From contig NZ_JAUOQT010000002.1 in the NCBI RefSeq assembly GCF_030547245.1, positions 124,001-188,000 on the forward strand: a stretch of 64,000 nucleotides of DNA, given 5' to 3'. Within the stretch, counting starts at the first letter, position 1. The number at the start of each line of letters is the position of its first letter. Source of the DNA: Oceanihabitans sp. 2_MG-2023 (GTDB lineage Bacteria > Bacteroidota > Bacteroidia > Flavobacteriales > Flavobacteriaceae). The translations under genes were made by a program, and so were the position numbers. Shown piece by piece: positions 1 through 64,000 of this stretch. Under the pieces are notes generated by a model that did not search any database, was not told the DNA's origin, and worked only from the letters and a program-made list of their open reading frames with translations.

Positions 1-931
1 TAAAGCTTACAAACCCTTTTTTTAGATTGGTATATTGCCAACGATTCATTAGATTAACTTGATTATACAAAGGCATATCTAAAAAACCATCGTTATTCAC
101 ATCATGTTTTGTATTATGCGTGTTGCCATGTAGATAAATTCCTGTATCCCATTTCTCGCTCACCTTAGTATTAAAATGCGTATTTAATTCGAATCGTGTA
201 TTACTTGCACCATAGAGATTAGCAAACAATTTATAGTCTGTAGACGGCTTCACTAACTCTGCATTTATTTGTCCTGCTATACTTTCATAACCATTTACTA
301 CACTTCCTGCTCCTTTAGTAATTTGAATACTTTCTACCCAAGTTCCAGGAATAAAACTTAATCCAAAAGCTTGTGATGCTCCACGAATAGATGGAATATT
401 TTCTGTAGCAATTAATAAATAAGGACTAGTTAATCCTAGCATTTTAATTTGTCTAGTCCCGGTTACTGCATCTGCAAAATTGACATCGATAGATGGGTTT
501 GTTTCAAAGCTTTCTGAGAGATTACAACAAGCCGCTTTTAGCAACTCTTTACTACTTACCGTAAAGGTATTTGTAGCATTTAAATACGATTTAGCAGTTG
601 CTTGTTTTCTTGAAGTTACTGTAACTTCATCTAAATCACTTTTAGATTCTAATTGTACTTGAACTTTTTCTGGTTTAACAATATGTAATGTATCCGTTTT
701 AAAACCAACATAACTAATCACAAGTTTTTTATAGGATTCGTTATACGGAATCGTAAAATTCCCGTTATAATCTGTGGTGGTTCCAACAGAAGTTTCTAGC
801 CAATACACATTTGCTCCAAACAAAGGTACTTGCTCTTTTTTTTCACTGGCTTCCAAAACTATTCCACTAATTTGTTCTTGTGAAAAAATAGCAAAAGGAA
901 GCATGAATAGTATGTATAATATTTTTTTCAT
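1..931 (-). CDS. TonB-dependent outer-membrane receptor, N-terminal part (runs off window start)
   Basis: I translated this frame directly; it stays open from an ATG at 931 to the window edge (310 codons). It begins with a signal peptide (MKKILYILFMLPFAIFSQ). A carboxypeptidase-regulatory-like beta-sandwich follows at about residues 20-105 (GTTTDYNGNFTIPY, ISYVGF). A TonB plug follows at about residues 110-230, with phrases such as ADAVTGTRQIKMLGL, SIRGAS and VNGYESIAGQIN. The beta-barrel lies mostly outside the window. The AACCNLSESFE segment at the start of the plug is, from memory, typical of flavobacterial receptors linked to metal uptake; that substrate is inference. It sits 100 bp downstream of a HYC_CC_PP-type gene on the same strand, a pairing common in this group. 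Family assignment is secure; the ligand is unknown. Confidence 0.93.
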   Translation of the reverse strand, partial: MKKILYILFMLPFAIFSQEQISGIVLEASEKKEQVPLFGANVYWLETSVGTTTDYNGNFTIPYNESYKKLVISYVGFKTDTLHIVKPEKVQVQLESKSDLDEVTVTSRKQATAKSYLNATNTFTVSSKELLKAACCNLSESFETNPSIDVNFADAVTGTRQIKMLGLTSPYLLIATENIPSIRGASQAFGLSFIPGTWVESIQITKGAGSVVNGYESIAGQINAELVKPSTDYKLFANLYGASNTRFELNTHFNTKVSEKWDTGIYLHGNTHNTKHDVNNDGFLDMPLYNQVNLMNRWQYTNLKKGFVSF

Positions 932-1030
932 GTTTTATTAAGTCAATAAATTATTCTTTAACATCCTGAAAGATTTCAGCATGTTTATTTTCTTCAAAAT
1001 AAATTGAAGACTAAATAATTACTTAATAAA

Positions 1031-1444
1031 TCAAATAAGAAAAGTATCGTTAACTAACTGCAGATCTACAATTAAGTTTGGTGGAGAGTAATCTTTATGC
1101 GGAATAATTTGCTCTGGCAAACCTTCAAAAAGATTAATATAAATATACGCAAAGGATGTTAAAAATAGCTGTTGTTCAAATTCTAAATCGTCAAAATTTT
1201 TAATAGCTAAATCTTTCTGACCTTGAACAAAATCGATTTGATCTTTACAGCAATTTTTTTTTGTGATAGCTGCCTGTTTCATTTCAAAAGCTTCCATAGC
1301 ACATTTTTCTCCTTCTGTAAAGATGGAAACATCTACTAAAACATCACCACAAAAGTGTTTTTCAACAGTAAGAGAAACAGTTGAAAACAAAACTAAAAAA
1401 GCTAATGTTATAGAAAAAAAATTATGTAAAACTTGTTTTATCAC
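1031..1444 (-). CDS. HYC_CC_PP family protein (small, cysteine-rich, exported)
   Basis: A 137-residue protein with a hydrophobic N-terminus (about residues 8-26) consistent with a signal peptide or anchor. Three spots give the family its name: HFC at residues 30-32, the NCC pair near residue 65, and SPPN near the C-terminus. A further Cys lies in GEKCAM. It has no enzymatic motif. The gene lies directly upstream of, and co-directional with, the TonB receptor, so both are probably one transcript. The paired cysteines and the receptor context suggest a periplasmic role in metal handling, but that is inference; the family has no established function that I know of. Confidence 0.8.
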   Translation of the reverse strand: MIKQVLHNFFSITLAFLVLFSTVSLTVEKHFCGDVLVDVSIFTEGEKCAMEAFEMKQAAITKKNCCKDQIDFVQGQKDLAIKNFDDLEFEQQLFLTSFAYIYINLFEGLPEQIIPHKDYSPPNLIVDLQLVNDTFLI

Positions 1445-1501
1445 CTTACAAAATTACAAAAAACAAAATGTATAAAACTTGTTTTACAAAATCATTAACA
1501 A

Positions 1502-1930
1502 TTATTCCTGTTTTTTATAATTATAAAAAGCAGGAATTAACAGTAAAAGAATAAGAGGCTGAATTAAAAACCTTCTAATATTGAAGAATAAATAATAGTC
1601 TTCTTGTTTTGGACTAATAATAAAATATAGAAATAATATTAAAAGTAATACTAGAGATATAGAGTATAAAATTATCGAAAATTTAATAATGTTTTTATCT
1701 TTAAAAAGAACAAACAAAATCGCTAAAGATATAACTGAATTAATAACATATCTTAAAACGGTAAACATAGTAAGTTTAAATGTTTCTTGTCTTGGCGAAT
1801 CTAAATACAAGTAGTCATTTTTAAAAAAAGACAAATACGGATCGTAGAAAATTTGCTCTTCAAACACACGAATTAGTATGAGTAAAATACCCAAAACTAA
1901 CAACAAACTATATTTTGTTAGTTTATGCAT
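1502..1930 (-). CDS. Exosortase F system-associated membrane protein
   Basis: A 142-residue integral membrane protein with about four hydrophobic segments (near residues 8-22, 58-78, 84-108 and 118-135). It overlaps the upstream xrtF gene by 8 bp (1923-1930), so the two are translationally coupled. The segment RRFLIQPLILLLLIPAFY near the C-terminus and the position beside xrtF match the flavobacterial family described as exosortase F-associated. It has no catalytic motif; it probably assists or anchors XrtF in the inner membrane. The assignment rests mainly on context plus recognisable family sequence. Confidence 0.82.
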   Translation of the reverse strand: MHKLTKYSLLLVLGILLILIRVFEEQIFYDPYLSFFKNDYLYLDSPRQETFKLTMFTVLRYVINSVISLAILFVLFKDKNIIKFSIILYSISLVLLLILFLYFIISPKQEDYYLFFNIRRFLIQPLILLLLIPAFYNYKKQE

Positions 1931-2477
1931 TTCTTTTAATTTTTGAAAAACGATTTACCCAAACAATCCAAAGCAAACAAACCATACCATAAATTATTGC
2001 TGGAAAAATTACCGTATGCAGAATATCTTTTCGCCAAGGGTAATGATATAACCCAATAGACAAAATGGCTATTCTAACCAAATTAGCAATATAAATTAAA
2101 ACACTTCCTGCAAAAATATACAACACTGTTATTTTAAATTTACTTGCAAATGCTATTATAAACGATATAAATAAAATAATAATACTCACCGAATTACAAC
2201 CTTCTATAACTCTAGCAACATATTTTTCGTTAATAATTAATTTTAACGATGCTTCATTAGGATGTGGCAAAAGCTCTACTCTATAATCTAAAGCATTCAG
2301 TATTTCTTTACTCTGCTTTGCTACCAAATTGGTCATATAATCTGGATAATATTTCTCGCCAGAAGAAAATTGCAAAAAGAATTTATAACTAAAAGTTAAA
2401 ATAGCATACACCAACAAAAAGGTTGCTATAAATTTTAGTACAGACTTATATTTTATAAAAAGGTGCTTCAATGGCAT
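1923..2477 (-). CDS. xrtF: Exosortase family protein XrtF
   Basis: A 184-residue multi-pass membrane protein with the exosortase/archaeosortase catalytic set: Cys94 in EGCNSVSI, Arg135 in NLVRIA, and His154 in DILHTVIFP, each at the edge of a membrane segment. Exosortases are transpeptidase-like enzymes that recognise a C-terminal sorting signal on exported proteins and process it at the inner membrane. Family F is the short flavobacterial type found with a small partner gene, which is the next gene here. No substrate with an obvious sorting tail is encoded nearby; the only sorted protein in the window (23966-25069) has a T9SS-type tail instead. The family call is strong and the substrate is unknown. 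Confidence 0.92.
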   Translation of the reverse strand: MPLKHLFIKYKSVLKFIATFLLVYAILTFSYKFFLQFSSGEKYYPDYMTNLVAKQSKEILNALDYRVELLPHPNEASLKLIINEKYVARVIEGCNSVSIIILFISFIIAFASKFKITVLYIFAGSVLIYIANLVRIAILSIGLYHYPWRKDILHTVIFPAIIYGMVCLLWIVWVNRFSKIKRNA

Positions 2478-2537
2478 TACTTTTAATTTACATGGTTAAA
2501 TTTATGTAAAAAGGGTTTAAATATATTGGTTTTTGAA

Positions 2538-2545
2538 TACTTTTG
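2538..2545 (+). promoter_or_regulatory. Promoter -7 element for the GAF-domain gene
   Basis: TACTTTTG matches the Bacteroidota -7 consensus TAnnTTTG exactly. No TTG was seen at the expected distance upstream. The element overlaps the first codons of the longer frame opening with TTG at 2526, which argues that translation starts downstream, at 2556 or more likely 2565. Confidence 0.5.
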
Positions 2546-2564
2546 CCAAAAGTTAATGAAACAT

Positions 2565-3020
2565 ATGAATTTCGAACAATTAAAACCTGAAATAATTACC
2601 ATTATTACAAACAAAGAAACGTCTAAGGATAATAAATTATTATCTATTTGTACGCTTCTTGAAGAACATATTACCTATTATAATTGGGTTGGTTTTTATT
2701 TTAAAAATGGTGATAAAGACGAATTAAAACTAGGGCCTTACGTTGGCGAACCTACAGACCACACTATTATTCCTTTTGGTAAAGGTATTTGTGGTCAAGT
2801 TGCTGTTAGCAATAAAAACTTTGTGGTTCCAGATGTTGCTGCACAAGATAATTATATAGCTTGTAGTATTACTGTAAAAGCCGAGATTGTAATTCCTATT
2901 TTTGTAAATGGCGAAAATATTGGTCAAATAGATATAGACTCTAATACACCAGATCCTTTTACCGAAGCTGACGAACGTTTCTTAGAGTTTGTTTGCACTC
3001 AAGTAGCAACACTGCTGTAA
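2565..3020 (+). CDS. GAF domain protein, free methionine-(R)-sulfoxide reductase-like
   Basis: A 151-residue single-domain GAF protein resembling the fRMsr (YebR) family, which reduces free methionine-R-sulfoxide in the cytoplasm. Matching phrases are YNWVGFY, LGPYVGE, the GKGICG loop with Cys76, the IAC segment with Cys100, AEIVIPI, and DIDSNTPDPFTEADE. Of the three cysteines usual in the family, the first (in an IAC just before the GxCG loop) is absent, replaced by DHTII; the other two are kept. ATG at 2565 is preferred because the frame opening at 2526 would put the promoter element inside the coding region. ATG 2556 is an alternative. Activity is plausible but not certain given the missing cysteine. 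Confidence 0.82.
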   Translation: MNFEQLKPEIITIITNKETSKDNKLLSICTLLEEHITYYNWVGFYFKNGDKDELKLGPYVGEPTDHTIIPFGKGICGQVAVSNKNFVVPDVAAQDNYIACSITVKAEIVIPIFVNGENIGQIDIDSNTPDPFTEADERFLEFVCTQVATLL

Positions 3021-3123
3021 ACATATATTAAACCAAAAAATAAATTCCACAAAGTATTAGATTAACATCCTACTTTTTGGAATTTATTTTTTTTTAGATT
3101 TCGAAAGCACTTAAATTTCTATC

Positions 3124-4374
3124 TTACATTCCTGTTCTAATGGCTTCCACTGGATCTAATTTTGAAGCAGAAATAGCTGGAATCACACCAGAAACAACGC
3201 CAATAAAAGTAGATAAAACAAATCCTAAAAACATATTATACATAGATAATACAAATTCAAAGTCACCTGTTAGTTGTGATACAATTTTAGCAACAATAAA
3301 TACTAAAATGAGACCTACCACACCTCCAATTATAGCTAAAATTACTGCCTCAAATAAAAACTGAAACAAAATAAATTTATTTTTAGCTCCTAATGATTTT
3401 TGAATTCCAATTAAATTGGTTCTTTCTTTTACGGAAACAAACATAATATTTGCAATACCAAAACCTCCAACAAGTAGAGAAAAACCACTAATTAGCCATC
3501 CTGCAGAATTCAAAACACTAATTATACTATCAATAACATCTGTTAATCCTGAAAGTTTATTAACAAAAAAATTATCTGGCTCATCTGCTTTCAATCCTCT
3601 AAATGCTCTGTATTTTTGTTTTACTATTTGTTCAAAAGCAGAAATATCAACACCTTCATTTGGTCTAATAATTACTGCTCCCGGCAGTCCTTCAGAACCA
3701 CCATTTTTAAAACGTCTTACAAAATTTGCTGGCACATACGCTTTTTCATCTGGCGAATCACCAATACCACTTCCAACCTTTTTAAGCACACCAATTACCG
3801 TTAATTTTCTTCCAAAAACACGAATCTCTTTTCCTATTGGGTTTATTTTTTCAAAAAGATTTTCTGCGGTAGCGCTCCCTAATACAATAACTGGAGCACC
3901 AGAAACAGATTCGGATTCGGTATAAAATCTACCTGCTACAATTTTCATGTTTTCAATATCATAAATACCTTCTGAAACAGGATTTACGCTTACTCCTGTT
4001 ACTATTTTACCTTCATATTTAATATTTTCTTGTCCGCCAAATATAATATAGGCCATAGCATCTACTTCATCTAGGCTTTTTTGTAAAAATATAAAGTCTT
4101 CGTATTCTGTTTGTGGATAATTTTCTCGTTGCCATCTAGGTATTGTAGTAGGACCAAAAGAATACTTAGTAACGTACATGGTATTTTTATCTAAACCTTC
4201 TAACTGTCCTTTTATATTCTTATCTAAAGAATCTACTGCTGCTAAAACAGCTATAATAGAAAAAATACCAATGGTAACACCAAGCAAAGACAAAAACGTC
4301 CTTAACTTATTGTTTGCAAGGGCACTAATTGCAAAAGAAAAACTCTCTTTAAAGAGACGTAAGTACAGTAACAT
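3124..4374 (-). CDS. MacB/FtsX-type ABC transporter permease
   Basis: A 416-residue inner-membrane permease. It has one N-terminal membrane segment (about residues 20-45, in the typical context NNKLRTFLSLLGVTIGIFSI), a periplasmic MacB-like domain to about residue 285, and three C-terminal helices forming the FtsX domain. The end, PAISASKLDPVEAIRTG, is the usual MacB-family tail. Such permeases work with a separate LolD/MacB-like ATPase in lipoprotein or peptide export, or in signal transfer across the envelope. No ATPase gene is adjacent, so it is an orphan here, flanked by the GAF gene and purH on the opposite strand. Confidence 0.9.
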   Translation of the reverse strand: MLLYLRLFKESFSFAISALANNKLRTFLSLLGVTIGIFSIIAVLAAVDSLDKNIKGQLEGLDKNTMYVTKYSFGPTTIPRWQRENYPQTEYEDFIFLQKSLDEVDAMAYIIFGGQENIKYEGKIVTGVSVNPVSEGIYDIENMKIVAGRFYTESESVSGAPVIVLGSATAENLFEKINPIGKEIRVFGRKLTVIGVLKKVGSGIGDSPDEKAYVPANFVRRFKNGGSEGLPGAVIIRPNEGVDISAFEQIVKQKYRAFRGLKADEPDNFFVNKLSGLTDVIDSIISVLNSAGWLISGFSLLVGGFGIANIMFVSVKERTNLIGIQKSLGAKNKFILFQFLFEAVILAIIGGVVGLILVFIVAKIVSQLTGDFEFVLSMYNMFLGFVLSTFIGVVSGVIPAISASKLDPVEAIRTGM

Positions 4375-4542
4375 ATGCAGTAAATATTATACTTTTTTAA
4401 AGTGATATAAAGGTAAGACGTTTTTATATATTAATTGTTACAAATAAATGAAAACAAATTAGAACCTCTTAGTTGTTAATAACTCCTTGTTTTAGTTGAA
4501 AAAACAAATACCTATTAACTTATAAAAAGCACTTAATATTGC

Positions 4543-4550
4543 TATTTTTG
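4543..4550 (+). promoter_or_regulatory. Promoter -7 element for purH
   Basis: TATTTTTG is an exact match to the Bacteroidota TAnnTTTG element, 21 bp before the purH ATG at 4572. It lies inside the longer open frame that begins with TTG at 4539, so the coding region should be taken from 4572. Confidence 0.6.
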
Positions 4551-4571
4551 CAGCCAAACAACACAACAATA

Positions 4572-6104
4572 ATGAGCAATAACAAAACCATTAAATCTGC
4601 ACTAATTTCGGTATTTAGTAAAGATGGATTAGAACCAATTGTAAAAGAATTAAACAAACAAGGAGTGACCATTTATTCTACAGGTGGTACAGAAAAGTTT
4701 ATTACAGATTTAGGGATCAATGTCGTTCCTGTAGAAGATGTAACTTCATATCCTTCTATTCTTGGCGGAAGAGTAAAAACATTACACCCAAAAGTTTTTG
4801 GTGGTATCTTAAACAGGCAAAACCACGATGGTGATATTGCAGAAATGCAAGAATATAACATTCCGCAAATAGATGTAGTAATTGTAGACTTATATCCTTT
4901 TGAAAAAACAGTTGCTTCTGGAGCAAGTGAACAAGATATTATTGAAAAAATTGACATTGGAGGAATTTCTCTAATTCGTGCAGCTGCGAAAAATTATGCA
5001 GATGTTATTTGCGTTTCTTCGGTAGATGATTATTCTGAATTTTTAGAATTAATCACAGAAAAAAACGGAAACCTAACCGAAGCAGACAGAAAACAATTTG
5101 CTGCAAAAGCATTTCATGTTTCTTCGCATTACGACACTGCTATTTTTAATTACTTTAACAAAAACCATGAAATTGCTTCTCTAAAAATTAGTGAAACTCA
5201 AGGAAAGGTTTTACGCTATGGTGAAAATCCACATCAAAGAGGATTCTTTTTTGGTGATTTTGATGAAATATTCACCAAGCTTCACGGTAAAGAATTAAGT
5301 TACAACAATCTTTTAGATGTAGATGCTGCTGTTAATTTAATAAATGAATTTAAAGGAGAAGCACCAACATTTGCCGTTTTAAAACACAATAATGCTTGTG
5401 GTTTTGCACAACGTGCAACCGTTTTAGAATCTTATTTAGACGCGTTAGCTGGAGATCCAGTTTCGGCTTTTGGAGGAGTTTTAATTAGTAACACAGAAAT
5501 AGACAAAGCTACTGCCGAAGAAATTCATAAATTATTTTGTGAAGTAGTTATTGCTCCTTCATTTTCTGAAGAAGCTTTAGAAATTTTAAAAGGTAAAAAG
5601 AATAGAATCTTATTAATTTTAAAAGATTTCGATTTCCCACAGACAACAGTAAGAACTTGTTTAAATGGTGTTTTAGTGCAAGATAGAAACGCTAAAACAG
5701 ATACCCTTGCAGATTTAAAAGACGCTACTAACAATAAAGCTACAGAAGCAGAGTTAGATGATTTAATCTTTGCTTCTAAAATTTGTAAACACACAAAATC
5801 GAACACTATTGTTTTGGTAAAAGACAAACAATTATGTGCAAGTGGAACTGGACAAACTAGTCGTGTAGATGCATTAAACCAAGCCATACATAAAGCACAA
5901 TCTTTTAATTTCGAATTACAAGGAGCAGTTATGGCAAGTGATGCTTTTTTTCCATTTCCAGACTGTGTAGAGATTGCTAAAAATGCAGGAATTACTGCAG
6001 TAATACAACCTGGAGGTTCTATAAAAGATCAATTAAGTATCGATTATTGCAATGCTAATAATGTAGCAATGGTATTTACTGGAACTAGACATTTTAAACA
6101 TTAA
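4572..6104 (+). CDS. purH: Bifunctional AICAR formyltransferase / IMP cyclohydrolase
   Basis: A 510-residue enzyme for the last two steps of de novo IMP synthesis in the cytoplasm. The N-terminal IMP cyclohydrolase domain (about residues 1-195) has SVFSKDGL, YSTGGT, LGGRVKTLHP and VDLYPFE. The C-terminal AICAR transformylase domain has RYGENPHQ, the catalytic Lys-His in LKHNNACGFA, GDPVSAFGG, and the end QPGGSIKD...MVFTGTRHFKH. Length is normal for the family. The start at 4572 (MSNNKT) is chosen because the promoter element lies just upstream. It is transcribed alone, with a good terminator 50 bp past the stop and the mre operon beginning 334 bp further on. Confidence 0.97.
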   Translation: MSNNKTIKSALISVFSKDGLEPIVKELNKQGVTIYSTGGTEKFITDLGINVVPVEDVTSYPSILGGRVKTLHPKVFGGILNRQNHDGDIAEMQEYNIPQIDVVIVDLYPFEKTVASGASEQDIIEKIDIGGISLIRAAAKNYADVICVSSVDDYSEFLELITEKNGNLTEADRKQFAAKAFHVSSHYDTAIFNYFNKNHEIASLKISETQGKVLRYGENPHQRGFFFGDFDEIFTKLHGKELSYNNLLDVDAAVNLINEFKGEAPTFAVLKHNNACGFAQRATVLESYLDALAGDPVSAFGGVLISNTEIDKATAEEIHKLFCEVVIAPSFSEEALEILKGKKNRILLILKDFDFPQTTVRTCLNGVLVQDRNAKTDTLADLKDATNNKATEAELDDLIFASKICKHTKSNTIVLVKDKQLCASGTGQTSRVDALNQAIHKAQSFNFELQGAVMASDAFFPFPDCVEIAKNAGITAVIQPGGSIKDQLSIDYCNANNVAMVFTGTRHFKH

Positions 6105-6108
6105 AAAA

Positions 6109-6128
6109 ATTCTTGCAAAAGCAGGAAT
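6109..6128. repeat. Short palindromic repeat, ATTCCTGC type
   Basis: ATTCTTGCAAAAGCAGGAAT is a slightly imperfect palindrome of the family also seen at 30152-30169, 30286-30305, 39441-39458, 39616-39635 and (half) 62487-62500. It begins 5 bp after the purH stop codon. Confidence 0.6.
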
Positions 6129-6153
6129 TTTAAGAGTATTAACAACAATTTCC

Positions 6154-6193
6154 AGACCTTTCTGGTTTTTAAAACAGGAAAGGTCTTTTTTTT
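6154..6193 (+). terminator. Intrinsic terminator after purH
   Basis: An AGACCTTTC arm pairs with GAAAGGTCT across a roughly 12-base loop and is followed by a run of eight T on the plus strand. One base is bulged in the lower stem. Confidence 0.85.
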
Positions 6194-6285
6194 CTAAATG
6201 CTTCAGAAAAAAAGAAAGTAAAAGAAAGGTTGAATACATATTTTATTGTTTTTCTGAATTCATTATTCCAATTTAGGGAAAAAAC

Positions 6286-6301
6286 AATTCCGCGAAAGCG
6301 A
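6286..6301. repeat. Inverted repeat arm AATTCCGCGAAAGCGA
   Basis: This 16-mer occurs as an exact reverse complement at 17824-17839, just upstream of dnaG. The core CGCGAAAGCG is nearly palindromic. Its function is not known; it looks like a dispersed intergenic repeat. Confidence 0.5.
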
Positions 6302-6438
6302 TAAAACAAATACTTGAAAAGCTGCATTTAACTATCTAGATTTTCAAGTGTTAAAACATCAATTTTAAAATCAAATTTAGAAAGAGTTTTACTACCTTTA
6401 CGTGGTTTGATTTTTAACAAATATAATTAACATAAAGA

Positions 6439-7467
6439 ATGGGATTTTTTGACTTCTTAACCGAAGAGATTGCAATAGATTTAGGAACTGCAAATACTTT
6501 AATTATACACAATGACAAAGTTGTTGTAGACAGTCCATCCATAGTTGCTAGAGATAGAATTACTGGGAAAATTATTGCTGTTGGTAAAGAAGCCAGTATG
6601 ATGCAAGGAAAAACGCATGAAAACATTAAAACAATTAGACCTTTAAAAGATGGTGTAATTGCAGATTTTGATGCTAGTGAGCAAATGATTAGCATGTTTA
6701 TTAAAAACATTCCAGCGTTAAAAAAGAAACTCTTCACTCCTGCGCTTCGTATGGTTATTTGTATTCCTTCTGGAATTACAGAAGTAGAAATGCGAGCAGT
6801 AAAAGAAAGTGCAGAACGTGTAAATGGTAAAGAAGTGTATCTAATACATGAACCAATGGCTGCAGCAATTGGTATTGGTGTAGATATTATGCAACCAAAA
6901 GGAAACATGATTGTAGATATTGGAGGTGGTACTACAGAAATTGCTGTAATTGCTCTTGGAGGAATTGTTTGTGATAAGTCTGTAAAAATTGCAGGAGATG
7001 TATTTACAAATGATATTATTTATTACATGCGTACGCAACACAATTTATATGTTGGAGAACGTACTGCTGAAAAAATTAAAATTCAAATTGGTGCTGCTAC
7101 CGAAGATTTAGACCTTCCGCCAGAAGACATGAGTGTTCAAGGTCGTGATTTACTTACCGGAAAACCAAAACAAGTACAAATATCGTATCGTGAAATTGCC
7201 AAGGCTTTAGATAAATCTATTCTTCGTATAGAGGATGCGGTTATGGAAACCTTATCGCAAACACCACCAGAATTAGCCGCAGATATTTACAATACTGGAA
7301 TTTACCTAGCAGGTGGAGGATCTATGTTACGTGGTTTAGACAAACGTTTGTCTCAAAAAACAGACTTACCTGTGTATATTGCAGAAGACCCATTACGTGC
7401 TGTTGTTCGTGGTACAGGAATTACACTTAAAAACATTGCTAAATACAAAAGCGTATTGATTAAATAA
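6439..7467 (+). CDS. mreB: Rod shape-determining protein MreB
   Basis: A 342-residue bacterial actin that forms membrane-bound filaments directing lateral cell-wall synthesis. ATP-binding motifs are clear: phosphate-1 loop IDLGTANTLI (residues 13-22), phosphate-2 loop VDIGGGTTEIAV (from residue 159), and the adenosine loop LAGGGSMLRGLD near residue 290. Length matches the family. It is the first gene of a five-gene cell-elongation operon running to 12012 (mreB-mreC-mreD-PBP2-rodA), with 18 bp to mreC. The start MGFFDFLTEE gives the short amphipathic N-terminus usual for membrane association. Confidence 0.98.
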   Translation: MGFFDFLTEEIAIDLGTANTLIIHNDKVVVDSPSIVARDRITGKIIAVGKEASMMQGKTHENIKTIRPLKDGVIADFDASEQMISMFIKNIPALKKKLFTPALRMVICIPSGITEVEMRAVKESAERVNGKEVYLIHEPMAAAIGIGVDIMQPKGNMIVDIGGGTTEIAVIALGGIVCDKSVKIAGDVFTNDIIYYMRTQHNLYVGERTAEKIKIQIGAATEDLDLPPEDMSVQGRDLLTGKPKQVQISYREIAKALDKSILRIEDAVMETLSQTPPELAADIYNTGIYLAGGGSMLRGLDKRLSQKTDLPVYIAEDPLRAVVRGTGITLKNIAKYKSVLIK

Positions 7468-7485
7468 GAGTAATACCATTTTAAC

Positions 7486-8307
7486 ATGCAGCAAATAATT
7501 AATTTTATATTACGTAACAAATCTTTTTTGTTATACATATTGCTGTTTTTTATATCTATTGTTTTTACCATTCAAAACCATTCGTATCAGAAAAGTAAAT
7601 TTGTAAATTCTGCAAACTTTTTGTCTGGAGGTATTTATACCAAAGCAAATAATATTAGTCAGTATTTTGGTTTAAAAGAGCAAAACAACCTGCTACAAGA
7701 AGAAAATAACCAATTAAAATCTGCGCTATACAATCTAGAAGGAAAAACAAAAACAAGTTTTTTAGACAGCCTTTCTTTCACTTCAATTTATAACTTCACA
7801 CCAGCAATTGTAATAAAAAACAATTATACTTTAAGTACTAATATCTTGCTCATTGATAAAGGGAAACGAGATAGTATTAAACAAGATTTTGGTGTAATTA
7901 CCTCGAAAGGAATTTTAGGGATAATTGATAAGACAAGTACAAAATATGCAACGGTACTCTCTATCTTAAATACTAAAAGTAAAATTAGTGCACAACTAAA
8001 AAGAACCAACGACTTTGGCACACTAAAATGGAATGGAAAAACACCAGAACTAGTACAATTAGTCGACATCCCATCTAAAGCTAAACCTATTCAAGGAGAT
8101 ACAATAATAACTTCTGGTCGTTCTGCAATTTTTCCAAAAGGCATTCCTATTGGAATCGTTAAAGACTTTAAACTAGATGCTGCTGAAGATTTTTACGAAA
8201 TAAATGTGGCATTATTTAATGACATGACAACTATCGAGCACGTATATGTGATCGAAAATAAAGACACGAAAGAAATTAATAACTTATTAAATCCTGCAGA
8301 TGAATAG
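7486..8307 (+). CDS. mreC: Rod shape-determining protein MreC
   Basis: A 273-residue protein with a single N-terminal membrane helix (about residues 12-30), a predicted coiled coil (about 60-88, rich in Glu/Asn/Leu heptads), and the periplasmic beta-rich MreC domain (about 105-260; note the GILGIID and TSGRSAIFPKGIPIGIV segments). It links the MreB filament to the PBP2/RodA synthase. It overlaps mreD by 8 bp, consistent with translational coupling. Confidence 0.94.
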   Translation: MQQIINFILRNKSFLLYILLFFISIVFTIQNHSYQKSKFVNSANFLSGGIYTKANNISQYFGLKEQNNLLQEENNQLKSALYNLEGKTKTSFLDSLSFTSIYNFTPAIVIKNNYTLSTNILLIDKGKRDSIKQDFGVITSKGILGIIDKTSTKYATVLSILNTKSKISAQLKRTNDFGTLKWNGKTPELVQLVDIPSKAKPIQGDTIITSGRSAIFPKGIPIGIVKDFKLDAAEDFYEINVALFNDMTTIEHVYVIENKDTKEINNLLNPADE

Positions 8308-8806
8308 TGTAATTTCTTCAAATGCAATCCGATTTATAGTATTAGTGCTTTCACAAATATTAGTATTATCGCATATTAATTTTCTTGGCTATATAAACCC
8401 GTATATATACATTCTATTTATCTTATTATTTCCAGTAAAGAACAACAGAATGGTATTTTTACTATTAAGTTTTCTATTAGGTATAACTTTAGATATGTTT
8501 TTAGATTCTGGCGGTATGCATGCAGCTGCATGTGTAACCATAGCTTTTATTAGACCTGCTGTTTTAAAATTTTGTTTTGGTGCTGCTTATGAGCATCAAA
8601 CTATTAAATTTAATCAAATAGAATTTGGCGCAAAACTCACCTATTTAAGCATACTTACTGTACTGCATCATCTAATATTATTTCTTTTAGAAGTTTTTAA
8701 CTTTTCACAGATAATTTTAGTGCTACAAAAAACGTTATTCTCAAGTATATTTACTATTATACTAAGTGTTTTAGTAACCACTATATTCCGTAGAAAAACA
8801 AAATGA
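8300..8806 (+). CDS. mreD: Rod shape-determining protein MreD
   Basis: A 168-residue hydrophobic protein with about five membrane helices and no soluble domain. It is assigned as MreD from its place between mreC and the PBP2 gene and from the LGITLDMFLDSGGMHAAA segment, which resembles the conserved MreD motif. Sequence conservation in this family is low, so context carries weight. It overlaps both neighbours: 8 bp with mreC and 4 bp (ATGA) with the PBP2 gene. Confidence 0.9.
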   Translation: MNSVISSNAIRFIVLVLSQILVLSHINFLGYINPYIYILFILLFPVKNNRMVFLLLSFLLGITLDMFLDSGGMHAAACVTIAFIRPAVLKFCFGAAYEHQTIKFNQIEFGAKLTYLSILTVLHHLILFLLEVFNFSQIILVLQKTLFSSIFTIILSVLVTTIFRRKTK

Positions 8807-10731
8807 GACAACTTTTACTTTTCATCTCCATAATCTTTGTTGGTATTCTATTTATTGCAAGGCTTTTTTTCCTTCAAGTATATCAAGATAATTCCAATAA
8901 TTTATACGAAGACAATGCTATTCGTAAGGTATTTGACTACCCAAAACGCGGCTTTGTTTACGATAGAAACGGAAAGCTTCTGGTTTCTAACCAACCATCT
9001 TATGATGTGATGGTAATTCCGCGTGAAGTAAAAGCACTGGATACTTTAGAATTTTGCTCACTATTAAAAATAGACAAAGAGCAATTTATTAAAACCTACA
9101 ATAAAGCTTACAAATACTCTCCACGATTGCCTTATGTTTTTCTTCCGCAACTTTCTAAAGAAGATTATGCTGTTTTACAGGAAAAAATGCGAAAATTTGA
9201 AGGATTTTACATCCAAAAACGTTCATTAAGAAATTACGAAACTACTATTGGAGCCAATGTACTTGGTGATATTGGCGAAGTAAACCAACGTATTATGAAC
9301 AAAAATCCCTATTACAAAATGGGAGATTTAATTGGTATGCAAGGAATTGAAGCTTCTTATGAAAAAACATTACGAGGTGTTAAGGGAATAAAATTTATAC
9401 AAAAAGACAGATTTAATCGAAATATTGGGCCTTATAAAAAAGGTAAATTTGATACACTACCAGAATCTGGAAAAGACATTAAAACAACCATTGACGCTAC
9501 CTTACAAGCCTATGGTGAAATTTTAATGACAAACAAACGTGGTGGTATTATTGCTATTGAGCCAAGTACGGGAGAAATACTATCGATGGTAGCTGCACCA
9601 ACGTACAACCCTAACTTATTAGTTGGTAGAGAGCGTTCTAAAAATTTTAACAAACTAATACGAGATTCTATAGCAAAACCATTATTTAATAGAAGTATTC
9701 AAGGTGTATACGAACCAGGTTCCCCTTTTAAATTAATGAATGCATTAGTCGCTTTACAAGAAGGCGTTATTTCTACAGATGAAAAAGTAACCTGTTACGC
9801 GGGATATAAATACGGTAACAGATTTATGAAATGCCATTGTAGAAGTGGTACAAGAAACGATATGGTGCACGGTATACAAGAATCTTGTAATGCCTATTTT
9901 GCAACCGTATATCGAAGAATTTTAGACAAACCCGAAAACGCTTCCTTAGGAATTAACATTTGGAGTGATCATGTAAAAAGTTTTGGTTTAGGAAACTTTT
10001 TAAATAACGATTTATACGTTGGTCAAAAAGGAAGAATCCCGAACAGAGATTACTATAAAGGAATATATCCGAAAACGTTTTATTCCACATACACTATTTC
10101 TAATGCCATTGGTCAAGGCGAAGTTGCCACAACGCCAATACAATTAGCAAATATGATTGCTGCTATTGCAAATAGAGGCTATTATTTTACACCACATATT
10201 ATTAAAGAAATTAAAGATGAAACTTTAGACCCAAACTTTACAATACCAAAATATACAACCATAGACAAACAACATTTTGAACCTGTAATTGAAGGCATGC
10301 TTAGCGTTTATAAACATGGTACTGCAAGTCATTTACAAGTTCCTGGCATAGATATTTGCGGAAAAACTGGTACTGTTGAAAATTTTGTAAAAATGGATAG
10401 TACAAGAGTACAATTAACAGACCATTCCATATTTGTAGCTTTTGCTCCAAAGAACGATCCTAAAATTGCCATTGCTGTATTTGTAGAAAATGGATATTGG
10501 GGAGGACGCTTTGCTGGACGTATTGCTAGTTTAATGATTGAAAAATACATTAAAGGTGAAGTTACAAGAACAGATCTTGAAAACTGGATATTATCTCATA
10601 GTCTTGAAGATGAATATGCAAAACCATATTCTGGAGAGCCTTTTAAAATAAATGGAGAAACAAAACTACAAGTTATTCCTATAGAAGAAGCAAATAAACT
10701 AAGAACCAAGCTAAACAAATTAGAGATATAA
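8803..10731 (+). CDS. mrdA: Penicillin-binding protein 2 (elongasome transpeptidase)
   Basis: A 642-residue class B penicillin-binding protein. It has one N-terminal membrane helix (residues 3-22), a PBP dimerisation domain (about 35-210; KRGFVYDRNGKLL) and a transpeptidase domain (about 240-590). The active-site Ser307 lies in GSPFK (SxxK), the second motif in SCNAYF (SxN), and the third is the KTG box at Lys521 (CGKTGTVENF). It cross-links new peptidoglycan during elongation together with RodA, whose gene follows after 3 bp. The C-terminal tail of about 40 residues past the fold is unremarkable. Confidence 0.96.
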   Translation: MRQLLLFISIIFVGILFIARLFFLQVYQDNSNNLYEDNAIRKVFDYPKRGFVYDRNGKLLVSNQPSYDVMVIPREVKALDTLEFCSLLKIDKEQFIKTYNKAYKYSPRLPYVFLPQLSKEDYAVLQEKMRKFEGFYIQKRSLRNYETTIGANVLGDIGEVNQRIMNKNPYYKMGDLIGMQGIEASYEKTLRGVKGIKFIQKDRFNRNIGPYKKGKFDTLPESGKDIKTTIDATLQAYGEILMTNKRGGIIAIEPSTGEILSMVAAPTYNPNLLVGRERSKNFNKLIRDSIAKPLFNRSIQGVYEPGSPFKLMNALVALQEGVISTDEKVTCYAGYKYGNRFMKCHCRSGTRNDMVHGIQESCNAYFATVYRRILDKPENASLGINIWSDHVKSFGLGNFLNNDLYVGQKGRIPNRDYYKGIYPKTFYSTYTISNAIGQGEVATTPIQLANMIAAIANRGYYFTPHIIKEIKDETLDPNFTIPKYTTIDKQHFEPVIEGMLSVYKHGTASHLQVPGIDICGKTGTVENFVKMDSTRVQLTDHSIFVAFAPKNDPKIAIAVFVENGYWGGRFAGRIASLMIEKYIKGEVTRTDLENWILSHSLEDEYAKPYSGEPFKINGETKLQVIPIEEANKLRTKLNKLEI

Positions 10732-10734
10732 CCT

Positions 10735-12012
10735 ATGTTTAGACAAACAGATAGACATTTTAAATTTGATTGGGTCACTATAATTTTATTTTTAATTTTA
10801 GTAGTATTTGGCTGGATGAATATTTTATCTGCTTCACACACAGGAACAACTATAAATTATTTAGATATTTCACAACCTTATGGGAAACAACTAATGTTTA
10901 TTGGTTTAACGCTTTTGCTTATTATTTTTATTCTATCTATTGATGCTAAGTTTTATGAACGGTTTTCCAGTTTAATATTCATTGTTTCCATGTTATCTTT
11001 AGTTGGCTTATTTCTTTTTGGTAAAAATGTAAATGGAGCAACATCCTGGTATGGCATTGGAGGCATGACTATACAACCCAGTGAATTTGCTAAAGCAGCA
11101 ACTGCTCTGGCTGCTGCAAAATACATAAGCGATTTAAACACAGATATAAGAACGTTTAAAGATCAAATAAGAACGTTTATTATTATTATAATTCCAGCTT
11201 TTTTAATACTACTTCAAAATGATGCAGGAAGCACATTGGTTTACGCTTCTTTCTTTTTTGTTTTATATCGAGAAGGTTTACCAAAAATTTACTTAACACT
11301 AGCATTAGCATTAGTTGCTATTTCTATTTTAGCTTTAAAATTCGGACCAATAATTACTTCGGTTTTTGCCATACTATTTATTGTAACAAACTACTTTATT
11401 CAGAAAAAGAAGCCTGTAGTTCTACAACCAATACTTACTGCATTAGCATGTATAGTGATTGCCTTTGGGATTAAATTCTTCTACCAAAACATATTGCAGC
11501 CACACCAACAAGACAGAATTAGTCTTTGGTTACGATTAGAAAAAGATCCTCAAAAAGTTGCAGAAATGCGTAGAGATATTCTTTATAACTTGTATGAATC
11601 GGAAAAAGCTATTAGCTCTGGAGGCTTTTCTGGGAGAGGTTTTCTTGAAGGAACTAGAACCACTGGTAAATTTGTTCCCGAACAACATACCGATTATATT
11701 TTTAGTACTGTTGGTGAAGAGTGGGGGTTTCTAGGAAGCATGTTTGTAGTTATCATTTTTGTGCTCTTAATGCTTCGTGTTTTAAAATTAGCCGAACTAC
11801 AAAAATCGCAATTTAGTAGAGTATATGGCTATTCTGTCGCCTCCATCTTATTTTTTCATTTTATGATAAACATAGGTATGGTAATGGGTTTAATTCCTAC
11901 TATTGGAATACCACTTCCTTTTTTTAGTTATGGTGGTTCTGGTCTTTGGGGATTTACTATTTTACTTTTTATATTTATTAAGTTAGATTCTAACCGAATT
12001 AATGAATGGTAA
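10735..12012 (+). CDS. rodA: Peptidoglycan glycosyltransferase RodA (SEDS family)
   Basis: A 425-residue polytopic membrane protein of the SEDS family with about ten helices. Recognisable elements are GATSWYGIGGMTIQPSEFAK (the usual W.....F.PSE.AK region), LQNDAGSTLVY, the loop with GFLEGTRTTGKFVPEQHTD, the TDYIFSTVGEEWGF stretch, and PFFSYGGSG near the end. SEDS proteins polymerise glycan strands from lipid II and pair with a class B PBP, here the adjacent mrdA product. It is the last gene of the mre operon. Confidence 0.96.
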   Translation: MFRQTDRHFKFDWVTIILFLILVVFGWMNILSASHTGTTINYLDISQPYGKQLMFIGLTLLLIIFILSIDAKFYERFSSLIFIVSMLSLVGLFLFGKNVNGATSWYGIGGMTIQPSEFAKAATALAAAKYISDLNTDIRTFKDQIRTFIIIIIPAFLILLQNDAGSTLVYASFFFVLYREGLPKIYLTLALALVAISILALKFGPIITSVFAILFIVTNYFIQKKKPVVLQPILTALACIVIAFGIKFFYQNILQPHQQDRISLWLRLEKDPQKVAEMRRDILYNLYESEKAISSGGFSGRGFLEGTRTTGKFVPEQHTDYIFSTVGEEWGFLGSMFVVIIFVLLMLRVLKLAELQKSQFSRVYGYSVASILFFHFMINIGMVMGLIPTIGIPLPFFSYGGSGLWGFTILLFIFIKLDSNRINEW

Positions 12013-12133
12013 GATAATGACTTCAAAAACGGCATTATTTTACTACTTATAGCTTAAATAGCTCACTTCATCTAAAAAAACAATAATCTCCTTTTCTTAA
12101 AAACAAGAAAAATCACACGATTGCTTATATTTA

Positions 12134-12162
12134 TATAATGCGCTAACACATAGCGCATTATA
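12134..12162. promoter_or_regulatory. Perfect 12-bp inverted repeat in the aqpZ leader
   Basis: TATAATGCGCTA and TAGCGCATTATA flank a 5-base spacer (ACACA). It lies 25 bp before the aqpZ start and directly after a promoter-like TATATTTA (12126-12133), so it could be an operator at the transcription start or a stem in the leader RNA. No T tract follows, so it is not a terminator for rodA. Confidence 0.45.
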
Positions 12163-12186
12163 ACTAATTAACTAAAATATTAAAGA

Positions 12187-12888
12187 ATGAAAAAATTATT
12201 AGCAGAGTTTATTGGTACTTTCTGGTTAGTACTAGGTGGTTGTGGTAGTGCAGTTTTAGCTGCAGGAATTCCTAACATAGGAATAGGCTTGGTAGGTGTT
12301 TCACTTGCTTTTGGACTTACAGTTTTAACTGGCGCTTATGCTTTAGGGCATATTTCTGGAGGGCATTTTAACCCTGCTGTTTCTATTGGCCTTTTTGTAG
12401 GAGGACGTTTTGAAGCAAAAGACTTACCAGGTTATATAATAGCACAAGTATTAGGTGGTATTGCAGGTGCTGCGATTCTTTATTCTATTGTTAGTGGTAT
12501 GGATGGTTTTTCCGGCTACTCGCAGGCGGGAGATTTTGCAACAAATTTCTATGGAGTAGAACAATATGGTCATACGTTTAGCATGACATCGGCTTTACTA
12601 ATTGAAGTAGTAATGACCTTTATGTTTTTAATAGTAATTTTAGGTGCTACACATAAAAATGCTTCCCCTGGTTTTGGTGGTTTAGCTATTGGTTTAGCAT
12701 TAACATTAATACACTTAATAAGTATTCCGGTTACAAATACATCTGTAAACCCTGCAAGAAGTACTAGTCAAGCATTATTTGTTGGTGCAGAAGCAATGGG
12801 ACAACTATGGTTATTTTGGGTAGCACCAATTGTAGGTGCTATTTTAGCTGGTCTTGTTTACAAGTTTATGGCTCCTAACAAGGATTAG
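12187..12888 (+). CDS. aqpZ: Aquaporin Z
   Basis: A 233-residue membrane channel of the MIP family with six helices and two half-helices. Both asparagine motifs are intact: HFNPAVS with Asn62 and SVNPARS with Asn188. His at the selectivity filter and an Arg directly after the second NPA point to a water-selective pore, as in AqpZ, not a glycerol facilitator. Length and the opening [20 protein letters not shown] are typical. It stands alone between rodA and a strong bidirectional terminator. Confidence 0.96.
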
Positions 12889-12908
12889 CTCTAAATAGAC
12901 TGTAACTA

Positions 12909-12942
12909 AAAAAGCGTCCCGATAATTATCGGGACGCTTTTT
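12909..12942. terminator. Bidirectional intrinsic terminator between aqpZ and gldC
   Basis: A perfect palindrome (GCGTCCCGATAA / TTATCGGGACGC) is flanked by A and T runs, so it ends transcription from both sides: aqpZ on plus and gldBC on minus. Confidence 0.93.
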
Positions 12943-12958
12943 GTTTTTAAAATGAAAA

Positions 12959-13294
12959 TTAATCTTTTTTAAGCTCTAATTTCTCCGCAAAATAATCACA
13001 AAAATCCTTCATAGTTGCTGTCATTTTTTCGTCTTGTGTTGCTCTGTTAAATGTATTAGACATAGCAACTAATGTTTGATGAAAAAACACTTTCATTTCA
13101 TCTACAGGCATGTCTTTAGTCCAAAGATCAATGCGCAACATTTCTTGTGTTTTGCTATCCCAAACCGAAAGCATCATCGCTTTGGCTTCTTGATTACTAA
13201 TACCTCCGTCTTCTGCTGTCCAATGTAGTTTTTCTGGAACTCTATTTTCGTCTAGCGCTACGTTTAATTCTATTTTCGAGTTAATTTTTGCCAT
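12959..13294 (-). CDS. gldC: Gliding motility protein GldC
   Basis: A 111-residue soluble protein without a signal peptide. The order gldB-gldC followed by nadE on the other strand matches flavobacterial genomes, and the sequence (KINSKIELNVALDENRVPEK, WTAEDGG, LWTKDMPVDEMK, TMKDFCDYFAEK) fits GldC, one of the proteins needed for full gliding in Flavobacterium. Its biochemical role is not established; it may support GldB. Its ATG overlaps the gldB stop by one base, so they are co-translated. Confidence 0.93.
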   Translation of the reverse strand: MAKINSKIELNVALDENRVPEKLHWTAEDGGISNQEAKAMMLSVWDSKTQEMLRIDLWTKDMPVDEMKVFFHQTLVAMSNTFNRATQDEKMTATMKDFCDYFAEKLELKKD

Positions 13295-14256
13295 TACAAT
13301 TCTGGTTTATATATCGATTTATTAAATATTTCTTCTGCTTCATTAGAAAGCATTTCTTTTAAAGATACCTCATTTTTTTGCATATAAGCTTTTACAATTT
13401 GCCAACCTATATATTGTCCTATTCTTCCTGGAGACTCTTTATCTATTTCTACTAAATTAAATTTTGAAAAAGGTGCTTCTGTAATAAACCTATTCACCAA
13501 TTTTGCATCTGTACTAAACAATAATTCACGTTCTACAAAATAGCTCCAAATCTGTGCTTCGTTGGCTTTAGACCACTCTAATTGTTCTTGAGTATATCCA
13601 ATTTTTTCAGCATCCGTTTTAAAAGGTATCATTTTATCTTTAAAATATAATTGCTTTCCAAAATAAATCATTTCGTCTAAAAATGTTTGGTTCTGTTTCG
13701 GGTATATGTAGTTTTCTGCATATTTTGAAGCAAAATCTACTACAATTTGATTTTCGGTAAAGTTAGCCGCTAAATATTTTTGAATACCATTATAAAAAGG
13801 ATGCGTACTTCCTAAATAAGTATCGATAGAAATAAGCGAAATAGTATCGGTTACAATAACTTTGTTCCTGTAATCTACAAACGAAGTTGCACTAACTAAA
13901 CGAGGTACATTAAATTCTGGAAAATAAAATTTCATATGTTGAAAAAGACTTTTCAACTCACCCTCTACCAAATTAAGATTCGGGTATTTTTTTTCTACTT
14001 CTTCATTTAATTCTACTTGTAAGGTATCTTGCATTTTAGCAATCCAAAAAGAATCTTCGTATTTGTTAGAAAACATAAAAGGAAAAGTTTCCTTTAAAGC
14101 ATTCAATTGATTAGGTTTAGCATGTGCAAATGCTAAATCAAATCGCTCAATTGCAACAGATATTTCTATATTCGAAATTTCTTTTTCTAGGTCCGAATCC
14201 TTTTTACAGGAAACACATAAAACAGTAATAAAAAGAAATAAAAAAATATTCTTCAT
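13294..14256 (-). CDS. gldB: Gliding motility lipoprotein GldB
   Basis: A 320-residue lipoprotein: the N-terminus MKNIFLFLFITVLCVSCKK gives a signal peptide with the lipid-attachment cysteine at Cys17. The rest is soluble and helical, with the family phrase ISIDTYLGSTHPFYNG and a C-terminal GRIGQYIGWQIVKAYMQ. GldB is required for gliding in Flavobacterium and is an envelope protein whose loss blocks surface motility; its exact task is not known. It is first in the gldB-gldC transcript, with a good TAnnTTTG promoter element 44 bp upstream. Confidence 0.93.
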   Translation of the reverse strand: MKNIFLFLFITVLCVSCKKDSDLEKEISNIEISVAIERFDLAFAHAKPNQLNALKETFPFMFSNKYEDSFWIAKMQDTLQVELNEEVEKKYPNLNLVEGELKSLFQHMKFYFPEFNVPRLVSATSFVDYRNKVIVTDTISLISIDTYLGSTHPFYNGIQKYLAANFTENQIVVDFASKYAENYIYPKQNQTFLDEMIYFGKQLYFKDKMIPFKTDAEKIGYTQEQLEWSKANEAQIWSYFVERELLFSTDAKLVNRFITEAPFSKFNLVEIDKESPGRIGQYIGWQIVKAYMQKNEVSLKEMLSNEAEEIFNKSIYKPEL

Positions 14257-14286
14257 AAACTTATTTTTATTAATTCAGCTATTGTT

Positions 14287-14294
14287 TATTTTTG
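14287..14294 (+). promoter_or_regulatory. Promoter -7 element for nadE
   Basis: TATTTTTG, an exact TAnnTTTG match, 40 bp before the nadE ATG. It almost abuts the opposite-strand element for gldB at 14300-14307, so the two divergent promoters probably compete or share regulation. Confidence 0.5.
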
Positions 14295-14299
14295 TTAGG

Positions 14300-14307
14300 C
14301 AAAGGTA
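14300..14307 (-). promoter_or_regulatory. Promoter -7 element for gldB-gldC
   Basis: On the minus strand this reads TACCTTTG, an exact TAnnTTTG match, 44 bp upstream of the gldB ATG. No clear TTG was found at the -33 distance. Confidence 0.5.
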
Positions 14308-14334
14308 CTATTCTTTGTCTTAAAATCTTTAAAA

Positions 14335-15123
14335 ATGCAAACAGAAAAAGTAGCACATCATATTGTAAATTGGTTAAAAGATTATGCATTAAACGCAAAA
14401 GTGAATGGTTTTGTTGTTGGTGTATCTGGCGGAATTGATTCTGCCGTTACATCTACTTTATGCGCAGAAACTGGACTAGATGTTTTATGTATTGAAATGC
14501 CTATACACCAAGCAGCAAGTCATGTAACAAGAGCACAAGAGCACATTACCCAATTAAAAAAGCGATATAAAAACGTTAGAGACACAAGAACAGACCTAAC
14601 TCCAGTTTTTGAAGAATTTAAAACCGAAGTTTCTTTAGAAGGTGACCAGGCAATAGTAGACATGGCTTTAGCAAACACAAGAGCTCGTTTACGAATGACG
14701 ACTTTATACTATCATGCAGGTCTATACAAACTATTGGTAGCGGGAACGGGAAACAAAGTGGAAGATTTTGGCGTTGGCTTTTACACCAAATATGGAGACG
14801 GTGGAGTGGATCTAAGTCCGATTGCAGATTTACTAAAATCGGAAGTCTACCAACTTGGCGAATATTTACAAGTGCCAGAATCTATAATAAAAGCAGCACC
14901 AAGTGATGGTTTATTTGGAGATGCTAGAAGTGATGAAGACCAAATTGGAGCATCGTACCCAGAACTGGAATGGGCAATGCAAATGCAGGATGAAGGTAAA
15001 ACCGAAGACGATTTTACTGGAAGACAAAAGGAAGCTTTTATAATTTTTAAACGTTACAATTCGGCAAACAAACATAAAATGGTAGCTATCCCTATTTGTG
15101 AAATATCAAAAGATTTAAAATAA
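14335..15123 (+). CDS. nadE: Ammonia-dependent NAD+ synthase
   Basis: A 262-residue cytoplasmic enzyme that amidates nicotinate adenine dinucleotide to NAD+, the last step of NAD synthesis. The ATP-pyrophosphatase P-loop SGGIDS spans residues 31-36; TGNKVEDFGVGFYTKYGDGGVD and DLLKSEVYQLGEYL carry further conserved positions. There is no N-terminal glutaminase domain, so ammonia must come from elsewhere. Its neighbourhood (gldB, gldC divergently upstream) is the usual flavobacterial one. Confidence 0.96.
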   Translation: MQTEKVAHHIVNWLKDYALNAKVNGFVVGVSGGIDSAVTSTLCAETGLDVLCIEMPIHQAASHVTRAQEHITQLKKRYKNVRDTRTDLTPVFEEFKTEVSLEGDQAIVDMALANTRARLRMTTLYYHAGLYKLLVAGTGNKVEDFGVGFYTKYGDGGVDLSPIADLLKSEVYQLGEYLQVPESIIKAAPSDGLFGDARSDEDQIGASYPELEWAMQMQDEGKTEDDFTGRQKEAFIIFKRYNSANKHKMVAIPICEISKDLK

Positions 15124-15228
15124 AATATTTTCTTTTTCACAAAGAATTTATTACTTTTACTAAACGACTAATAGCAAAACGTCTGTTGTTTTCCTCAGCA
15201 GTTATAACGAATTTAAAAAATTAAAGTT

Positions 15229-15855
15229 ATGATTAAACTGTTGGTAGTAGACCATCATCCTATAATTAGGAAAGGTCTAGAACTACTATTTATTACGTCG
15301 TCGAACATTCAAGTTGTTGGTTCACTAGATGATGGTGAAGCCATTTTTGAATTCTTAAGCAAGAATAAAGTAGACATTATTATTTCAGAAATTGATTTAC
15401 CCAAGCTTAATGGTATTACTGCACTAAGAAGGCTTAACAAAGAACATCCTGAAGTTAAAGTTATTATGTTTAGCGCACAGCCAGAAGAGGTATATGCCAT
15501 GAACACAATAAAAGCTGGAGCATCTGGATATTTGTGTAAGACCGCTAATATTATTACACTTAAAGAAGCTGTTTTAAAAGTCTATACTGGTGGTATCTAT
15601 TTAAGTAACGATCTCACGCAACGTCTAGCTATTGGCAAACATGTAAATAGGTCTGGTAATTTTTACAAAAAACTTTCGACAAGAGAAATTGAAGTTTTAA
15701 AACTTATTTCTACCGGAAGAAAAAACAAAGAAATTGCTACAGAACTTGCTATAAATGAAAAAACAGTAAGTACTTACAAAGCGCGTTTAATGAAAAAATT
15801 AAACGTTTCTAATATTGTAGATTTAATTAATAGAGCAAAATTATTAGAATTATAA
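15229..15855 (+). CDS. LuxR/NarL-type response regulator with an altered receiver domain
   Basis: A 208-residue DNA-binding regulator with a receiver domain (about residues 1-120) and a LuxR helix-turn-helix (about 140-205; LSTREIEVLKLISTGRKNKEIATELAINEKTVS). The receiver departs from the norm at key positions. The acidic pair is Asp8-His9 instead of two acids, and the phospho-acceptor position, four residues before the Pro of DLPKLNG, is Glu54 instead of Asp. The conserved Ser (MFSAQ) and Lys (YLCKT) remain. Glu can mimic phospho-Asp, so the protein may be constitutively active or phosphate-independent. No histidine kinase gene is adjacent. It converges with dnaG and overlaps its 3' end by 6 bp. 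Confidence 0.88.
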   Translation: MIKLLVVDHHPIIRKGLELLFITSSNIQVVGSLDDGEAIFEFLSKNKVDIIISEIDLPKLNGITALRRLNKEHPEVKVIMFSAQPEEVYAMNTIKAGASGYLCKTANIITLKEAVLKVYTGGIYLSNDLTQRLAIGKHVNRSGNFYKKLSTREIEVLKLISTGRKNKEIATELAINEKTVSTYKARLMKKLNVSNIVDLINRAKLLEL

Positions 15856-17808
15856 AACGCGGTTTAGTTTTCTAGATAATAACATTTTTAAACTAGAGTA
15901 GTCTTTTACTTCTTCTAGTACACTTCTGTTAACTTCCGATTTATTTGCTAGGGTTTGTTGCATAAATTCGGTTACTTTTTGGTCTATTAAAAAACAGCGT
16001 AAACTTAAAATAGTTTCACTAACTAATTGTGCTATAGATTGATCTTTTTCTTTCGGGAAAATATTTTTACTATGCCAGTCTGATAAACTATAACGTTCAT
16101 CTTCCATTAAAATGGTAGAAATCTCGCCAGCTACTTCCTGCTCCACATTATTTACAAATTGTTCTATAGAAAACTCTGGGTTTTGGTTTAGAGTGTCTAT
16201 TATAGAATAATATAAATTTTTAAACTTTACATTGGTAAATTCCATTTCATCATCTTGCAAGTCTAGATATATTTTTTCAAATACTTTTGCTTGATGTTTT
16301 ACAGGCTCTAAAACAAGCTCATTCTTGTCGTTTTCTTTTAATACTAAATCTTCAAAATCTTCTATTTTGTTACCGTATAGTAATAATATTTCAATAATTT
16401 TTCGTTCTAGCACATATTGCACATCTACCTTTTTTTTAGGTTGCTCATGCTTAATAACTTGAAAAGCGGCTTGTTCTTTGCTTTTCTCTTTATGTGTTTC
16501 TTGAACGTCTTTATTCGTGATTTGCGCTAAGGTGGTAAACAATACTTGCTCACTAATATCCATGATTCTAGAACACTCTTGAATATAAATTTCCTTTTTT
16601 ATTCTATCTGGAATTTTAGCAATACTATTTACAATATCTCTAATAGTTTCTGCTTTTTTAATAGGATCATTTTTAGATTCTTCATATAAAACTGATGCTT
16701 TAAACTGAATAAAATCTTGTGCATTTGCAATTAAATATTCACTTAACTCCTCTAAAGTATTTGCTTTTGCAAAACTATCTGGATCTTCTCCTTCCGGAAA
16801 AGTACAAATCTTAACATTCATACCTTGCTCTAGAATTAAATCAATTCCGCGAAGCGAAGCACGTAAACCTGCAGCATCTCCATCAAAAAGCACCGTTATG
16901 TTTTTAGTTAGTCTATTTATTAAACGAATCTGGTCTGGCGTTAATGCTGTCCCTGATGAAGAAACCACATTATGAATTCCTGTTTGATGAAACTGAATGA
17001 CATCGGTATACCCTTCTACCAAGTAGCAATTATCTTCTTTTGCAATACTTTGCTTGGCTTGATAAATACCATATAAAACTTTACTTTTATGGTAAATATC
17101 ACTTTCTGGCGAATTTAAATATTTCGCAGCTTTTTTATCGTTTGTTAAAATACGACCTCCATAACCTAGCACACGACCACTCATGCTTTGTATAGGAAAC
17201 ATGACACGACCTTTAAATCGATCAAAACGTTTTTCTCCTTTTACAATAGTCAGCCCTGTTTTTTCAAGAAATTCTAGTTTATATCCTTGTTTTAAAGCTT
17301 CGTCTGTAAAGGCTTGCCATTCGTCTAAAGAATAACCTAAAGCGAATTTCTTAATGGTTTCATCTGTAAAACCACGCTCTTTAAAATAGCTTAAACCTAT
17401 GGCTTTGCCTTTATCGGTTTTTAATAATGTATTTTGAAAATAAGTACTTGCAAATTCACTTACTAAATATAAACTTTCTCGCTCGTTAGCTTGTTCTTTT
17501 TGCTCGTTACTTTGTTCTGTTTCTTCAATTTCAATATTGTACTTTTTAGCCAAATATTTTATAGCTTCTGGATAGGTAAAATGCTCATGCTCCATTAAAA
17601 AAGCAACAGCATTCCCTCCTTTTCCTGTACTAAAATCTTTCCAGATTTGTTTTACTGGAGAAACCATAAAACTTGGTGTACGTTCTTCACTAAACGGACT
17701 TAAGCCTTTAAAGCTGCTTCCCGACTTTTTTAATTGCACAAAATCGCCAATAACCTCTTCTACTCTAGAGGTTTCAAACACTTGATCTATGGTGGATTTT
17801 GATATCAA
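15850..17808 (-). CDS. dnaG: DNA primase DnaG (zinc-binding residues missing)
   Basis: A 652-residue primase that makes RNA primers at the replication fork. The N-terminal CHC2-type fold is recognisable (FKGLSPFSEERTPSFMVSP), but the four positions that normally bind zinc are Ser37, Ser40, Asp58 and Thr61 instead of Cys, His, Cys, Cys. The catalytic core and TOPRIM domain are intact (LVEGYTDVIQFH; VLFDGDAAGLRA). A C-terminal DnaB-interacting region of about 190 residues follows. As I recall, other flavobacterial DnaG proteins share this change, so it is probably an old lineage trait and not decay. The start MISKSTIDQV fits the family. Confidence 0.94.
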   Translation of the reverse strand: MISKSTIDQVFETSRVEEVIGDFVQLKKSGSSFKGLSPFSEERTPSFMVSPVKQIWKDFSTGKGGNAVAFLMEHEHFTYPEAIKYLAKKYNIEIEETEQSNEQKEQANERESLYLVSEFASTYFQNTLLKTDKGKAIGLSYFKERGFTDETIKKFALGYSLDEWQAFTDEALKQGYKLEFLEKTGLTIVKGEKRFDRFKGRVMFPIQSMSGRVLGYGGRILTNDKKAAKYLNSPESDIYHKSKVLYGIYQAKQSIAKEDNCYLVEGYTDVIQFHQTGIHNVVSSSGTALTPDQIRLINRLTKNITVLFDGDAAGLRASLRGIDLILEQGMNVKICTFPEGEDPDSFAKANTLEELSEYLIANAQDFIQFKASVLYEESKNDPIKKAETIRDIVNSIAKIPDRIKKEIYIQECSRIMDISEQVLFTTLAQITNKDVQETHKEKSKEQAAFQVIKHEQPKKKVDVQYVLERKIIEILLLYGNKIEDFEDLVLKENDKNELVLEPVKHQAKVFEKIYLDLQDDEMEFTNVKFKNLYYSIIDTLNQNPEFSIEQFVNNVEQEVAGEISTILMEDERYSLSDWHSKNIFPKEKDQSIAQLVSETILSLRCFLIDQKVTEFMQQTLANKSEVNRSVLEEVKDYSSLKMLLSRKLNRVL

Positions 17809-17823
17809 TTATGGAAGATTTTT

Positions 17824-17839
17824 TCGCTTTCGCGGAATT
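17824..17839. repeat. Inverted repeat arm TCGCTTTCGCGGAATT
   Basis: Exact reverse complement of 6286-6301. It sits 16 bp upstream of the dnaG start codon. Probably a dispersed intergenic repeat; no function assigned. Confidence 0.5.
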
Positions 17840-17999
17840 ACTCTGTAAATGTAATATAAAAGATATTGGTTTAAAAATTAATGAAGGATGGATACTTTGG
17901 TTTATAGAAATTTTCTTCTAACTTCGTTCAGAAACCAATCTAAACAACTAAAAACAAATCACATACAAAATTGCAATATGAAACCAAATTAATCTAAAA

Positions 18000-19490
18000 A
18001 TGAAAACAAGACAAAACAGCATTGCAATCAATAAAGCCGAATTTAGAAAAATAGGCTACCAACTCATAGACACCATATCTAATTTTCTAGATACGATTCC
18101 AGAAAAACCGGTAACAACTAGTAAGACTCCAAAAGAATTACAAGAAATATTGGGAGAGGCCTCCTTACCCAAAAATGGATTACCAGCAGAAGAATTACTT
18201 ACTTCTACCTCTAGATTACTATTAGAGCATTCCTTATTTAATGGGCATCCTAAATTTTTTGGTTTTATCACGTCTTCTGCTGCGCCAATTGGAGCTTTAG
18301 CAGATTTACTAGCTGCTTCTGTAAATGCAAATGTTGGCGGACAAATATTAAGTCCGATAGCTACAGAAATAGAAAAACAAACTATTAAATGGTTAGCCGA
18401 ATTTATTGGTGTATCTCCAAGTTATGGAGGCGTTTTAGTTAGTGGTGGAAACATGGCAAATTTTACTGCTTTTTTAGCTGCAAGAACTGCAAAGGCTCCT
18501 AGCAACATTAAAGAAAACGGACTATCAAGTACTGAAAAAAAACTAATTACATACTGCTCAAAATCTACACATACTTGGATAGACAAAGCTGCTACCTTAT
18601 TTGGACATGGATCTACATCTGTTCGTTGGATTCCTACAGATACTTCCAACAAAATGAATATTAATATTTTAAAACAAACTATAAAAGAAGACTTAAAAAA
18701 AGGACATCAACCCTTTATGGTCGTTGGCACTGCTGGAGATGTAAGCACAGGAGTTGTAGACAATTTAGAGGCCATTGCTACTATTTGCAAAACAAAGGAT
18801 TTATGGTTTCATATTGATGGTGCTTATGGTGTTCCTGCTGCAATAGTTCCTGAATTAAAAGCAATATTTAACGGGATACAAGAAGCCGACTCTATTGCTT
18901 TAGACCCTCATAAATGGCTATATAGTCCATTAGAAGCTGGCTGTACTTTGGTGAAAAACCCAAAACATCTAATTGACACGTATAGCTCGCATCCAGAATA
19001 TTATAATTTCAGTCTAACAGAAGAAGGAGGCTCACTAAATTACTTTGAATATGGACTACAAAACTCTCGTGGTTTTAGGGCTTTAAAAGTATGGCTTGCA
19101 CTACAACAAATAGGAAGTAGCGGTTACAAAAAACTGATAAGAGAAGATATAGAATTGTCTAAGTATTTCTATACATTGGCAGAAGAGCATAGAGAACTGG
19201 AAGCCCTAACTCAAAACTTAAGTATAGCTACGTTTAGATATGTCCCAGAGAATTTGGGTAAAAACAAAAATGAGGAGTATTTAAATATTTTAAATGAAAA
19301 ATTATTAGATACCTTACAAGCAAATGGAGAAATATTTTTATCTAATGCTATTATAAAAGATACATACTGTTTAAGAACCTGTATTGTAAATTTTAGAACT
19401 ACAAAAAAAGACATAGAAGAATCAATAGAAATTATTGTAAGAGAAGGAATAAAAATGCATCAAAAACTTAGTATTAAGTACTATTTATAA
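18000..19490 (+). CDS. Group II pyridoxal-phosphate amino acid decarboxylase
   Basis: A 496-residue fold-type I PLP enzyme of the aromatic-L-amino-acid / glutamate / diaminobutyrate decarboxylase family. Family marks are HPKFFGFITSSAAPIGALAD, SGGNMANFTAFLAAR, FHIDGAYGVPA with the PLP-contacting Asp, and the Schiff-base Lys305 in LDPHKWLYSPLEAG. The substrate cannot be read from these motifs; aromatic amino acids, aspartate or glutamate are all possible. It is monocistronic, with no transporter or partner gene to help. Confidence 0.88.
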   Translation: MKTRQNSIAINKAEFRKIGYQLIDTISNFLDTIPEKPVTTSKTPKELQEILGEASLPKNGLPAEELLTSTSRLLLEHSLFNGHPKFFGFITSSAAPIGALADLLAASVNANVGGQILSPIATEIEKQTIKWLAEFIGVSPSYGGVLVSGGNMANFTAFLAARTAKAPSNIKENGLSSTEKKLITYCSKSTHTWIDKAATLFGHGSTSVRWIPTDTSNKMNINILKQTIKEDLKKGHQPFMVVGTAGDVSTGVVDNLEAIATICKTKDLWFHIDGAYGVPAAIVPELKAIFNGIQEADSIALDPHKWLYSPLEAGCTLVKNPKHLIDTYSSHPEYYNFSLTEEGGSLNYFEYGLQNSRGFRALKVWLALQQIGSSGYKKLIREDIELSKYFYTLAEEHRELEALTQNLSIATFRYVPENLGKNKNEEYLNILNEKLLDTLQANGEIFLSNAIIKDTYCLRTCIVNFRTTKKDIEESIEIIVREGIKMHQKLSIKYYL

Positions 19491-19597
19491 GGTTTATAAA
19501 AAATAAAATTAATAATAAAATAGCAACTTTTTTTAAATAAAAATGGTTATTTATGATGTATAAAAAATCATCTATAAATTTAAAACTCTAACAGCAT

Positions 19598-20215
19598 ATG
19601 TTTGCAGAAATATTCACTAAAATTCTTTTTTTAATTGCTGTTGTAGACCCTCTAGGCTCAGTACCAGTTTACCTAGAAGCAACCAAACAATTAAGCGAAA
19701 AGCACAAGAAAAAAGTAGCAATAAGGGCCTCTTTTATTGCTTTTTTAATTCTCCTATTTTTTATAATTGTTGGTCAAATCATTTTAGAAGGAATGCAGGT
19801 AACCTTAGATGCTTTTCAAATTTCGGGTGGCGTTATTTTATTTCTTTTTGCCTTAACCATGATTTTTGGAGAAGGCAAACCAGAATCTGAAAAACACCTA
19901 ATAAAAGATTACAAACATGTAACCATTTTCCCTGTAGCAATACCGTCTATTGCATCTCCTGGAGCAATAATGGCAGCTGTACTTTTAACAGACAATCACA
20001 TCTATTCTATAGAACAACAAGCGGTTACAACTATTTTAATTGCAATTGTTATTATTATAACTATGGTAATACTTCTAACTGCTAACATTGTACAAAAACG
20101 TGTTGGAGAATATGGTATTACTGTAATTAGTAAAATTATGGGATTAATACTAGCAGCTTATGCAGTACAAAGTATTTTAAGTGGGCTTAAAGACTTTTTT
20201 GTAGTATTAAAATAG
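19598..20215 (+). CDS. MarC family inner-membrane protein
   Basis: A 205-residue protein with six membrane helices and the MarC/UPF0056 phrases AVVDPLGSVPVYLEAT, FQISGGVILFLFALTM and PVAIPSIASPGAIMA. Members were once tied to multiple antibiotic resistance, but that link has not held up and the transport function is unknown. Single gene; its terminator follows at 20238-20268. Confidence 0.92.
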   Translation: MFAEIFTKILFLIAVVDPLGSVPVYLEATKQLSEKHKKKVAIRASFIAFLILLFFIIVGQIILEGMQVTLDAFQISGGVILFLFALTMIFGEGKPESEKHLIKDYKHVTIFPVAIPSIASPGAIMAAVLLTDNHIYSIEQQAVTTILIAIVIIITMVILLTANIVQKRVGEYGITVISKIMGLILAAYAVQSILSGLKDFFVVLK

Positions 20216-20237
20216 CAGTAAAGTTTATTAACGAAAC

Positions 20238-20268
20238 AAAAAAGCACCAAATAAATGATGCTTTTTTT
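20238..20268. terminator. Intrinsic terminator between marC-like gene and 20289-21368
   Basis: AAAAAAGCA(c)CA pairs with TG(a)TGCTTTTTT. The central C/A mismatch on plus becomes a U-G wobble on the minus transcript, so it should work for both converging genes and somewhat better for the minus one. Confidence 0.75.
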
Positions 20269-20288
20269 ATCCATTAACTCCAATAATA

Positions 20289-21368
20289 TTAATCTAAATC
20301 AAATCGTAATCCTAAAGATATATTGTTTTGGTCTATTATTTGATCTTTAAATAAAGGAGACAAATCGTATTTAGCATAAACTGCTACATTACCAAAAGAA
20401 ACATAACTACTAACTCCGTAAACAAAAGGATTGGTGTTTAAATCTCTTTCTTTATCCTTTTCTCTATCGCCATCTAGTTTATATTTTGTTTTATGCATAG
20501 AACTTAAGTTCACACCTGCATAACCACCTACACCAATTTTAAACTTATTGTATGTCGAATATCTAAAATATGTATCCTTTTCTATTTTTTTAGATGGCCC
20601 AAATTCAAAATGAATTGGTATTACTAAGTTTGTCGTTCTAAATTTCGACTTTTTCAAATTAAACGCACTTTCTTCTAAAGACACAACTCCCTCTGTTTCT
20701 GTCAGGAATTTATCATCTTTTACATCTAATTTATTCCATTGTACAGAAAGACCATATTTTAAACGTACTGCATTGGTGTTTTTAAACAATCTTGTTTTCC
20801 AAGCCCAACCTAATTCTACAAATCCTGAACCACCTAATTTATATGGTGAATCGCTTAACGATTGCCCTTCAATTATTGCATTATTAAAACCTATTGCAAA
20901 AACCATATCGCTAGTTGTTCTTCTATCATAAACCTTTGGAATCGCTTTATCTTTAGGCCCAATATAGATGCCACCTTTATCAAATTCATCCGAATCTTCT
21001 CCCTTACCGATTTGAATAATCATACCGTCTAAATTAGCACCAACATCTGAAGTTACTTCTTCGTTTCGCTCTAACAGCGCAATTTTATTATCAATAATCG
21101 CAATTCTGTTCTCAATATTTAAAGCATGTTTTTCTGCTTCCTTTTGTTTGAGTTCTTCAGCTTGTTCACTGGAAATTTCACCAGTATCTAATTTATCGTT
21201 TATACGTTTTACTTCTTCTTTTAAAAATTCTTTTTCTTGGGTTTTAACGTGTTCTTTTCTTGTTTCTAAAGCTTCTATTTTTAAAATGTTTGGGTTTTCT
21301 TGTGCTGCAACAAATTGCGTAGCACACACTAAAATAATACCGATTACGTATTGGGTTATTGTTCTCAT
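20289..21368 (-). CDS. Outer-membrane beta-barrel protein with N-terminal coiled coil
   Basis: A 359-residue protein with a signal peptide (MRTITQYVIGIILVCATQFVAAQ), a charged helical, probably coiled-coil stretch at about residues 28-105, and a C-terminal region of alternating strands ending in ISLGLRFDLD, typical of a flavobacterial beta-barrel ending in an aromatic-containing last strand. I do not recognise a named family. It is the last gene of a three-gene set with an ECF-type sigma factor and a probable anti-sigma factor, so it may be a target of, or a sensor for, that system. Confidence 0.75.
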   Translation of the reverse strand: MRTITQYVIGIILVCATQFVAAQENPNILKIEALETRKEHVKTQEKEFLKEEVKRINDKLDTGEISSEQAEELKQKEAEKHALNIENRIAIIDNKIALLERNEEVTSDVGANLDGMIIQIGKGEDSDEFDKGGIYIGPKDKAIPKVYDRRTTSDMVFAIGFNNAIIEGQSLSDSPYKLGGSGFVELGWAWKTRLFKNTNAVRLKYGLSVQWNKLDVKDDKFLTETEGVVSLEESAFNLKKSKFRTTNLVIPIHFEFGPSKKIEKDTYFRYSTYNKFKIGVGGYAGVNLSSMHKTKYKLDGDREKDKERDLNTNPFVYGVSSYVSFGNVAVYAKYDLSPLFKDQIIDQNNISLGLRFDLD

Positions 21369-21395
21369 TTTTGTTCGTTTTTTAATGATGATTTA

Positions 21396-22211
21396 TTACT
21401 CGTTTCTATTTGTAACTGCAGTTGTTGCAGTTTTAAAATTCTTTTCGATTACTTTAAATAATTGTCCTCTTAACGATGGAGGCATTGCTGTTTCTACATC
21501 TTCTAGTAAAGCATTTGCATCAACAGAAATAGACTTTACAGCATGATTCTCTGTTAATTGCATCTTTTTATTTGCAGCTTCTAAGAGTGACTCTATTTCA
21601 GATTTTGTAGTTTCTAAAGTGGTCATTTGAGTTTCTTCCTTTTTTAAGGAACCAGTTATTTTTGTTACAGAAACAACGATTTCTTCTTCTACTTTTATTG
21701 CATTGTTTAACGCTTTTAATGTTTCATTTTCTTTAGTAGCGATCGCTATATTATTAACTAATAACGGCTTTCTTTTAGTGCTATTTATTGATTTTTTAAT
21801 GTTGTTATCATCTTTACTTACAGCTTTATTTACAGGTTCATTTTTATAAGTCAAAGCGGATTTAACTTTCTTATTTTCGGATATATTTTCGGCTTGTTCT
21901 AGAACAATTGGCGCTGTCTTTTTAATGCGCTCTACAGGTTCTATAGCATGTTTTACATTTTCGTTTTCTGATGCTACAACGATTGGAGTAACAACCGATT
22001 TAGTAGTATCAAGACGCATAAAATATTGTACTACAAATAGCAACCCGATAAAACTTGCTGCAACACCAATCCACCAAAACTTCGCTTTATCTTGTTTTTT
22101 AGAGTCTGTATTTAATTGTTGCTCTAAATTAGCCCAAGCATTTGCAGATGTTTCTAGCGTTCGCTTTTCCAACTTTTCTTTTATATTTTCTTCGAATTTA
22201 ATTGGTGCCAT
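21396..22211 (-). CDS. Probable membrane anti-sigma factor
   Basis: A 271-residue protein. An N-terminal cytoplasmic part of about 45 residues (FEENIKEKLEKRTLETSANAW region) is followed by one membrane helix (about residues 46-66, WWIGVAASFIGLLFVVQYF) and a long, Lys/Glu/Thr-rich periplasmic part without a known domain. It overlaps the upstream sigma factor gene by 14 bp. Size, single helix and position are those of a sigma regulator, but the sequence has no clear zinc-binding anti-sigma motif, so the role is inferred from context. Confidence 0.65.
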   Translation of the reverse strand: MAPIKFEENIKEKLEKRTLETSANAWANLEQQLNTDSKKQDKAKFWWIGVAASFIGLLFVVQYFMRLDTTKSVVTPIVVASENENVKHAIEPVERIKKTAPIVLEQAENISENKKVKSALTYKNEPVNKAVSKDDNNIKKSINSTKRKPLLVNNIAIATKENETLKALNNAIKVEEEIVVSVTKITGSLKKEETQMTTLETTKSEIESLLEAANKKMQLTENHAVKSISVDANALLEDVETAMPPSLRGQLFKVIEKNFKTATTAVTNRNE

Positions 22212-22761
22212 ACCCTGCTTTGTTTAATTCTTTAATTTTTTGCTGAAGCGCTTTTCTAGCTTTAAATAATTGGGATTTGGAAGTACTTTCCGAAATCCCC
22301 AAAATCTTTGCTATTTCTTGATGTTTATACCCTTCTATAGCATACATTACAAAAACTAATTTATACCCTTCTGGTAAATTATCAATCAGCTGCTGTATTT
22401 CTGCAACTTCCATATTGGTTTGTATATTATTAAAAGTATTTACATCTTCTACTAGTACATCTTCAGAAAATTCAATTTGCTTTTTCTTTCGTAAATAGGA
22501 AATAGATTCTCTAACCATGATACGTCTAATCCAACCTTCAAAACTACCTTCACTTTTAAAGCTTTTTAAATTTTGAAAAACTTTGAAAAACCCGTTTAAC
22601 ATGGCTTCTTCTGCAAACTGTGTGTCTTTAATATAATAACGACAAACACTTAACATTTTTGGTGCATGCAACTGAAACAATACGTGTTGCGCTTCACGAT
22701 TGTTTTTAATTGCTTTTTTTATAAGCAAGGGTTCGTTTTTATGCAGTTGAATTACTTTCAA
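22198..22761 (-). CDS. RNA polymerase sigma factor, ECF/sigma-70 family
   Basis: A 187-residue sigma factor with region 2 (about 22-90, including EEAMLNGFFKVFQNLKSF and FEGWIRRIMVRESISYLRKK) and region 4 helix-turn-helix (about 125-180, GYKHQEIAKILGISESTSKSQ). No regions 1.1 or 3 are present, as expected for ECF factors. The following gene overlaps by 14 bp and is a probable anti-sigma factor, and a beta-barrel protein comes third, so the set is likely an envelope-responsive regulatory unit. Confidence 0.93.
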   Translation of the reverse strand: MKVIQLHKNEPLLIKKAIKNNREAQHVLFQLHAPKMLSVCRYYIKDTQFAEEAMLNGFFKVFQNLKSFKSEGSFEGWIRRIMVRESISYLRKKKQIEFSEDVLVEDVNTFNNIQTNMEVAEIQQLIDNLPEGYKLVFVMYAIEGYKHQEIAKILGISESTSKSQLFKARKALQQKIKELNKAGYGTN

Positions 22762-22827
22762 AATATTGCGTACGTATTAGCTTCTATTTATAAAGACGCA
22801 AAAAGAATAAGAAAGGTTGCCTGGAGT

Positions 22828-23805
22828 TTATTTTTTTCTATCAATCACATAATTCACCATAAGTTCAAGTGAATTTCTATATTGATTTTCAGGATACTTT
22901 TGAAGGATTTGCAAAGCTTCTTGTTGAAATGCTTTCATTTTAGAAACGGCATAATCCAATCCACCATTATCTTTTACAAAAGCAATAACTTGCTTTACTC
23001 GCTTTTGGTCTTTGTTGTGGTTTTTAATAGAGTTAATTAACCACTTTTTATCTTTTTTACTTGCGTGATTTAAAACATGAATTAATGGCAAGGTCATTTT
23101 TTGTTCTTTAATATCTATTCCTGTTGGCTTACCAATTTGTTCTTTTCCATAATCGAACAAATCATCTTTTATTTGAAAAGCCATACCAATAAGTTCTCCA
23201 AACTTACGCATAATTTCTACATGATCAGATTCTGGCTTTACAGATGCAGCGCCAAGGCTACAACAAGCAGCAATTAAGGTTGCTGTTTTTTGTCTAATAA
23301 TTTCGTAGTAGATATCTTCTGTAATGTCTAATTTTCTAGCTTTTTCAATTTGAAGAAGCTCGCCCTCACTCATTTCGCGAACAGCAATAGAGATGATTTT
23401 TAGCAAATCGAAATCGTTATTATCTATAGAAAGAAGCAACCCTTTTGAGAGTAAATAATCGCCAACTAGTACAGCAATTTTGTTTTTCCAAAGTGCGTTT
23501 ATAGAAAAGAAACCACGACGTCTGTTACTCTCATCTACCACATCATCATGAACTAGAGTTGCAGTATGAATAAGCTCAATTACAGAAGCTCCTCTGTAAG
23601 TACGCTCGCTAACCTCACCATTAGACACCATTTTAGAAACCAGAAATACAAACATTGGTCGCATTTGTTTTCCTTTTCTATTTACTATATAATGTGTAAT
23701 TCTGTTTAACAATGCTACTTTAGAAGACATAGAAAGTTGAAACTTTTGTTCAAAAAGTTCCATCTCATAAGTAATAGGTTGTTTTATTTGTTCAACAATT
23801 TTCAA
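22828..23805 (-). CDS. Polyprenyl diphosphate synthase (octaprenyl-type)
   Basis: A 325-residue trans-prenyltransferase. The first Asp-rich motif is DDVVD at residues 87-91 within LVHDDVVDESN, and the second is DDLFD at 214-218. It condenses isopentenyl diphosphate onto an allylic diphosphate to build the long side chain, most likely for menaquinone. The residues before the first motif are small (TATLVH), which usually allows long products, but exact chain length cannot be read. Single gene upstream of the sigma factor gene and separated from it by 66 bp. Confidence 0.93.
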   Translation of the reverse strand: MKIVEQIKQPITYEMELFEQKFQLSMSSKVALLNRITHYIVNRKGKQMRPMFVFLVSKMVSNGEVSERTYRGASVIELIHTATLVHDDVVDESNRRRGFFSINALWKNKIAVLVGDYLLSKGLLLSIDNNDFDLLKIISIAVREMSEGELLQIEKARKLDITEDIYYEIIRQKTATLIAACCSLGAASVKPESDHVEIMRKFGELIGMAFQIKDDLFDYGKEQIGKPTGIDIKEQKMTLPLIHVLNHASKKDKKWLINSIKNHNKDQKRVKQVIAFVKDNGGLDYAVSKMKAFQQEALQILQKYPENQYRNSLELMVNYVIDRKK

Positions 23806-23965
23806 GTAAAAAAGAAGTCTAAAATGTGTAATAACAAACGTACTAAAAATGCATGTGATTTACTATTAATGTATAATAATTAGATAAAAGAATAAATAAT
23901 ACTTTTAGGTTTTCTTAATTTTTTTGTATTTTTATTATTAATTAATCCTTATAAATCAACATTTT

Positions 23966-25069
23966 ATGAAAAAAATTACTTTACTATTTACTTTATTAAT
24001 TTTTGGGTTTTATTCTCATGCCCAACTTGATGAAGATTTTGAATCAGGAACAACAATACCTGCTGGATGGACCTCATTTATAGGAACAAATGGAGAAGGT
24101 ACTACTCAAAATTGGCAAATTAACGATGGAGCAACTAACAATGTAGCCTTTGTTACTTGGGAAGCAGTTGCAAATTCTGCTGAAGATTGGTTAGTTACAC
24201 CTCAATTTACTGTAGATGCTACTAACTTTATTTTATCATTTGATCAGTCAGACTCATTTGCAATAGATTATGGTTCTACTTATACTATTAGAGTTTCTAC
24301 TGCAAGTCAAACTACACACGCAGATTTTACTATTGTTGATACACAGACAGAATTAGATGTTTGGTCTGGAGGACCTTTAGCTCAACATACAGTAGATTTA
24401 ACTGCTTACATTGGTCAGCCTATTTATGTAGCATTTGTTTTAGAACAAAATGATGGAGATCGTTGGATAATTGATAATGTTGAAATGATTGCAGATGCAA
24501 CTGCACCAGATCCTGTAACAACACCAACACCAGCAGACATGGCTATTGATGTTGTTATTGATGCTGCAAACACTAATGCTGTTGCTTTTGCTTGGGAAGC
24601 AGCTACTACTGGTGATCCTGCTACTGCATATGATTTTTATTTAGGTGATTCTCCTACTACCATGAATTTACTTGGTACTCTTGGTGATACATCTGTAAAT
24701 ATTACTGGAATGGAATATAGTACACTATATTACTGGCAAATTGTGGCTAAAAATGTTGGTGGAGATGCTGTAAACTCTTCTACTTGGAGTTTTACTACTG
24801 AAGATGATCCTAATTTATCTGTAGATGAATTTAATATTAATGCATTTACTGTTTACCCTAATCCTGTTAATGATGTTCTTAATATAAAAACTAATTTAAC
24901 TATTGAAAACGTAGAGGTTTACAATCAATTAGGACAGCGTGTTTTAACAGTAACTAAAAATCAAATTTCAGGAAATTCAATTGATATGAGTAACCTTAAT
25001 AATGGTATTTATATTATTGAAATAGCTTCAGGTGATAAGAAAGAAAGTTTTAAAATTATAAAGAATTAA
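23966..25069 (+). CDS. Secreted protein with choice-of-anchor J domain and T9SS type A sorting domain
   Basis: A 367-residue secreted protein with a signal peptide (MKKITLLFTLLIFGFYSHAQ), then a choice-of-anchor J / MAM-like beta-sandwich (about 22-172; DEDFESGTTIPAGWTSF, EDWLVTPQF, DRWIIDNVEM). A fibronectin type III-like domain follows (about 178-275; YYWQIVAKN). The C-terminal domain (about 290-367; FTVYPNPVNDVLNI, NLNNGIYIIEI, KIIKN) is recognised by the type IX secretion system. It should cross the outer membrane through T9SS and be released or attached at the surface. Binding target unknown, possibly carbohydrate or protein. A bidirectional terminator follows. Confidence 0.92.
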   Translation: MKKITLLFTLLIFGFYSHAQLDEDFESGTTIPAGWTSFIGTNGEGTTQNWQINDGATNNVAFVTWEAVANSAEDWLVTPQFTVDATNFILSFDQSDSFAIDYGSTYTIRVSTASQTTHADFTIVDTQTELDVWSGGPLAQHTVDLTAYIGQPIYVAFVLEQNDGDRWIIDNVEMIADATAPDPVTTPTPADMAIDVVIDAANTNAVAFAWEAATTGDPATAYDFYLGDSPTTMNLLGTLGDTSVNITGMEYSTLYYWQIVAKNVGGDAVNSSTWSFTTEDDPNLSVDEFNINAFTVYPNPVNDVLNIKTNLTIENVEVYNQLGQRVLTVTKNQISGNSIDMSNLNNGIYIIEIASGDKKESFKIIKN

Positions 25070-25085
25070 TTTTAATTTTTTAAAC

Positions 25086-25115
25086 AAAAAAGGCAACCAA
25101 ATGGTTGCCTTTTTT
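25086..25115. terminator. Bidirectional terminator between the T9SS cargo gene and rlmN
   Basis: AAAAAAGGCAACC and GGTTGCCTTTTTT form a perfect 13-bp stem with a four-base loop, flanked by A and T runs; it serves both converging genes and touches the rlmN stop codon. Confidence 0.92.
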
Positions 25116-26155
25116 TATTTCTTATTAGCAAGTTGACCACAAGCCGCATCTATATCTTTTCCTCTAGAGCGCCTTACAGTTACTGTAATATTGTTTTGCT
25201 CTAACATAGATACATACATATCTATAGCTTTGTTATCTGCTTGTTGAAACTCACCATCATCTATTGGGTTGTATTCTATTAGGTTTACTTTACTTGGTGC
25301 AAATTTACAGAATTGTATTAATGCATCTACATCTTCTTTTTTATCATTAATATTTTGCCAAACTACATACTCATAAGTAATTCTATTTTTGGTTTTTTCA
25401 TACCAATAGACTAATGCTTCCCGTAAATCTGCTAACGGAAAAGTTTCATTAAATGGCATGATAGAAGTACGAACAGAATCTCTAGCAGAATGTAAAGAAA
25501 CTGCTAGCTTAAATTTTACTGCATCATCTGCCATTTTTTTAATCATCTTTGGTACTCCAGATGTAGAAACTACAATTCGTTTTGGAGACATACCTAATCC
25601 TTCTGGCGAAGTAATTTTATCTATAGCTTTAAGTACATTATTATAGTTCATGAGTGGTTCTCCCATTCCCATAAAAACAATATTACTTAATGGTCTGTTA
25701 TGGTATAATCTACTTTCTTTATCTATGGCAACTACTTGATCATAAATTTCATCTGGATTTAGATTTCGCATGCGCTTTAATCTAGATGTTGCACAAAACC
25801 TACAGTCTAGGCTACAACCTACTTGACTAGACACACATGCTGTAGTTCTAGTTTTTGTTGGTATTAAAACGGATTCCACAATTAAACCATCATGTAAACG
25901 TACGGCATTTTTTATAGTACCATCGTTACTTTTTTGCATGGTATCTACATGAATGTGGTTGATAACAAAGTTATCTTCTAGCATTTGTCTGGTTTCTAAA
26001 GAAAGGTTTGTCATATCTTCAAAAGTATGTGCAGACTTACTCCATAACCATTCGTAAACTTGGTTTCCACGAAATGCTTTGTCGCCTTGTTTAACAAAGA
26101 ATTCTCTTAGTTGTTCTTTGTTTAATGCTCTGATGTCTTTTTTTGTTGTTGCCAT
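25115..26155 (-). CDS. rlmN: 23S rRNA (adenine-2503-C2) and tRNA (adenine-37-C2) methyltransferase RlmN
   Basis: A 346-residue radical-SAM enzyme. The iron-sulfur motif CxxxCxxC is Cys114, Cys118 and Cys121 (QVGCSLDCRFCATS), and the second catalytic cysteine is Cys339 in AACGQLANKK. GMGEPLMNY and SLHSARD are further family marks. It methylates A2503 in 23S rRNA and A37 in some tRNAs. Its promoter element (26163-26170) ends only 7 bp before the ATG, so the mRNA may be leaderless. Confidence 0.96.
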   Translation of the reverse strand: MATTKKDIRALNKEQLREFFVKQGDKAFRGNQVYEWLWSKSAHTFEDMTNLSLETRQMLEDNFVINHIHVDTMQKSNDGTIKNAVRLHDGLIVESVLIPTKTRTTACVSSQVGCSLDCRFCATSRLKRMRNLNPDEIYDQVVAIDKESRLYHNRPLSNIVFMGMGEPLMNYNNVLKAIDKITSPEGLGMSPKRIVVSTSGVPKMIKKMADDAVKFKLAVSLHSARDSVRTSIMPFNETFPLADLREALVYWYEKTKNRITYEYVVWQNINDKKEDVDALIQFCKFAPSKVNLIEYNPIDDGEFQQADNKAIDMYVSMLEQNNITVTVRRSRGKDIDAACGQLANKK

Positions 26156-26162
26156 TGTTTTG

Positions 26163-26170
26163 CAAAAGTA
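26163..26170 (-). promoter_or_regulatory. Promoter -7 element for rlmN, very close to the start codon
   Basis: Reads TACTTTTG on the minus strand, an exact TAnnTTTG match. Only 7 bp separate it from the rlmN ATG, so transcription should begin at or next to the start codon. Confidence 0.5.
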
Positions 26171-26227
26171 AGAAAAACGGATTTGGAAATGGGTTTTAGT
26201 ACCTATAGAAATAGTTGTGGTTAAGGT

Positions 26228-26316
26228 GCATTAGCGATAGAACGGTATGTTTGAGCTCTTTTTATGTTGTTGCACCTATGCAACATAAAAAAGCGAGTAG
26301 TGAAAGCGCGACGTTT
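26228..26316 (+). repeat. Dispersed intergenic element, copy 1 (degenerate)
   Basis: It shares the left end GCATTAGCGAT and the right part GAAAGCGCGAC with copies at 39486-39560 (opposite strand) and 62311-62418. Between these lies a long hairpin whose arms are CTTTTTATGTTG and CAACATAAAAAAG. The outer pairing ends are eroded here compared with the other copies. A separate small hairpin (TGCCA..TGGCA) follows at 26325-26348. Confidence 0.55.
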
Positions 26317-26376
26317 TGCGATTCTGCCAAGTTTCTAAAAAACTGGCAGATATACGTAAAAGGGAATGCCATAAAA

Positions 26377-26401
26377 AAAGCCTCTAAAAAAAGAGGCTTT
26401 A
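26377..26401 (-). terminator. Intrinsic terminator after queA
   Basis: On the minus strand AAAGCCTCT and AGAGGCTTT form the stem with a T-rich loop and a run of seven T follows. It lies 23 bp past the queA stop. Confidence 0.85.
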
Positions 26402-26423
26402 TATAAATATTACATTTTTCTAA

Positions 26424-27473
26424 TTATATGATTAACATGGCGTCACCATAACTGTAGAAATTGTATTTTTCTTTAATAGCTTCTTCGTATGCTTTTAAGA
26501 TAAACTCATGTCCTGCAAATGCAGAAGCCATCATTAACAGTGTTGATTTTGGTGTATGAAAATTGGTAATCATACAGTTTGCAATACTAAAATCGTATGG
26601 AGGAAAGATGAATTTATTAGTCCAACCATCAAATTCATTTAATGTACCGCTAGAAGAAACCGAACTTTCTACTGCTCGCATGGCTGTTGTACCAACTGCA
26701 CAAATACGTTTTTTGTTCTGTTTTGCGTTGTTTATTGTAGCTGCAGCTTTTGCATTTATAATTACTTCTTCGCTATCCATTTTATGTTTCGATAGATCTT
26801 CTACCTCTACGGAATTGAAAGTACCTAAACCTACGTGAAGTGTAACCTCAGCAAAATCGACTCCTTTAATTTCTAAACGTTTTAAAAGGTGTTTTGAAAA
26901 GTGCATTCCTGCTGTAGGTGCTGCTACTGCTCCTTCGTTTTTTGCAAAAATGGTTTGGTAACGCTCTTCGTCTTCTGGAGTAACGTCACGTTTAATATAC
27001 TTAGGCAAAGGTGTTTCTCCTAATTCTGTAAGTTTTCTTCTAAATTCTTGGTAAGATCCATCGTAAAGGAAACGTAATGTTCTACCTCTTGAAGTTGTAT
27101 TATCTATAACTTCTGCTACTAAGGTTTCGTCGTCACCAAAGTACAATTTATTACCAATACGTATTTTACGAGCAGGATCTACTAATACATCCCAAAGGCG
27201 TTGTTCTTCGTTAAGTTCTCTTAATAAGAACACTTCAATACGTGCACCAGTTTTTTCTTTATTACCATATAATCGAGCAGGAAAAACTTTTGTATTATTA
27301 AGTATTAACACATCATCTTCTTCGAAATAGTCGATAATATCTTTAAACATTTTATGTTCGATGGTTTGTTTTTCTCTATTTAAAACCATTAATCGAGACT
27401 CGTCTCTATTTTCTGCTGGATGTTCTGCTAATAATTCTTCTGGAAGCTCAAATTGATAATGAGACAACTTCAT
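26424..27473 (-). CDS. queA: S-adenosylmethionine:tRNA ribosyltransferase-isomerase
   Basis: A 349-residue enzyme that transfers the ribosyl part of SAM to 7-aminomethyl-deazaguanine in tRNA, giving epoxyqueuosine. Family phrases are [43 protein letters not shown] and TTAMRAVES. The start at 27473 (MKLSHYQF) is preferred over the in-frame ATG five codons earlier because the family begins at this point. Single gene with its own terminator; 101 bp downstream of aroA on the same strand. Confidence 0.95.
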
Positions 27474-27574
27474 TTTAAAGTTCTGCATGTAGTAGTATTA
27501 TTTTTTGTAATGTATTTTACAAGATTGCAAATATACAATCTCAAAGTAGGGGTTGTCAAGTAAATAGCCAATTA

Positions 27575-28801
27575 TTATTCAGAAATTTTAAATCCGATGC
27601 TTTTTAAGTCTTCCCAAAATGTTGGATATGATTTAGAAACCACGAAAGCTTCTTCTATAATTAAAGACGTTTTTAGAGCCAAAGGAGCAAATGCCATTGC
27701 CATTCTATGGTCTTGATAAGTTGCTATTTTAACCTCTTGATTTATAGTGCCAGAAGCTTCTAACTGTAATGTTTTATCTGTAATATGCACCTTTCCTCCT
27801 AGTTTTTCAATTTCGGTTTTTAGCGCTACTAATCGATCTGTTTCTTTTATTTTTAAGGTGTGTAACCCTGAAAGATTACAAGTAATACCTAGTCCGAAAC
27901 ACGTAACCGCAATGGTTTGAGCAATGTCTGGAGCATTTTTAAGATCTAATACAATAGCAGATTTAGGGTTTACATCTGTTTCTTTTTGTAGTTTAACTGT
28001 ATTATTCACAAAAGTTGTTGCTACTCCAAATTGCTTATAAATTTCTGCTAGAGCTGCATCTCCTTGTAATGAATTTTCTTTGTAAGACCCCAATGTGATT
28101 TCTGTACCAACTGCACTCATTGCTGCAATACTATAATAATATGACGCCGAAGACCAATCACTTTCTATAGTTGCTTTTTGATTGTTAATTTGTGCTTTAG
28201 GATGAACCGTTATTACTTGATTTTTAAAACTAGTTTCGACACCTATTTCATTCAGCAAGGCTAAGGTCATATTTATATATGGAATAGATGTAATTTCTCC
28301 ATCTAAAGTAAGCTCTAATCCATTTTCTAGTTTTGGTGCGATTAGTAATAATGCCGAAATATATTGGCTACTAACGTTTGCTTTTAAGATTACTTTATTC
28401 TTTGTGATTTGTTTTCCTTTTATTTTTATTGGAGGATAGCCATCGTTTTTCTCATAACTAATTTCTACTCCTAATTGACGTAGTGCATCTACTAAAATAC
28501 CAATGGGTCTTTCTTGCATTCTAGAAGAACCTGTAAGTATTACTTCTCTGTTATTTTGAATGGAAAAATAGGCAGTTAAAAAACGCATTGCTGTTCCTGC
28601 GTGATGGATATCTATTATGTTTTCTGAGGACGACAATGCCTTTTGCATCACTTTAGAATCGTCGGAATTAGAAACATTTGCTACTTCTAAATTTGCATAT
28701 AATGCTTGTAGCAACAAGAGTCTATTCGATTCGCTTTTAGAACCTGTTACTTGGATAGACGATTTTTTTATGGTGGTGGATTGTTGAAGGTGTAGATTCA
28801 T
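27575..28801 (-). CDS. aroA: 3-phosphoshikimate 1-carboxyvinyltransferase (EPSP synthase)
   Basis: A 408-residue enzyme of the shikimate pathway, joining phosphoenolpyruvate to shikimate-3-phosphate. Recognisable are the substrate-binding GSKSESNRLLLLQALYA, the HAGTAMRFLTAYF loop, SSQYISALLLIAP, SDWSSASYYYSIAA and KETDRLVALKTEIEKLGG. It is about 20 residues shorter than the E. coli enzyme, which is usual in Bacteroidota. It lies apart from the main aromatic operon (31325-35331) and next to the MazG gene, so it is probably not under the attenuator at 35420-35550. Confidence 0.95.
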   Translation of the reverse strand: MNLHLQQSTTIKKSSIQVTGSKSESNRLLLLQALYANLEVANVSNSDDSKVMQKALSSSENIIDIHHAGTAMRFLTAYFSIQNNREVILTGSSRMQERPIGILVDALRQLGVEISYEKNDGYPPIKIKGKQITKNKVILKANVSSQYISALLLIAPKLENGLELTLDGEITSIPYINMTLALLNEIGVETSFKNQVITVHPKAQINNQKATIESDWSSASYYYSIAAMSAVGTEITLGSYKENSLQGDAALAEIYKQFGVATTFVNNTVKLQKETDVNPKSAIVLDLKNAPDIAQTIAVTCFGLGITCNLSGLHTLKIKETDRLVALKTEIEKLGGKVHITDKTLQLEASGTINQEVKIATYQDHRMAMAFAPLALKTSLIIEEAFVVSKSYPTFWEDLKSIGFKISE

Positions 28802-28811
28802 ATTTACTTAA

Positions 28812-28835
28812 ACTAGATGAGACATCGACTGCACT
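28812..28835. repeat. Small palindromic element before aroA
   Basis: ATCGACTGCACTCGAT is a near-palindrome lying between the MazG and aroA genes. Sequences of this kind (ATCGA-n6-TCGAT) are, from memory, scattered through flavobacterial intergenic DNA; only one copy is seen here. Confidence 0.3.
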
Positions 28836-28852
28836 CGATAGGACAAAAAATA

Positions 28853-29179
28853 TTATTTTAATTTTTCGTTATTATGATGACGATCGTGATCGCGTTTGGT
28901 TTTAATTTCTAATTTTTTATCGAAAGCTTCTTGTAAATCGACACCTGTTTGGTTTGCTAGACATAAAACAACAAACATAACATCTGCTAACTCTTCACCA
29001 AGGTCTTTGTTTTTATCGCTTTCTTTTTCGCTTTGTTCTCCATAGCGTCTTGCTATTATTCGAGCTACTTCGCCAACTTCTTCTGTAAGTTGTGCCATAT
29101 TGGTAAGTTCGTTAAAATAGCGAACACCATGGTTTTTAATCCAATTATCGACTTCTAGTTGCGCGTTTTTTATGCTCAT
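28853..29179 (-). CDS. MazG-like nucleotide pyrophosphohydrolase
   Basis: A 108-residue all-alpha NTP pyrophosphatase of the MazG/dCTPase superfamily. Metal-binding acids are in LTEEVGEVARIIARRYGE (EExxE) and DLGEELADVMFVVLCLANQ (ExxD). It probably clears non-canonical nucleotides. The start at 29179 (MSIKNAQLEV) is chosen because it overlaps the stop of the preceding gene as ATGA, the usual coupling, while the longer frame would extend 48 bp into that gene. Confidence 0.88.
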   Translation of the reverse strand: MSIKNAQLEVDNWIKNHGVRYFNELTNMAQLTEEVGEVARIIARRYGEQSEKESDKNKDLGEELADVMFVVLCLANQTGVDLQEAFDKKLEIKTKRDHDRHHNNEKLK

Positions 29180-29694
29180 GATTTTTTCTTTTTTACAAAG
29201 AACAAAGTTATTAAAATAATACTGCAAGGAATAGCAATATAGATTAATTCGCTAAGAATTACTCGCATTCCCCATTCTGAAAAAAATCGATCGATTCCTA
29301 TTGGGGAAACCTTAATTACTTGCCAAGGAAAAAAATATCTTGTAGTATCTAAAGGTATTAAAAAACCTACTCCTTTTCCTCCTGTTGTCATTGCATCTAA
29401 AACACCATGAGAAATAGTAGATAGAAACAAAACGACAAAGAAGATTTGCTTTCTATTTTTTCCGAAGATAAAAGCCAACAAAACACTCCATACAATTGCA
29501 AACAGTATAGAATGTGTAAACCCTCGATGCCCTAGAGGATGTGCATAAGGAATACCAAATTGAAAAGCAATTACATCTATATCTGGAAGTATTGCGGAAC
29601 CTATTGCTAGCCATAAAAGCAGTCTACTAGATTTAGCATCTATTATTTTTGTAGTTGTATATGCAACTAAGCCATGACCAAAAACAGATGCCAT
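29176..29694 (-). CDS. Membrane-bound metal-dependent hydrolase (YdjM/DUF457 type)
   Basis: A 172-residue polytopic membrane protein with about four helices. Histidine/aspartate positions of the LexA-regulated YdjM family are visible: FGHGLVAY at the start, LPDIDVIAF, and HPLGHRGFTHSILFA. Activity is predicted from these metal-binding residues and has not been defined for most members. Its start overlaps the dtd stop by one base, and its stop overlaps the MazG start by four, so the three form a coupled unit. Confidence 0.85.
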   Translation of the reverse strand: MASVFGHGLVAYTTTKIIDAKSSRLLLWLAIGSAILPDIDVIAFQFGIPYAHPLGHRGFTHSILFAIVWSVLLAFIFGKNRKQIFFVVLFLSTISHGVLDAMTTGGKGVGFLIPLDTTRYFFPWQVIKVSPIGIDRFFSEWGMRVILSELIYIAIPCSIILITLFFVKKKKS

Positions 29695-30146
29695 TATTCT
29701 CTATTTTTAGTATCTATAATGATGGTAACTGGGCCATCATTTAAAAGTGCCACTTGCATATCTGTACCAAATTCACCAGTTTGTATAGGTTTCCCTAAAT
29801 CTTTTTCTATTTGATTTATAAATTTTTGGTATAAAGGAATTGCTAGTTCTGGTTTTGCTGCTAGAATATAACTTGGTCTATTTCCTTTTTTTGTTTTGGC
29901 ATGCAATGTGAACTGACTAACGACAATAGCATCTCCATTATTAGTTTTAAGCGAATTGTTCATCACACCTTCTGCATCATTAAAAATACGAAGATTTGTT
30001 ATTTTATTAGATAGCCAATTAATGTCTTCTTGTGTATCTTCTGGAACGATTCCTAAAAGAATTAATACACCTTCATGTATTGAGGCTACTATTTCTTTAT
30101 TTATGGTAACACTTGCTTGCGAAACTCTTTGAATTACTGCTTTCAT
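29694..30146 (-). CDS. dtd: D-aminoacyl-tRNA deacylase
   Basis: A 150-residue proofreading enzyme that cleaves D-amino acids (and glycine misloaded on tRNA-Ala) from tRNA. The two family signatures are present: SQFTLHAKTKKGNRPS (with the catalytic-site SQFTL) and NDGPVTIII (the Gly-cisPro motif). Length is normal. First gene of the dtd - hydrolase - MazG set; a palindromic repeat lies 5 bp upstream of its start. Confidence 0.95.
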   Translation of the reverse strand: MKAVIQRVSQASVTINKEIVASIHEGVLILLGIVPEDTQEDINWLSNKITNLRIFNDAEGVMNNSLKTNNGDAIVVSQFTLHAKTKKGNRPSYILAAKPELAIPLYQKFINQIEKDLGKPIQTGEFGTDMQVALLNDGPVTIIIDTKNRE

Positions 30147-30151
30147 AATAT

Positions 30152-30169
30152 TTCCTGCGAAAGCAGGAA
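30152..30169. repeat. Palindromic repeat, ATTCCTGC type, upstream of dtd
   Basis: TTCCTGCGAAAGCAGGAA, followed by TCTCATTTTA. With the inverted, diverged copy at 30286-30305 it brackets the whole dtd/rsgA gap. Confidence 0.6.
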
Positions 30170-30285
30170 TCTCATTTTATTTTGCGATTGTTAATTTCGC
30201 TTTTGATATTTGTTCTAGATACTAAACTCCTTAGCAAAGAATTTCACTCGAATTGACACTACTTTTTTTTGTAGTAGTATTTTAG

Positions 30286-30305
30286 ATTCTTGCCTTCACA
30301 GGAGT
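30286..30305. repeat. Palindromic repeat, ATTCCTGC type, next to the rsgA stop
   Basis: ATTCTTGCCTTCACAGGAGT, a diverged inverted copy of 30152-30169, ending 3 bp from the rsgA stop codon. Confidence 0.5.
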
Positions 30306-30308
30306 TTG

Positions 30309-31253
30309 TTAATTATAATTATCTGTTCTATAATGTTCGTCTTCTCCTTCAAGAATACTCACATAACTTCTATAACGAGAATAGGCTATTTCTTCTTTAT
30401 CTACCGCATCTTTTACTGCACATTTAGGTTCTTCTATATGTAAGCAATTATTGAATTTACAGTCTTGTTTTAGTGCGAAAAATTCTGGAAAATAATCACT
30501 TACTTCCTCCTTATCCATATCTACAATTCCGAAACCTTTAATTCCTGGAGTGTCAATAATTTTAGCATGGAAACTTAGGTCAAACATTTCTGCAAAAGTG
30601 GTAGTATGCTGCCCTTGACTATGCTGTGTAGAGATGGCTTTAGTTTTCAAGTCTAAATTAGGCTCTATAGCATTAACAAGAGTAGATTTACCAACTCCGG
30701 AATGGCCAGCAAACATACTTACTTTATCTTGCATCATGCCTTTTACTTTATCTACATTTTTTCCTGTAGTTGCAGATATACCAATACACTCATAACCAAT
30801 AGTTCTATATATGTGAGCTAGATAACGTACTTCGTCTAGTGTTTCTTTATCATACACATCTATTTTATTAAATAGTAAAATAGTTTTTATAGCGTAAGCT
30901 TCTGCTGTTACTAAAAAACGATCAATAAAAGAAGTGAATGTTGGCGGATTATCTATAGTAACTAACAAAAATACTTGATCAATATTAGATGCTATAACAT
31001 GTGTTTGTTTGGATAGGTTTACCGATTTTCTAACAATATAATTGGTTCTATCATGAATGTAGTTTATAACGCCAGTTTCGGTATCGTTTTTGGTTTCTAA
31101 CTCAAAATCTACATGATCACCAACAGCGATTGGGTTGGTGCTTTTAATTCCTTTTAATCTGAATTTTCCTTTTATTCGGCATTCGTATGTTTTACCGTTT
31201 TGTGTTTTTACGGTATACCAACTTCCTGTAGATTTATAAACTAGTCCTGTCAT
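30309..31253 (-). CDS. rsgA: Small ribosomal subunit biogenesis GTPase RsgA
   Basis: A 314-residue circularly permuted GTPase that helps late 30S maturation. It has an N-terminal OB fold (about 1-75), the NKID motif at 129-132 coming before the P-loop GHSGVGKS at 183-190, then DTPG at 234-237, and a C-terminal zinc site formed by Cys265, Cys270, His272 and Cys278. It has its own likely promoter (TTG, 20 bp, CATCTTTG) whose -7 box ends 5 bp from the ATG, just downstream of the aromatic operon terminator. Confidence 0.96.
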   Translation of the reverse strand: MTGLVYKSTGSWYTVKTQNGKTYECRIKGKFRLKGIKSTNPIAVGDHVDFELETKNDTETGVINYIHDRTNYIVRKSVNLSKQTHVIASNIDQVFLLVTIDNPPTFTSFIDRFLVTAEAYAIKTILLFNKIDVYDKETLDEVRYLAHIYRTIGYECIGISATTGKNVDKVKGMMQDKVSMFAGHSGVGKSTLVNAIEPNLDLKTKAISTQHSQGQHTTTFAEMFDLSFHAKIIDTPGIKGFGIVDMDKEEVSDYFPEFFALKQDCKFNNCLHIEEPKCAVKDAVDKEEIAYSRYRSYVSILEGEDEHYRTDNYN

Positions 31254-31258
31254 TAGTG

Positions 31259-31289
31259 CAAAGATGAATAATATTCACTTGGAATACAA
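31259..31289 (-). promoter_or_regulatory. Promoter of rsgA
   Basis: On the minus strand a TTG is followed after 20 bp by CATCTTTG (31259-31266), one mismatch from TAnnTTTG. It ends 5 bp before the start codon, implying a leaderless or almost leaderless mRNA. It lies directly after the terminator at 31294-31318. Confidence 0.45.
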
Positions 31290-31293
31290 TAAA

Positions 31294-31318
31294 AAAGGCT
31301 CGCAAAATGCGAGCCTTT
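31294..31318 (-). terminator. Intrinsic terminator of the aromatic amino acid operon
   Basis: AAAGGCTCGC and GCGAGCCTTT form a perfect 10-bp stem with a five-base loop. On the minus strand a run of T follows. It sits 7 bp past the DAHP synthase/chorismate mutase stop. Confidence 0.92.
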
Positions 31319-31324
31319 AATTTA

Positions 31325-32407
31325 TTAAGCTTTTAAAATCTTTTCTTGATGATTAATCGATTCTTGGTGAATTGCTTTAAACATACGTAAAATAAACTCT
31401 TCACTTAATCCTTTAGTTTCTCCTTCTAGAACCATTTTACCTAAAATCTCGTTCCAACGTTTACTTTGTAAAACAGAAACGTTTTTTTGCTTTTTAAGCG
31501 ATCCGATACCATCGGCTACTTTCATTCTTTTTCCTAATAAATCAATAATTTGATTATCTACCACATCAATCTGTGCTCTTAAATTATTAAGTTCCTGATT
31601 GTATGCAGCTTCTGGATCAGATTCTTTTCTAATTCGTAAATCTTCCATTATTTGCACTAATGACTCTGGTGTTACTTGTTGTGCAGCATCACTCCAAGCG
31701 TTATCTGGATCATAATGTGTTTCAATCATTAAGCCATCAAAGTTAAGATCTAATGCAGTTTGCGATACATCAAAAATCATATCTCTTTTTCCTGTAATAT
31801 GCGAAGGATCATTAATTAAAGGAATATCTGGAAACTTATTTTGAAACTCAATAGCTAATTGCCATTCTGGAATGTTTCTATATTTTGTTTTCTCGTAAGT
31901 AGAGAAACCTCTATGTATTGCTCCAAGATTTTTAATTCCTGCAGTGTATAATCTTTCAATGCCACCTAACCATAAAGCTAAATCTGGATTTACAGGATTT
32001 TTAACTAGTACAATTTTATCTGTTCCTTGTAATGCATCTGCAATTTCTTGCATAATAAATGGGCTTACTGTAGATCGTGCACCAATCCATAATAAATCTA
32101 CATCATGCTCTAAAGCTAATTTTACATGCGCAGCGTTTGCAACTTCGGTACAGGTTTTCATTCCTGTTTCTGCTTTTACTTTTTGCAACCATTTTAGACC
32201 TAAAGCACCAACACCTTCAAAGTTTCCTGGTCTTGTTCTTGGTTTCCAAATTCCTGCTCTAAAATAATTTACATCGGTATCTTTCAACTCATGTGCAATT
32301 TTTAAAACTTGCTCCTCTGTTTCTGCACTACATGGCCCTGCTATTACTAGTGGATGATCTAATTTCATGTCATCTAACCATGTTCTTAATTCTTTTTTGT
32401 TTTCCAT
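31325..32407 (-). CDS. Bifunctional DAHP synthase / chorismate mutase
   Basis: A 360-residue fusion. The N-terminal domain (about 10-265) is a type I-beta DAHP synthase/KDO8P-synthase-like barrel (VIAGPCSAETEEQ, KPRTRPGNFEG, LVKNPVNPDLALW, DPSHITGKR). The C-terminal domain (about 275-355) is an AroQ chorismate mutase (LRAQIDVVDNQIIDLLGKRM). It catalyses the entry step of the shikimate pathway and the branch step to prephenate. The start at 32407 (MENKKELRTW) is preferred over an in-frame ATG ten codons upstream, which would add a stretch unlike the family. Last gene of the attenuator-led operon. Confidence 0.95.
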   Translation of the reverse strand: MENKKELRTWLDDMKLDHPLVIAGPCSAETEEQVLKIAHELKDTDVNYFRAGIWKPRTRPGNFEGVGALGLKWLQKVKAETGMKTCTEVANAAHVKLALEHDVDLLWIGARSTVSPFIMQEIADALQGTDKIVLVKNPVNPDLALWLGGIERLYTAGIKNLGAIHRGFSTYEKTKYRNIPEWQLAIEFQNKFPDIPLINDPSHITGKRDMIFDVSQTALDLNFDGLMIETHYDPDNAWSDAAQQVTPESLVQIMEDLRIRKESDPEAAYNQELNNLRAQIDVVDNQIIDLLGKRMKVADGIGSLKKQKNVSVLQSKRWNEILGKMVLEGETKGLSEEFILRMFKAIHQESINHQEKILKA

Positions 32408-32501
32408 AATTTTAAATTTCCAAAAATAAAATTCCAAATTCCAAAAGCATTCCTGCTATTTTCTTTTTTATTGGTATTTAGTTTTTGCTTTTTATTGTTT
32501 G

Positions 32502-33359
32502 CTATTCTATTCCGTTTAATATTTCTTTGATGTAATTGGTATTTTCCATTTCGTTAAAAATGGTTTCAAAATCATCAGCTTTCATGCGTTCTTTAAAATG
32601 GGTAAGATTGCTGATATATTCTTCTAAAGTTTCAATGACGTTTTCTTTATTTTGTTTAAAAATGGGTGTCCACATTGCTGGAGAACTTTTTGCCAATCGT
32701 ACTGTTGAAGCAAATCCACTTCCAGCCATATCAAAAATATCTCTTTCGTTTTTCTCTTTATCAATAACCGTTTTACCTAACATAAATGCGCTTACGTGTG
32801 ATAAATGCGACATATAAGCAATATGTTTATCATGTGCTTCTGGATTCATATAACGAATGCGCATGCCCATAATTTGAAAAATAGCTAAAGCTTTTTCTTG
32901 CAACTTAAAAGCTGTTTTCTCTACTTCGCATATAATGTTTGTTTTTCCTTTAAACAAACCTAATACTGCTGCTTTTGGCCCAGAAAATTCGGTTCCTGCA
33001 ATAGGATGTGTTGCTAAAAAATTTCTTCGTTTTGGGTGATTTTCTACAGCTTTACAAATATCTTTCTTAGTAGATCCAGCATCCATAACCAAGGTATCAT
33101 CGGAAACTAAGTCTAGTATTCCTGGTAAGATCCTTACCGATACATCTACAGGTACTGCAAGTATTACAAAATCGGCATGTGCTATATCTTTTAGGGTTGC
33201 TTTAAAATCAATAACGTTTAATTTTAATGCTTCCTTTAAATGCGATTCTTTAGCATCTATTCCAAATATGCTAATACTAGGGTTAAGGTTCTTTACATCT
33301 TTAGCGATGCTTCCTCCAATTAATCCTACTCCAATTATATATATATTTTTCACACTCAT
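32502..33359 (-). CDS. tyrA: Prephenate dehydrogenase
   Basis: A 285-residue NAD-dependent enzyme converting prephenate to 4-hydroxyphenylpyruvate for tyrosine. The Rossmann motif is IIGVGLIGGSIAKD; HPIAGTEFSGP and HDKHIAYMSHLSHV carry the substrate-binding and catalytic His positions. It has no fused chorismate mutase and no C-terminal ACT domain. The start at 33359 (MSVKNIYIIG) lies 2 bp beyond the aminotransferase stop; the longer frame would add 16 unrelated residues overlapping that gene. Confidence 0.94.
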   Translation of the reverse strand: MSVKNIYIIGVGLIGGSIAKDVKNLNPSISIFGIDAKESHLKEALKLNVIDFKATLKDIAHADFVILAVPVDVSVRILPGILDLVSDDTLVMDAGSTKKDICKAVENHPKRRNFLATHPIAGTEFSGPKAAVLGLFKGKTNIICEVEKTAFKLQEKALAIFQIMGMRIRYMNPEAHDKHIAYMSHLSHVSAFMLGKTVIDKEKNERDIFDMAGSGFASTVRLAKSSPAMWTPIFKQNKENVIETLEEYISNLTHFKERMKADDFETIFNEMENTNYIKEILNGIE

Positions 33360-33361
33360 AA

Positions 33362-34504
33362 TTATATTCTTGCTAATGCTTCTTCTAAATCTTCGGTAGA
33401 AGCACATAGGGAAAACCGAACATAGCCTTCTCCTTGTGTTCCAAAAATGGTTCCTGGAGCAATAAAAATGTGGTTTTCTTTTAATAGAACATCTATAAAT
33501 TCTTCCGATTTAAAATGTGGTGGTAATTTTGCCCAAACAAATAGCCCTGATGCTTCTTTATTATAAGTACAGTTTAATGCATCTGCTAGTTTCCAAACTA
33601 ATTTACGTCTTTGTTTATAGACGCTATTTAAACTCTTATACCACATATTTGAACAGTTTAAAGCTTCAATAGCTCCTTTTTGAATGCCATAAAACATTCC
33701 GGAATCCATATTACTTTTCACTTTTATTATTGCATCTATATGTTTTGCATTTCCTATAACCATTCCTACTCGCCAGCCTGCCATATTAAATGTTTTGCTT
33801 AGTGAATTAAGCTCTAAGCAAACATCTTTTGCTTTTCTAACTGTTAAAATACTAGTTGGTTTATCGTTTAAGATAAAACTGTATGGATTATCATTTACAA
33901 TTAAAATGTGATGCTTTCTGGCAAAGGCAATTACTTCTTCAAATAACTTTTCTGTAGCTTTTGTTCCTGTTGGCATATGTGGATAATTAAGCCACATGAT
34001 TTTCACTTTACTTAAATCTAATTTCTCTAAAGCTTTTAAATCTGGAAGCCAACCTTTACTTTCTTCTAAATTATAAAACACTGGTTTTGCACCAAGCAAT
34101 TTTGTAACCGAAGCATATGTTGGGTAACCAGGATTTGGAATAAGCACCTCGTCACCTTCATTTAAAAAAGCCATAGAAATATGCATGATACCTTCTTTGC
34201 TTCCCATTAATGGTAACACTTCTGTTGTTGGGCTAACATGTACTGCAAATTGTTCGCTATAAAACTGTGTAATTGCTTCTCGTAATTCTGGCAACCCTTG
34301 ATAACTTTGATATTTATGCGCACTTGCATCTTGAAAACTATTTGCGATTGCTGTAATCACTTTTGCTGGTGGCTGTAAATCTGGACTACCAATTCCTAAA
34401 TTAATAATTGGTTTTCCATTCGCTTTAAGCAAATTTACTTCACGTAATTTTCTAGAAAAATAATATTCTTCGACGGTATGTAATCTATCTGCAACCTGTA
34501 TCAT
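33362..34504 (-). CDS. PLP-dependent aminotransferase (aromatic/aspartate type)
   Basis: A 380-residue fold-type I class I/II aminotransferase. NLGIGSPDL, PNPGYPTY, MWLNYPHMPTGT, NDNPYSFI and the Schiff-base lysine region SLSKTFNMAGWRVG are visible. Set between prephenate dehydratase and prephenate dehydrogenase, it most likely transaminates phenylpyruvate and 4-hydroxyphenylpyruvate to Phe and Tyr. Many relatives act on several keto acids (LL-diaminopimelate and aspartate types are related), so the substrate comes from context. Overlaps the pheA stop by one base. Confidence 0.9.
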   Translation of the reverse strand: MIQVADRLHTVEEYYFSRKLREVNLLKANGKPIINLGIGSPDLQPPAKVITAIANSFQDASAHKYQSYQGLPELREAITQFYSEQFAVHVSPTTEVLPLMGSKEGIMHISMAFLNEGDEVLIPNPGYPTYASVTKLLGAKPVFYNLEESKGWLPDLKALEKLDLSKVKIMWLNYPHMPTGTKATEKLFEEVIAFARKHHILIVNDNPYSFILNDKPTSILTVRKAKDVCLELNSLSKTFNMAGWRVGMVIGNAKHIDAIIKVKSNMDSGMFYGIQKGAIEALNCSNMWYKSLNSVYKQRRKLVWKLADALNCTYNKEASGLFVWAKLPPHFKSEEFIDVLLKENHIFIAPGTIFGTQGEGYVRFSLCASTEDLEEALARI

Positions 34505-35331
34505 TATCGTTTTGCATTTTTATATTCGCCTAATATTTTAAAATCTTGCGCCATTATTTCTAGTATCGATTTTGCTTTTTTATAATCTTCATAAGCATTA
34601 AAAGTTACGTCAATAAAAAAGGCATATTTCCAAGGTGTTTCCATTTTTGGCAAGGACTGTATTTTAGTAAGATTCATTTTACAATCACTCATTACATTCA
34701 ATATTGCCGCTAAACTTCCTCTTTTGTGTTCTAATTCAAACTTAAGGGACGTTTTATTTATTTCGCTTTCTGGGAACTCGTGATTCTCGCGCTTTACAAT
34801 TACAAAACGGGTCTCATTATGTTTTATGGTTTGAATACTTTCTGCAAGTATTTCTAATTCAAAAATATCGGCTGCCAAAGCACTTGCAATTGCGCCTATA
34901 TTTTTTAAATTATTTTTTTGAATACGTTGTGCAACCTCAGCGGTATCCTTATCTTCTATGAGTTTAATGTGTGGATGTTTTTTAAAAAACTCCTTACATT
35001 GTAATAAAGCCATAGGATGTGAGTATACTTCTGTAATTTCGGCAATACTTTGATTTGGCAAAGCCATTAAATGATGTTGAATATCTAAATATTTTTCACC
35101 AACAATATGTAAATTATGATTATCAATTAATGCATAGTTTGGAATGATTGATCCTGCAATAGAATTCTCTAAAGCCATGATTACTGCATCTACTTTTTTA
35201 TCTAAGAGATTTTGTACCGTTGCATCAAAAGTTAAACACTCCTGTACTGCAACCTGTTCTCCAAAATATTGTTGAGAAACAATATGATGAAAAGAACCTC
35301 TTACTCCTTGAATTGCTACAGATTTAATCAT
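34504..35331 (-). CDS. pheA: Prephenate dehydratase
   Basis: A 275-residue enzyme making phenylpyruvate from prephenate. The catalytic domain (about 1-185) has GVRGSFHHIVSQQYFG, ALENSIAGSI, YSHPMALLQC and the NETRFVIV box with the catalytic Thr. A C-terminal ACT domain (about 195-270) follows, but the usual Phe-binding motifs GALV and ESRP read GSLA and QSLP, so feedback by Phe may be weak or altered. It is the first structural gene of a four-gene Phe/Tyr operon, 160 bp after an aromatic-rich leader peptide and an attenuator. Confidence 0.95.
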   Translation of the reverse strand: MIKSVAIQGVRGSFHHIVSQQYFGEQVAVQECLTFDATVQNLLDKKVDAVIMALENSIAGSIIPNYALIDNHNLHIVGEKYLDIQHHLMALPNQSIAEITEVYSHPMALLQCKEFFKKHPHIKLIEDKDTAEVAQRIQKNNLKNIGAIASALAADIFELEILAESIQTIKHNETRFVIVKRENHEFPESEINKTSLKFELEHKRGSLAAILNVMSDCKMNLTKIQSLPKMETPWKYAFFIDVTFNAYEDYKKAKSILEIMAQDFKILGEYKNAKR

Positions 35332-35419
35332 ATTTTATTTATTCGTATTTCTTTCTTCTAAAAAAATACCCCTATTTTATTAATGGATATTCCCTCTTTT
35401 TAAAAAAGGTAATACATAA

Positions 35420-35448
35420 AAAAAAGCCTCGATATTTCGAGACTTTTT
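35420..35448 (-). terminator. Attenuator terminator in the pheA leader
   Basis: In the minus-strand RNA, AAAAAGUCUCGA pairs with UCGAGGCUUUUU over a four-base loop: twelve pairs with one U-G wobble, followed by U residues. On the plus strand the same position is a C/A mismatch, so the hairpin is built for the minus transcript. No minus-strand gene ends here: the next gene upstream on that strand is absent (gldA runs the other way), so the hairpin lies inside the pheA leader, 89 bp before the pheA ATG. Confidence 0.88.
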
Positions 35449-35480
35449 GTTTAATTTATATTTAAAAATACATATACAAC

Positions 35481-35486
35481 GTCTCG
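35481..35486 (-). promoter_or_regulatory. Antiterminator arm of the pheA attenuator
   Basis: On the minus strand this reads CGAGAC, an exact complement to GUCUCG in the 5' arm of the terminator (35438-35443). A following UUGU can also pair with ACAA just before that arm. It lies 5 bases after the leader-peptide stop codon, where a ribosome that finishes the peptide would cover it and let the terminator form. A ribosome stalled on aromatic codons would leave it free to pair and open the terminator. Confidence 0.75.
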
Positions 35487-35491
35487 CTTCC

Positions 35492-35548
35492 TTACTTAAA
35501 AAAGAAATAAAACCAGTTATAAAATGTAAAATTTGTTTTCATGCTCAT
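35492..35548 (-). CDS. pheL: Aromatic-rich leader peptide of the pheA operon
   Basis: An 18-codon frame reading MSMKTNFTFYNWFYFFFK then TAA; the second Met (35542) is an alternative start. Nine of 18 residues are aromatic (six Phe, two Tyr, one Trp), with Trp-Phe-Tyr-Phe-Phe-Phe contiguous near the end. It is followed by an antiterminator arm and an intrinsic terminator, then pheA. This is the design of the enterobacterial pheL attenuator, though the sequence is unrelated to E. coli PheL. The name is used by analogy of function. Likely start-site: the promoter's expected transcription start lies only a few bases upstream. Expression has not been shown; the call rests on composition, position and the paired RNA structures. 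Confidence 0.82.
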   Translation of the reverse strand: MSMKTNFTFYNWFYFFFK

Positions 35549-35558
35549 TATTAGGTAG

Positions 35559-35587
35559 CTAAAGTAATTAATTATATGAATAAACAA
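35559..35587 (-). promoter_or_regulatory. Promoter of the pheA leader transcript
   Basis: On the minus strand a TTG (35585-35587) is followed after 18 bp by TACTTTAG (35559-35566), one mismatch from TAnnTTTG. Transcription would begin near 35552, a few bases before the leader-peptide ATG. Confidence 0.55.
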
Positions 35588-35671
35588 AATAGTTGAAATA
35601 CTTTTTTGCCTTTTACTTTTAATTTTTAAAGATTTAGTAGTTATTAATCTAATAAATTATATAATTACTAT

Positions 35672-35679
35672 TATTTTTG
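35672..35679 (+). promoter_or_regulatory. Promoter -7 element for gldA
   Basis: TATTTTTG, an exact TAnnTTTG match, 16 bp before the gldA ATG. No TTG lies at the expected -33 distance. Confidence 0.5.
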
Positions 35680-35695
35680 AAAAAACTATTTATTC

Positions 35696-36589
35696 ATGTC
35701 TATTGAAGTTACAAATATTTCTAAAGTATACGGAACACAAAAAGCGTTACACCAAATATCTTTTAAAGTGAATAAACCTGAAATTGTTGGTTTTTTAGGT
35801 CCTAATGGAGCAGGAAAATCTACGATGATGAAAATTTTAACCACGTATTTAGATGCCACTGAAGGTGTGGCTAAAGTAAATGGACATGATGTAAACACCA
35901 ACACCAAACAAGTACAACAAAGTGTTGGCTACTTACCAGAACACAACCCTTTATATTTAGAACAATACGTTAGAGAATATCTTTCTTTTAACGCACAAGT
36001 ATATGGAGTAACAAAAAGTAGAATTGAAGAAGTTATAACTCTTACTGGCTTAACTCCAGAAGCACATAAAACCATAGGGCAATTATCGAAAGGATATAGA
36101 CAGCGTGTTGGATTAGCAAACGCACTTTTACACAATCCCGATGTTTTAATTTTAGACGAACCTACTACGGGTTTAGACCCAAATCAATTAGTAGATATTA
36201 GAAATTTAATAAAAAGTATCGGTAAAGAAAAAACGGTATTTCTTTCTACACATATAATGCAAGAAGTAGAAGCTATGTGTGATCGAGTTATTATTATTAA
36301 TAAAGGAGAAATTGTAGCCAATAAAACACTAAAAGAACTTCGCGACGATAAAGAACAAGTCGTTATTGTAGCATTTGATTACAGAGTGGAAGATGCTTTT
36401 TTGCTAAAATTACCAAAAGTAAAACAGGTAAAAAACACCCATGATTTCACTTACGAAATCACTTTTGATACTGCTGAAGATATGCGTTCTCACGTATTCG
36501 ATTTTGCACATGATAATGAGTTGAAAATCCTACAACTGAATCAGAAAAACGCGAGTTTAGAGAGCCTGTTTCGAGAGTTGACTAGTTAG
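35696..36589 (+). CDS. gldA: Gliding motility-associated ABC transporter ATPase GldA
   Basis: A 297-residue ABC ATPase with Walker A GPNGAGKST (Lys41), signature LSKGYRQRVG, and Walker B LILDEPTTGLDP followed by an H-loop His in FLSTHIMQE. Length and sequence (MSIEVTNISKVYGTQKALHQISF) fit GldA, which acts with the membrane proteins GldF and GldG in an ABC transporter linked to gliding. gldFG are not in this window, as is usual for gldA. The C-terminal 70 residues are the accessory domain of the family. Alternative: a related ABC-2 type ATPase, less likely. Confidence 0.9.
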   Translation: MSIEVTNISKVYGTQKALHQISFKVNKPEIVGFLGPNGAGKSTMMKILTTYLDATEGVAKVNGHDVNTNTKQVQQSVGYLPEHNPLYLEQYVREYLSFNAQVYGVTKSRIEEVITLTGLTPEAHKTIGQLSKGYRQRVGLANALLHNPDVLILDEPTTGLDPNQLVDIRNLIKSIGKEKTVFLSTHIMQEVEAMCDRVIIINKGEIVANKTLKELRDDKEQVVIVAFDYRVEDAFLLKLPKVKQVKNTHDFTYEITFDTAEDMRSHVFDFAHDNELKILQLNQKNASLESLFRELTS

Positions 36590-36607
36590 TTTTTACACAT
36601 GTAACTA

Positions 36608-37354
36608 CTATCTAAAAATCAATCGTCCATTATAAAACTCCTCTACAGAAACAATTACTGGTTGGTTAAAAGAAATAACATCTCCTGTGCTTCTAATCTC
36701 ACCTGTAATGGATGCTTGCGGATTTACAAGAACATCATTAGTTCCTCGATGGTACACCTCAACATCTTGTGCTATTAAATCTTCACCTTGAAAACGTCCT
36801 GTTCCAGAGAAAAACCCAACATACAAATCTTGAGTTACACCCGTAATATAAAAGGAAGAAATATTATTTCCAACCACTCTTAAGCTTTGTGTATTTACTG
36901 TTAGTTTAAAATCGCCAACTGTAAAATTTTCTGAAGCACTAAAATCTTCAGAAAACAATCTTAAAGCAGTATAACTTAAAACACCATCACTAGAAATATC
37001 ATATTGTGTAGAGCTTCTAATTTCTGTTATATTTGGAGCTGTTACATATACTTTAGTTACTCCATAATCACGAACATAATTACAGGTATTTTTATCGGTA
37101 AGCTGCAACTCATTCGCTACCACTTTAGCTTCTACATCATTTAGTAAATTCTCACCAGTTTCAATTACTACTTTAAAATCTAGACCTTGTTTAAGTATAA
37201 GTTCTACATCTCTATTTACTAAGATTTTTTCAAACGAAGAAACCAACACTTCTTCTTGGACTACATTTCCTGACTTTTGAAAACAATCATTTGCATCTTC
37301 GCTATTACAAGAGAAAACCAATAATGTGATAAGTATATATAAGCAATTTTTCAT
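36608..37354 (-). CDS. Head GIN domain (DUF2807) lipoprotein
   Basis: A 248-residue probable lipoprotein with signal peptide and lipobox ending at Cys16 (MKNCLYILITLLVFSC). The body (from about residue 40) is a DUF2807 / head GIN domain, a right-handed repeat of short beta-strands (FEKILVNRDVELILKQG, VYVTAPNITEIRSSTQYDI). Function is unknown; members are often envelope-associated. The start at 37354 is preferred over an ATG seven codons upstream, since only this gives a proper lipoprotein signal. It begins 2 bp after the stop of the upstream PagL-like gene, so the two are one transcript. Confidence 0.85.
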   Translation of the reverse strand: MKNCLYILITLLVFSCNSEDANDCFQKSGNVVQEEVLVSSFEKILVNRDVELILKQGLDFKVVIETGENLLNDVEAKVVANELQLTDKNTCNYVRDYGVTKVYVTAPNITEIRSSTQYDISSDGVLSYTALRLFSEDFSASENFTVGDFKLTVNTQSLRVVGNNISSFYITGVTQDLYVGFFSGTGRFQGEDLIAQDVEVYHRGTNDVLVNPQASITGEIRSTGDVISFNQPVIVSVEEFYNGRLIFR

Positions 37355-37355
37355 A

Positions 37356-38450
37356 TTACAATCTAATTCCAACACCTAGTTCTACAGCTTCTGCTTTTGC
37401 TCCATGTGATTTTAAGGTTAATGCTGCAAACCATTTTTCGCCAAAATAACGTTTTAAACCAATTCGCAAATAGGTTCTTCCTTCAAAATCATAAGGATAG
37501 TACACATAATAACCAAACTGTGTTTCTAAAGACATTTTGTTAATAAACAACTCATGACCAGCAAAAACACCAACACGTTTGTAATCTGCTGTACCATCTT
37601 CGCCTTCTTCAGGAAAAGCAGCAGCTCTATATTTTATGTGTTCCTTTAAAAATGTAGAAAAGAAAACATCTGTTCCTAATTGAATGGCGCTTTTTCTGTT
37701 TAAACGTTTATCAGCATATGCCGAAATAATATAAAAAGGAAACTGTCCAGTTCCTACCACATCACTTTCGTTAACACCACTTCTAAAAACAAGATTATAT
37801 TTTATTGGTTGTTTAAATTTTTCTTTGATTATAGTATCGATGTATTTGGTAGCTTCTTCATCTATATTATAAGTAACACCAACATTAAGAGCAATGGTAT
37901 TTACACTTGCATTTGGCGCTTTTACATTGGCATTAGAATAATGAATTAATGAAACTCCTGCTTGTAAACCAAAACGATCGAAAATACGCTCTTTTTTATA
38001 GTTAAGCATCGCATAGGTACTACTTAAAATACTAGAACCAAAAGCTACATTTTTGTGGTTATCTACTTTATCATAAGGATTAGAGGTATACCCTAAACCC
38101 TGACCAATACGAAACATAAGGTTTCGTTTTAAAAAGTAAAAATTATAATGTGCATAAATAGAAATATTGTTACCAAGGACGCTATTTTTTAAATCTTGAT
38201 AAGCTAATGAAAATCCATAATCTGGATAATTATAACGTTGCTGCCAAGCCTCTTCCCCAAATGTTTTCTTATTCCAACTTACAATAAAACCTTCGGGATG
38301 TCCTTTTATTAAATGCGAAATATCGGTATTATGTAATGCTATATTTCCTGTAAAATAATTTACATCAAAATAGGTATCGGTATTCTTCTTTTCTTGCGAA
38401 AAAACACAAGCACAAAAAAGACAAAGAATGTAGGTTAATAAACGCTTCAT
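37356..38450 (-). CDS. PagL-like outer-membrane lipid A deacylase / acyloxyacyl hydrolase
   Basis: A 364-residue outer-membrane protein with a signal peptide (MKRLLTYILCLFCACVFSQ) and many amphipathic strands, ending in a typical barrel strand ELGVGIRL. The region SLIHYSNANVKAPNASV carries the His-x-Ser-Asn pattern of the PagL lipid A 3-O-deacylase active site. If active it would remove an acyl chain from lipid A. The protein is about twice the size of classical PagL, a form common in Bacteroidota. Activity is inferred from the motif. Confidence 0.72.
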   Translation of the reverse strand: MKRLLTYILCLFCACVFSQEKKNTDTYFDVNYFTGNIALHNTDISHLIKGHPEGFIVSWNKKTFGEEAWQQRYNYPDYGFSLAYQDLKNSVLGNNISIYAHYNFYFLKRNLMFRIGQGLGYTSNPYDKVDNHKNVAFGSSILSSTYAMLNYKKERIFDRFGLQAGVSLIHYSNANVKAPNASVNTIALNVGVTYNIDEEATKYIDTIIKEKFKQPIKYNLVFRSGVNESDVVGTGQFPFYIISAYADKRLNRKSAIQLGTDVFFSTFLKEHIKYRAAAFPEEGEDGTADYKRVGVFAGHELFINKMSLETQFGYYVYYPYDFEGRTYLRIGLKRYFGEKWFAALTLKSHGAKAEAVELGVGIRL

Positions 38451-38481
38451 TAAATTTAGTTAGAGCGTAAAAGTATAAAAA

Positions 38482-39435
38482 TTAAAATAAAGCCGAAGCA
38501 ATGGTTTTTATATTATCACTCTTTCCCATAGAATAAAAATGAAGCACAGGAACTCCAGCTTCTTGTAACTCTTTCGATTGCTGAATTGCCCACTCTACAC
38601 CGACTTGTCTAACTTGCTTATTATCTTTACAAGATTCTACCGATTGAATTAAATCTTCTGGTAGATCTATTTTAAAAACCTGTGGTAATAATTGCAGATG
38701 ACGTTTAACAGCAATTGGCTTTATCCCAGGAATAATTGGCACATTAATCCCTGCTTTTTTAGCAGCTTCTACAAACTGAAAATACTTCTCATTATCAAAA
38801 AACATTTGCGTCACCACATAATCTGCTCCAGCATCTACCTTTTCTTTTAGTCGTTTTAAATCGGTTTGCAAAGAAGGAGCTTCAATATGTTTTTCAGGGT
38901 AACCAGCAACACCAATACAAAAGTCTGATTTATCATCAACCTCCAAAACATCATGCAAATACTGACCACAATTTAAATTTTGAATTTGCGATACCAAATC
39001 TTTCGCATACATATGTCCACCTTTCGCAGCTTCAAAATATTTTTGGTGACTCATGGCATCTCCTCGCAAAGCCATCACGTTATTAATACCTAAATAGTGA
39101 CAATCTACCAACAAATATTCGGTTTCTTCTTTACTAAAACCACCACATAAAACATGCGGCACAGTATCTACATCGTATTTATGTTTAATTGCTGCACAAA
39201 TACCAACAGTACCAGGACGCATTCTAGTAATTTTTCGATCTAAAAGCCCTTGTTTTTCTATATAAATGTATTCTTCCCTAGAAGTAGTAACATCAATAAA
39301 AGGCGGATTAAACTCCATTAAAGGATCTATATTATCATACAAATCCTGAATGTTTTTTCCTTTTTTTGGCGGAATAATTTCGAACGAAAACAATGTTTTT
39401 CCGTTTGCATTTTTAATGTGTTCTGTTACTTTCAT
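38482..39435 (-). CDS. metF: Methylenetetrahydrofolate reductase
   Basis: A 317-residue flavoprotein TIM barrel that reduces 5,10-methylene-THF to 5-methyl-THF, the methyl donor for methionine synthase. FSFEIIPPKKGKN (catalytic Glu), VTTSREEYIYIEKQG, LRGDAMSHQ, GVAGYPEKHIEAP, DYVVTQMFFDN and PGIKPI are family marks. Last gene of the methionine run; it lies 202 bp past metH, and that gap carries two palindromic repeats and a copy of the dispersed element, so it may have separate expression control. Confidence 0.95.
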   Translation of the reverse strand: MKVTEHIKNANGKTLFSFEIIPPKKGKNIQDLYDNIDPLMEFNPPFIDVTTSREEYIYIEKQGLLDRKITRMRPGTVGICAAIKHKYDVDTVPHVLCGGFSKEETEYLLVDCHYLGINNVMALRGDAMSHQKYFEAAKGGHMYAKDLVSQIQNLNCGQYLHDVLEVDDKSDFCIGVAGYPEKHIEAPSLQTDLKRLKEKVDAGADYVVTQMFFDNEKYFQFVEAAKKAGINVPIIPGIKPIAVKRHLQLLPQVFKIDLPEDLIQSVESCKDNKQVRQVGVEWAIQQSKELQEAGVPVLHFYSMGKSDNIKTIASALF

Positions 39436-39440
39436 ACTAA

Positions 39441-39458
39441 TGCCTGTATAAACAGGTA
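39441..39458. repeat. Palindromic repeat, ATTCCTGC type, upstream of metF
   Basis: TGCCTGTATAAACAGGTA, followed by TCTCATTTA as in the copy at 30152. It begins 6 bp upstream of the metF start and is the inverted partner of 39616-39635. Confidence 0.5.
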
Positions 39459-39485
39459 TCTCATTTAATTATTATTTATTTTTTT

Positions 39486-39560
39486 GGCGTTACCACAAGG
39501 GTCGCGCTTTCGGCAGTCGCTCTTTGCAAGTAGCTCCAACAAAGCCTCAATCCCTAACGC
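39486..39560 (-). repeat. Dispersed intergenic element, copy 2 (short core)
   Basis: Read on the minus strand it starts GCGTTAGGGATTG, contains GAAAGCGCGAC, and ends GGTAACGCC; the outer GCGTTA and TAACGC are complementary, so the whole element can fold. The central hairpin is reduced to CTTTG..CAAAG. Same family as 26228-26316 and 62311-62418. Confidence 0.65.
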
Positions 39561-39615
39561 ATGTATTTGCTATGTTTTTGTTTTTTTTCAATATTTCATA
39601 AAAATTCGTTAGGAG

Positions 39616-39635
39616 ATTCCTGCCTACGCAGGAAT
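39616..39635. repeat. Palindromic repeat, ATTCCTGC type, next to the metH stop
   Basis: ATTCCTGCCTACGCAGGAAT, the best-conserved copy of the family, 2 bp from the metH stop codon. Confidence 0.65.
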
Positions 39636-39637
39636 TT

Positions 39638-42313
39638 TTAATCTGCTATATTTGGGTTCAACCATTTTTTAGCTTCCTCTAATGTTATATTTCTTCTTAT
39701 AGCATAATCTGCTACTTGGTCTTCAGTAATTTTTCCCAATCCGAAATAACGTGCTTCAGGGTTTCCAAAATAATAACCACTCACACTAGCTGCTGGCCAC
39801 ATGGCTAAACTCTCGGTAAGCTTTACACCTATTCTTTTCTCAACATCTAATACTTCCCAAATGGTATTTTTTTCTAGATGATCTGGACAAGCAGGATACC
39901 CAGGAGCTGGACGAATACCTTTATAGTTTTCTTTAATTAGATCTTGATTGCTAAGATTTTCACTTTGTGCATAACTCCAATAGTTGGTTCGTACTTCTTT
40001 ATGCAAATATTCGGCAAAAGCTTCTGCTAATCTATCTGCTAAAGCTTTTATCATAATCGAATTATAATCGTCATGTGCATCTTCAAATTGCTTTGCTAAT
40101 GCTGCTGTACCAAATCCAGTACTCACACAAAAAGCACCCATATAATCTTGTTTACCTGTTGTTTTAGGAGCAATAAAATCTGCCAAAGCAATATTTGGTT
40201 TCCCTGCTGCTTTTCTGGATTGCTGGCGTAGCGTTAGAAATTGCAAGCTTTCTTTTGGAGACACTTCCAGTTCTATATCATCATCATTCACCGTGTTTGC
40301 TGGAAACAATCCGAAAACGGCTTTCGCTTTTAAAAGCTTTTCATCCAATATGCGTTTTAATAATTCTTGTGCGTCTTTAAAAAGATCGGTTGCTTGTTCA
40401 CCAACCACTTCATCGGTTAAAATATCTGGATATTTACCATGCAAATCCCAACTTCTAAAAAATGGAGACCAATCGATATAAGCTTCTAATTTCGTAATAT
40501 CAAAATCTTGAAAATCTTGAATTCCTAATTGTTTCGGCTTTGTAATTTCAGAAGTATTCCAATCTATTGCAAACTTATTTTTTCTTGCATCTGCAATAGA
40601 AACATATTCTTTCTTCGCAGTACGGCTTAAAAACTGTTCGCGAAACTTATTATATTCTTCCCGAATTTGCTCTTTATATACTTTATTGTTTTTATTTAAT
40701 AACTCACCAACAACCGTTACTGCTCTGGAAGCATCATTAATATGCACCACGGTATTACTATAATTTGGTGCAATTTTCACCGAAGTATGCGCACGAGATG
40801 TAGTTGCGCCACCAATAATGATTGGAATGGTTACCTTTTTTTTCTCTAAAGATTTAGAAACATACACCATTTCATCTAGCGAAGGAGTAATTAATCCGCT
40901 TAGACCAATAATATCTACATTTTCTTCTATGGCAGTTTCTACAATTTTTTCTGGAGGTACCATGACTCCTAAATCTATAATTTCATAATTATTACAACCT
41001 AAAACCACACTCACAATATTTTTTCCAATATCGTGTACATCACCTTTTACTGTTGCCATTAAAATCTTACCTGCAAACTCTTGCTTTCCGTCTTTTTCTG
41101 CTTCAATAAACGGTTGTAAATAAGCAACCGCTTTTTTCATAACACGAGCAGATTTTACTACCTGTGGCAAGAACATTTTTCCGCTTCCAAATAAATCTCC
41201 TACTACATTCATACCAATCATTAAATGGCCTTCTATAACGTCAATTGGCTTAGGTGATGCTTGTCTAGCTTCTTCTATATCTTCAATAATAAAAGCATCT
41301 AAACCTTTTACTAATGCATGTGTAATTCTTTCTTGTAAAGGCTTATTTCTCCATTCTAAAACTTTGGTTACATCTTCTTTTTTATTTCCTTTTACGGTTT
41401 CTGCAAAATCTAATAACCGTTCGGTAGCATCGTCGCTTCTATCGAATAAAACATCTTCTACATGTTTTAATAAATCTTTATCAATTTCATCATAAACCTC
41501 TAACATTGTTGGATTAACGATACCTAGATTCATTCCGTGTTGAATAGCATGGTATAAAAAAGCAGCATTAATAGCTTCACGAACGGTATTATTTCCTCGA
41601 AACGAAAAAGACACATTGCTTACTCCTCCAGAAACATTTGCATAGGGAAGATTCTCGCGAATCCATTTGGTAGCTTTAAAGAAATCTAATGCGTTTAAAC
41701 GATGTTCATCCATTCCTGTTGCCACAGGAAAAATATTAGGATCGAAGATGATATCTTGCGGTGCAAAGCGAACAACCTCAACCAATATATCATAAGAACG
41801 TTTACAGATATCAATTCTTCGTTGGTAGGTATCTGCTTGACCAGTTTCATCAAATGCCATTACAATTACAGCAGCTCCATAACGTTTTACTAATTTTGCT
41901 TGGCGTATAAATTCGGCTTCCCCTTCTTTTAAACTTATAGAATTCACTACACATTTACCTTGAGCGACTTGTAGTCCAGCTTCAATAATTTCCCATTTGG
42001 AACTATCTATCATAATAGGTACTCGAGAAATATCTGGTTCGGAAGCAATGAGGTTTAAAAAGGTTGTCATGGCATACTTTCCATCTAGCATACCTTCGTC
42101 CATATTAACGTCAATAATTTGCGCGCCACCTTCAACTTGATCTCTAGCAACACTTAAAGCTTCTTCGTATTTCTCTTCTTTAATTAAACGAAGAAATTTT
42201 CTAGATCCAGTGACATTAGTTCTTTCCCCTACATTTACAAAGTTACTTTCTGGAGTAACCACTAAAGGCTCTAAACCTGAAAGCGTTAAATATTTATTTT
42301 TAGTTTTACTCAT
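39638..42313 (-). CDS. metH: Cobalamin-dependent methionine synthase, C-terminal part (pterin, B12 and activation domains)
   Basis: An 891-residue protein with three of the four MetH modules. These are the methyl-THF (pterin) binding barrel (about 15-290; [15 protein letters not shown]), the B12 region (cap about 310-400, then [15 protein letters not shown] with the cobalt-ligand His427), and the SAM-dependent reactivation domain (about 560-885; [12 protein letters not shown]). The homocysteine-binding module is a separate gene at 42594-43595. The split is typical of Bacteroidota. ATG overlaps the preceding stop by one base, so the set is coupled. The upstream SAM riboswitch at 43651-43762 should control it. 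Confidence 0.95.
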
Positions 42314-42594
42314 TATTTATAATGTTCTACTGTTGGAAATGGTTGGTAAAAATGATGTAATAATTCTTTCCATACTTTATATTCTTCCGATTTTCTAAAT
42401 CCGATTTCATGGTCTTCTATAGTTTCCCAATGCACTAATAAGATGTATTTATTTTCTATTTCAACACACTTTTTTAATTGATGAGAAATGTATCCTTTCT
42501 TAGAGGAAAGAATTGCTTTTGCTTTTTTAAAAGCTGCTTCAAATTCTTTTGAAAGCCCTTTTTTTATATTTAAAATTGCTACTTCTAATATCAT
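42313..42594 (-). CDS. Antibiotic biosynthesis monooxygenase (ABM) domain protein
   Basis: A 93-residue ferredoxin-like ABM fold protein ([59 protein letters not shown]). Such small proteins act as heme- or cofactor-free monooxygenases or have unknown roles. It is placed exactly between the two halves of methionine synthase, sharing one base with each neighbour, which points to a task linked to methionine synthesis. What that is cannot be read from the sequence. Confidence 0.85.
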
Positions 42595-43595
42595 TATGCT
42601 GTAACCTCTATTTTTCTTGGTTTATATTTACTAGCAACGGCAGCAATAGCTTTAATATGTTCTGGACTAGTACCACAACAACCACCAATAATATTTATTA
42701 AATCGTCTTGTAAATATGCTTCAATGTATGTCTGCATTTGTTTTGGCGATTCATCATATTCACCAAAAGCATTTGGTAATCCTGCATTTGGATGTGCAGA
42801 AGTAAAAAAGTCAGTTTTATCCGATAAACGCTGTAAATATGGTTTTAATTGTTCTGCTCCTAAGGCACAATTAAACCCCACGCTTAATAAAGGAACATGT
42901 GAAATAGAAGTTAAGAATGCTTCTACCGTTTGACCAGACAATGTTCTTCCAGAAGCATCTGTAATGGTACCAGAAACCATTATTGGAATATCTATATTTC
43001 GTACTTCTTTTACTTCTTCTATAGCAAACAAAGCTGCTTTAGCATTAAGGGTATCAAAAATAGTTTCGACTAAAAGAAGATCTACTCCTCCATCGATTAA
43101 AGCTTCAACTTGTTGCTTATATGCAATACGTAACTCTTCAAAAGTAATGGCTCTATACTCTGGTCTATTTACATCTGGAGATAAACTTGCTGTTCGGTTT
43201 GTGGGACCAATACTTCCTGCAACAAATCGGGGTTTATTTGGATTCTCTTTTGTGAATTTATCGGCAACTGTTTTTGCTATTTTAGCAGATTCATAGTTTA
43301 GTTCGTACACTAAATCTTCCATATCATAATCTGCCATAGCAATTGTAGTTCCAGAAAAGGTATTGGTTTCTACAATATCTGCTCCAGCTTCAAAATATTT
43401 AGCGTGAATAGTTGCTATTGCTTCCGGTTGGGTTAGCGACAACAAATCGTTATTTCCTTTTAAGGAAGAAGGATAATCTTTAAAGCGTTCGCCTCGAAAA
43501 TCTTCTTCTGAAAAATTATATTGCTGAAGCATCGTACCCATGGCACCATCTAGCACTAGTATATGTTGTTGTAAAATTTGTTTAATTTTTGACAT
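42594..43595 (-). CDS. Homocysteine S-methyltransferase (MetH N-terminal module)
   Basis: A 333-residue barrel that binds homocysteine through zinc. All three zinc cysteines are present: Cys243 (VGFNCALG) and Cys306-Cys307 (GGCCGTS). LDGAMGTMLQQY and TNTFSGTTIAMADY match the N-terminal module of MetH. It must work with the separately encoded C-terminal part at 39638-42313. First gene after the SAM-I riboswitch at 43651-43762. Confidence 0.94.
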   Translation of the reverse strand: MSKIKQILQQHILVLDGAMGTMLQQYNFSEEDFRGERFKDYPSSLKGNNDLLSLTQPEAIATIHAKYFEAGADIVETNTFSGTTIAMADYDMEDLVYELNYESAKIAKTVADKFTKENPNKPRFVAGSIGPTNRTASLSPDVNRPEYRAITFEELRIAYKQQVEALIDGGVDLLLVETIFDTLNAKAALFAIEEVKEVRNIDIPIMVSGTITDASGRTLSGQTVEAFLTSISHVPLLSVGFNCALGAEQLKPYLQRLSDKTDFFTSAHPNAGLPNAFGEYDESPKQMQTYIEAYLQDDLINIIGGCCGTSPEHIKAIAAVASKYKPRKIEVTA

Positions 43596-43650
43596 ATTAT
43601 ATTTAATTATATAAATGTCATCAGGAAAGGAAGTAATAGAATTACTTGTG

Positions 43651-43762
43651 GTTATCTGTCTTATTACTGAGATTTGAGTAATAAGTAGAATTTAGCACCT
43701 TCTTTTTAATAAAGGGTTGCCAAGGCTTCAATGGGTCTATTCCCTCTGCCTTTCGTGATAAC
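43651..43762 (-). promoter_or_regulatory. SAM-I riboswitch upstream of the methionine synthase genes
   Basis: The minus strand carries the conserved SAM-I features in order. P1 is closed by GTTATC (43757-43762) and GATAAC (43651-43656). The core segments are GAAAGGCAGAGGGA, GAAGCCTTGGCAACC and GGTGCTAAATTC. A P4 hairpin has arms CTTATTAC / GTAATAAG. An AT-rich hairpin (AAGTAAT / ATTACTT) follows directly, without a T run, 55 bp before the homocysteine methyltransferase ATG. When SAM is plentiful the genes for methionine synthase should be repressed; the expression mechanism (terminator or translation) is not clear here. Confidence 0.95.
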
Positions 43763-43822
43763 ATTCAATACGTTTATGAACTAAAGTGTAAATTAAGGGA
43801 ATAAAAAAATGATAACCAATTT

Positions 43823-44713
43823 TTATTCATATAAATCTGAAGATATATAACGATCTCCAATATCGCAGATAATTGCTACGAGGATTCCTTTGTCTATTTG
43901 TTGGGCGATTTGTAATGCAGAAGCAACAGATCCTCCACTACTCATTCCTGCAAAAACACCTTCTTCCTTTGCTAATCGATTAGCGACTAATCTAGCATCT
44001 TCTTCGCTTACATCGACAACCAGATCCACTTTAGAAGCATTAAATATTTTTGGCAAATACGCTTCTGGCCATTTACGAATTCCAGGTATTTTGGCACCAT
44101 CTTTAGGCTGTGCTCCTACAATTACTACGTCTTTATTTTGTTCTTTAAGATATGTAGAAACTCCCATAATGGTTCCTGTGGTTCCCATTGCAGAAACAAA
44201 ATGTGTTATTTCTCCATTAGTATCCTTCCAGATTTCTGGTCCAGTGGTTTTATAATGCGCTTTCCAGTTATCATCATTTGCAAATTGATTTAACATGAAA
44301 TAGCCTTTTTCTTCGCTTAATTGAATGGCTAAATCTCTAGCTCCTTCAATACCAACCTCTACAGAAGTTAAAATTAATTCTGCGCCATAAGCACGCATCG
44401 TTTTAATACGCTCTTTGGTAGAATTTTCAGGCATTATAAGCACCATATTTAAACCCGAAAGTTGCGCTATGAATGCCAGTGCAATACCAGTATTTCCACT
44501 TGTAGCTTCTACTAGAGTGTCTCCTTTTTTAATATCGCCACGTTTTAATGCTTCATTAATCATATTAAAAGCTGCACGATCTTTAACACTTCCTCCTGGG
44601 TTTTTTCCTTCTAATTTTAAAAACAAGCGCACTCCTTCTTTTTGCAAAATATGAGTAGCTTCTACTAAAGGCGTATTACCTATTAAATCTGTTATCGATT
44701 TTCCTTCTATCAT
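43823..44713 (-). CDS. cysM: Cysteine synthase B (O-acetylserine sulfhydrylase)
   Basis: A 296-residue PLP enzyme making cysteine from O-acetylserine and sulfide. The PLP lysine is Lys44 (NPGGSVKDRAAF), the substrate loop is EATSGNTGIALA, and GTTGTIMGVSTYL and AGMSSGGSV are also present. The closest fit is the CysM type. It follows cysE with a one-base overlap and ends the long sulfur run, followed by the second riboswitch after 61 bp. Confidence 0.94.
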   Translation of the reverse strand: MIEGKSITDLIGNTPLVEATHILQKEGVRLFLKLEGKNPGGSVKDRAAFNMINEALKRGDIKKGDTLVEATSGNTGIALAFIAQLSGLNMVLIMPENSTKERIKTMRAYGAELILTSVEVGIEGARDLAIQLSEEKGYFMLNQFANDDNWKAHYKTTGPEIWKDTNGEITHFVSAMGTTGTIMGVSTYLKEQNKDVVIVGAQPKDGAKIPGIRKWPEAYLPKIFNASKVDLVVDVSEEDARLVANRLAKEEGVFAGMSSGGSVASALQIAQQIDKGILVAIICDIGDRYISSDLYE

Positions 44714-45441
44714 TATTTTCTAGTCTTAATTTTAATTTCCGATTGATAGGTCACCAAAGAGTTTGCTGGAACAGTTTCTGTAATCCAAACATTAGCTCCT
44801 ATAATGCTATTTGCACCAATTACAATATCGCCTCCAAGAATAGTTGCGTTCGCATAAATAGTAACATTTTCTTCGATGGTTGGATGTCTTTTTGTGGAAG
44901 CTAAACTTTTTTTGACTTGAATTCCGCCAAGCGTTACCCCTTGATAAATTTTAACCTTACGCTTAATAATTGCAGTTTCTCCAATAACAACACCTGTTCC
45001 GTGATCTATAAAAAAAGAATCTCCAATAGTAGCTCCTGCGTGAATATCTATTCCAGTAATACCATGAATATACTCAGACATCATTCGAGATAGAATATAT
45101 AGGTCTAGTTTGTAAAACTCATGACTTAGACGATACACAGCAATAGCGTGAAATCCTGGATATGCTAGATATACTTCCTCTAAACTTTTACAAGCAGGAT
45201 CGTTGTCTTTAGCAGCATGTGCATCTAATTCAATTTTTTTTTTAATTAGATGTAATTTATCTGAAAAGGTTTTCCAAATGGCTTCTCCATCTACAATCGA
45301 TAGTTCTTTAGAAAACTTTAAAAAAACGGCTTTTAAATACCCTAACTCTTCTTTTTGCTTTTCTTTTTTTTCGAATAAAGCATAAAATAAATCTTTAGTA
45401 AAAACTGCTACTTCTTCTTTTAATCGAAGGTTAAAAATCAT
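44713..45441 (-). CDS. cysE: Serine O-acetyltransferase
   Basis: A 242-residue left-handed beta-helix acetyltransferase. Hexapeptide repeats run from about residue 140 (GIDIHAGATIGDSFFIDHGTG, GETAIIKRKVKIYQGVTLGG). The catalytic His-Asp set lies in SEYIHGITGIDIHAG and FIDHGTG. It makes O-acetylserine for the adjacent cysM. Its N-terminal domain resembles the EpsC/SatA type. The usual feedback by cysteine cannot be judged. Confidence 0.93.
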   Translation of the reverse strand: MIFNLRLKEEVAVFTKDLFYALFEKKEKQKEELGYLKAVFLKFSKELSIVDGEAIWKTFSDKLHLIKKKIELDAHAAKDNDPACKSLEEVYLAYPGFHAIAVYRLSHEFYKLDLYILSRMMSEYIHGITGIDIHAGATIGDSFFIDHGTGVVIGETAIIKRKVKIYQGVTLGGIQVKKSLASTKRHPTIEENVTIYANATILGGDIVIGANSIIGANVWITETVPANSLVTYQSEIKIKTRK

Positions 45442-45446
45442 TTCAT

Positions 45447-46496
45447 TTAATTGATAGATTGAACGACTGCTTTTGGCGCTTCTTTACGTGTTCCATCAAA
45501 ACCATCAATACCACTAACAGTGGTGTATTTTAGCACATATTTTTTACCCGGATGGATAATTTTATATGCAGATTGACACATTAAAGTTGCTTCATGAAAA
45601 CCACACAAAATCAACTTTAGTTTCCCTTCGTATGTGTTTACATCTCCAATTGCAAATATACCTGGAATATTTGTTTGATAGTCTAATGTATCTACTTTTA
45701 TAGCATTTTTAACAATTTCTAATCCCCAATCAGCTATTGGCCCTAACTTAGGCGACAATCCAAATAACGGAATAAAGTGATCGGTTTCTAATAATGTTTT
45801 CTCTCCTTCTTTGGTAACCGTTATTCCTTCTAATTTGGTATTACCATGTAAAGCCGTTACTTCTGCTGGAGTAATAAGATTGATTTTACCTAGTTTTTTA
45901 AGCTCCTGAACTTTCTCTACAGAATCTAAAGCTCCACGAAATTCATTTCTTCTATGTATTAAAGTTACATTCGAAGCTACATTTGCTAAAAAGACACTCC
46001 AATCTAAAGCCGAATCTCCTCCTCCTGAAATAATCACTTTTTTATCTCTGTATACTTCTGGATCCTTAATAAAGTATTCTACTCCTTTATCTTCATAATA
46101 AGCAATATTCTCTATTTTGGGCTTTCTAGGTTCAAAAGAACCTAAACCACCTGCTATAGCGACAATTGGAGCTTGATGTTTTGTTCCTTTATTAGTGGTT
46201 ACAATAAAGCTACCATCATCCTGTTTTTCAATAGTTTCGGCACGTTCCCCTAGAGTAAAACCTGGTTCAAACTGTTTTCCTTGCTCTAATAAATTGGTAG
46301 TTAAATCTCCTGCTAAAACTTCTGGAAAACCAGGAATATCGTAAATAGGTTTCTTTGGGTAAATCTCCGAACATTGTCCGCCAGGTTGAGGCAATGCATC
46401 AATTAAATGGCACTTTAATTTTAGCAATCCTGCCTCAAAAACTGTAAATAAACCTGTTGGACCTGCTCCTATTATTAATATATCTGTTTTAATCAT
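45447..46496 (-). CDS. Ferredoxin/flavodoxin-NADP(+) reductase, thioredoxin reductase-like
   Basis: A 349-residue flavoprotein with an FAD-binding GAGPTGLFTVFEAG and an NAD(P)-binding ISGGGDSALDW, and no redox-active CxxC, so it is not a thioredoxin reductase. It matches the type II ferredoxin-NADP reductase family. Between sirC and cysE in the sulfite reduction operon, it is a good candidate for the electron supply to the sulfite reductase, which itself lacks a flavoprotein subunit. Overlaps sirC by 8 bp. Confidence 0.88.
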   Translation of the reverse strand: MIKTDILIIGAGPTGLFTVFEAGLLKLKCHLIDALPQPGGQCSEIYPKKPIYDIPGFPEVLAGDLTTNLLEQGKQFEPGFTLGERAETIEKQDDGSFIVTTNKGTKHQAPIVAIAGGLGSFEPRKPKIENIAYYEDKGVEYFIKDPEVYRDKKVIISGGGDSALDWSVFLANVASNVTLIHRRNEFRGALDSVEKVQELKKLGKINLITPAEVTALHGNTKLEGITVTKEGEKTLLETDHFIPLFGLSPKLGPIADWGLEIVKNAIKVDTLDYQTNIPGIFAIGDVNTYEGKLKLILCGFHEATLMCQSAYKIIHPGKKYVLKYTTVSGIDGFDGTRKEAPKAVVQSIN

Positions 46497-47085
46497 GATG
46501 TACTTCTTTTTTACTAATTAATCCTTTTGTGAATTCGTTTAATGTTTCTACTTTTTCTTCAAAATCACCTTTTATTGTTTTTCTAAATATGTTTAAGTTT
46601 TTAACCATATCATCAATATTATCTGGAATTACATCTTCGAAAAATTGACGCAAACGTTTTGCTGTAGTTGGTGATTTACCGTTAGTAGAAATGGCTATTT
46701 TCACGTTTCCTTTGGTGACAATTCCTCCCATGTAAAAATCGCAATATGGCGGATTATCTGCTACGTTTACCAGAATATTTCTTTCTTTACAATCGTGATA
46801 CACTTCTACATTAACCGCTACATTATCTGTGGTCGCAATGACAATATGTTTATTACTTAAAAACGAATTAGTATACACTCCATTTATCATTTCTATTCCA
46901 AATTTAGTAGCTAACGCAATCGTTTCTTCTCTAAAAAAAGGAGCTATCATTTGCACTTTTGCATTTGGACTAGACTTAAGTAAAAAGCTTAATTTTTCTA
47001 ATGCTACATTTCCTCCTCCAACAATTAGCACATTAAGTTGCTCTACTTTTAAAAAAATTGGATATAAGTTATTTCTATCTTGCAT
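46489..47085 (-). CDS. Precorrin-2 dehydrogenase / sirohydrochlorin ferrochelatase
   Basis: A 198-residue protein like Met8p/SirC or the N-terminal part of CysG. It has an NAD-binding Rossmann fold (VLIVGGGNVALEKLSFLL), NPPYCDFYMGGIVTKGNVKIAISTNGKSP and a helical end. It oxidises precorrin-2 to sirohydrochlorin and, in many relatives, inserts iron to make siroheme for sulfite reductase. With the SUMT next door it replaces the fused CysG of enterobacteria. Confidence 0.93.
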   Translation of the reverse strand: MQDRNNLYPIFLKVEQLNVLIVGGGNVALEKLSFLLKSSPNAKVQMIAPFFREETIALATKFGIEMINGVYTNSFLSNKHIVIATTDNVAVNVEVYHDCKERNILVNVADNPPYCDFYMGGIVTKGNVKIAISTNGKSPTTAKRLRQFFEDVIPDNIDDMVKNLNIFRKTIKGDFEEKVETLNEFTKGLISKKEVHHD

Positions 47086-47096
47086 AATAATACATC

Positions 47097-47879
47097 TTAT
47101 ACTGAAATTACTTCTGGTTGTTTATTCACTTTATTGAATATTGAATTTAATAGCACTCGTTTTTCAACCACTTCTCCTATTACAATTATTGCTGGATTTG
47201 CTAGTTGTTTTTCTTTCACCACATTGCAAATGGTTTCTATAGTACCTACTCCAAATTTTTCATCTTTTGTAGTTCCGTTTTGAATGATTGCTATTGGTGT
47301 TTTTTGTTTCCCTTCGGAAGAAAAAATAGACACAATTTCTTCTAGCTTACTCATTCCCATCAAGATAACCACTGTAGCTGATGACTTTGCAGCAACAGCT
47401 ATATCTTTTGAAATCTTGTGAGCTTTAGTTGTTCCCGTAATCACCCAAAAACTTTCCGAACTTCCTCTTTTGGTTAGTGGGATTCCTTGATATGCTGGGA
47501 CAGCCAAAGAAGATGAAATACCAGGAACCATATAGGTTTCTAGACCAAATGGTCTTACATAATCAATCTCTTCTGCTCCACGACCAAAGATAAAGGGATC
47601 TCCTCCTTTTAAGCGTACTACATGACCATGAGATTTAGCTCTAGCAACAATTAAATCGTTAATTTGCTCCTGTTGGTATGCATAACAACCTTTACGTTTT
47701 CCAACAAAAATGAGTTCTGCATTTGGTGATGCATATTGCAATAGTTCTTTATTTACAAGCGCATCATACAAAATTACATTTGCATTTTTAATGGCTTTTA
47801 TTGCTTTTAGAGTGATTAGATCTGGATCTCCAGGTCCTGCGCCTACAACGGTTAACTTTGGTATTATTATCGCTTTCAT
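47097..47879 (-). CDS. cobA: Uroporphyrinogen-III C-methyltransferase
   Basis: A 260-residue SAM-dependent methyltransferase forming precorrin-2 for siroheme. Family marks are VGAGPGDPDLITLKAIKAI, YDALV, VRLKGGDPFIFGRGAEE, VPGISSSLAVPAYQGIPLTKRG and VILMGMSKL. It stands between the sulfite reductase and sirC, which use its product and make siroheme. Confidence 0.95.
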   Translation of the reverse strand: MKAIIIPKLTVVGAGPGDPDLITLKAIKAIKNANVILYDALVNKELLQYASPNAELIFVGKRKGCYAYQQEQINDLIVARAKSHGHVVRLKGGDPFIFGRGAEEIDYVRPFGLETYMVPGISSSLAVPAYQGIPLTKRGSSESFWVITGTTKAHKISKDIAVAAKSSATVVILMGMSKLEEIVSIFSSEGKQKTPIAIIQNGTTKDEKFGVGTIETICNVVKEKQLANPAIIVIGEVVEKRVLLNSIFNKVNKQPEVISV

Positions 47880-47891
47880 AGTAGAAGTAAT

Positions 47892-49985
47892 TTAGCTTAC
47901 TAATTGTTTTTCATTTTCTCTAAACACACGAACAGCTTCTAAGAAATCTGCTGCATTTTTAATATAACTTTTTGCAAATGCTTCGGTTGGTGCATTGTTT
48001 TTTATCTGATAAATTAATTCGGAAAAAGAGACTCCTAAATTAATTTTATTACTCGCTACAAATTCGGTTTGAAATGTATTAATAATTCCTGCTTGTGTAT
48101 TGGTTGAAATATTTTCGGAAAGTAAAATGGCTTTTGCAGAATTAACCATCGAACTATAAGCAAAATAGATTGCGTTTGAAAATACTTTGTTTCCAAAAGC
48201 TTCTTTTGCAGTGTCAATTTTTTCTTCACTCTCTAGAAATAAAGTTGCAATTAAATCGATAACAACACCTGCACATTCTCCAATCCCAATTGCTTTAACA
48301 TAGGCTTCTTCAGTTCCCCAATCTATAAAATCTTCTTGGGATAAATTGGTGGCATCTGAAAGGTCTTTAAGCATTTCATAAAAATACTTTTCGCCTTGTT
48401 GCACATAATAATCTACAAACAATTTCCCTTTAGCATTTGCTTCAAAATCGTCTAAAATTCTACGTAAAGCTTCCGGTCCTCTTCTACTTGGCATTTTCAC
48501 TACTTTATCTGCAAAAACACCTTGGCCATTTCCTCTATTCCCTCCACCTAAAAGTACTTGTAAAGCTGGAGCAACTAATTTATCTGGTGTACGAATAGAC
48601 ATCCCTTGAAAACCAATATTTGCTGCATTGTGTTGTCCACAAGCATTCATACAACCGCTAATTTTAATAATTAAATCTTCATTTTTTAAATACTGCGGAT
48701 ATTCCGCTTTAATAACACGTTCTAGCTCATCAGCAATTCCTGTACTACTTGCAATTCCTAAATTACAAGTATCTGTTCCAGGACAAGCTGTAATGTCTAC
48801 TGCTTTATTATAACCTGCTTCTGCAAAACCAAGTTTAGATAATTCTTGGTAGAAAAAAGGTAGTAATTCCTCTTTAACAAAAGGGATTACAATATTTTGA
48901 CGTAAGCTTAAACGAAGCTCTCCTGCAGCATAATCGTTAACTAAATCTGCTAGCAATCTCGCTTTATCGGTATAAAAATCTCCTAAAAGCACTTTAATTC
49001 CTATAGCGAAAAAACCGTCTTGTTTTTGCGGAATAACATTTGTTGTCTTCCATAACTGAAACGTTTCTTCATTGGTAATTTCTACTTTAGGAACTTCAAC
49101 AGAAACCGGAGTAGAAACTGGGTATTTTTCGGTATTAATAGCTACTGATTTAAATTCGATAGCATCTTGTTCTTCTTCTACTAATTTTCTAAAAGCATCT
49201 AAACCGATGTCTTTAATTAAGAATTTCATTCTTGCCTTTGCACGACTTTTACGTTCTCCATGACGATCAAAAACTCTCAAAACACCTTCCATTATAGGAA
49301 TGATTTTATCGGTTTCTAAAAAATCATAAAATACATCTGCGTGTCTTGGTTGTGAACCTAAACCGCCACCAAGCATTACTTTAAAACCTCTAATACCATT
49401 TTCAATTTTAGCAATAAAACCCAAATCATGCATATAAGACAAGCCTGTATCTTCATCGGTCCCTGAAAAAGAAACCTTGAATTTCCTTCCCATTTCTTGA
49501 CAAATAGGATTACGCAAAAAGAATTTAAAAATTGCATCTGCATACGGAGAAACATCAAAAGGTTCGTTGACATCTATTCCAGCAGTTTCACTTGCTGTTA
49601 CGTTTCGAACAGTGTTACCACAAGCTTCACGAAGGGTAACATCATCTCGTTCTAGTTCTGCCCAAAGTTCTGGTGTACGATCTAGATCTACATAATGAAT
49701 TTGGATATCTTGTCGAGTAGTAATGTGTAATCTACCTCGAGAATACTCATCAGACACATCTGCTATTCTATGTAATTGACTACTTAAAACTTTACCATAA
49801 GGCAGTTTTATTCTAATCATTTGCACACCTTGTTGGCGTTGGCCATAAACCCCTCTTGCAAGTCGAAGACTTCTAAATTTTTCTTCATCTACTTTTCCTG
49901 CTTTAAAAAGTTCAATTTTATTGGCTAAATCAATAATATCTTGCGCTACTATTGGATTTTCTATTTCGGTTCTAAAACTCTGCAT
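47892..49985 (-). CDS. Assimilatory sulfite reductase hemoprotein with C-terminal extension
   Basis: A 697-residue siroheme and 4Fe-4S enzyme reducing sulfite to sulfide. The cluster ligands are Cys401 and Cys407 (ACPGTDTCNLG) and Cys445 and Cys449 (SGCMNACGQH). Two nitrite/sulfite reductase ferredoxin-like half domains precede these (RGVYGQRQQGVQMIRIKLPYG; EELRLSLRQNIVIPF), giving the duplicated fold. About 130 C-terminal residues (from about 565) have no iron-sulfur motif and look helical; relatives are annotated as HEPN-containing. The reductant may be ferredoxin through the reductase at 45447-46496. Confidence 0.92.
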   Translation of the reverse strand: MQSFRTEIENPIVAQDIIDLANKIELFKAGKVDEEKFRSLRLARGVYGQRQQGVQMIRIKLPYGKVLSSQLHRIADVSDEYSRGRLHITTRQDIQIHYVDLDRTPELWAELERDDVTLREACGNTVRNVTASETAGIDVNEPFDVSPYADAIFKFFLRNPICQEMGRKFKVSFSGTDEDTGLSYMHDLGFIAKIENGIRGFKVMLGGGLGSQPRHADVFYDFLETDKIIPIMEGVLRVFDRHGERKSRAKARMKFLIKDIGLDAFRKLVEEEQDAIEFKSVAINTEKYPVSTPVSVEVPKVEITNEETFQLWKTTNVIPQKQDGFFAIGIKVLLGDFYTDKARLLADLVNDYAAGELRLSLRQNIVIPFVKEELLPFFYQELSKLGFAEAGYNKAVDITACPGTDTCNLGIASSTGIADELERVIKAEYPQYLKNEDLIIKISGCMNACGQHNAANIGFQGMSIRTPDKLVAPALQVLLGGGNRGNGQGVFADKVVKMPSRRGPEALRRILDDFEANAKGKLFVDYYVQQGEKYFYEMLKDLSDATNLSQEDFIDWGTEEAYVKAIGIGECAGVVIDLIATLFLESEEKIDTAKEAFGNKVFSNAIYFAYSSMVNSAKAILLSENISTNTQAGIINTFQTEFVASNKINLGVSFSELIYQIKNNAPTEAFAKSYIKNAADFLEAVRVFRENEKQLVS

Positions 49986-49997
49986 AATCTATCTACT

Positions 49998-50618
49998 TTA
50001 TTGCAAGTGTATACCACACTCTCTATTTTCTAAGGCTTTTATTGGATCGAAATACGTATGATTTTTAGGCAAATTGTGTACTTCTAAATAATTATCTAAA
50101 TCGTAATCTGACCAATAATAAAATGGACTAATTTTTAAAATACCATCTTTACTATAACTTAGAATATCTTTCTTATTTCTTAATTCGGTTTGTCGCACTC
50201 TAATATTTGTGAACCACATATCTGGTTGATGCTCTTGTAACGCTCTTCTAAAAGGTTCCAGTTTTACTACTTCCGAAAATTCTGCATGATTATCATCTTC
50301 CACAGTTGGTAAACCAATAGTTGCATCTATTTCTTCTTTGGTTTTTAATGATTGATACTTATTTATATTTAAACTAAAATCTTTAATAAGGCTTTCTGCA
50401 TGGGTATAAGTAGCTGGCTGATTATATAATGTATCACACCAAATCACCTTTATGTCTTTATCATGCTTAGACATGGTACTTAGTAAAATTGCAGAATACT
50501 TACCAAAACTTGTAGTAACTATTCTATTATTTGACAAGGTTAAAGCCCATTGAATAATTTCATCTGGTGTTTTGTTTTTCAACTCTTTATTTAAGGTATC
50601 AATATCTAATTTTATCAT
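49998..50618 (-). CDS. cysH: Phosphoadenosine phosphosulfate reductase
   Basis: A 206-residue PP-loop reductase turning PAPS to sulfite. The P-loop is TTSFGKYSAILL, and the C-terminal catalytic cysteine is Cys201 in ENRECGIHLQ. It lacks the CC pairs that bind a 4Fe-4S cluster in APS reductases, so PAPS is the likely substrate and thioredoxin the reductant. No sulfate adenylyltransferase or APS kinase genes (cysD, cysN, cysC) are present between here and the sulfite reductase, although such genes often stand here. Confidence 0.93.
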   Translation of the reverse strand: MIKLDIDTLNKELKNKTPDEIIQWALTLSNNRIVTTSFGKYSAILLSTMSKHDKDIKVIWCDTLYNQPATYTHAESLIKDFSLNINKYQSLKTKEEIDATIGLPTVEDDNHAEFSEVVKLEPFRRALQEHQPDMWFTNIRVRQTELRNKKDILSYSKDGILKISPFYYWSDYDLDNYLEVHNLPKNHTYFDPIKALENRECGIHLQ

Positions 50619-50740
50619 GCTATTTATTTTAATTCTATAATTCCTATCGATTTAGTAGGATAATAAAGCAAATGTATTATTTTATTTCTTTATAATTACT
50701 AAATATTCCCTAAAAATATAGAGCAATTTTTAATAATATA

Positions 50741-51151
50741 TTAATTGGTTAAATCTGCAAGAGAAGTATTTCTGAAAATATCTAGTGTGTTATCTCTCAC
50801 TTTTACCATTAATAAATGTACAGCACAAGATGCTTCGTCTGGGCAATCGGAGCATTTTTCATAAAAATTTAAACTCACGCATGGTACCATAGCAATTGGT
50901 CCTTCAAGAATTCGCATAACATCTACCATTTGAATTTCGCTTGGTTTTTTTAATAGATAATATCCACCACCTTTTCCTTTTTTAGATCCTAAAAAACCAT
51001 TTTTTCTTAAACTCAATAAAATACTCTCTAGAAATTTTCTTGAAATATTTTCACTTTTTGAAATGGTTTCAATTTGTACTGGAGCATTCCCTTCTTGTTT
51101 CGCCAAAAAAGTAAGTGCTTTAATTCCGTATTTTGTTTTTTTAGAAAGCAT
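50741..51151 (-). CDS. Rrf2 family transcriptional regulator (CymR/IscR-like)
   Basis: A 136-residue winged-helix regulator (MLSKKTKYGIKALTFLAKQ, SRKFLESILLSLRKNGFLGSKKGKGGGY). Four cysteines cluster at 91, 100, 103 and 109, followed by His112, in the effector region, so it may bind an iron-sulfur cluster or sense thiols. Its place among sulfur genes fits a CymR-like control of cysteine synthesis, acting on the metY-cys run. It stands in the middle of the run, between metZ and cysH. Confidence 0.93.
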   Translation of the reverse strand: MLSKKTKYGIKALTFLAKQEGNAPVQIETISKSENISRKFLESILLSLRKNGFLGSKKGKGGGYYLLKKPSEIQMVDVMRILEGPIAMVPCVSLNFYEKCSDCPDEASCAVHLLMVKVRDNTLDIFRNTSLADLTN

Positions 51152-51177
51152 GTAGCAAAGATACTTATTTAATAAGT

Positions 51178-52341
51178 TTAATCTAAAGCCTGTTTTAAAT
51201 CGTTAATAATATCTTCTACATTTTCTAATCCTACAGAAACACGAACTAATCCATCTGTAATACCAACTTCCAATCGATCTACTTCGGTTAATTTACTATG
51301 CGTTGTAGATGCAGGATGTGTAACAATAGTTTTAGTATCGCCTAAATTAGCAGAAAGGGATGCCATTTTAATTTTATTTAAAAAACTCCTACCATTTTCA
51401 ATTCCTCCTTCCACTTCGAAAGCAACAATATTCCCTCCTTTTTTCATTTGCTTTTTAGCAATTTCATATTGTGGATGCGATTTTAAAAAAGGGTATTTTA
51501 CAAGATTTACTTTTGGGTGCGACTCTAAAAAGGAAGCCACTTGCAATGCATTTTCACAATGTCTATCTACTCGAACCGCAAGCGTCTCTAAACTTTTAGA
51601 CAATACCCAAGCATTAAAAGGAGATAAGGCAGGACCAGTATTTCTTGAGAACAAATAAATTTCTTTTATTAAATCTTTACTTCCAACGGTAACTCCTCCA
51701 AGAACACGACCTTGACCATCGATTAATTTTGTTGCAGAATGAATAACTAAATCTGCTCCAAATTTAATTGGGTTTTGTAAATATGGGGTTGCAAAGCAAT
51801 TGTCTATTACCAACAAAATATTGTGTTTTTTCGCTAGGTTTCCTAGACGCTCTAAGTCTAGAATATCTACTGCTGGATTTGTTGGACTTTCGGCATATAG
51901 GATTTTAGTACTTGGTTGAATCAAATCTTCAATAGCGTCTAAATTATTAATATCGAAATAGCTTGTGGAGATGTTCCATTTTGGTAAAAATTTAGTAAAT
52001 AAACCATGCGTGGTTCCAAAAACACTTCTTGATGAAACAATATGATCTCCTGCATTTAGCAGTGCTGCAAATGTTGAAAAAACTGCAGACATACCTGTTG
52101 CAAAAGCAAAACCATCTTCCGCCCCTTCCATTTTACAAATTTTATCAATAAATTCGGAAGTATTGGGATTAGAATACCTGCTGTAGATATTGCGTTCTTT
52201 TTCTTCGGCAAAAGATGCTCTCATATCTTCTGCATCTTCAAAAACATAACTAGATGTTAAATATAGTGGCGAAGAATGCTCTAAAAATTGAGAACGTTCT
52301 ATTTGCGTTCTAATTGCTTCGGTTTCAAAATGCTTATCCAT
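51178..52341 (-). CDS. metZ: O-succinyl/O-acetylhomoserine sulfhydrylase (MetZ-type trans-sulfuration enzyme)
   Basis: A 387-residue fold-type I PLP enzyme of the Cys/Met metabolism family. YSRYSNPNTSEF, FGTTHGLF, IDNCFATPYLQNPI, and the PLP lysine region VIHSATKLIDGQG are visible. It likely makes homocysteine from activated homoserine plus sulfide, or cystathionine with cysteine. The substrate (acetyl or succinyl) is not clear from motifs. The upstream gene includes a MetX-type transferase that probably makes O-acetylhomoserine. A second, distinct homologue (metY) lies at 55826-57118. Confidence 0.85.
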   Translation of the reverse strand: MDKHFETEAIRTQIERSQFLEHSSPLYLTSSYVFEDAEDMRASFAEEKERNIYSRYSNPNTSEFIDKICKMEGAEDGFAFATGMSAVFSTFAALLNAGDHIVSSRSVFGTTHGLFTKFLPKWNISTSYFDINNLDAIEDLIQPSTKILYAESPTNPAVDILDLERLGNLAKKHNILLVIDNCFATPYLQNPIKFGADLVIHSATKLIDGQGRVLGGVTVGSKDLIKEIYLFSRNTGPALSPFNAWVLSKSLETLAVRVDRHCENALQVASFLESHPKVNLVKYPFLKSHPQYEIAKKQMKKGGNIVAFEVEGGIENGRSFLNKIKMASLSANLGDTKTIVTHPASTTHSKLTEVDRLEVGITDGLVRVSVGLENVEDIINDLKQALD

Positions 52342-52360
52342 TAACTTTTGTTATTATTTT

Positions 52361-55300
52361 CTAATTATTATTCTCAACTAACCTTAATATATCCCCAAAA
52401 ACACCTCTTGCTGTCACTTGCGCTCCTGCTCCAGCTCCTTGAATCACCAATGGTTGGTCTCCATAAGATTCTGTATAAATTTCAAAAATTGAATCCGATC
52501 CTTTTAAAGCACCTAATGGTGAACTTTGTGGAACAGAGACTAACTTGACTTCTAATTTCGCGCCATTTTCATCTTCTAAATTACCAGATAAATCACCAAT
52601 ATAACGTAACACATGATTTTCTTTTTGGTCTTCTTTGGAAACTTTATAGCTATCATTCATCTGCTCTAAAGCATTTAAAAAAGTAGATACATCTACATCT
52701 TGAAGCGACTCCGGAATTAAGTTTTGAATGACTACATCTTCAATTTCATTATTTAAATCTAGCTCTCTTGCAAGAATAAGTAATTTTCTAGCGACATCGT
52801 TTCCGCAAAGATCTTCCCTAGGGTCTGGCTCTGTAAAACCTTTATCAATTGCTTCACTAAGTATTTCTGAAAACAATTTATCTTCCACAGAAAAACTATT
52901 AAAAATATAACTCAATGTACCAGAAAACACACCTCTAATTCGTGTAATATTTTCACCTGAAAGATGTAATAATTTAATGGTATCAATTAATGGCAAACCT
53001 GCTCCAACATTGGTTTCGTATAAATATTTTTTTTGATACTTATCTAAATTGTTTCGTAATTCATTATAAAAATTTAAATCGATAGTATTTGCAATTTTAT
53101 TAGAAGAAACCAAATCGAACCCATTAGAAACTAAAGTATTATAATAATTTACAAATGTTTTACTTGCTGTATTATCTATAGCGATTAAATTTTCTAAATG
53201 GTGTTTTTCGGCAAAATCTATAACAGTTTGAATCGAATAACTTTCACCATTTTGCACAATATCTTCTTTCCAATTTTGAGTAACACCATTTTTAGAAAGT
53301 AGTATTTTTTTAGAATTAGAAATCGCAAAAATATTAAGCTTTACTCCTTTGCGTTTTTCAATATCTTTAGCAGAAGAAATAATTTGATTAATCAGTGCAC
53401 CACCTACCAAACCATGTCCAAAAATAGCCAGATTAACTTTTTTACAACTGCTAAATACTTCGCCATGAATTACGTTTGCAGCTTTTAGCAATTGCTCTTT
53501 TTTAACTACCAAACTTACATTTTTACCAGTAAATGTATTATTAAAAAGCAATGGTGTAATTTGATTTTTTATTAGTGCATTAAACGGCTTATGAAAAGCG
53601 CTTAATTCGATACCAATTATAGAAATAACCGAAACATCATCTACCACATCAATTTTATTAACGTCTTGCGAATAAAAATCATTTTCAAACTCACGTTCTA
53701 AAGCGATAACCGCTTTTGTTGCCTTATCGGCATCGATAATTAAGCCTATTCCTCTTTCAGAAGATCCTTGAGAAATAATGCTTACACTAATATCCTGTGT
53801 ACTCAATGCTTTAAAAATTCTAGCATCGACACCTACTTTACCTAGCAAACCTCTTCCTTCTAAATTTATTAAGGCTACATTATCTAATACAGATAAGGAA
53901 GTAGCTTGGTTACTGTCTTTTTTGGCAGTAATTAAAGTGCCTTCGTCTTCTGGGTTAAATGTATTTAAAATACGAAGATGGATGTTTTTTTCTAATAATG
54001 GAATAATCGTTTTTGCATGTAAAATAGTTGCTCCAAAATTTGCCAACTCATTCGCTTCGGCAAAAGAAAGTACTTTAATTTTTTTTGCGTCGGGAACTAA
54101 ATCTGGATTTGCGGAATAAATACCATTAACATGTGTATAATTTTGAAGCTCTTCAGCATCTAAATAGTTCGCTAAAAGTGCCGCCGAATAGTTACTTCCA
54201 TTTCTACCTAAAGTGGTAGTTTCATTTTTTAAGTTAGAGCTAATAAAACCAGTAACCACATTTACTGTTGTACCATTATATTGTTTAAAATGTGCTAAAA
54301 CATTTTCTTTAGAAAGCGCATGTATTGGTTGCGAGTTACTAAAACTGTCATCTGTTTTAATTAGTGCTCTAGCGTCTGTTGCATTGGCATTTATATTTTG
54401 AGATTTTAGTAATTCAGTAATTAATTTTGCTGATAATATTTCGCCAAAAGCTAAAACTTGATTTTCAATTTTCTCGCTATAATCTCCTAATAAAGAAACA
54501 CCTTCAAAAATGGTTTCTAGCGTTTTAAATTCTTCAGAAAAATCTATAGTTTTTAATGGTGCTTTTTGATATTCTTGAAATGTAGCAAATGCTTCTTTAT
54601 ATGCTTCTTTTTTAGATGCTTTAATAAGAATCCCCTCTAAATCATTCGTTGCATTTCCTCTAGCAGAAACAACAACAGTTATTCGCTCTTGCTTTTCTAC
54701 TTTATCTTTTACTATAGAAATAGCACTATTTAAACCTTCATTATTTGCTAATGATTTACCGCCAAATTTTAATATTTTCATTTTTTTATTTTTTGAATTT
54801 GGTCTAAAAATATTCTCAATTATTTTTTCTAACTGATCAAATTCTATTAAAAAAGCATCATGTCCATGATCGGAATTAATTTCATTATACGTCACATTTG
54901 GATGTAATAATGCTAATTGTTTTTGTGTTTCTCTATTTTCTTCGGCAGTAAAAAACAAATCCGAATCTACACCTACAATACTAATATTTGCGTTGATGTT
55001 TTTTAAAACAGCATCATAATTATCTCTCCCTTTTGTTACATCTATACTACGTAACAATTGATTCATTAACTTGTACGCCGATAATTGAAAACGTTCTTGT
55101 AATTTTTTACCATGATGCAGCAACCAACTTTCGACATTAAAAATTTCTAAGTCATTATTTCTACTTCTTTTAAAACGCTCTTTAAAAGATTTCGGCGTCC
55201 TGTAACACAACATAGCATGCATTCTAGCATCGTGAACAGGATTGCTGGAGTTTAATAAAAACTGCTCTTGTATTTGACAATTTGCAATTAGCCAATCGGT

Positions 55301-55759
55301 AGATTTCCAATCGGTAGCAACAGTTATTAGATGAGTAGCTAAATCTGGAGATAGCACAGCCATTTCCCATGCTATTCCACCACCTAAAGAACCTCCAATA
55401 AGAGCAAAAACAGATGCAATTTTTAGTTTATGTAAACCAACTAAAAATATTTTCGCAATATCTCTTGCTACAAAATCTTTATAATTTTCAATTACAAAAC
55501 CATCGTATCCATTTCCAGGAATATTAAATGCCAAAACGGTATATACATTCGTGTCAATTACTTTTTCTTCGCCAATAATATCGCTCCACCAACCATCTTT
55601 TCCGGCAACATTACTATTTCCTGTTAGCGCATGATTTACCAATACAATGGGAGCCTTATGTAAAGGTTGTCCGAAAATTTGATAGGATAACTCAATATTT
55701 TGAAGCACTCCAGAAGCAAGTTCAAAACCAGGAATTGTTATGTAATGTAGTGAAGCCAT
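52361..55759 (-). CDS. Three-enzyme fusion: homoserine O-acetyltransferase - aspartate kinase - homoserine dehydrogenase
   Basis: An 1132-residue fusion. Residues 1-325 are a MetX-like alpha/beta hydrolase with nucleophile elbow GGSLGGG (Ser124), Asp267 and His300 (GHDAFL). Residues 327-620 are an aspartate kinase (KILKFGGKSLAN; GRNGSNYSAALLA), followed by two ACT-like domains at about 624-695 and 705-765. Residues 774-1132 are a homoserine dehydrogenase (FGHGLVGGAL; LPLIDTIKLL; GFTEPDPREDL). One polypeptide therefore carries the first and third steps of the aspartate-to-homoserine route, plus homoserine activation. Met327, at the domain join, could serve as a second start. It lies in the metY-metZ run under a SAM-I riboswitch. 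Confidence 0.93.
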   Translation of the reverse strand: MASLHYITIPGFELASGVLQNIELSYQIFGQPLHKAPIVLVNHALTGNSNVAGKDGWWSDIIGEEKVIDTNVYTVLAFNIPGNGYDGFVIENYKDFVARDIAKIFLVGLHKLKIASVFALIGGSLGGGIAWEMAVLSPDLATHLITVATDWKSTDWLIANCQIQEQFLLNSSNPVHDARMHAMLCYRTPKSFKERFKRSRNNDLEIFNVESWLLHHGKKLQERFQLSAYKLMNQLLRSIDVTKGRDNYDAVLKNINANISIVGVDSDLFFTAEENRETQKQLALLHPNVTYNEINSDHGHDAFLIEFDQLEKIIENIFRPNSKNKKMKILKFGGKSLANNEGLNSAISIVKDKVEKQERITVVVSARGNATNDLEGILIKASKKEAYKEAFATFQEYQKAPLKTIDFSEEFKTLETIFEGVSLLGDYSEKIENQVLAFGEILSAKLITELLKSQNINANATDARALIKTDDSFSNSQPIHALSKENVLAHFKQYNGTTVNVVTGFISSNLKNETTTLGRNGSNYSAALLANYLDAEELQNYTHVNGIYSANPDLVPDAKKIKVLSFAEANELANFGATILHAKTIIPLLEKNIHLRILNTFNPEDEGTLITAKKDSNQATSLSVLDNVALINLEGRGLLGKVGVDARIFKALSTQDISVSIISQGSSERGIGLIIDADKATKAVIALEREFENDFYSQDVNKIDVVDDVSVISIIGIELSAFHKPFNALIKNQITPLLFNNTFTGKNVSLVVKKEQLLKAANVIHGEVFSSCKKVNLAIFGHGLVGGALINQIISSAKDIEKRKGVKLNIFAISNSKKILLSKNGVTQNWKEDIVQNGESYSIQTVIDFAEKHHLENLIAIDNTASKTFVNYYNTLVSNGFDLVSSNKIANTIDLNFYNELRNNLDKYQKKYLYETNVGAGLPLIDTIKLLHLSGENITRIRGVFSGTLSYIFNSFSVEDKLFSEILSEAIDKGFTEPDPREDLCGNDVARKLLILARELDLNNEIEDVVIQNLIPESLQDVDVSTFLNALEQMNDSYKVSKEDQKENHVLRYIGDLSGNLEDENGAKLEVKLVSVPQSSPLGALKGSDSIFEIYTESYGDQPLVIQGAGAGAQVTARGVFGDILRLVENNN

Positions 55760-55825
55760 TTGTAGATTTTATTAGATAAAAGTGCTACGCAAAATATGAT
55801 TTGCGTAGCATTAAGAACTTAAATT

Positions 55826-57118
55826 TTATGCTAAAATGGTTTCTTTTACCACTTTAAAAGCTGCTTTTAAATCGTCTTTTAAATCTTCAATATTTTCAAT
55901 ACCTACAGAAAGGCGAATTAAATCTTTAGTAACTCCAGAAGCTGCTTGTGCAACTTCATCTAATTGTTGGTGTGTTGTACTTGCTGGATGAATTATTAGG
56001 GATTTGGTATCTCCAATATTAGCCAACAATGAAAATAGTTTGGTGGTATCTGCAATTTTTTTAGCAGACTCGAAACCTCCTTCTACTCCAAAAGTTACGA
56101 CTCCACTTTGTCCTTCTGGTAAATATTTTTCTGCAAGTGCTTTGTATTTACTAGATGCTAAACCTGGATAATTTACCCAATTTACTTCTGGTTGCTCTTC
56201 TAACCAAGTGGCTAAAGCTAAAGCGTTTTCACTATGTTTTTTAATGCGAAGTTCCAAAGTTTCTAGACCTTGAATAATTTGAAAGGCATTAAATGGACTT
56301 AATGCGCCGCCATAATCTCTTAATCCTTCAATTCTAATTTTTGCAATAAATGCTGCTGCACCAATAGCTTCGCTATATACTAATCCGTGATAACCAGCAG
56401 AAGGCTCTGTAAATTCGGGAAATTTTCCGTTGGTCCAATCAAATGTCCCTGCATCGATAATGACTCCTCCTAGAGAAGTTCCATTTCCAGTTATATATTT
56501 GGTAAGCGAGTGAATTACAATATTTGCACCATGTGCAATCGGGTTTAATAAATATGGTGTCGCAACTGTATTATCTACAATTAACGGCACTTTATTTTCT
56601 TTTGCTTCTTTTGAAATCACTTCCAAATCCAGAACATCTAATTTTGGATTCCCTAAAGATTCAACAAAAAATGCTCTTGTATTTTCTTGGGTTGCTTTTT
56701 TAAAGTTTTCGGGATTCGAAGGATCAACAAATGTAGTTGTAATACCATGTCTAGGCAAGGTAACACTTAACAAGTTATAGGTTCCCCCATACAAACTACT
56801 CGATGCAACAATATGATCTCCTGCTTTTAATAGAGTAAGTAACGTTGTTGAAATTGCTGCTGTTCCAGAAGCAGTTGCTACTGCAGCAATCCCTCCTTCT
56901 AAGGCTGCTAATCGTTGTTCTAAAATATCATTGGTAGGATTATTTAATCGTGTATAAATAAATCCCGGAATCGAAAGATTAAATCTTCCTGCTGCATCGT
57001 CTGAATCGTTAAAAACATAAGATGATGTTTGATAAATAGGAACTGCTCTGGTTCCTGCTGTTTGACTAACGTCGTGTCCTGCGTGCAATGCTTTAGTTGC
57101 GAATTTTTGTGTACTCAT
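55826..57118 (-). CDS. metY: O-acetylhomoserine sulfhydrylase
   Basis: A 430-residue PLP enzyme of the Cys/Met family that makes homocysteine from O-acetylhomoserine and sulfide. Typical of the long MetY form are FATKALHAGHD, QTSSYVFNDSDDAAGRF, YTRLNNPTNDILEQRLAALEGG and VIHSLTKYITGNGTSLGG with the Schiff-base lysine. First gene after the SAM-I riboswitch at 57241-57358 and before the MetX-fusion gene, which would supply its substrate. Confidence 0.95.
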   Translation of the reverse strand: MSTQKFATKALHAGHDVSQTAGTRAVPIYQTSSYVFNDSDDAAGRFNLSIPGFIYTRLNNPTNDILEQRLAALEGGIAAVATASGTAAISTTLLTLLKAGDHIVASSSLYGGTYNLLSVTLPRHGITTTFVDPSNPENFKKATQENTRAFFVESLGNPKLDVLDLEVISKEAKENKVPLIVDNTVATPYLLNPIAHGANIVIHSLTKYITGNGTSLGGVIIDAGTFDWTNGKFPEFTEPSAGYHGLVYSEAIGAAAFIAKIRIEGLRDYGGALSPFNAFQIIQGLETLELRIKKHSENALALATWLEEQPEVNWVNYPGLASSKYKALAEKYLPEGQSGVVTFGVEGGFESAKKIADTTKLFSLLANIGDTKSLIIHPASTTHQQLDEVAQAASGVTKDLIRLSVGIENIEDLKDDLKAAFKVVKETILA

Positions 57119-57210
57119 TTTTCTAAGTTTTTGAGTTAATTAATGATTAAACCAAAAGTCAAATAAGCCTCATTAGAAGCATACTTAATAGAAAAATGTT
57201 AAAAAGAAAA

Positions 57211-57239
57211 TACTAATTACAGATGAGTAATTAGGTTTA
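57211..57239 (-). terminator. Possible AT-rich terminator between the riboswitch and metY
   Basis: On the minus strand CTAATTAC(tcatct)GTAATTAG forms a perfect 8-bp stem, followed by TATTTTCTTTTT. Right after the aptamer it could be the expression platform of the riboswitch. The stem is weak in G/C, so this is tentative. Confidence 0.4.
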
Positions 57240-57240
57240 A

Positions 57241-57358
57241 GTTATCTATCCAATCTTCAATTAATGAATTGAAAATTAAGTAGAATTTAGCACCTTCTTA
57301 GTAAATCTAAGGGTTGCTAAGGCTTCATCGAGTCTATCTCTCCGCCTTTCTTGATAAC
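57241..57358 (-). promoter_or_regulatory. SAM-I riboswitch upstream of metY
   Basis: The minus strand carries the SAM-I signature. P1 is closed by GTTATC (57353-57358) and GATAAC (57241-57246). Core segments are AAGAAAGGCGGAGAG, GATGAAGCCTTAGCAACC and GGTGCTAAATTC. A long hairpin (P4) has arms CAATTCATTAATTG, and GATAGATAAC completes the aptamer. Its layout matches the aptamer at 43651-43762. It should repress metY and the following genes of homoserine activation and homocysteine synthesis when SAM is high. Confidence 0.95.
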
Positions 57359-57468
57359 ATTTCAGTAAGTGTTTGAACTTTGTGAGCACAAATATTGCAT
57401 TACAAAAGTTTAATATCCAAATTTTTTATGCTTTTTTATTTGTTTTTTTTTTAAAATCACAGAAAAAA

Positions 57469-59016
57469 TCAAGCATAATTTGCTAAATATTTATCTTTAA
57501 TAATTTGACCAACAGGCTTTTTTTCAATCTTACTTTCTAACCAAGAAATAATATCTAAATATAAAAATGCACGACGTTCGTATGGATGATCTTCATAGGT
57601 TTTTAAAACTTCTAATAATTTTTTAAACTCTTTTTTTAGATCTTGTGGGTAAATATCTTGTAATCCTCTAATAAATTTTATCATTTCTTTTTGCACTTCA
57701 TGCAAATCATTCATCTTTATTAGAAACTTATAGGTACTAAGTAGTAACTTTTCTAAATGATAGTCTAAACCTGCTTCGTAATGTGCAACAAGATTTAAAA
57801 CTCTAGAAAAACAAAGTAAATCTTCGCGCATAGAAAGTGTTTTATTCGATATTATTTTATCTAAATACCGAATACATTCTTTATTATTTCCAGCTCCAAA
57901 ATGCAAACTAGCAAACTTGTAATAAAAAACCATTTTATGGTGTGCATCGATTTTATTTCTAAACGGAATTAGCTCCTTTTCAATTTGAGGTATTAAGGCT
58001 AAACCTTCTTGAAAGCTACCATCAATAAAGTATTTATTAATGTTATGAAAGTTAGTATACAAAAAAACTAAAGTAGCTACATTTTCATCTTTCGGAAAAT
58101 TAGAACTATTTATTGTACCCTTAAACGCTTCTAGTTTAGCAATAAACTTTGGTTTATTTCTAATAAAATAAATAGCCTCTAAAAGATAATTATTTCCTTT
58201 TAAGAAAAACACAGGATTTAAATTTATCATACTCGGATTCTGATAAAATAGATCTACCCATTTGGATGCATACTTATAACAATTCAAAAAATCCTGTAAC
58301 AAAAAACTATACCACAAATGCGCTTTGTAAAACCATAATTTCTCTCTAAAACCAACTTTTGTCATATTGAATTTAGGGAGTCTTTTATTAAAATAATCGG
58401 TTACTAAACGGCTTTCTTCTTCGTTTTTAACATAACCTGTTTTTAAAATGATACTGTAAAGCTGAAGAGATAAATTAGACAATTTACTAGCAATAACATT
58501 TAAAGAACTAATCTCTTTTGCTTGCATTGCTAGTTCGTCTGCACGAGAACTAATACTCCTAGTAATGTATTGAGATTCTATTATTTTTTCTAATTCGATA
58601 ATCTCAAAAGCAGCATTTTTTTCTTCGTTTACTATGGCTAATTCTTTGGCTTTATCTAATATTTTTAAACTTTGCTTATACAATCCTTTATGATACAAAA
58701 TAGAAGCAAAATCTAACTGTTCTCTAATTTGAGAACGTACATTTTGATGCGAAGGATTTAATTTTAAACTAATTAGAATTTGTTTGTACAAATGTGCTTT
58801 TACATTAGCTATCTGTTGTTTTTTTACAATACCACTTTTTACAATAGAAGTTTCGTCGTAAGTTGTAGCTTTATCTAGTAAATTAAACAGTTTTAAAAAC
58901 TTAGAGTCCGTATTTACTCCCAGCCGTCCTACATACAATTTAAATTGCCGCTTTTCAGATTTAGTTAATGACTTAACTAATAAAAATAAATTATCTTTTT
59001 GTTCTTTAGTTATCAA
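57469..59016 (-). CDS. Uncharacterised helical-repeat protein
   Basis: A 515-residue soluble protein with no signal peptide or membrane segment. It is strongly helical and looks like a TPR-like superhelix (for example LYKQSLKILDKAKELAIVNEEKNA at about 115-138, and a long series of amphipathic helices after it). No catalytic motif is seen. It is transcribed divergently from leuA, 144 bp apart, and ends just before the metY riboswitch. I do not recognise a named family; proteins like this occur in other flavobacteria. Confidence 0.7.
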   Translation of the reverse strand: MITKEQKDNLFLLVKSLTKSEKRQFKLYVGRLGVNTDSKFLKLFNLLDKATTYDETSIVKSGIVKKQQIANVKAHLYKQILISLKLNPSHQNVRSQIREQLDFASILYHKGLYKQSLKILDKAKELAIVNEEKNAAFEIIELEKIIESQYITRSISSRADELAMQAKEISSLNVIASKLSNLSLQLYSIILKTGYVKNEEESRLVTDYFNKRLPKFNMTKVGFREKLWFYKAHLWYSFLLQDFLNCYKYASKWVDLFYQNPSMINLNPVFFLKGNNYLLEAIYFIRNKPKFIAKLEAFKGTINSSNFPKDENVATLVFLYTNFHNINKYFIDGSFQEGLALIPQIEKELIPFRNKIDAHHKMVFYYKFASLHFGAGNNKECIRYLDKIISNKTLSMREDLLCFSRVLNLVAHYEAGLDYHLEKLLLSTYKFLIKMNDLHEVQKEMIKFIRGLQDIYPQDLKKEFKKLLEVLKTYEDHPYERRAFLYLDIISWLESKIEKKPVGQIIKDKYLANYA

Positions 59017-59036
59017 TAGAATGCTGTTTTAACTAT

Positions 59037-59065
59037 TTGATTTTTAAGTAATTAGATTATCTTTA
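59037..59065 (+). promoter_or_regulatory. Promoter of the leu operon
   Basis: TTG (59037-59039), 18 bp, then TATCTTTA (59058-59065), one mismatch from TAnnTTTG. The transcription start would be near 59072, giving a leader of about 90 bases before leuA. Confidence 0.45.
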
Positions 59066-59160
59066 TGCTTTTGAGCATCGTAAAAGTAAATGAAAAACAA
59101 ATAATAATACCTAATCAAAATATAAATTCGTAATACAATACTAAAAATATATTTTGATAT

Positions 59161-60336
59161 ATGTCAAATAACAATATACAAATCTTTGATACAACCCTTC
59201 GAGATGGTGAACAAGTACCTGGTTGCAAACTAAACACAGAACAGAAGGTTATTATTGCAGAACAGCTGGATCAACTAGGAGTTGATGTTATAGAATCTGG
59301 TTTTCCCGTCTCTAGTCCTGGTGATTTTAAATCGGTACAAGAAATTTCGAAAATAGTTAAAAACGCAACCGTTTGTGGTTTAACTAGAGCAGTAGAAAAC
59401 GACATTAAAGTAGCCGCAGAAGCATTACAATTTGCTAAAAAACCAAGAATACATACTGGGATTGGCACATCCGACTCGCATATTTTACATAAATTTAAAT
59501 CGAATAAAGAAGCTATTATAGAACGTGCTTTTGCTGCAGTAAAATACGCAAAGTCTTTTGTTGAAGATGTAGAGTTTTATGCAGAAGATGCAGGAAGAAC
59601 AGAAAACGAATATTTAGCTAGAGTTTGTGAGGCTGCAATAAAAGCTGGAGCAACGGTTTTAAATATTCCAGACACTACTGGGTATTGTTTACCTAGCGAG
59701 TATGGTGCGAAAATAAAATACTTAAAAGAAAATGTAAAAGGTATTGAAAAAGCCATTTTATCATGCCATTGCCATAATGATTTAGGTTTAGCTACTGCTA
59801 ATTCTATAGAAGGAGTCATTAATGGAGCTCGTCAAATTGAATGTACTATAAATGGCATTGGTGAACGCGCAGGAAATACTGCTTTAGAAGAAGTGGTGAT
59901 GGTTTTAAAACAACATCCTTACCTAAATTTAGACACCAATATTAAAACCGAAATGCTTTATGGAATAAGTCAATTGGTTTCCGATAGCATGGGAATTTAC
60001 ACACAACCAAACAAAGCAATTGTAGGTGCAAATGCTTTTGCTCATAGCTCAGGAATACACCAAGATGGTGTTATTAAAAACCGTGAGACTTATGAAATTA
60101 TTGACCCAAAAGATGTTGGTGTAACCGAATCGGCTATTGTATTAACTGCTAGAAGTGGAAGAGCTGCTTTAGCGTATAGATCTAAGAATATTGGTTACGA
60201 ATTAACGAAACTACAATTAGATGAAATTTATGCTAGCTTTTTAACTTTTGCAGACAAAAAGAAAGAGATTAATGATGCAGATATTCATCAAATAATTGAA
60301 TCTAGTAAAGTATACCAACAAATAATTTCCGCTTAA
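59161..60336 (+). CDS. leuA: 2-isopropylmalate synthase (short form)
   Basis: A 391-residue DRE-TIM metallolyase condensing acetyl-CoA with 2-ketoisovalerate. [12 protein letters not shown], the metal site [14 protein letters not shown], and AGNTALEEV are all present. It lacks the C-terminal LeuA regulatory domain (about 120 residues in E. coli-type enzymes), so allosteric Leu inhibition at the usual site is not possible. Related homocitrate and citramalate synthases are alternatives, but adjacency to leuCDB strongly favours 2-isopropylmalate. First gene of the leu operon; leuC follows with no gap. Confidence 0.92.
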
Positions 60337-61719
60337 ATGAAGAAGACACTATTTGATAAAGTCTGGGATGCTCATGTGGTCGATACTATAAAAAATGGTC
60401 CACAGGTACTTTACATAGACAAACACTTAATACACGAAGTGACAAGTCCGCAAGCTTTTAATGAATTAGAAGATCGCGGAATTCCTGTTTTTAGACCTAA
60501 CCAGATTGTGGCAACCGCAGACCACAATACACCAACACAAAATCAAGACCAACCAATTAAAGACGAGTTATCTAGAAAACAATTAGAACAACTATCTACA
60601 AATTGTAAAAAAAATAATATTACCCTATACCAACTAGGCCATAAATACAATGGTATTGTTCATGTTATGGCTCCAGAATTAGGCTTTACACAACCAGGAA
60701 TGACTATGGTTTGTGGAGACAGCCACACCTCAACACATGGTGCTTTTGGCACTATTGCATTTGGTATTGGAACCAGTCAAGTAGCACAAGTTTTTGCTAG
60801 CCAATGCTTATTACTTACCAAACCAAAAAGTTTAAGAGTATCTGTTAATGGAAAACTAAATAAAGGCGTACTACCTAAAGATGTAATTCTTTACATTATT
60901 TCTAAACTAGGAACCAATTCTGGAACAGGATATTTTTGTGAATATGCAGGAAATGTGTTTGAAGAAATGAGTATGGAAGGTAGAATGACTGTTTGTAATA
61001 TGAGTATTGAAATGGGCGCTCGAGGCGGAATGATTGCACCTGACCAAACTACTTTTGACTATGTACAAGGAAGAGAATTTGCTCCAAAAAGCGAAGATTT
61101 TGATAAAAAAGTAGCCTATTGGAAAACCTTACCTACAGACGAAGGTGCAACTTTCGATAAAGAATACTTTTTTGATGCAGAAGATATAGAACCAATGATT
61201 ACCTATGGTACTAACCCTGGAATGGGAATTAAAATTACAGAAAACATTCCTGTTGAAGAAAATGCTTCTTTCAAAAAGTCTTTAGAATACATGAATTTTG
61301 AAGCAGGTGAAAGCTTAATTAATAAACCTATAAACTTTGTGTTTATTGGTAGTTGCACGAATTCTAGAATAGAAGACTTTAGAGTTGCTGCAAACTTTAT
61401 AAAAGGAAAACAAAAAGCAGCTAATGTTACTGCTTGGCTAGTTCCAGGAAGCAAGCAAGTAGAAGCACAAATTATAGAAGAAGGACTAAAAGATGTTTTT
61501 GATGCTGCAGGGTTTGAGTTAAGACAACCTGGTTGTTCTGCTTGTTTAGCAATGAACGATGATAAGATTCCGCAAGGCGAATATTGTGTATCTACATCCA
61601 ATAGAAATTTTGAAGGACGACAAGGACAAGGTTCTAGAACCATTCTTGCTAGTCCATTAGTAGCAGCAGCAACTGCTGTAGAAGGGAAAATTATTGATAT
61701 CACTAAACATCTTAACTAA
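60337..61719 (+). CDS. leuC: 3-isopropylmalate dehydratase, large subunit
   Basis: A 460-residue aconitase-family subunit carrying a 4Fe-4S cluster. The ligands are Cys340 (IGSCTNSR) and Cys400 and Cys403 (GCSACLAMN). [14 protein letters not shown] and GAMGTI-like segments are typical ([19 protein letters not shown]). With leuD it isomerises 2- to 3-isopropylmalate. Length is standard. leuD begins 1 bp after its stop codon. Confidence 0.96.
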
Positions 61720-61720
61720 C

Positions 61721-62305
61721 ATGGAAAAATTTACAACATTACAATCTAGAGCAATTCCATTACAAATTGAGAATGTAGATACCGATCAAATTATTCCTGC
61801 TCGTTTTTTAAAAGCTACAGACAAAAAAGGATTTGGTGATAACGTTTTTAGAGATTGGAGATACCATAAAGATGGATCTGTAAATACCGATTTTGCACTT
61901 AATAATGCTAATTACTCTGGGACTATACTTGTTGCTGGAGATAATTTTGGTTGTGGATCTAGTAGAGAACATGCAGCTTGGGCTTTAACTGGATATGGAT
62001 TTAAAGTAGTTGTTTCTAGTTTTTTTGCCGACATATTTAAAGGAAATGCTTTAAATAATGGTTTATTACCTGTTCAAGTTTCTGAAACATTTTTAAAAGA
62101 ATTATTAAGTATATTAGAAAACAATCCAGAAACAGAAATAATTGTAAATTTAGAAAAGCAAACTATTTCGGTTAATGAGACACTATCGGAATCTTTTGAA
62201 ATTGACGCATACAAAAAAACGTGTATGATTAATGGTTATGATGATATTGACTATTTACTTAGCAAAAAATCAGAAATTGAAGCGTATGAAAATGCAACTA
62301 GCTGA
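61721..62305 (+). CDS. leuD: 3-isopropylmalate dehydratase, small subunit
   Basis: A 194-residue swivel-domain subunit partnering leu[33 protein letters not shown] and [11 protein letters not shown] are family marks. The start at 61721 (MEKFTTLQS) lies 1 bp after the leuC stop; an in-frame ATG nine codons earlier would overlap leuC and add an unrelated stretch. The gap to leuB is 205 bp and holds a copy of the dispersed element. Confidence 0.96.
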
Positions 62306-62310
62306 TAATT

Positions 62311-62418
62311 GCGTTAGCGATTGCAGTGACATCCTTTTTACATCTATTCGATAGATACGATTTTAAAGATAGAAAGTGTAAAAAGATATAACGGAAAGCG
62401 CGACATTTAGGTAACGCC
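62311..62418 (+). repeat. Dispersed intergenic element, copy 3 (full length)
   Basis: It starts GCGTTAGCGATTGCAG, has an internal hairpin with arms CTTTTTACA / TGTAAAAAG, then GATATAACGGAAAGCGCGAC, and ends GGTAACGCCC. The outer GCGTTA and TAACGC are complementary, so the whole can fold on itself. Lies between leuD and leuB. Confidence 0.65.
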
Positions 62419-62486
62419 CAAAAATTAAAATAAGATTTCTAATTGTACGGAAATAAAAATATAAATTAAAAAGATAGTAGGAAAAC

Positions 62487-62500
62487 ATGCCTGCTTTCGC
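62487..62500. repeat. Half copy of the ATTCCTGC palindrome before leuB
   Basis: ATGCCTGCTTTCGC matches one arm and the centre of the ATTCCTGC..GCAGGAAT repeat. The open frame that begins with this ATG is in phase with leuB but is not taken as its start. Confidence 0.4.
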
Positions 62501-62510
62501 AAAAAATATT

Positions 62511-63629
62511 ATGAAATTAAATATAGCTGTTTTACCCGGAGATGGCATTGGCCCAGAAGTTACAAAACAAGCAATTAAGGCTTTGCAAGCAATTGCTCTA
62601 GAGTTTGATCATTCGTTTTCTTTTACACACGCTCCAGTTGGAGCTATTGCAATTGACGAAACTGGAAACCCTTTACCTGAAGAAACTTTAGATGTTTGCG
62701 AAGCGAATGATGCTATTTTATTTGGTGCCATTGGAGATCCAAAATACGATAACAATCCGGATGCTAAAGTGCGTCCAGAACAAGGTTTACTGCGTTTACG
62801 AAAATCATTAGGTCTATTCGCTAACATTAGACCCGTAAAAGCTTATGATACTTTAATTGAAAAATCGCCTTTAAAAAAAGAGATTATTGAAGGTACAGAT
62901 ATTAGTATTTACAGAGAATTAACTGGTGGTATTTACTTTGGCGAAAAACATTTAAGCGAGGATGGAAATACAGCTTCGGATTTGTGCTTATATACAAAAA
63001 TAGAAATTGAACGTATTGCACATTTAGCTTTTAAAGCTGCTGGATCGAGAAGAAACAAAGTAACTTTAGTAGATAAAGCGAATGTTTTAGAAAGCTCTAG
63101 GCTTTGGAGAAAAGTAGTTAGCGAAATTGCAAAAGACTATCCGCAAGTAACTTTAGATTTCTTATTTGTAGATAATGCAGCCATGCAAATGATTTTAAAT
63201 CCAAAACAATTTGATGTTATTTTAACAGAAAACATGTTTGGAGATATTATTAGTGACGAAGCTAGTGTAATAGGCGGTTCTATTGGCTTATTGGCTTCGG
63301 CGTCTGTTGGAGACAAACATGCTATGTTTGAACCTATTCATGGTTCGTATCCACAAGCAACAGGCAAAGGAATTGCAAATCCTATTGCCTCGATTTTATC
63401 TGCCGCAATGTTGTTAGATCATTTTGATTTAACAGAAGAAGCAACACTAATTAGAAAAGGAGTAGAAAAATCTTTACTACTTAATATAACAACACCAGAT
63501 TTAAATACAGAGTACACGAATGTAACTACATCTAAAGTCGGCGATTTTATTGCAGATTACATTTCTAATCCAAAAGACTCTAACCTTAATTTTTCTAACA
63601 TTCACCTAGGTCAATCTACTATCATATAA
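62511..63629 (+). CDS. leuB: 3-isopropylmalate dehydrogenase
   Basis: A 372-residue NAD-dependent decarboxylating dehydrogenase. LPGDGIGPEVTKQA, AILFGAIGDPKYDN, RPEQGLLRLRKSL (catalytic Arg), DKANVLESSRLWRKV (Lys), VDNAAMQMI, ENMFGDIISDEASV and EPIHGSYPQATGKGIANP are all present. It oxidises 3-isopropylmalate to 2-ketoisocaproate. The start at 62511 (MKLNIAVLPGDG) is chosen because the eight extra upstream codons are part of a repeat. Fourth gene of the leu set. Confidence 0.96.
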   Translation: MKLNIAVLPGDGIGPEVTKQAIKALQAIALEFDHSFSFTHAPVGAIAIDETGNPLPEETLDVCEANDAILFGAIGDPKYDNNPDAKVRPEQGLLRLRKSLGLFANIRPVKAYDTLIEKSPLKKEIIEGTDISIYRELTGGIYFGEKHLSEDGNTASDLCLYTKIEIERIAHLAFKAAGSRRNKVTLVDKANVLESSRLWRKVVSEIAKDYPQVTLDFLFVDNAAMQMILNPKQFDVILTENMFGDIISDEASVIGGSIGLLASASVGDKHAMFEPIHGSYPQATGKGIANPIASILSAAMLLDHFDLTEEATLIRKGVEKSLLLNITTPDLNTEYTNVTTSKVGDFIADYISNPKDSNLNFSNIHLGQSTII

Positions 63630-63633
63630 CTTT

Positions 63634-64000
63634 ATGTCTACACAACCAAAACTCACCCGATTTAATCAAAATGTACTATCTAAATACCAGATATACAATA
63701 GTATTTTCATGACATTACCTTTTGATTCTATTACAAAAACAGGAGTTTTATTACCATTGTTTCATGAAACTTGTAAGAATGGTTTTGAAAATGGAGAAGA
63801 CCCAACAACTATAGTTAACACTTTTTTTAAAAAGTATCAAGCTAGACGATCTAAAGAAAGTCAGATCGATTTATTATTTCGTTTTATTCAATATATCGAA
63901 CGCCAAGTCGTTTTATTTGATGCTATTGAAGATGCCGCATTCCCTATAGTTAATAACATGGATGGAATTGGTACTTTAAGAAGTTTAAAAGAAACCGCTT
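63634..64000 (+). CDS. ppc: Phosphoenolpyruvate carboxylase, N-terminal part (runs off window end)
   Basis: I read the frame directly; it is open from an ATG at 63634 to the window edge (122 codons). MSTQPKLTRFNQNVLSKYQI, LPFDSITKTGVLLPLFHE, and RFIQYIERQVVLFDAIEDAAF match, from memory, the N-terminus of Bacteroidota-type phosphoenolpyruvate carboxylase, which fixes bicarbonate onto PEP to give oxaloacetate. The catalytic residues lie outside the window, so the call rests on the N-terminal 120 residues. It starts 4 bp after leuB. Confidence 0.75.
   Translation, partial: MSTQPKLTRFNQNVLSKYQIYNSIFMTLPFDSITKTGVLLPLFHETCKNGFENGEDPTTIVNTFFKKYQARRSKESQIDLLFRFIQYIERQVVLFDAIEDAAFPIVNNMDGIGTLRSLKETA

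Follow-up and report, generated by a model that had tools for sequence, protein, structure and literature searches.

The enterobacterial pheA attenuator combines a short Phe-rich leader peptide with alternate antiterminator and terminator pairing, and pheA is its first gene. In the enterobacterial trp and his attenuators, the position of the ribosome selects one of two hairpins. Some attenuators were reportedly predicted in Bacteroidetes/Chlorobi by Vitreschak et al. in 2004. The authors of a 2010 study knew of leader-peptide systems demonstrated in no groups other than Proteobacteria and Actinobacteria (PMC2965389). Short ORFs reminiscent of attenuation leaders have been described in Bacteroides thetaiotaomicron (PMC7366714). 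In Flavobacterium psychrophilum, structured pheA and hisG 5′ elements, conserved in other Flavobacteriaceae, were reported in 2021, together with strong indications of attenuation by leader peptides ahead of amino-acid operons (PMC9723704). The first-pass annotation of the sequence studied here had remarked that such attenuation is rarely described in Bacteroidota, a statement which has to be tempered in view of that report.

We analysed the region upstream of pheA in an Oceanihabitans window (the window is the whole stretch of DNA that was analysed, 64 kb long). Its leader shares with the F. psychrophilum elements the genes, the bacterial family and the lack of an Rfam match, and by this analysis is most probably the same element as the pheA 5′ element of that species; in the portions of the F. 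psychrophilum account used here, peptide, arms, covariation and range beyond Flavobacteriaceae are not given (PMC9723704). Three-arm covariation, tandem units and a putatively near-leaderless sensor ORF were not seen in the open literature searched and are presented as new, and the apparent range of the device beyond Flavobacteriaceae is also added here. The likeness to the enterobacterial pheA attenuator lies in the peptide type, the alternate pairing and the first gene. The window leader differs from it in that its codons also cover Tyr and Trp, in that its operon adds an aminotransferase, tyrA and a DAHP synthase/chorismate mutase, and in its start, which would be near-leaderless. Compared with the enterobacterial trp and his attenuators, the amino acids and the operon differ, and the protector hairpin of the window leader is not firmly demonstrated.

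We read the pheA leader as a ribosome-mediated transcription attenuator that would sense all three aromatic amino acids, and give this reading a probability of about 0.93. What we infer from the sequence about leader translation, stalling, and how and within which physiological range read-through changes can be put as follows. The RNA would begin near 35554, and a ribosome would load very close to its 5′ end, where the leader ORF begins. Upon shortage of Phe-, Tyr- or Trp-tRNA, this ribosome would stall at the aromatic codons and leave arm A (CGAGAC) just beyond its footprint, where it could pair with the emerging arm B (GUCUCG). The A:B helix would block the B:C terminator, and polymerase would continue into pheA, the aminotransferase gene, tyrA and the DAHP synthase/chorismate mutase gene. 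When aromatic tRNAs are charged, the ribosome would reach the stop codon and cover arm A, B:C would form and transcription would end near 35418.

The elements of the locus all lie on the minus strand. The promoter (35559..35587) consists of a −33-like TTG (35587-35585) and, after an 18-nt spacer, a −7-like box, TACTTTAG (35566-35559). From the position of this sigma-A box, the transcript would start about 6 nt before the first leader ATG, as placed above. The leader peptide ORF, MSMKTNFTFYNWFYFFFK followed by its stop (35492..35548), has 18 codons of which 9 are aromatic; it starts at the ATG at 35548-35546, carries a second in-frame ATG at 35542 and ends at the TAA at 35494-35492. Some of the ORFs in this study, that of the window included, are listed from an upstream TTG or GTG start. 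Arm A, the 5′ arm of the antiterminator (35481..35486), lies 5 nt past the leader stop and 11 nt past the last Phe codon. Arm B (AAAAAGUCUCGA, 35437..35448) is both the 3′ arm of the antiterminator and the 5′ arm of the terminator, and its core, GUCUCG, occupies 35443-35438. The 3′ half of the intrinsic terminator (35418..35432) is made up of arm C (UCGAGGCUUUUU, 35432-35421) together with the last part of the U-run. The terminator, AAAAAGUCUCGA / AAUA / UCGAGGCUUUUU (35448-35421), has 12 bp, folds with −13.2 kcal/mol, is followed by a U-run of 8 nt ending at 35418 and sits between the leader ORF and pheA, the ATG of which is 160 nt from the leader stop. The promoter, the 18-codon frame with its nine aromatic codons, the CGAGAC after the stop and the 12-pair terminator had all been pointed out in the first-pass annotation, and each was located at the place given there. 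Its orientation of the terminator was also upheld: a U-G pair in the minus-strand RNA corresponds to a C/A mismatch on the plus strand, which assigns the structure to the minus strand. In the interval between attenuator and pheA, at 35391-35365 on the minus strand, inspection by eye shows another hairpin, AATATCC...GGGGTATT, which is weak and precedes a T-run.

The first structural gene, pheA (prephenate dehydratase, 34504..35331; Pfam PF00800, E 3.6e-54), overlaps a class I/II aminotransferase gene (33362..34504; PF00155, E 6.7e-65). These two are followed by tyrA (prephenate dehydrogenase, 32502..33407; PF02153 and PF20463) and by a DAHP synthase-chorismate mutase fusion (31325..32437; PF00793 and PF01817), all on the minus strand. 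A co-directional run comes after the fusion gene, with rsgA, dtd, a ydjM-like gene, a mazG-like gene and, last, aroA (EPSP synthase, 27575..28801, minus strand; PF00275, E 7.2e-80); this run may belong to the same transcript as pheA. DAHP synthase and EPSP synthase supply all three aromatic amino acids, and a leader reading Phe, Tyr and often Trp fits since both enzymes serve all three.

The full pattern was searched with a detector requiring an ATG ORF with at least six aromatics in 12 codons, a terminator, and an arm A located 5-14 nt downstream of the last aromatic codon. On both strands of the 64-kb window it gave exactly one match, the pheA leader. When the 350 nt preceding pheA were dinucleotide-shuffled, 0/3000 sequences contained the full pattern, and 0/3000 an ATG ORF with at least eight aromatics in 12 codons. 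A terminator score of at least 30 was reached in 1/3000 shuffles; the window terminator scores 31.7.

Relatives of pheA were collected by a scan of genome contigs, which matched 190 loci, and the best 80 of 190 were used. The nearest, in Lacinutrix and other Flavobacteriaceae, show 89-93% identity. After L007 (150 nt), L008 (128 nt) and L048 (37 nt) had been dropped for their short upstream DNA, 77 relatives remained. An aromatic leader lies less than 450 nt from pheA in 76/77 of these (out of the best 80 of 190), and in the 77th, L018, it is found at −539, which brings the total to 77/77. In L018, three similar hairpin-bearing repeat copies (such as CCCGCTGAAAGGCGGG) separate the attenuator from pheA. 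The leader peptides vary while the aromatic run is kept, e.g. MTSNFAYYNWFYFFFSKRNETLYV, MSNNRFYFSNTFYFFSER and MTLQNVWQGFYFYFYFFNKS. In many relatives the leader ORF runs through arm A and has its stop downstream of it; the stop precedes arm A in the window and in the relatives nearest to it. In 42 non-overlapping close pairs of leaders, 50 of the 135 codon changes were synonymous, compared with 14% expected for random single changes, and aromatic-for-aromatic exchanges made up 32 of the 85 amino-acid replacements. This pairwise test shows a coding signature in the leader ORF, apparently one that selects aromatic codons.

The set used for the counts that follow comprises 110 loci. L018 (leader more than 450 nt away), L102-L104, L117 and L125 were left out, loci with two leader units were counted with one unit each, and the spurious extra ORFs of L011, L015 and L016 as well as ORFs without a terminator were dropped. 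Phe and Tyr codons are present in 110/110 of these leaders and Trp codons in 64/110, so that the sensor is better named all-aromatic. This refines the first-pass annotation, which had named Phe/Tyr starvation as the stalling signal.

The three arms change together among loci. The A/B pairs include CGAGAC/GTCTCG (Oceanihabitans window), GAGGC/GCCTC and GCCGGGACT/AGTCCCGGC, AGGATT/AATCCT and GGGATT/AATCCC in Flavobacterium loci, and GGAACT/AGTTCC in Kordia (L078), and each distinct A/B set has its matching C arm. A:B and B:C share arm B and are mutually exclusive; both covary. In a sequence-only MAFFT alignment of 46 of 62 non-redundant reference loci, the rows of which are related and hence not independent, 95.7% of cells in the A:B helix were paired, compared with at most 41.3% in slid registers, and 97.8% in the B:C helix, compared with at most 57.6%. 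Doubly changed cells numbered 24 for A:B, versus 5.0 in shuffles, and 25 for B:C, versus 3.5, with 0/500 shuffles as high in either case. The number of further pair types was not unusual (317/500 shuffles as high for A:B, 60/500 for B:C), and the outermost A:B pair was unpaired in 10/46 alignment rows. Arms A scored a mean of 18.0 with their own B arm (n = 110), as opposed to 11.3 when combined with dissimilar B arms taken from other loci, and the own A:B score beat at least 95% of swapped pairs in 92/110 loci, a comparison to be taken as descriptive because 100/110 B arms fall in one linked cluster. In 18/110 loci the own score was not above 95% of swaps; nine of these have GAGGC in arm A, paired via G-U, and truly weak A arms are also among them (e.g. 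L077, L114 and L126).

The first-pass annotation had pointed to an alignment of pheA upstream regions, and this alignment gave conserved aromatic codons and compensatory changes in both stems. Among the 77 near relatives, compared over pheA and its upstream region, the leader is always present and both helices covary, and the refuting test named in that annotation, relatives with the operon that have lost the peptide or the alternate pairing, did not go against the reading. What is conserved at these loci are the arms of the cis switch and the aromatic content. The predicted products are a short RNA of defined length and a short peptide, and the terminated leader RNA (~137 nt) or the peptide might also act in trans, adding to the cis switch. 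A precedent is the trp leader peptide of Sinorhizobium, peTrpL, which has been described as acting in trans (PMC7298713). With conservation following the cis switch and no pointer to a trans target in these data, we consider such an additional role unlikely here.

For the leader as a ribosome-mediated attenuator, spacing was compared over the 110 loci. Arm A follows the last aromatic codon at a median distance of 11 nt, and the gap falls outside 5-14 nt in 4/110 loci (L077, L118, L121 and L126). Relative to the last base of the stop codon, arm A starts between −25 and +7 nt in 103/110 loci; in the other 7/110 it starts 29-34 nt before this point, and a ribosome that has reached the stop codon might leave it exposed once more on the upstream side. 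When nascent RNA was folded up to arm B, A:B was part of the minimum-energy fold in 108/110 loci (median −14.7 kcal/mol, other stems included); for the isolated terminator the median over 110 loci is −12.5 kcal/mol. In the window, the A:B core has 6 bp and is weaker than the 12-bp terminator. As the whole-leader minimum-energy fold contains the terminator, the attenuator switch would have to be kinetic.

A footprint model was applied, which assumes a ribosome edge 12 nt beyond the first A-site base and treats RNA upstream of the ribosome as unavailable. In this model, a ribosome positioned on the last aromatic codon makes A:B probable in 106/110 loci; one codon further on the figure is 67/110, two codons further on 4/110, and on the stop codon 0/110. 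With the modelled spacing, arm A would thus become free upon stalling and be masked once the ribosome reaches the stop codon. At the window locus, the order of freeing is the same whether the footprint edge is set to 9, 12 or 15 nt. The first-pass annotation had regarded the last three Phe codons as borderline: all three leave arm A free with an edge of 9 or 12 nt, and the description holds for the last one at 15 nt, where freeing is partial (0.59). With an edge of 9 nt, the stop masks arm A only partly (0.59). Between leader codons and arm A, the folds only suggest a protector (1:2) hairpin, with P >0.5 in 89/110 loci and a mild excess stability over shuffles (median z −1.67; window z −1.07).

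Promoters were searched as TANNTT(T/A)G with a TTG 17-20 nt upstream, at most 60 nt from the leader ATG. Such a promoter-like box was found in 74/110 loci; shuffled upstream regions gave 0.6 on average and at most 3. The commonest case, 20/74, is a box ending 10 nt before the ATG. The sigma-A consensus TAnnTTTG occupies −12 to −5 (PMC9723704), and from box position 33/74 boxed leaders would have at most 8 nt of RNA ahead of their ATG.

The range of the device was followed in a phylum sample of 296 genomes, 258 of which had a match. Upstream DNA was taken for 60 loci, which are not an even sample since they were mostly picked down the similarity ranking. Further loci of the same family (L091-L101) had leader, terminator and A arm in 11/11 cases. 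In an outer set of 27 loci (L102-L128; 23 of the same class, 4 of the same phylum), the device was found in 24, of which 22 by the detector and two, L117 and L125, by eye; A arms are weak in L109, L114 and L126. The three outer loci L102-L104 have no leader device at pheA, and in L102 and L104 pheA comes, by eye, directly after another open frame. A scan for aromatic ORFs in 22 more distant loci of the same phylum (L129-L150) gave no convincing leader. Tandem leader-plus-terminator units occur upstream of pheA in L109, L113 and L123 (partly seen by eye), and also at L164 (ilvD) and L183 (trpE).

Leaders of other amino-acid operons were sought at 12 of 14 hisG matches, 15 of 26 PF04715 (trpE-family) matches and 12 of 12 ilvD matches. 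By counts that stand without shuffle control, a His-rich leader with terminator is present in 12/12 hisG loci scanned (L151-L162), a Trp-rich leader with terminator in 7/15 trpE-family loci by ATG scan, and an Ile/Leu/Val-rich leader with terminator in 7/12 ilvD loci. The hisG leaders contain HHH or HHHH in 11 cases and HHTHH in L154; that of the same genome as the window (L156) is MNFIQLHHHHFTTGNQAS, with a terminator. Six of the seven trpE-family leaders contain WWW and the other, L181, WW. Four more trpE-family loci lack an ATG start but have a terminator and WWW codons; among them is that of the window's own genome (L180), whose leader would have to begin at a non-ATG codon such as TTG. 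The remaining four, L186-L189, are weak family matches. No leader was found by the ilvD upstream scan in 5/12 loci, the own genome's L173 among them, where ilvD may not be the first gene of its operon. A-arm search scores were 12 to 20.7 for the 12 his leaders and 9 to 12.7, which is weak, for six trp leaders; the trp cases are thus based on Trp codons and terminator.

Membership in the Rfam family RF01859 (Phe_leader) was considered for the pheA leader and rejected: the minus strand scores 30.8 bits (E 0.0024, 401-base search) against a gathering score of 55, and the match is not specific since the opposite strand scores higher (32.2 bits). Elsewhere in the window, SAM riboswitches (RF00162) lie at 43652-43761 and 57239-57360 on the minus strand, and a Flavo-1 RNA (RF01705), a motif of unknown function, at 62296-62409 on the plus strand.

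Switches that operate independently of translation likewise possess a terminator and a covarying alternative helix. If a riboswitch, a T-box or a protein-dependent attenuator used the terminator, the ORF would be incidental. Yet this ORF carries the signature of aromatic-codon selection, its last aromatic codon is kept at a near-fixed distance from arm A, and parallel His- and Trp-rich leaders stand ahead of hisG and trpE. Rfam gave no family at gathering score at 35420-35587, nor in 10 related loci (eight pheA, one hisG and one ilvD). We therefore hold a translation-independent switch to be very improbable. We give still less credit to the view that the terminator acts as a simple insulator and the ORF aids pheA translation by reinitiation or an antenna effect. 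That role has been proposed by Korolev et al. where a leader gene lies in the immediate vicinity of the structural gene, with a Bacteroidetes peak at 11-14 bp (PMC4833913); here the distance is 160 nt, and the A:B helix would be left unexplained. The reading as a ribosome-mediated attenuator, already put forward in the first-pass annotation, is strongly supported by leaders in 77 relatives, by the covarying helices and by the spacing in the footprint model.

Translation initiation in Bacteroidota proceeds largely without Shine-Dalgarno signals, and transcription-translation coupling in these bacteria is a debated question. The absence of Shine-Dalgarno sequences is remarked on in the F. psychrophilum study (PMC9723704). 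On strong comparative evidence, the present results would extend a textbook proteobacterial control to Bacteroidota. We lean, by a small margin, towards a wider view, in which ribosome-mediated attenuation would be a standard and anciently shared control of Phe/Tyr/Trp, His, Trp and Ile/Leu/Val operons in much of Bacteroidota, working without Shine-Dalgarno sequences, often near-leaderless and sometimes in tandem. The element would also make the regulation of aromatic amino-acid synthesis predictable from sequence alone in many species. Because attenuation needs a ribosome close behind the polymerase, the pheA leader could serve as a natural reporter of transcription-translation coupling; if the wider view is true, close coupling between ribosome and polymerase would be required in these Bacteroidota.
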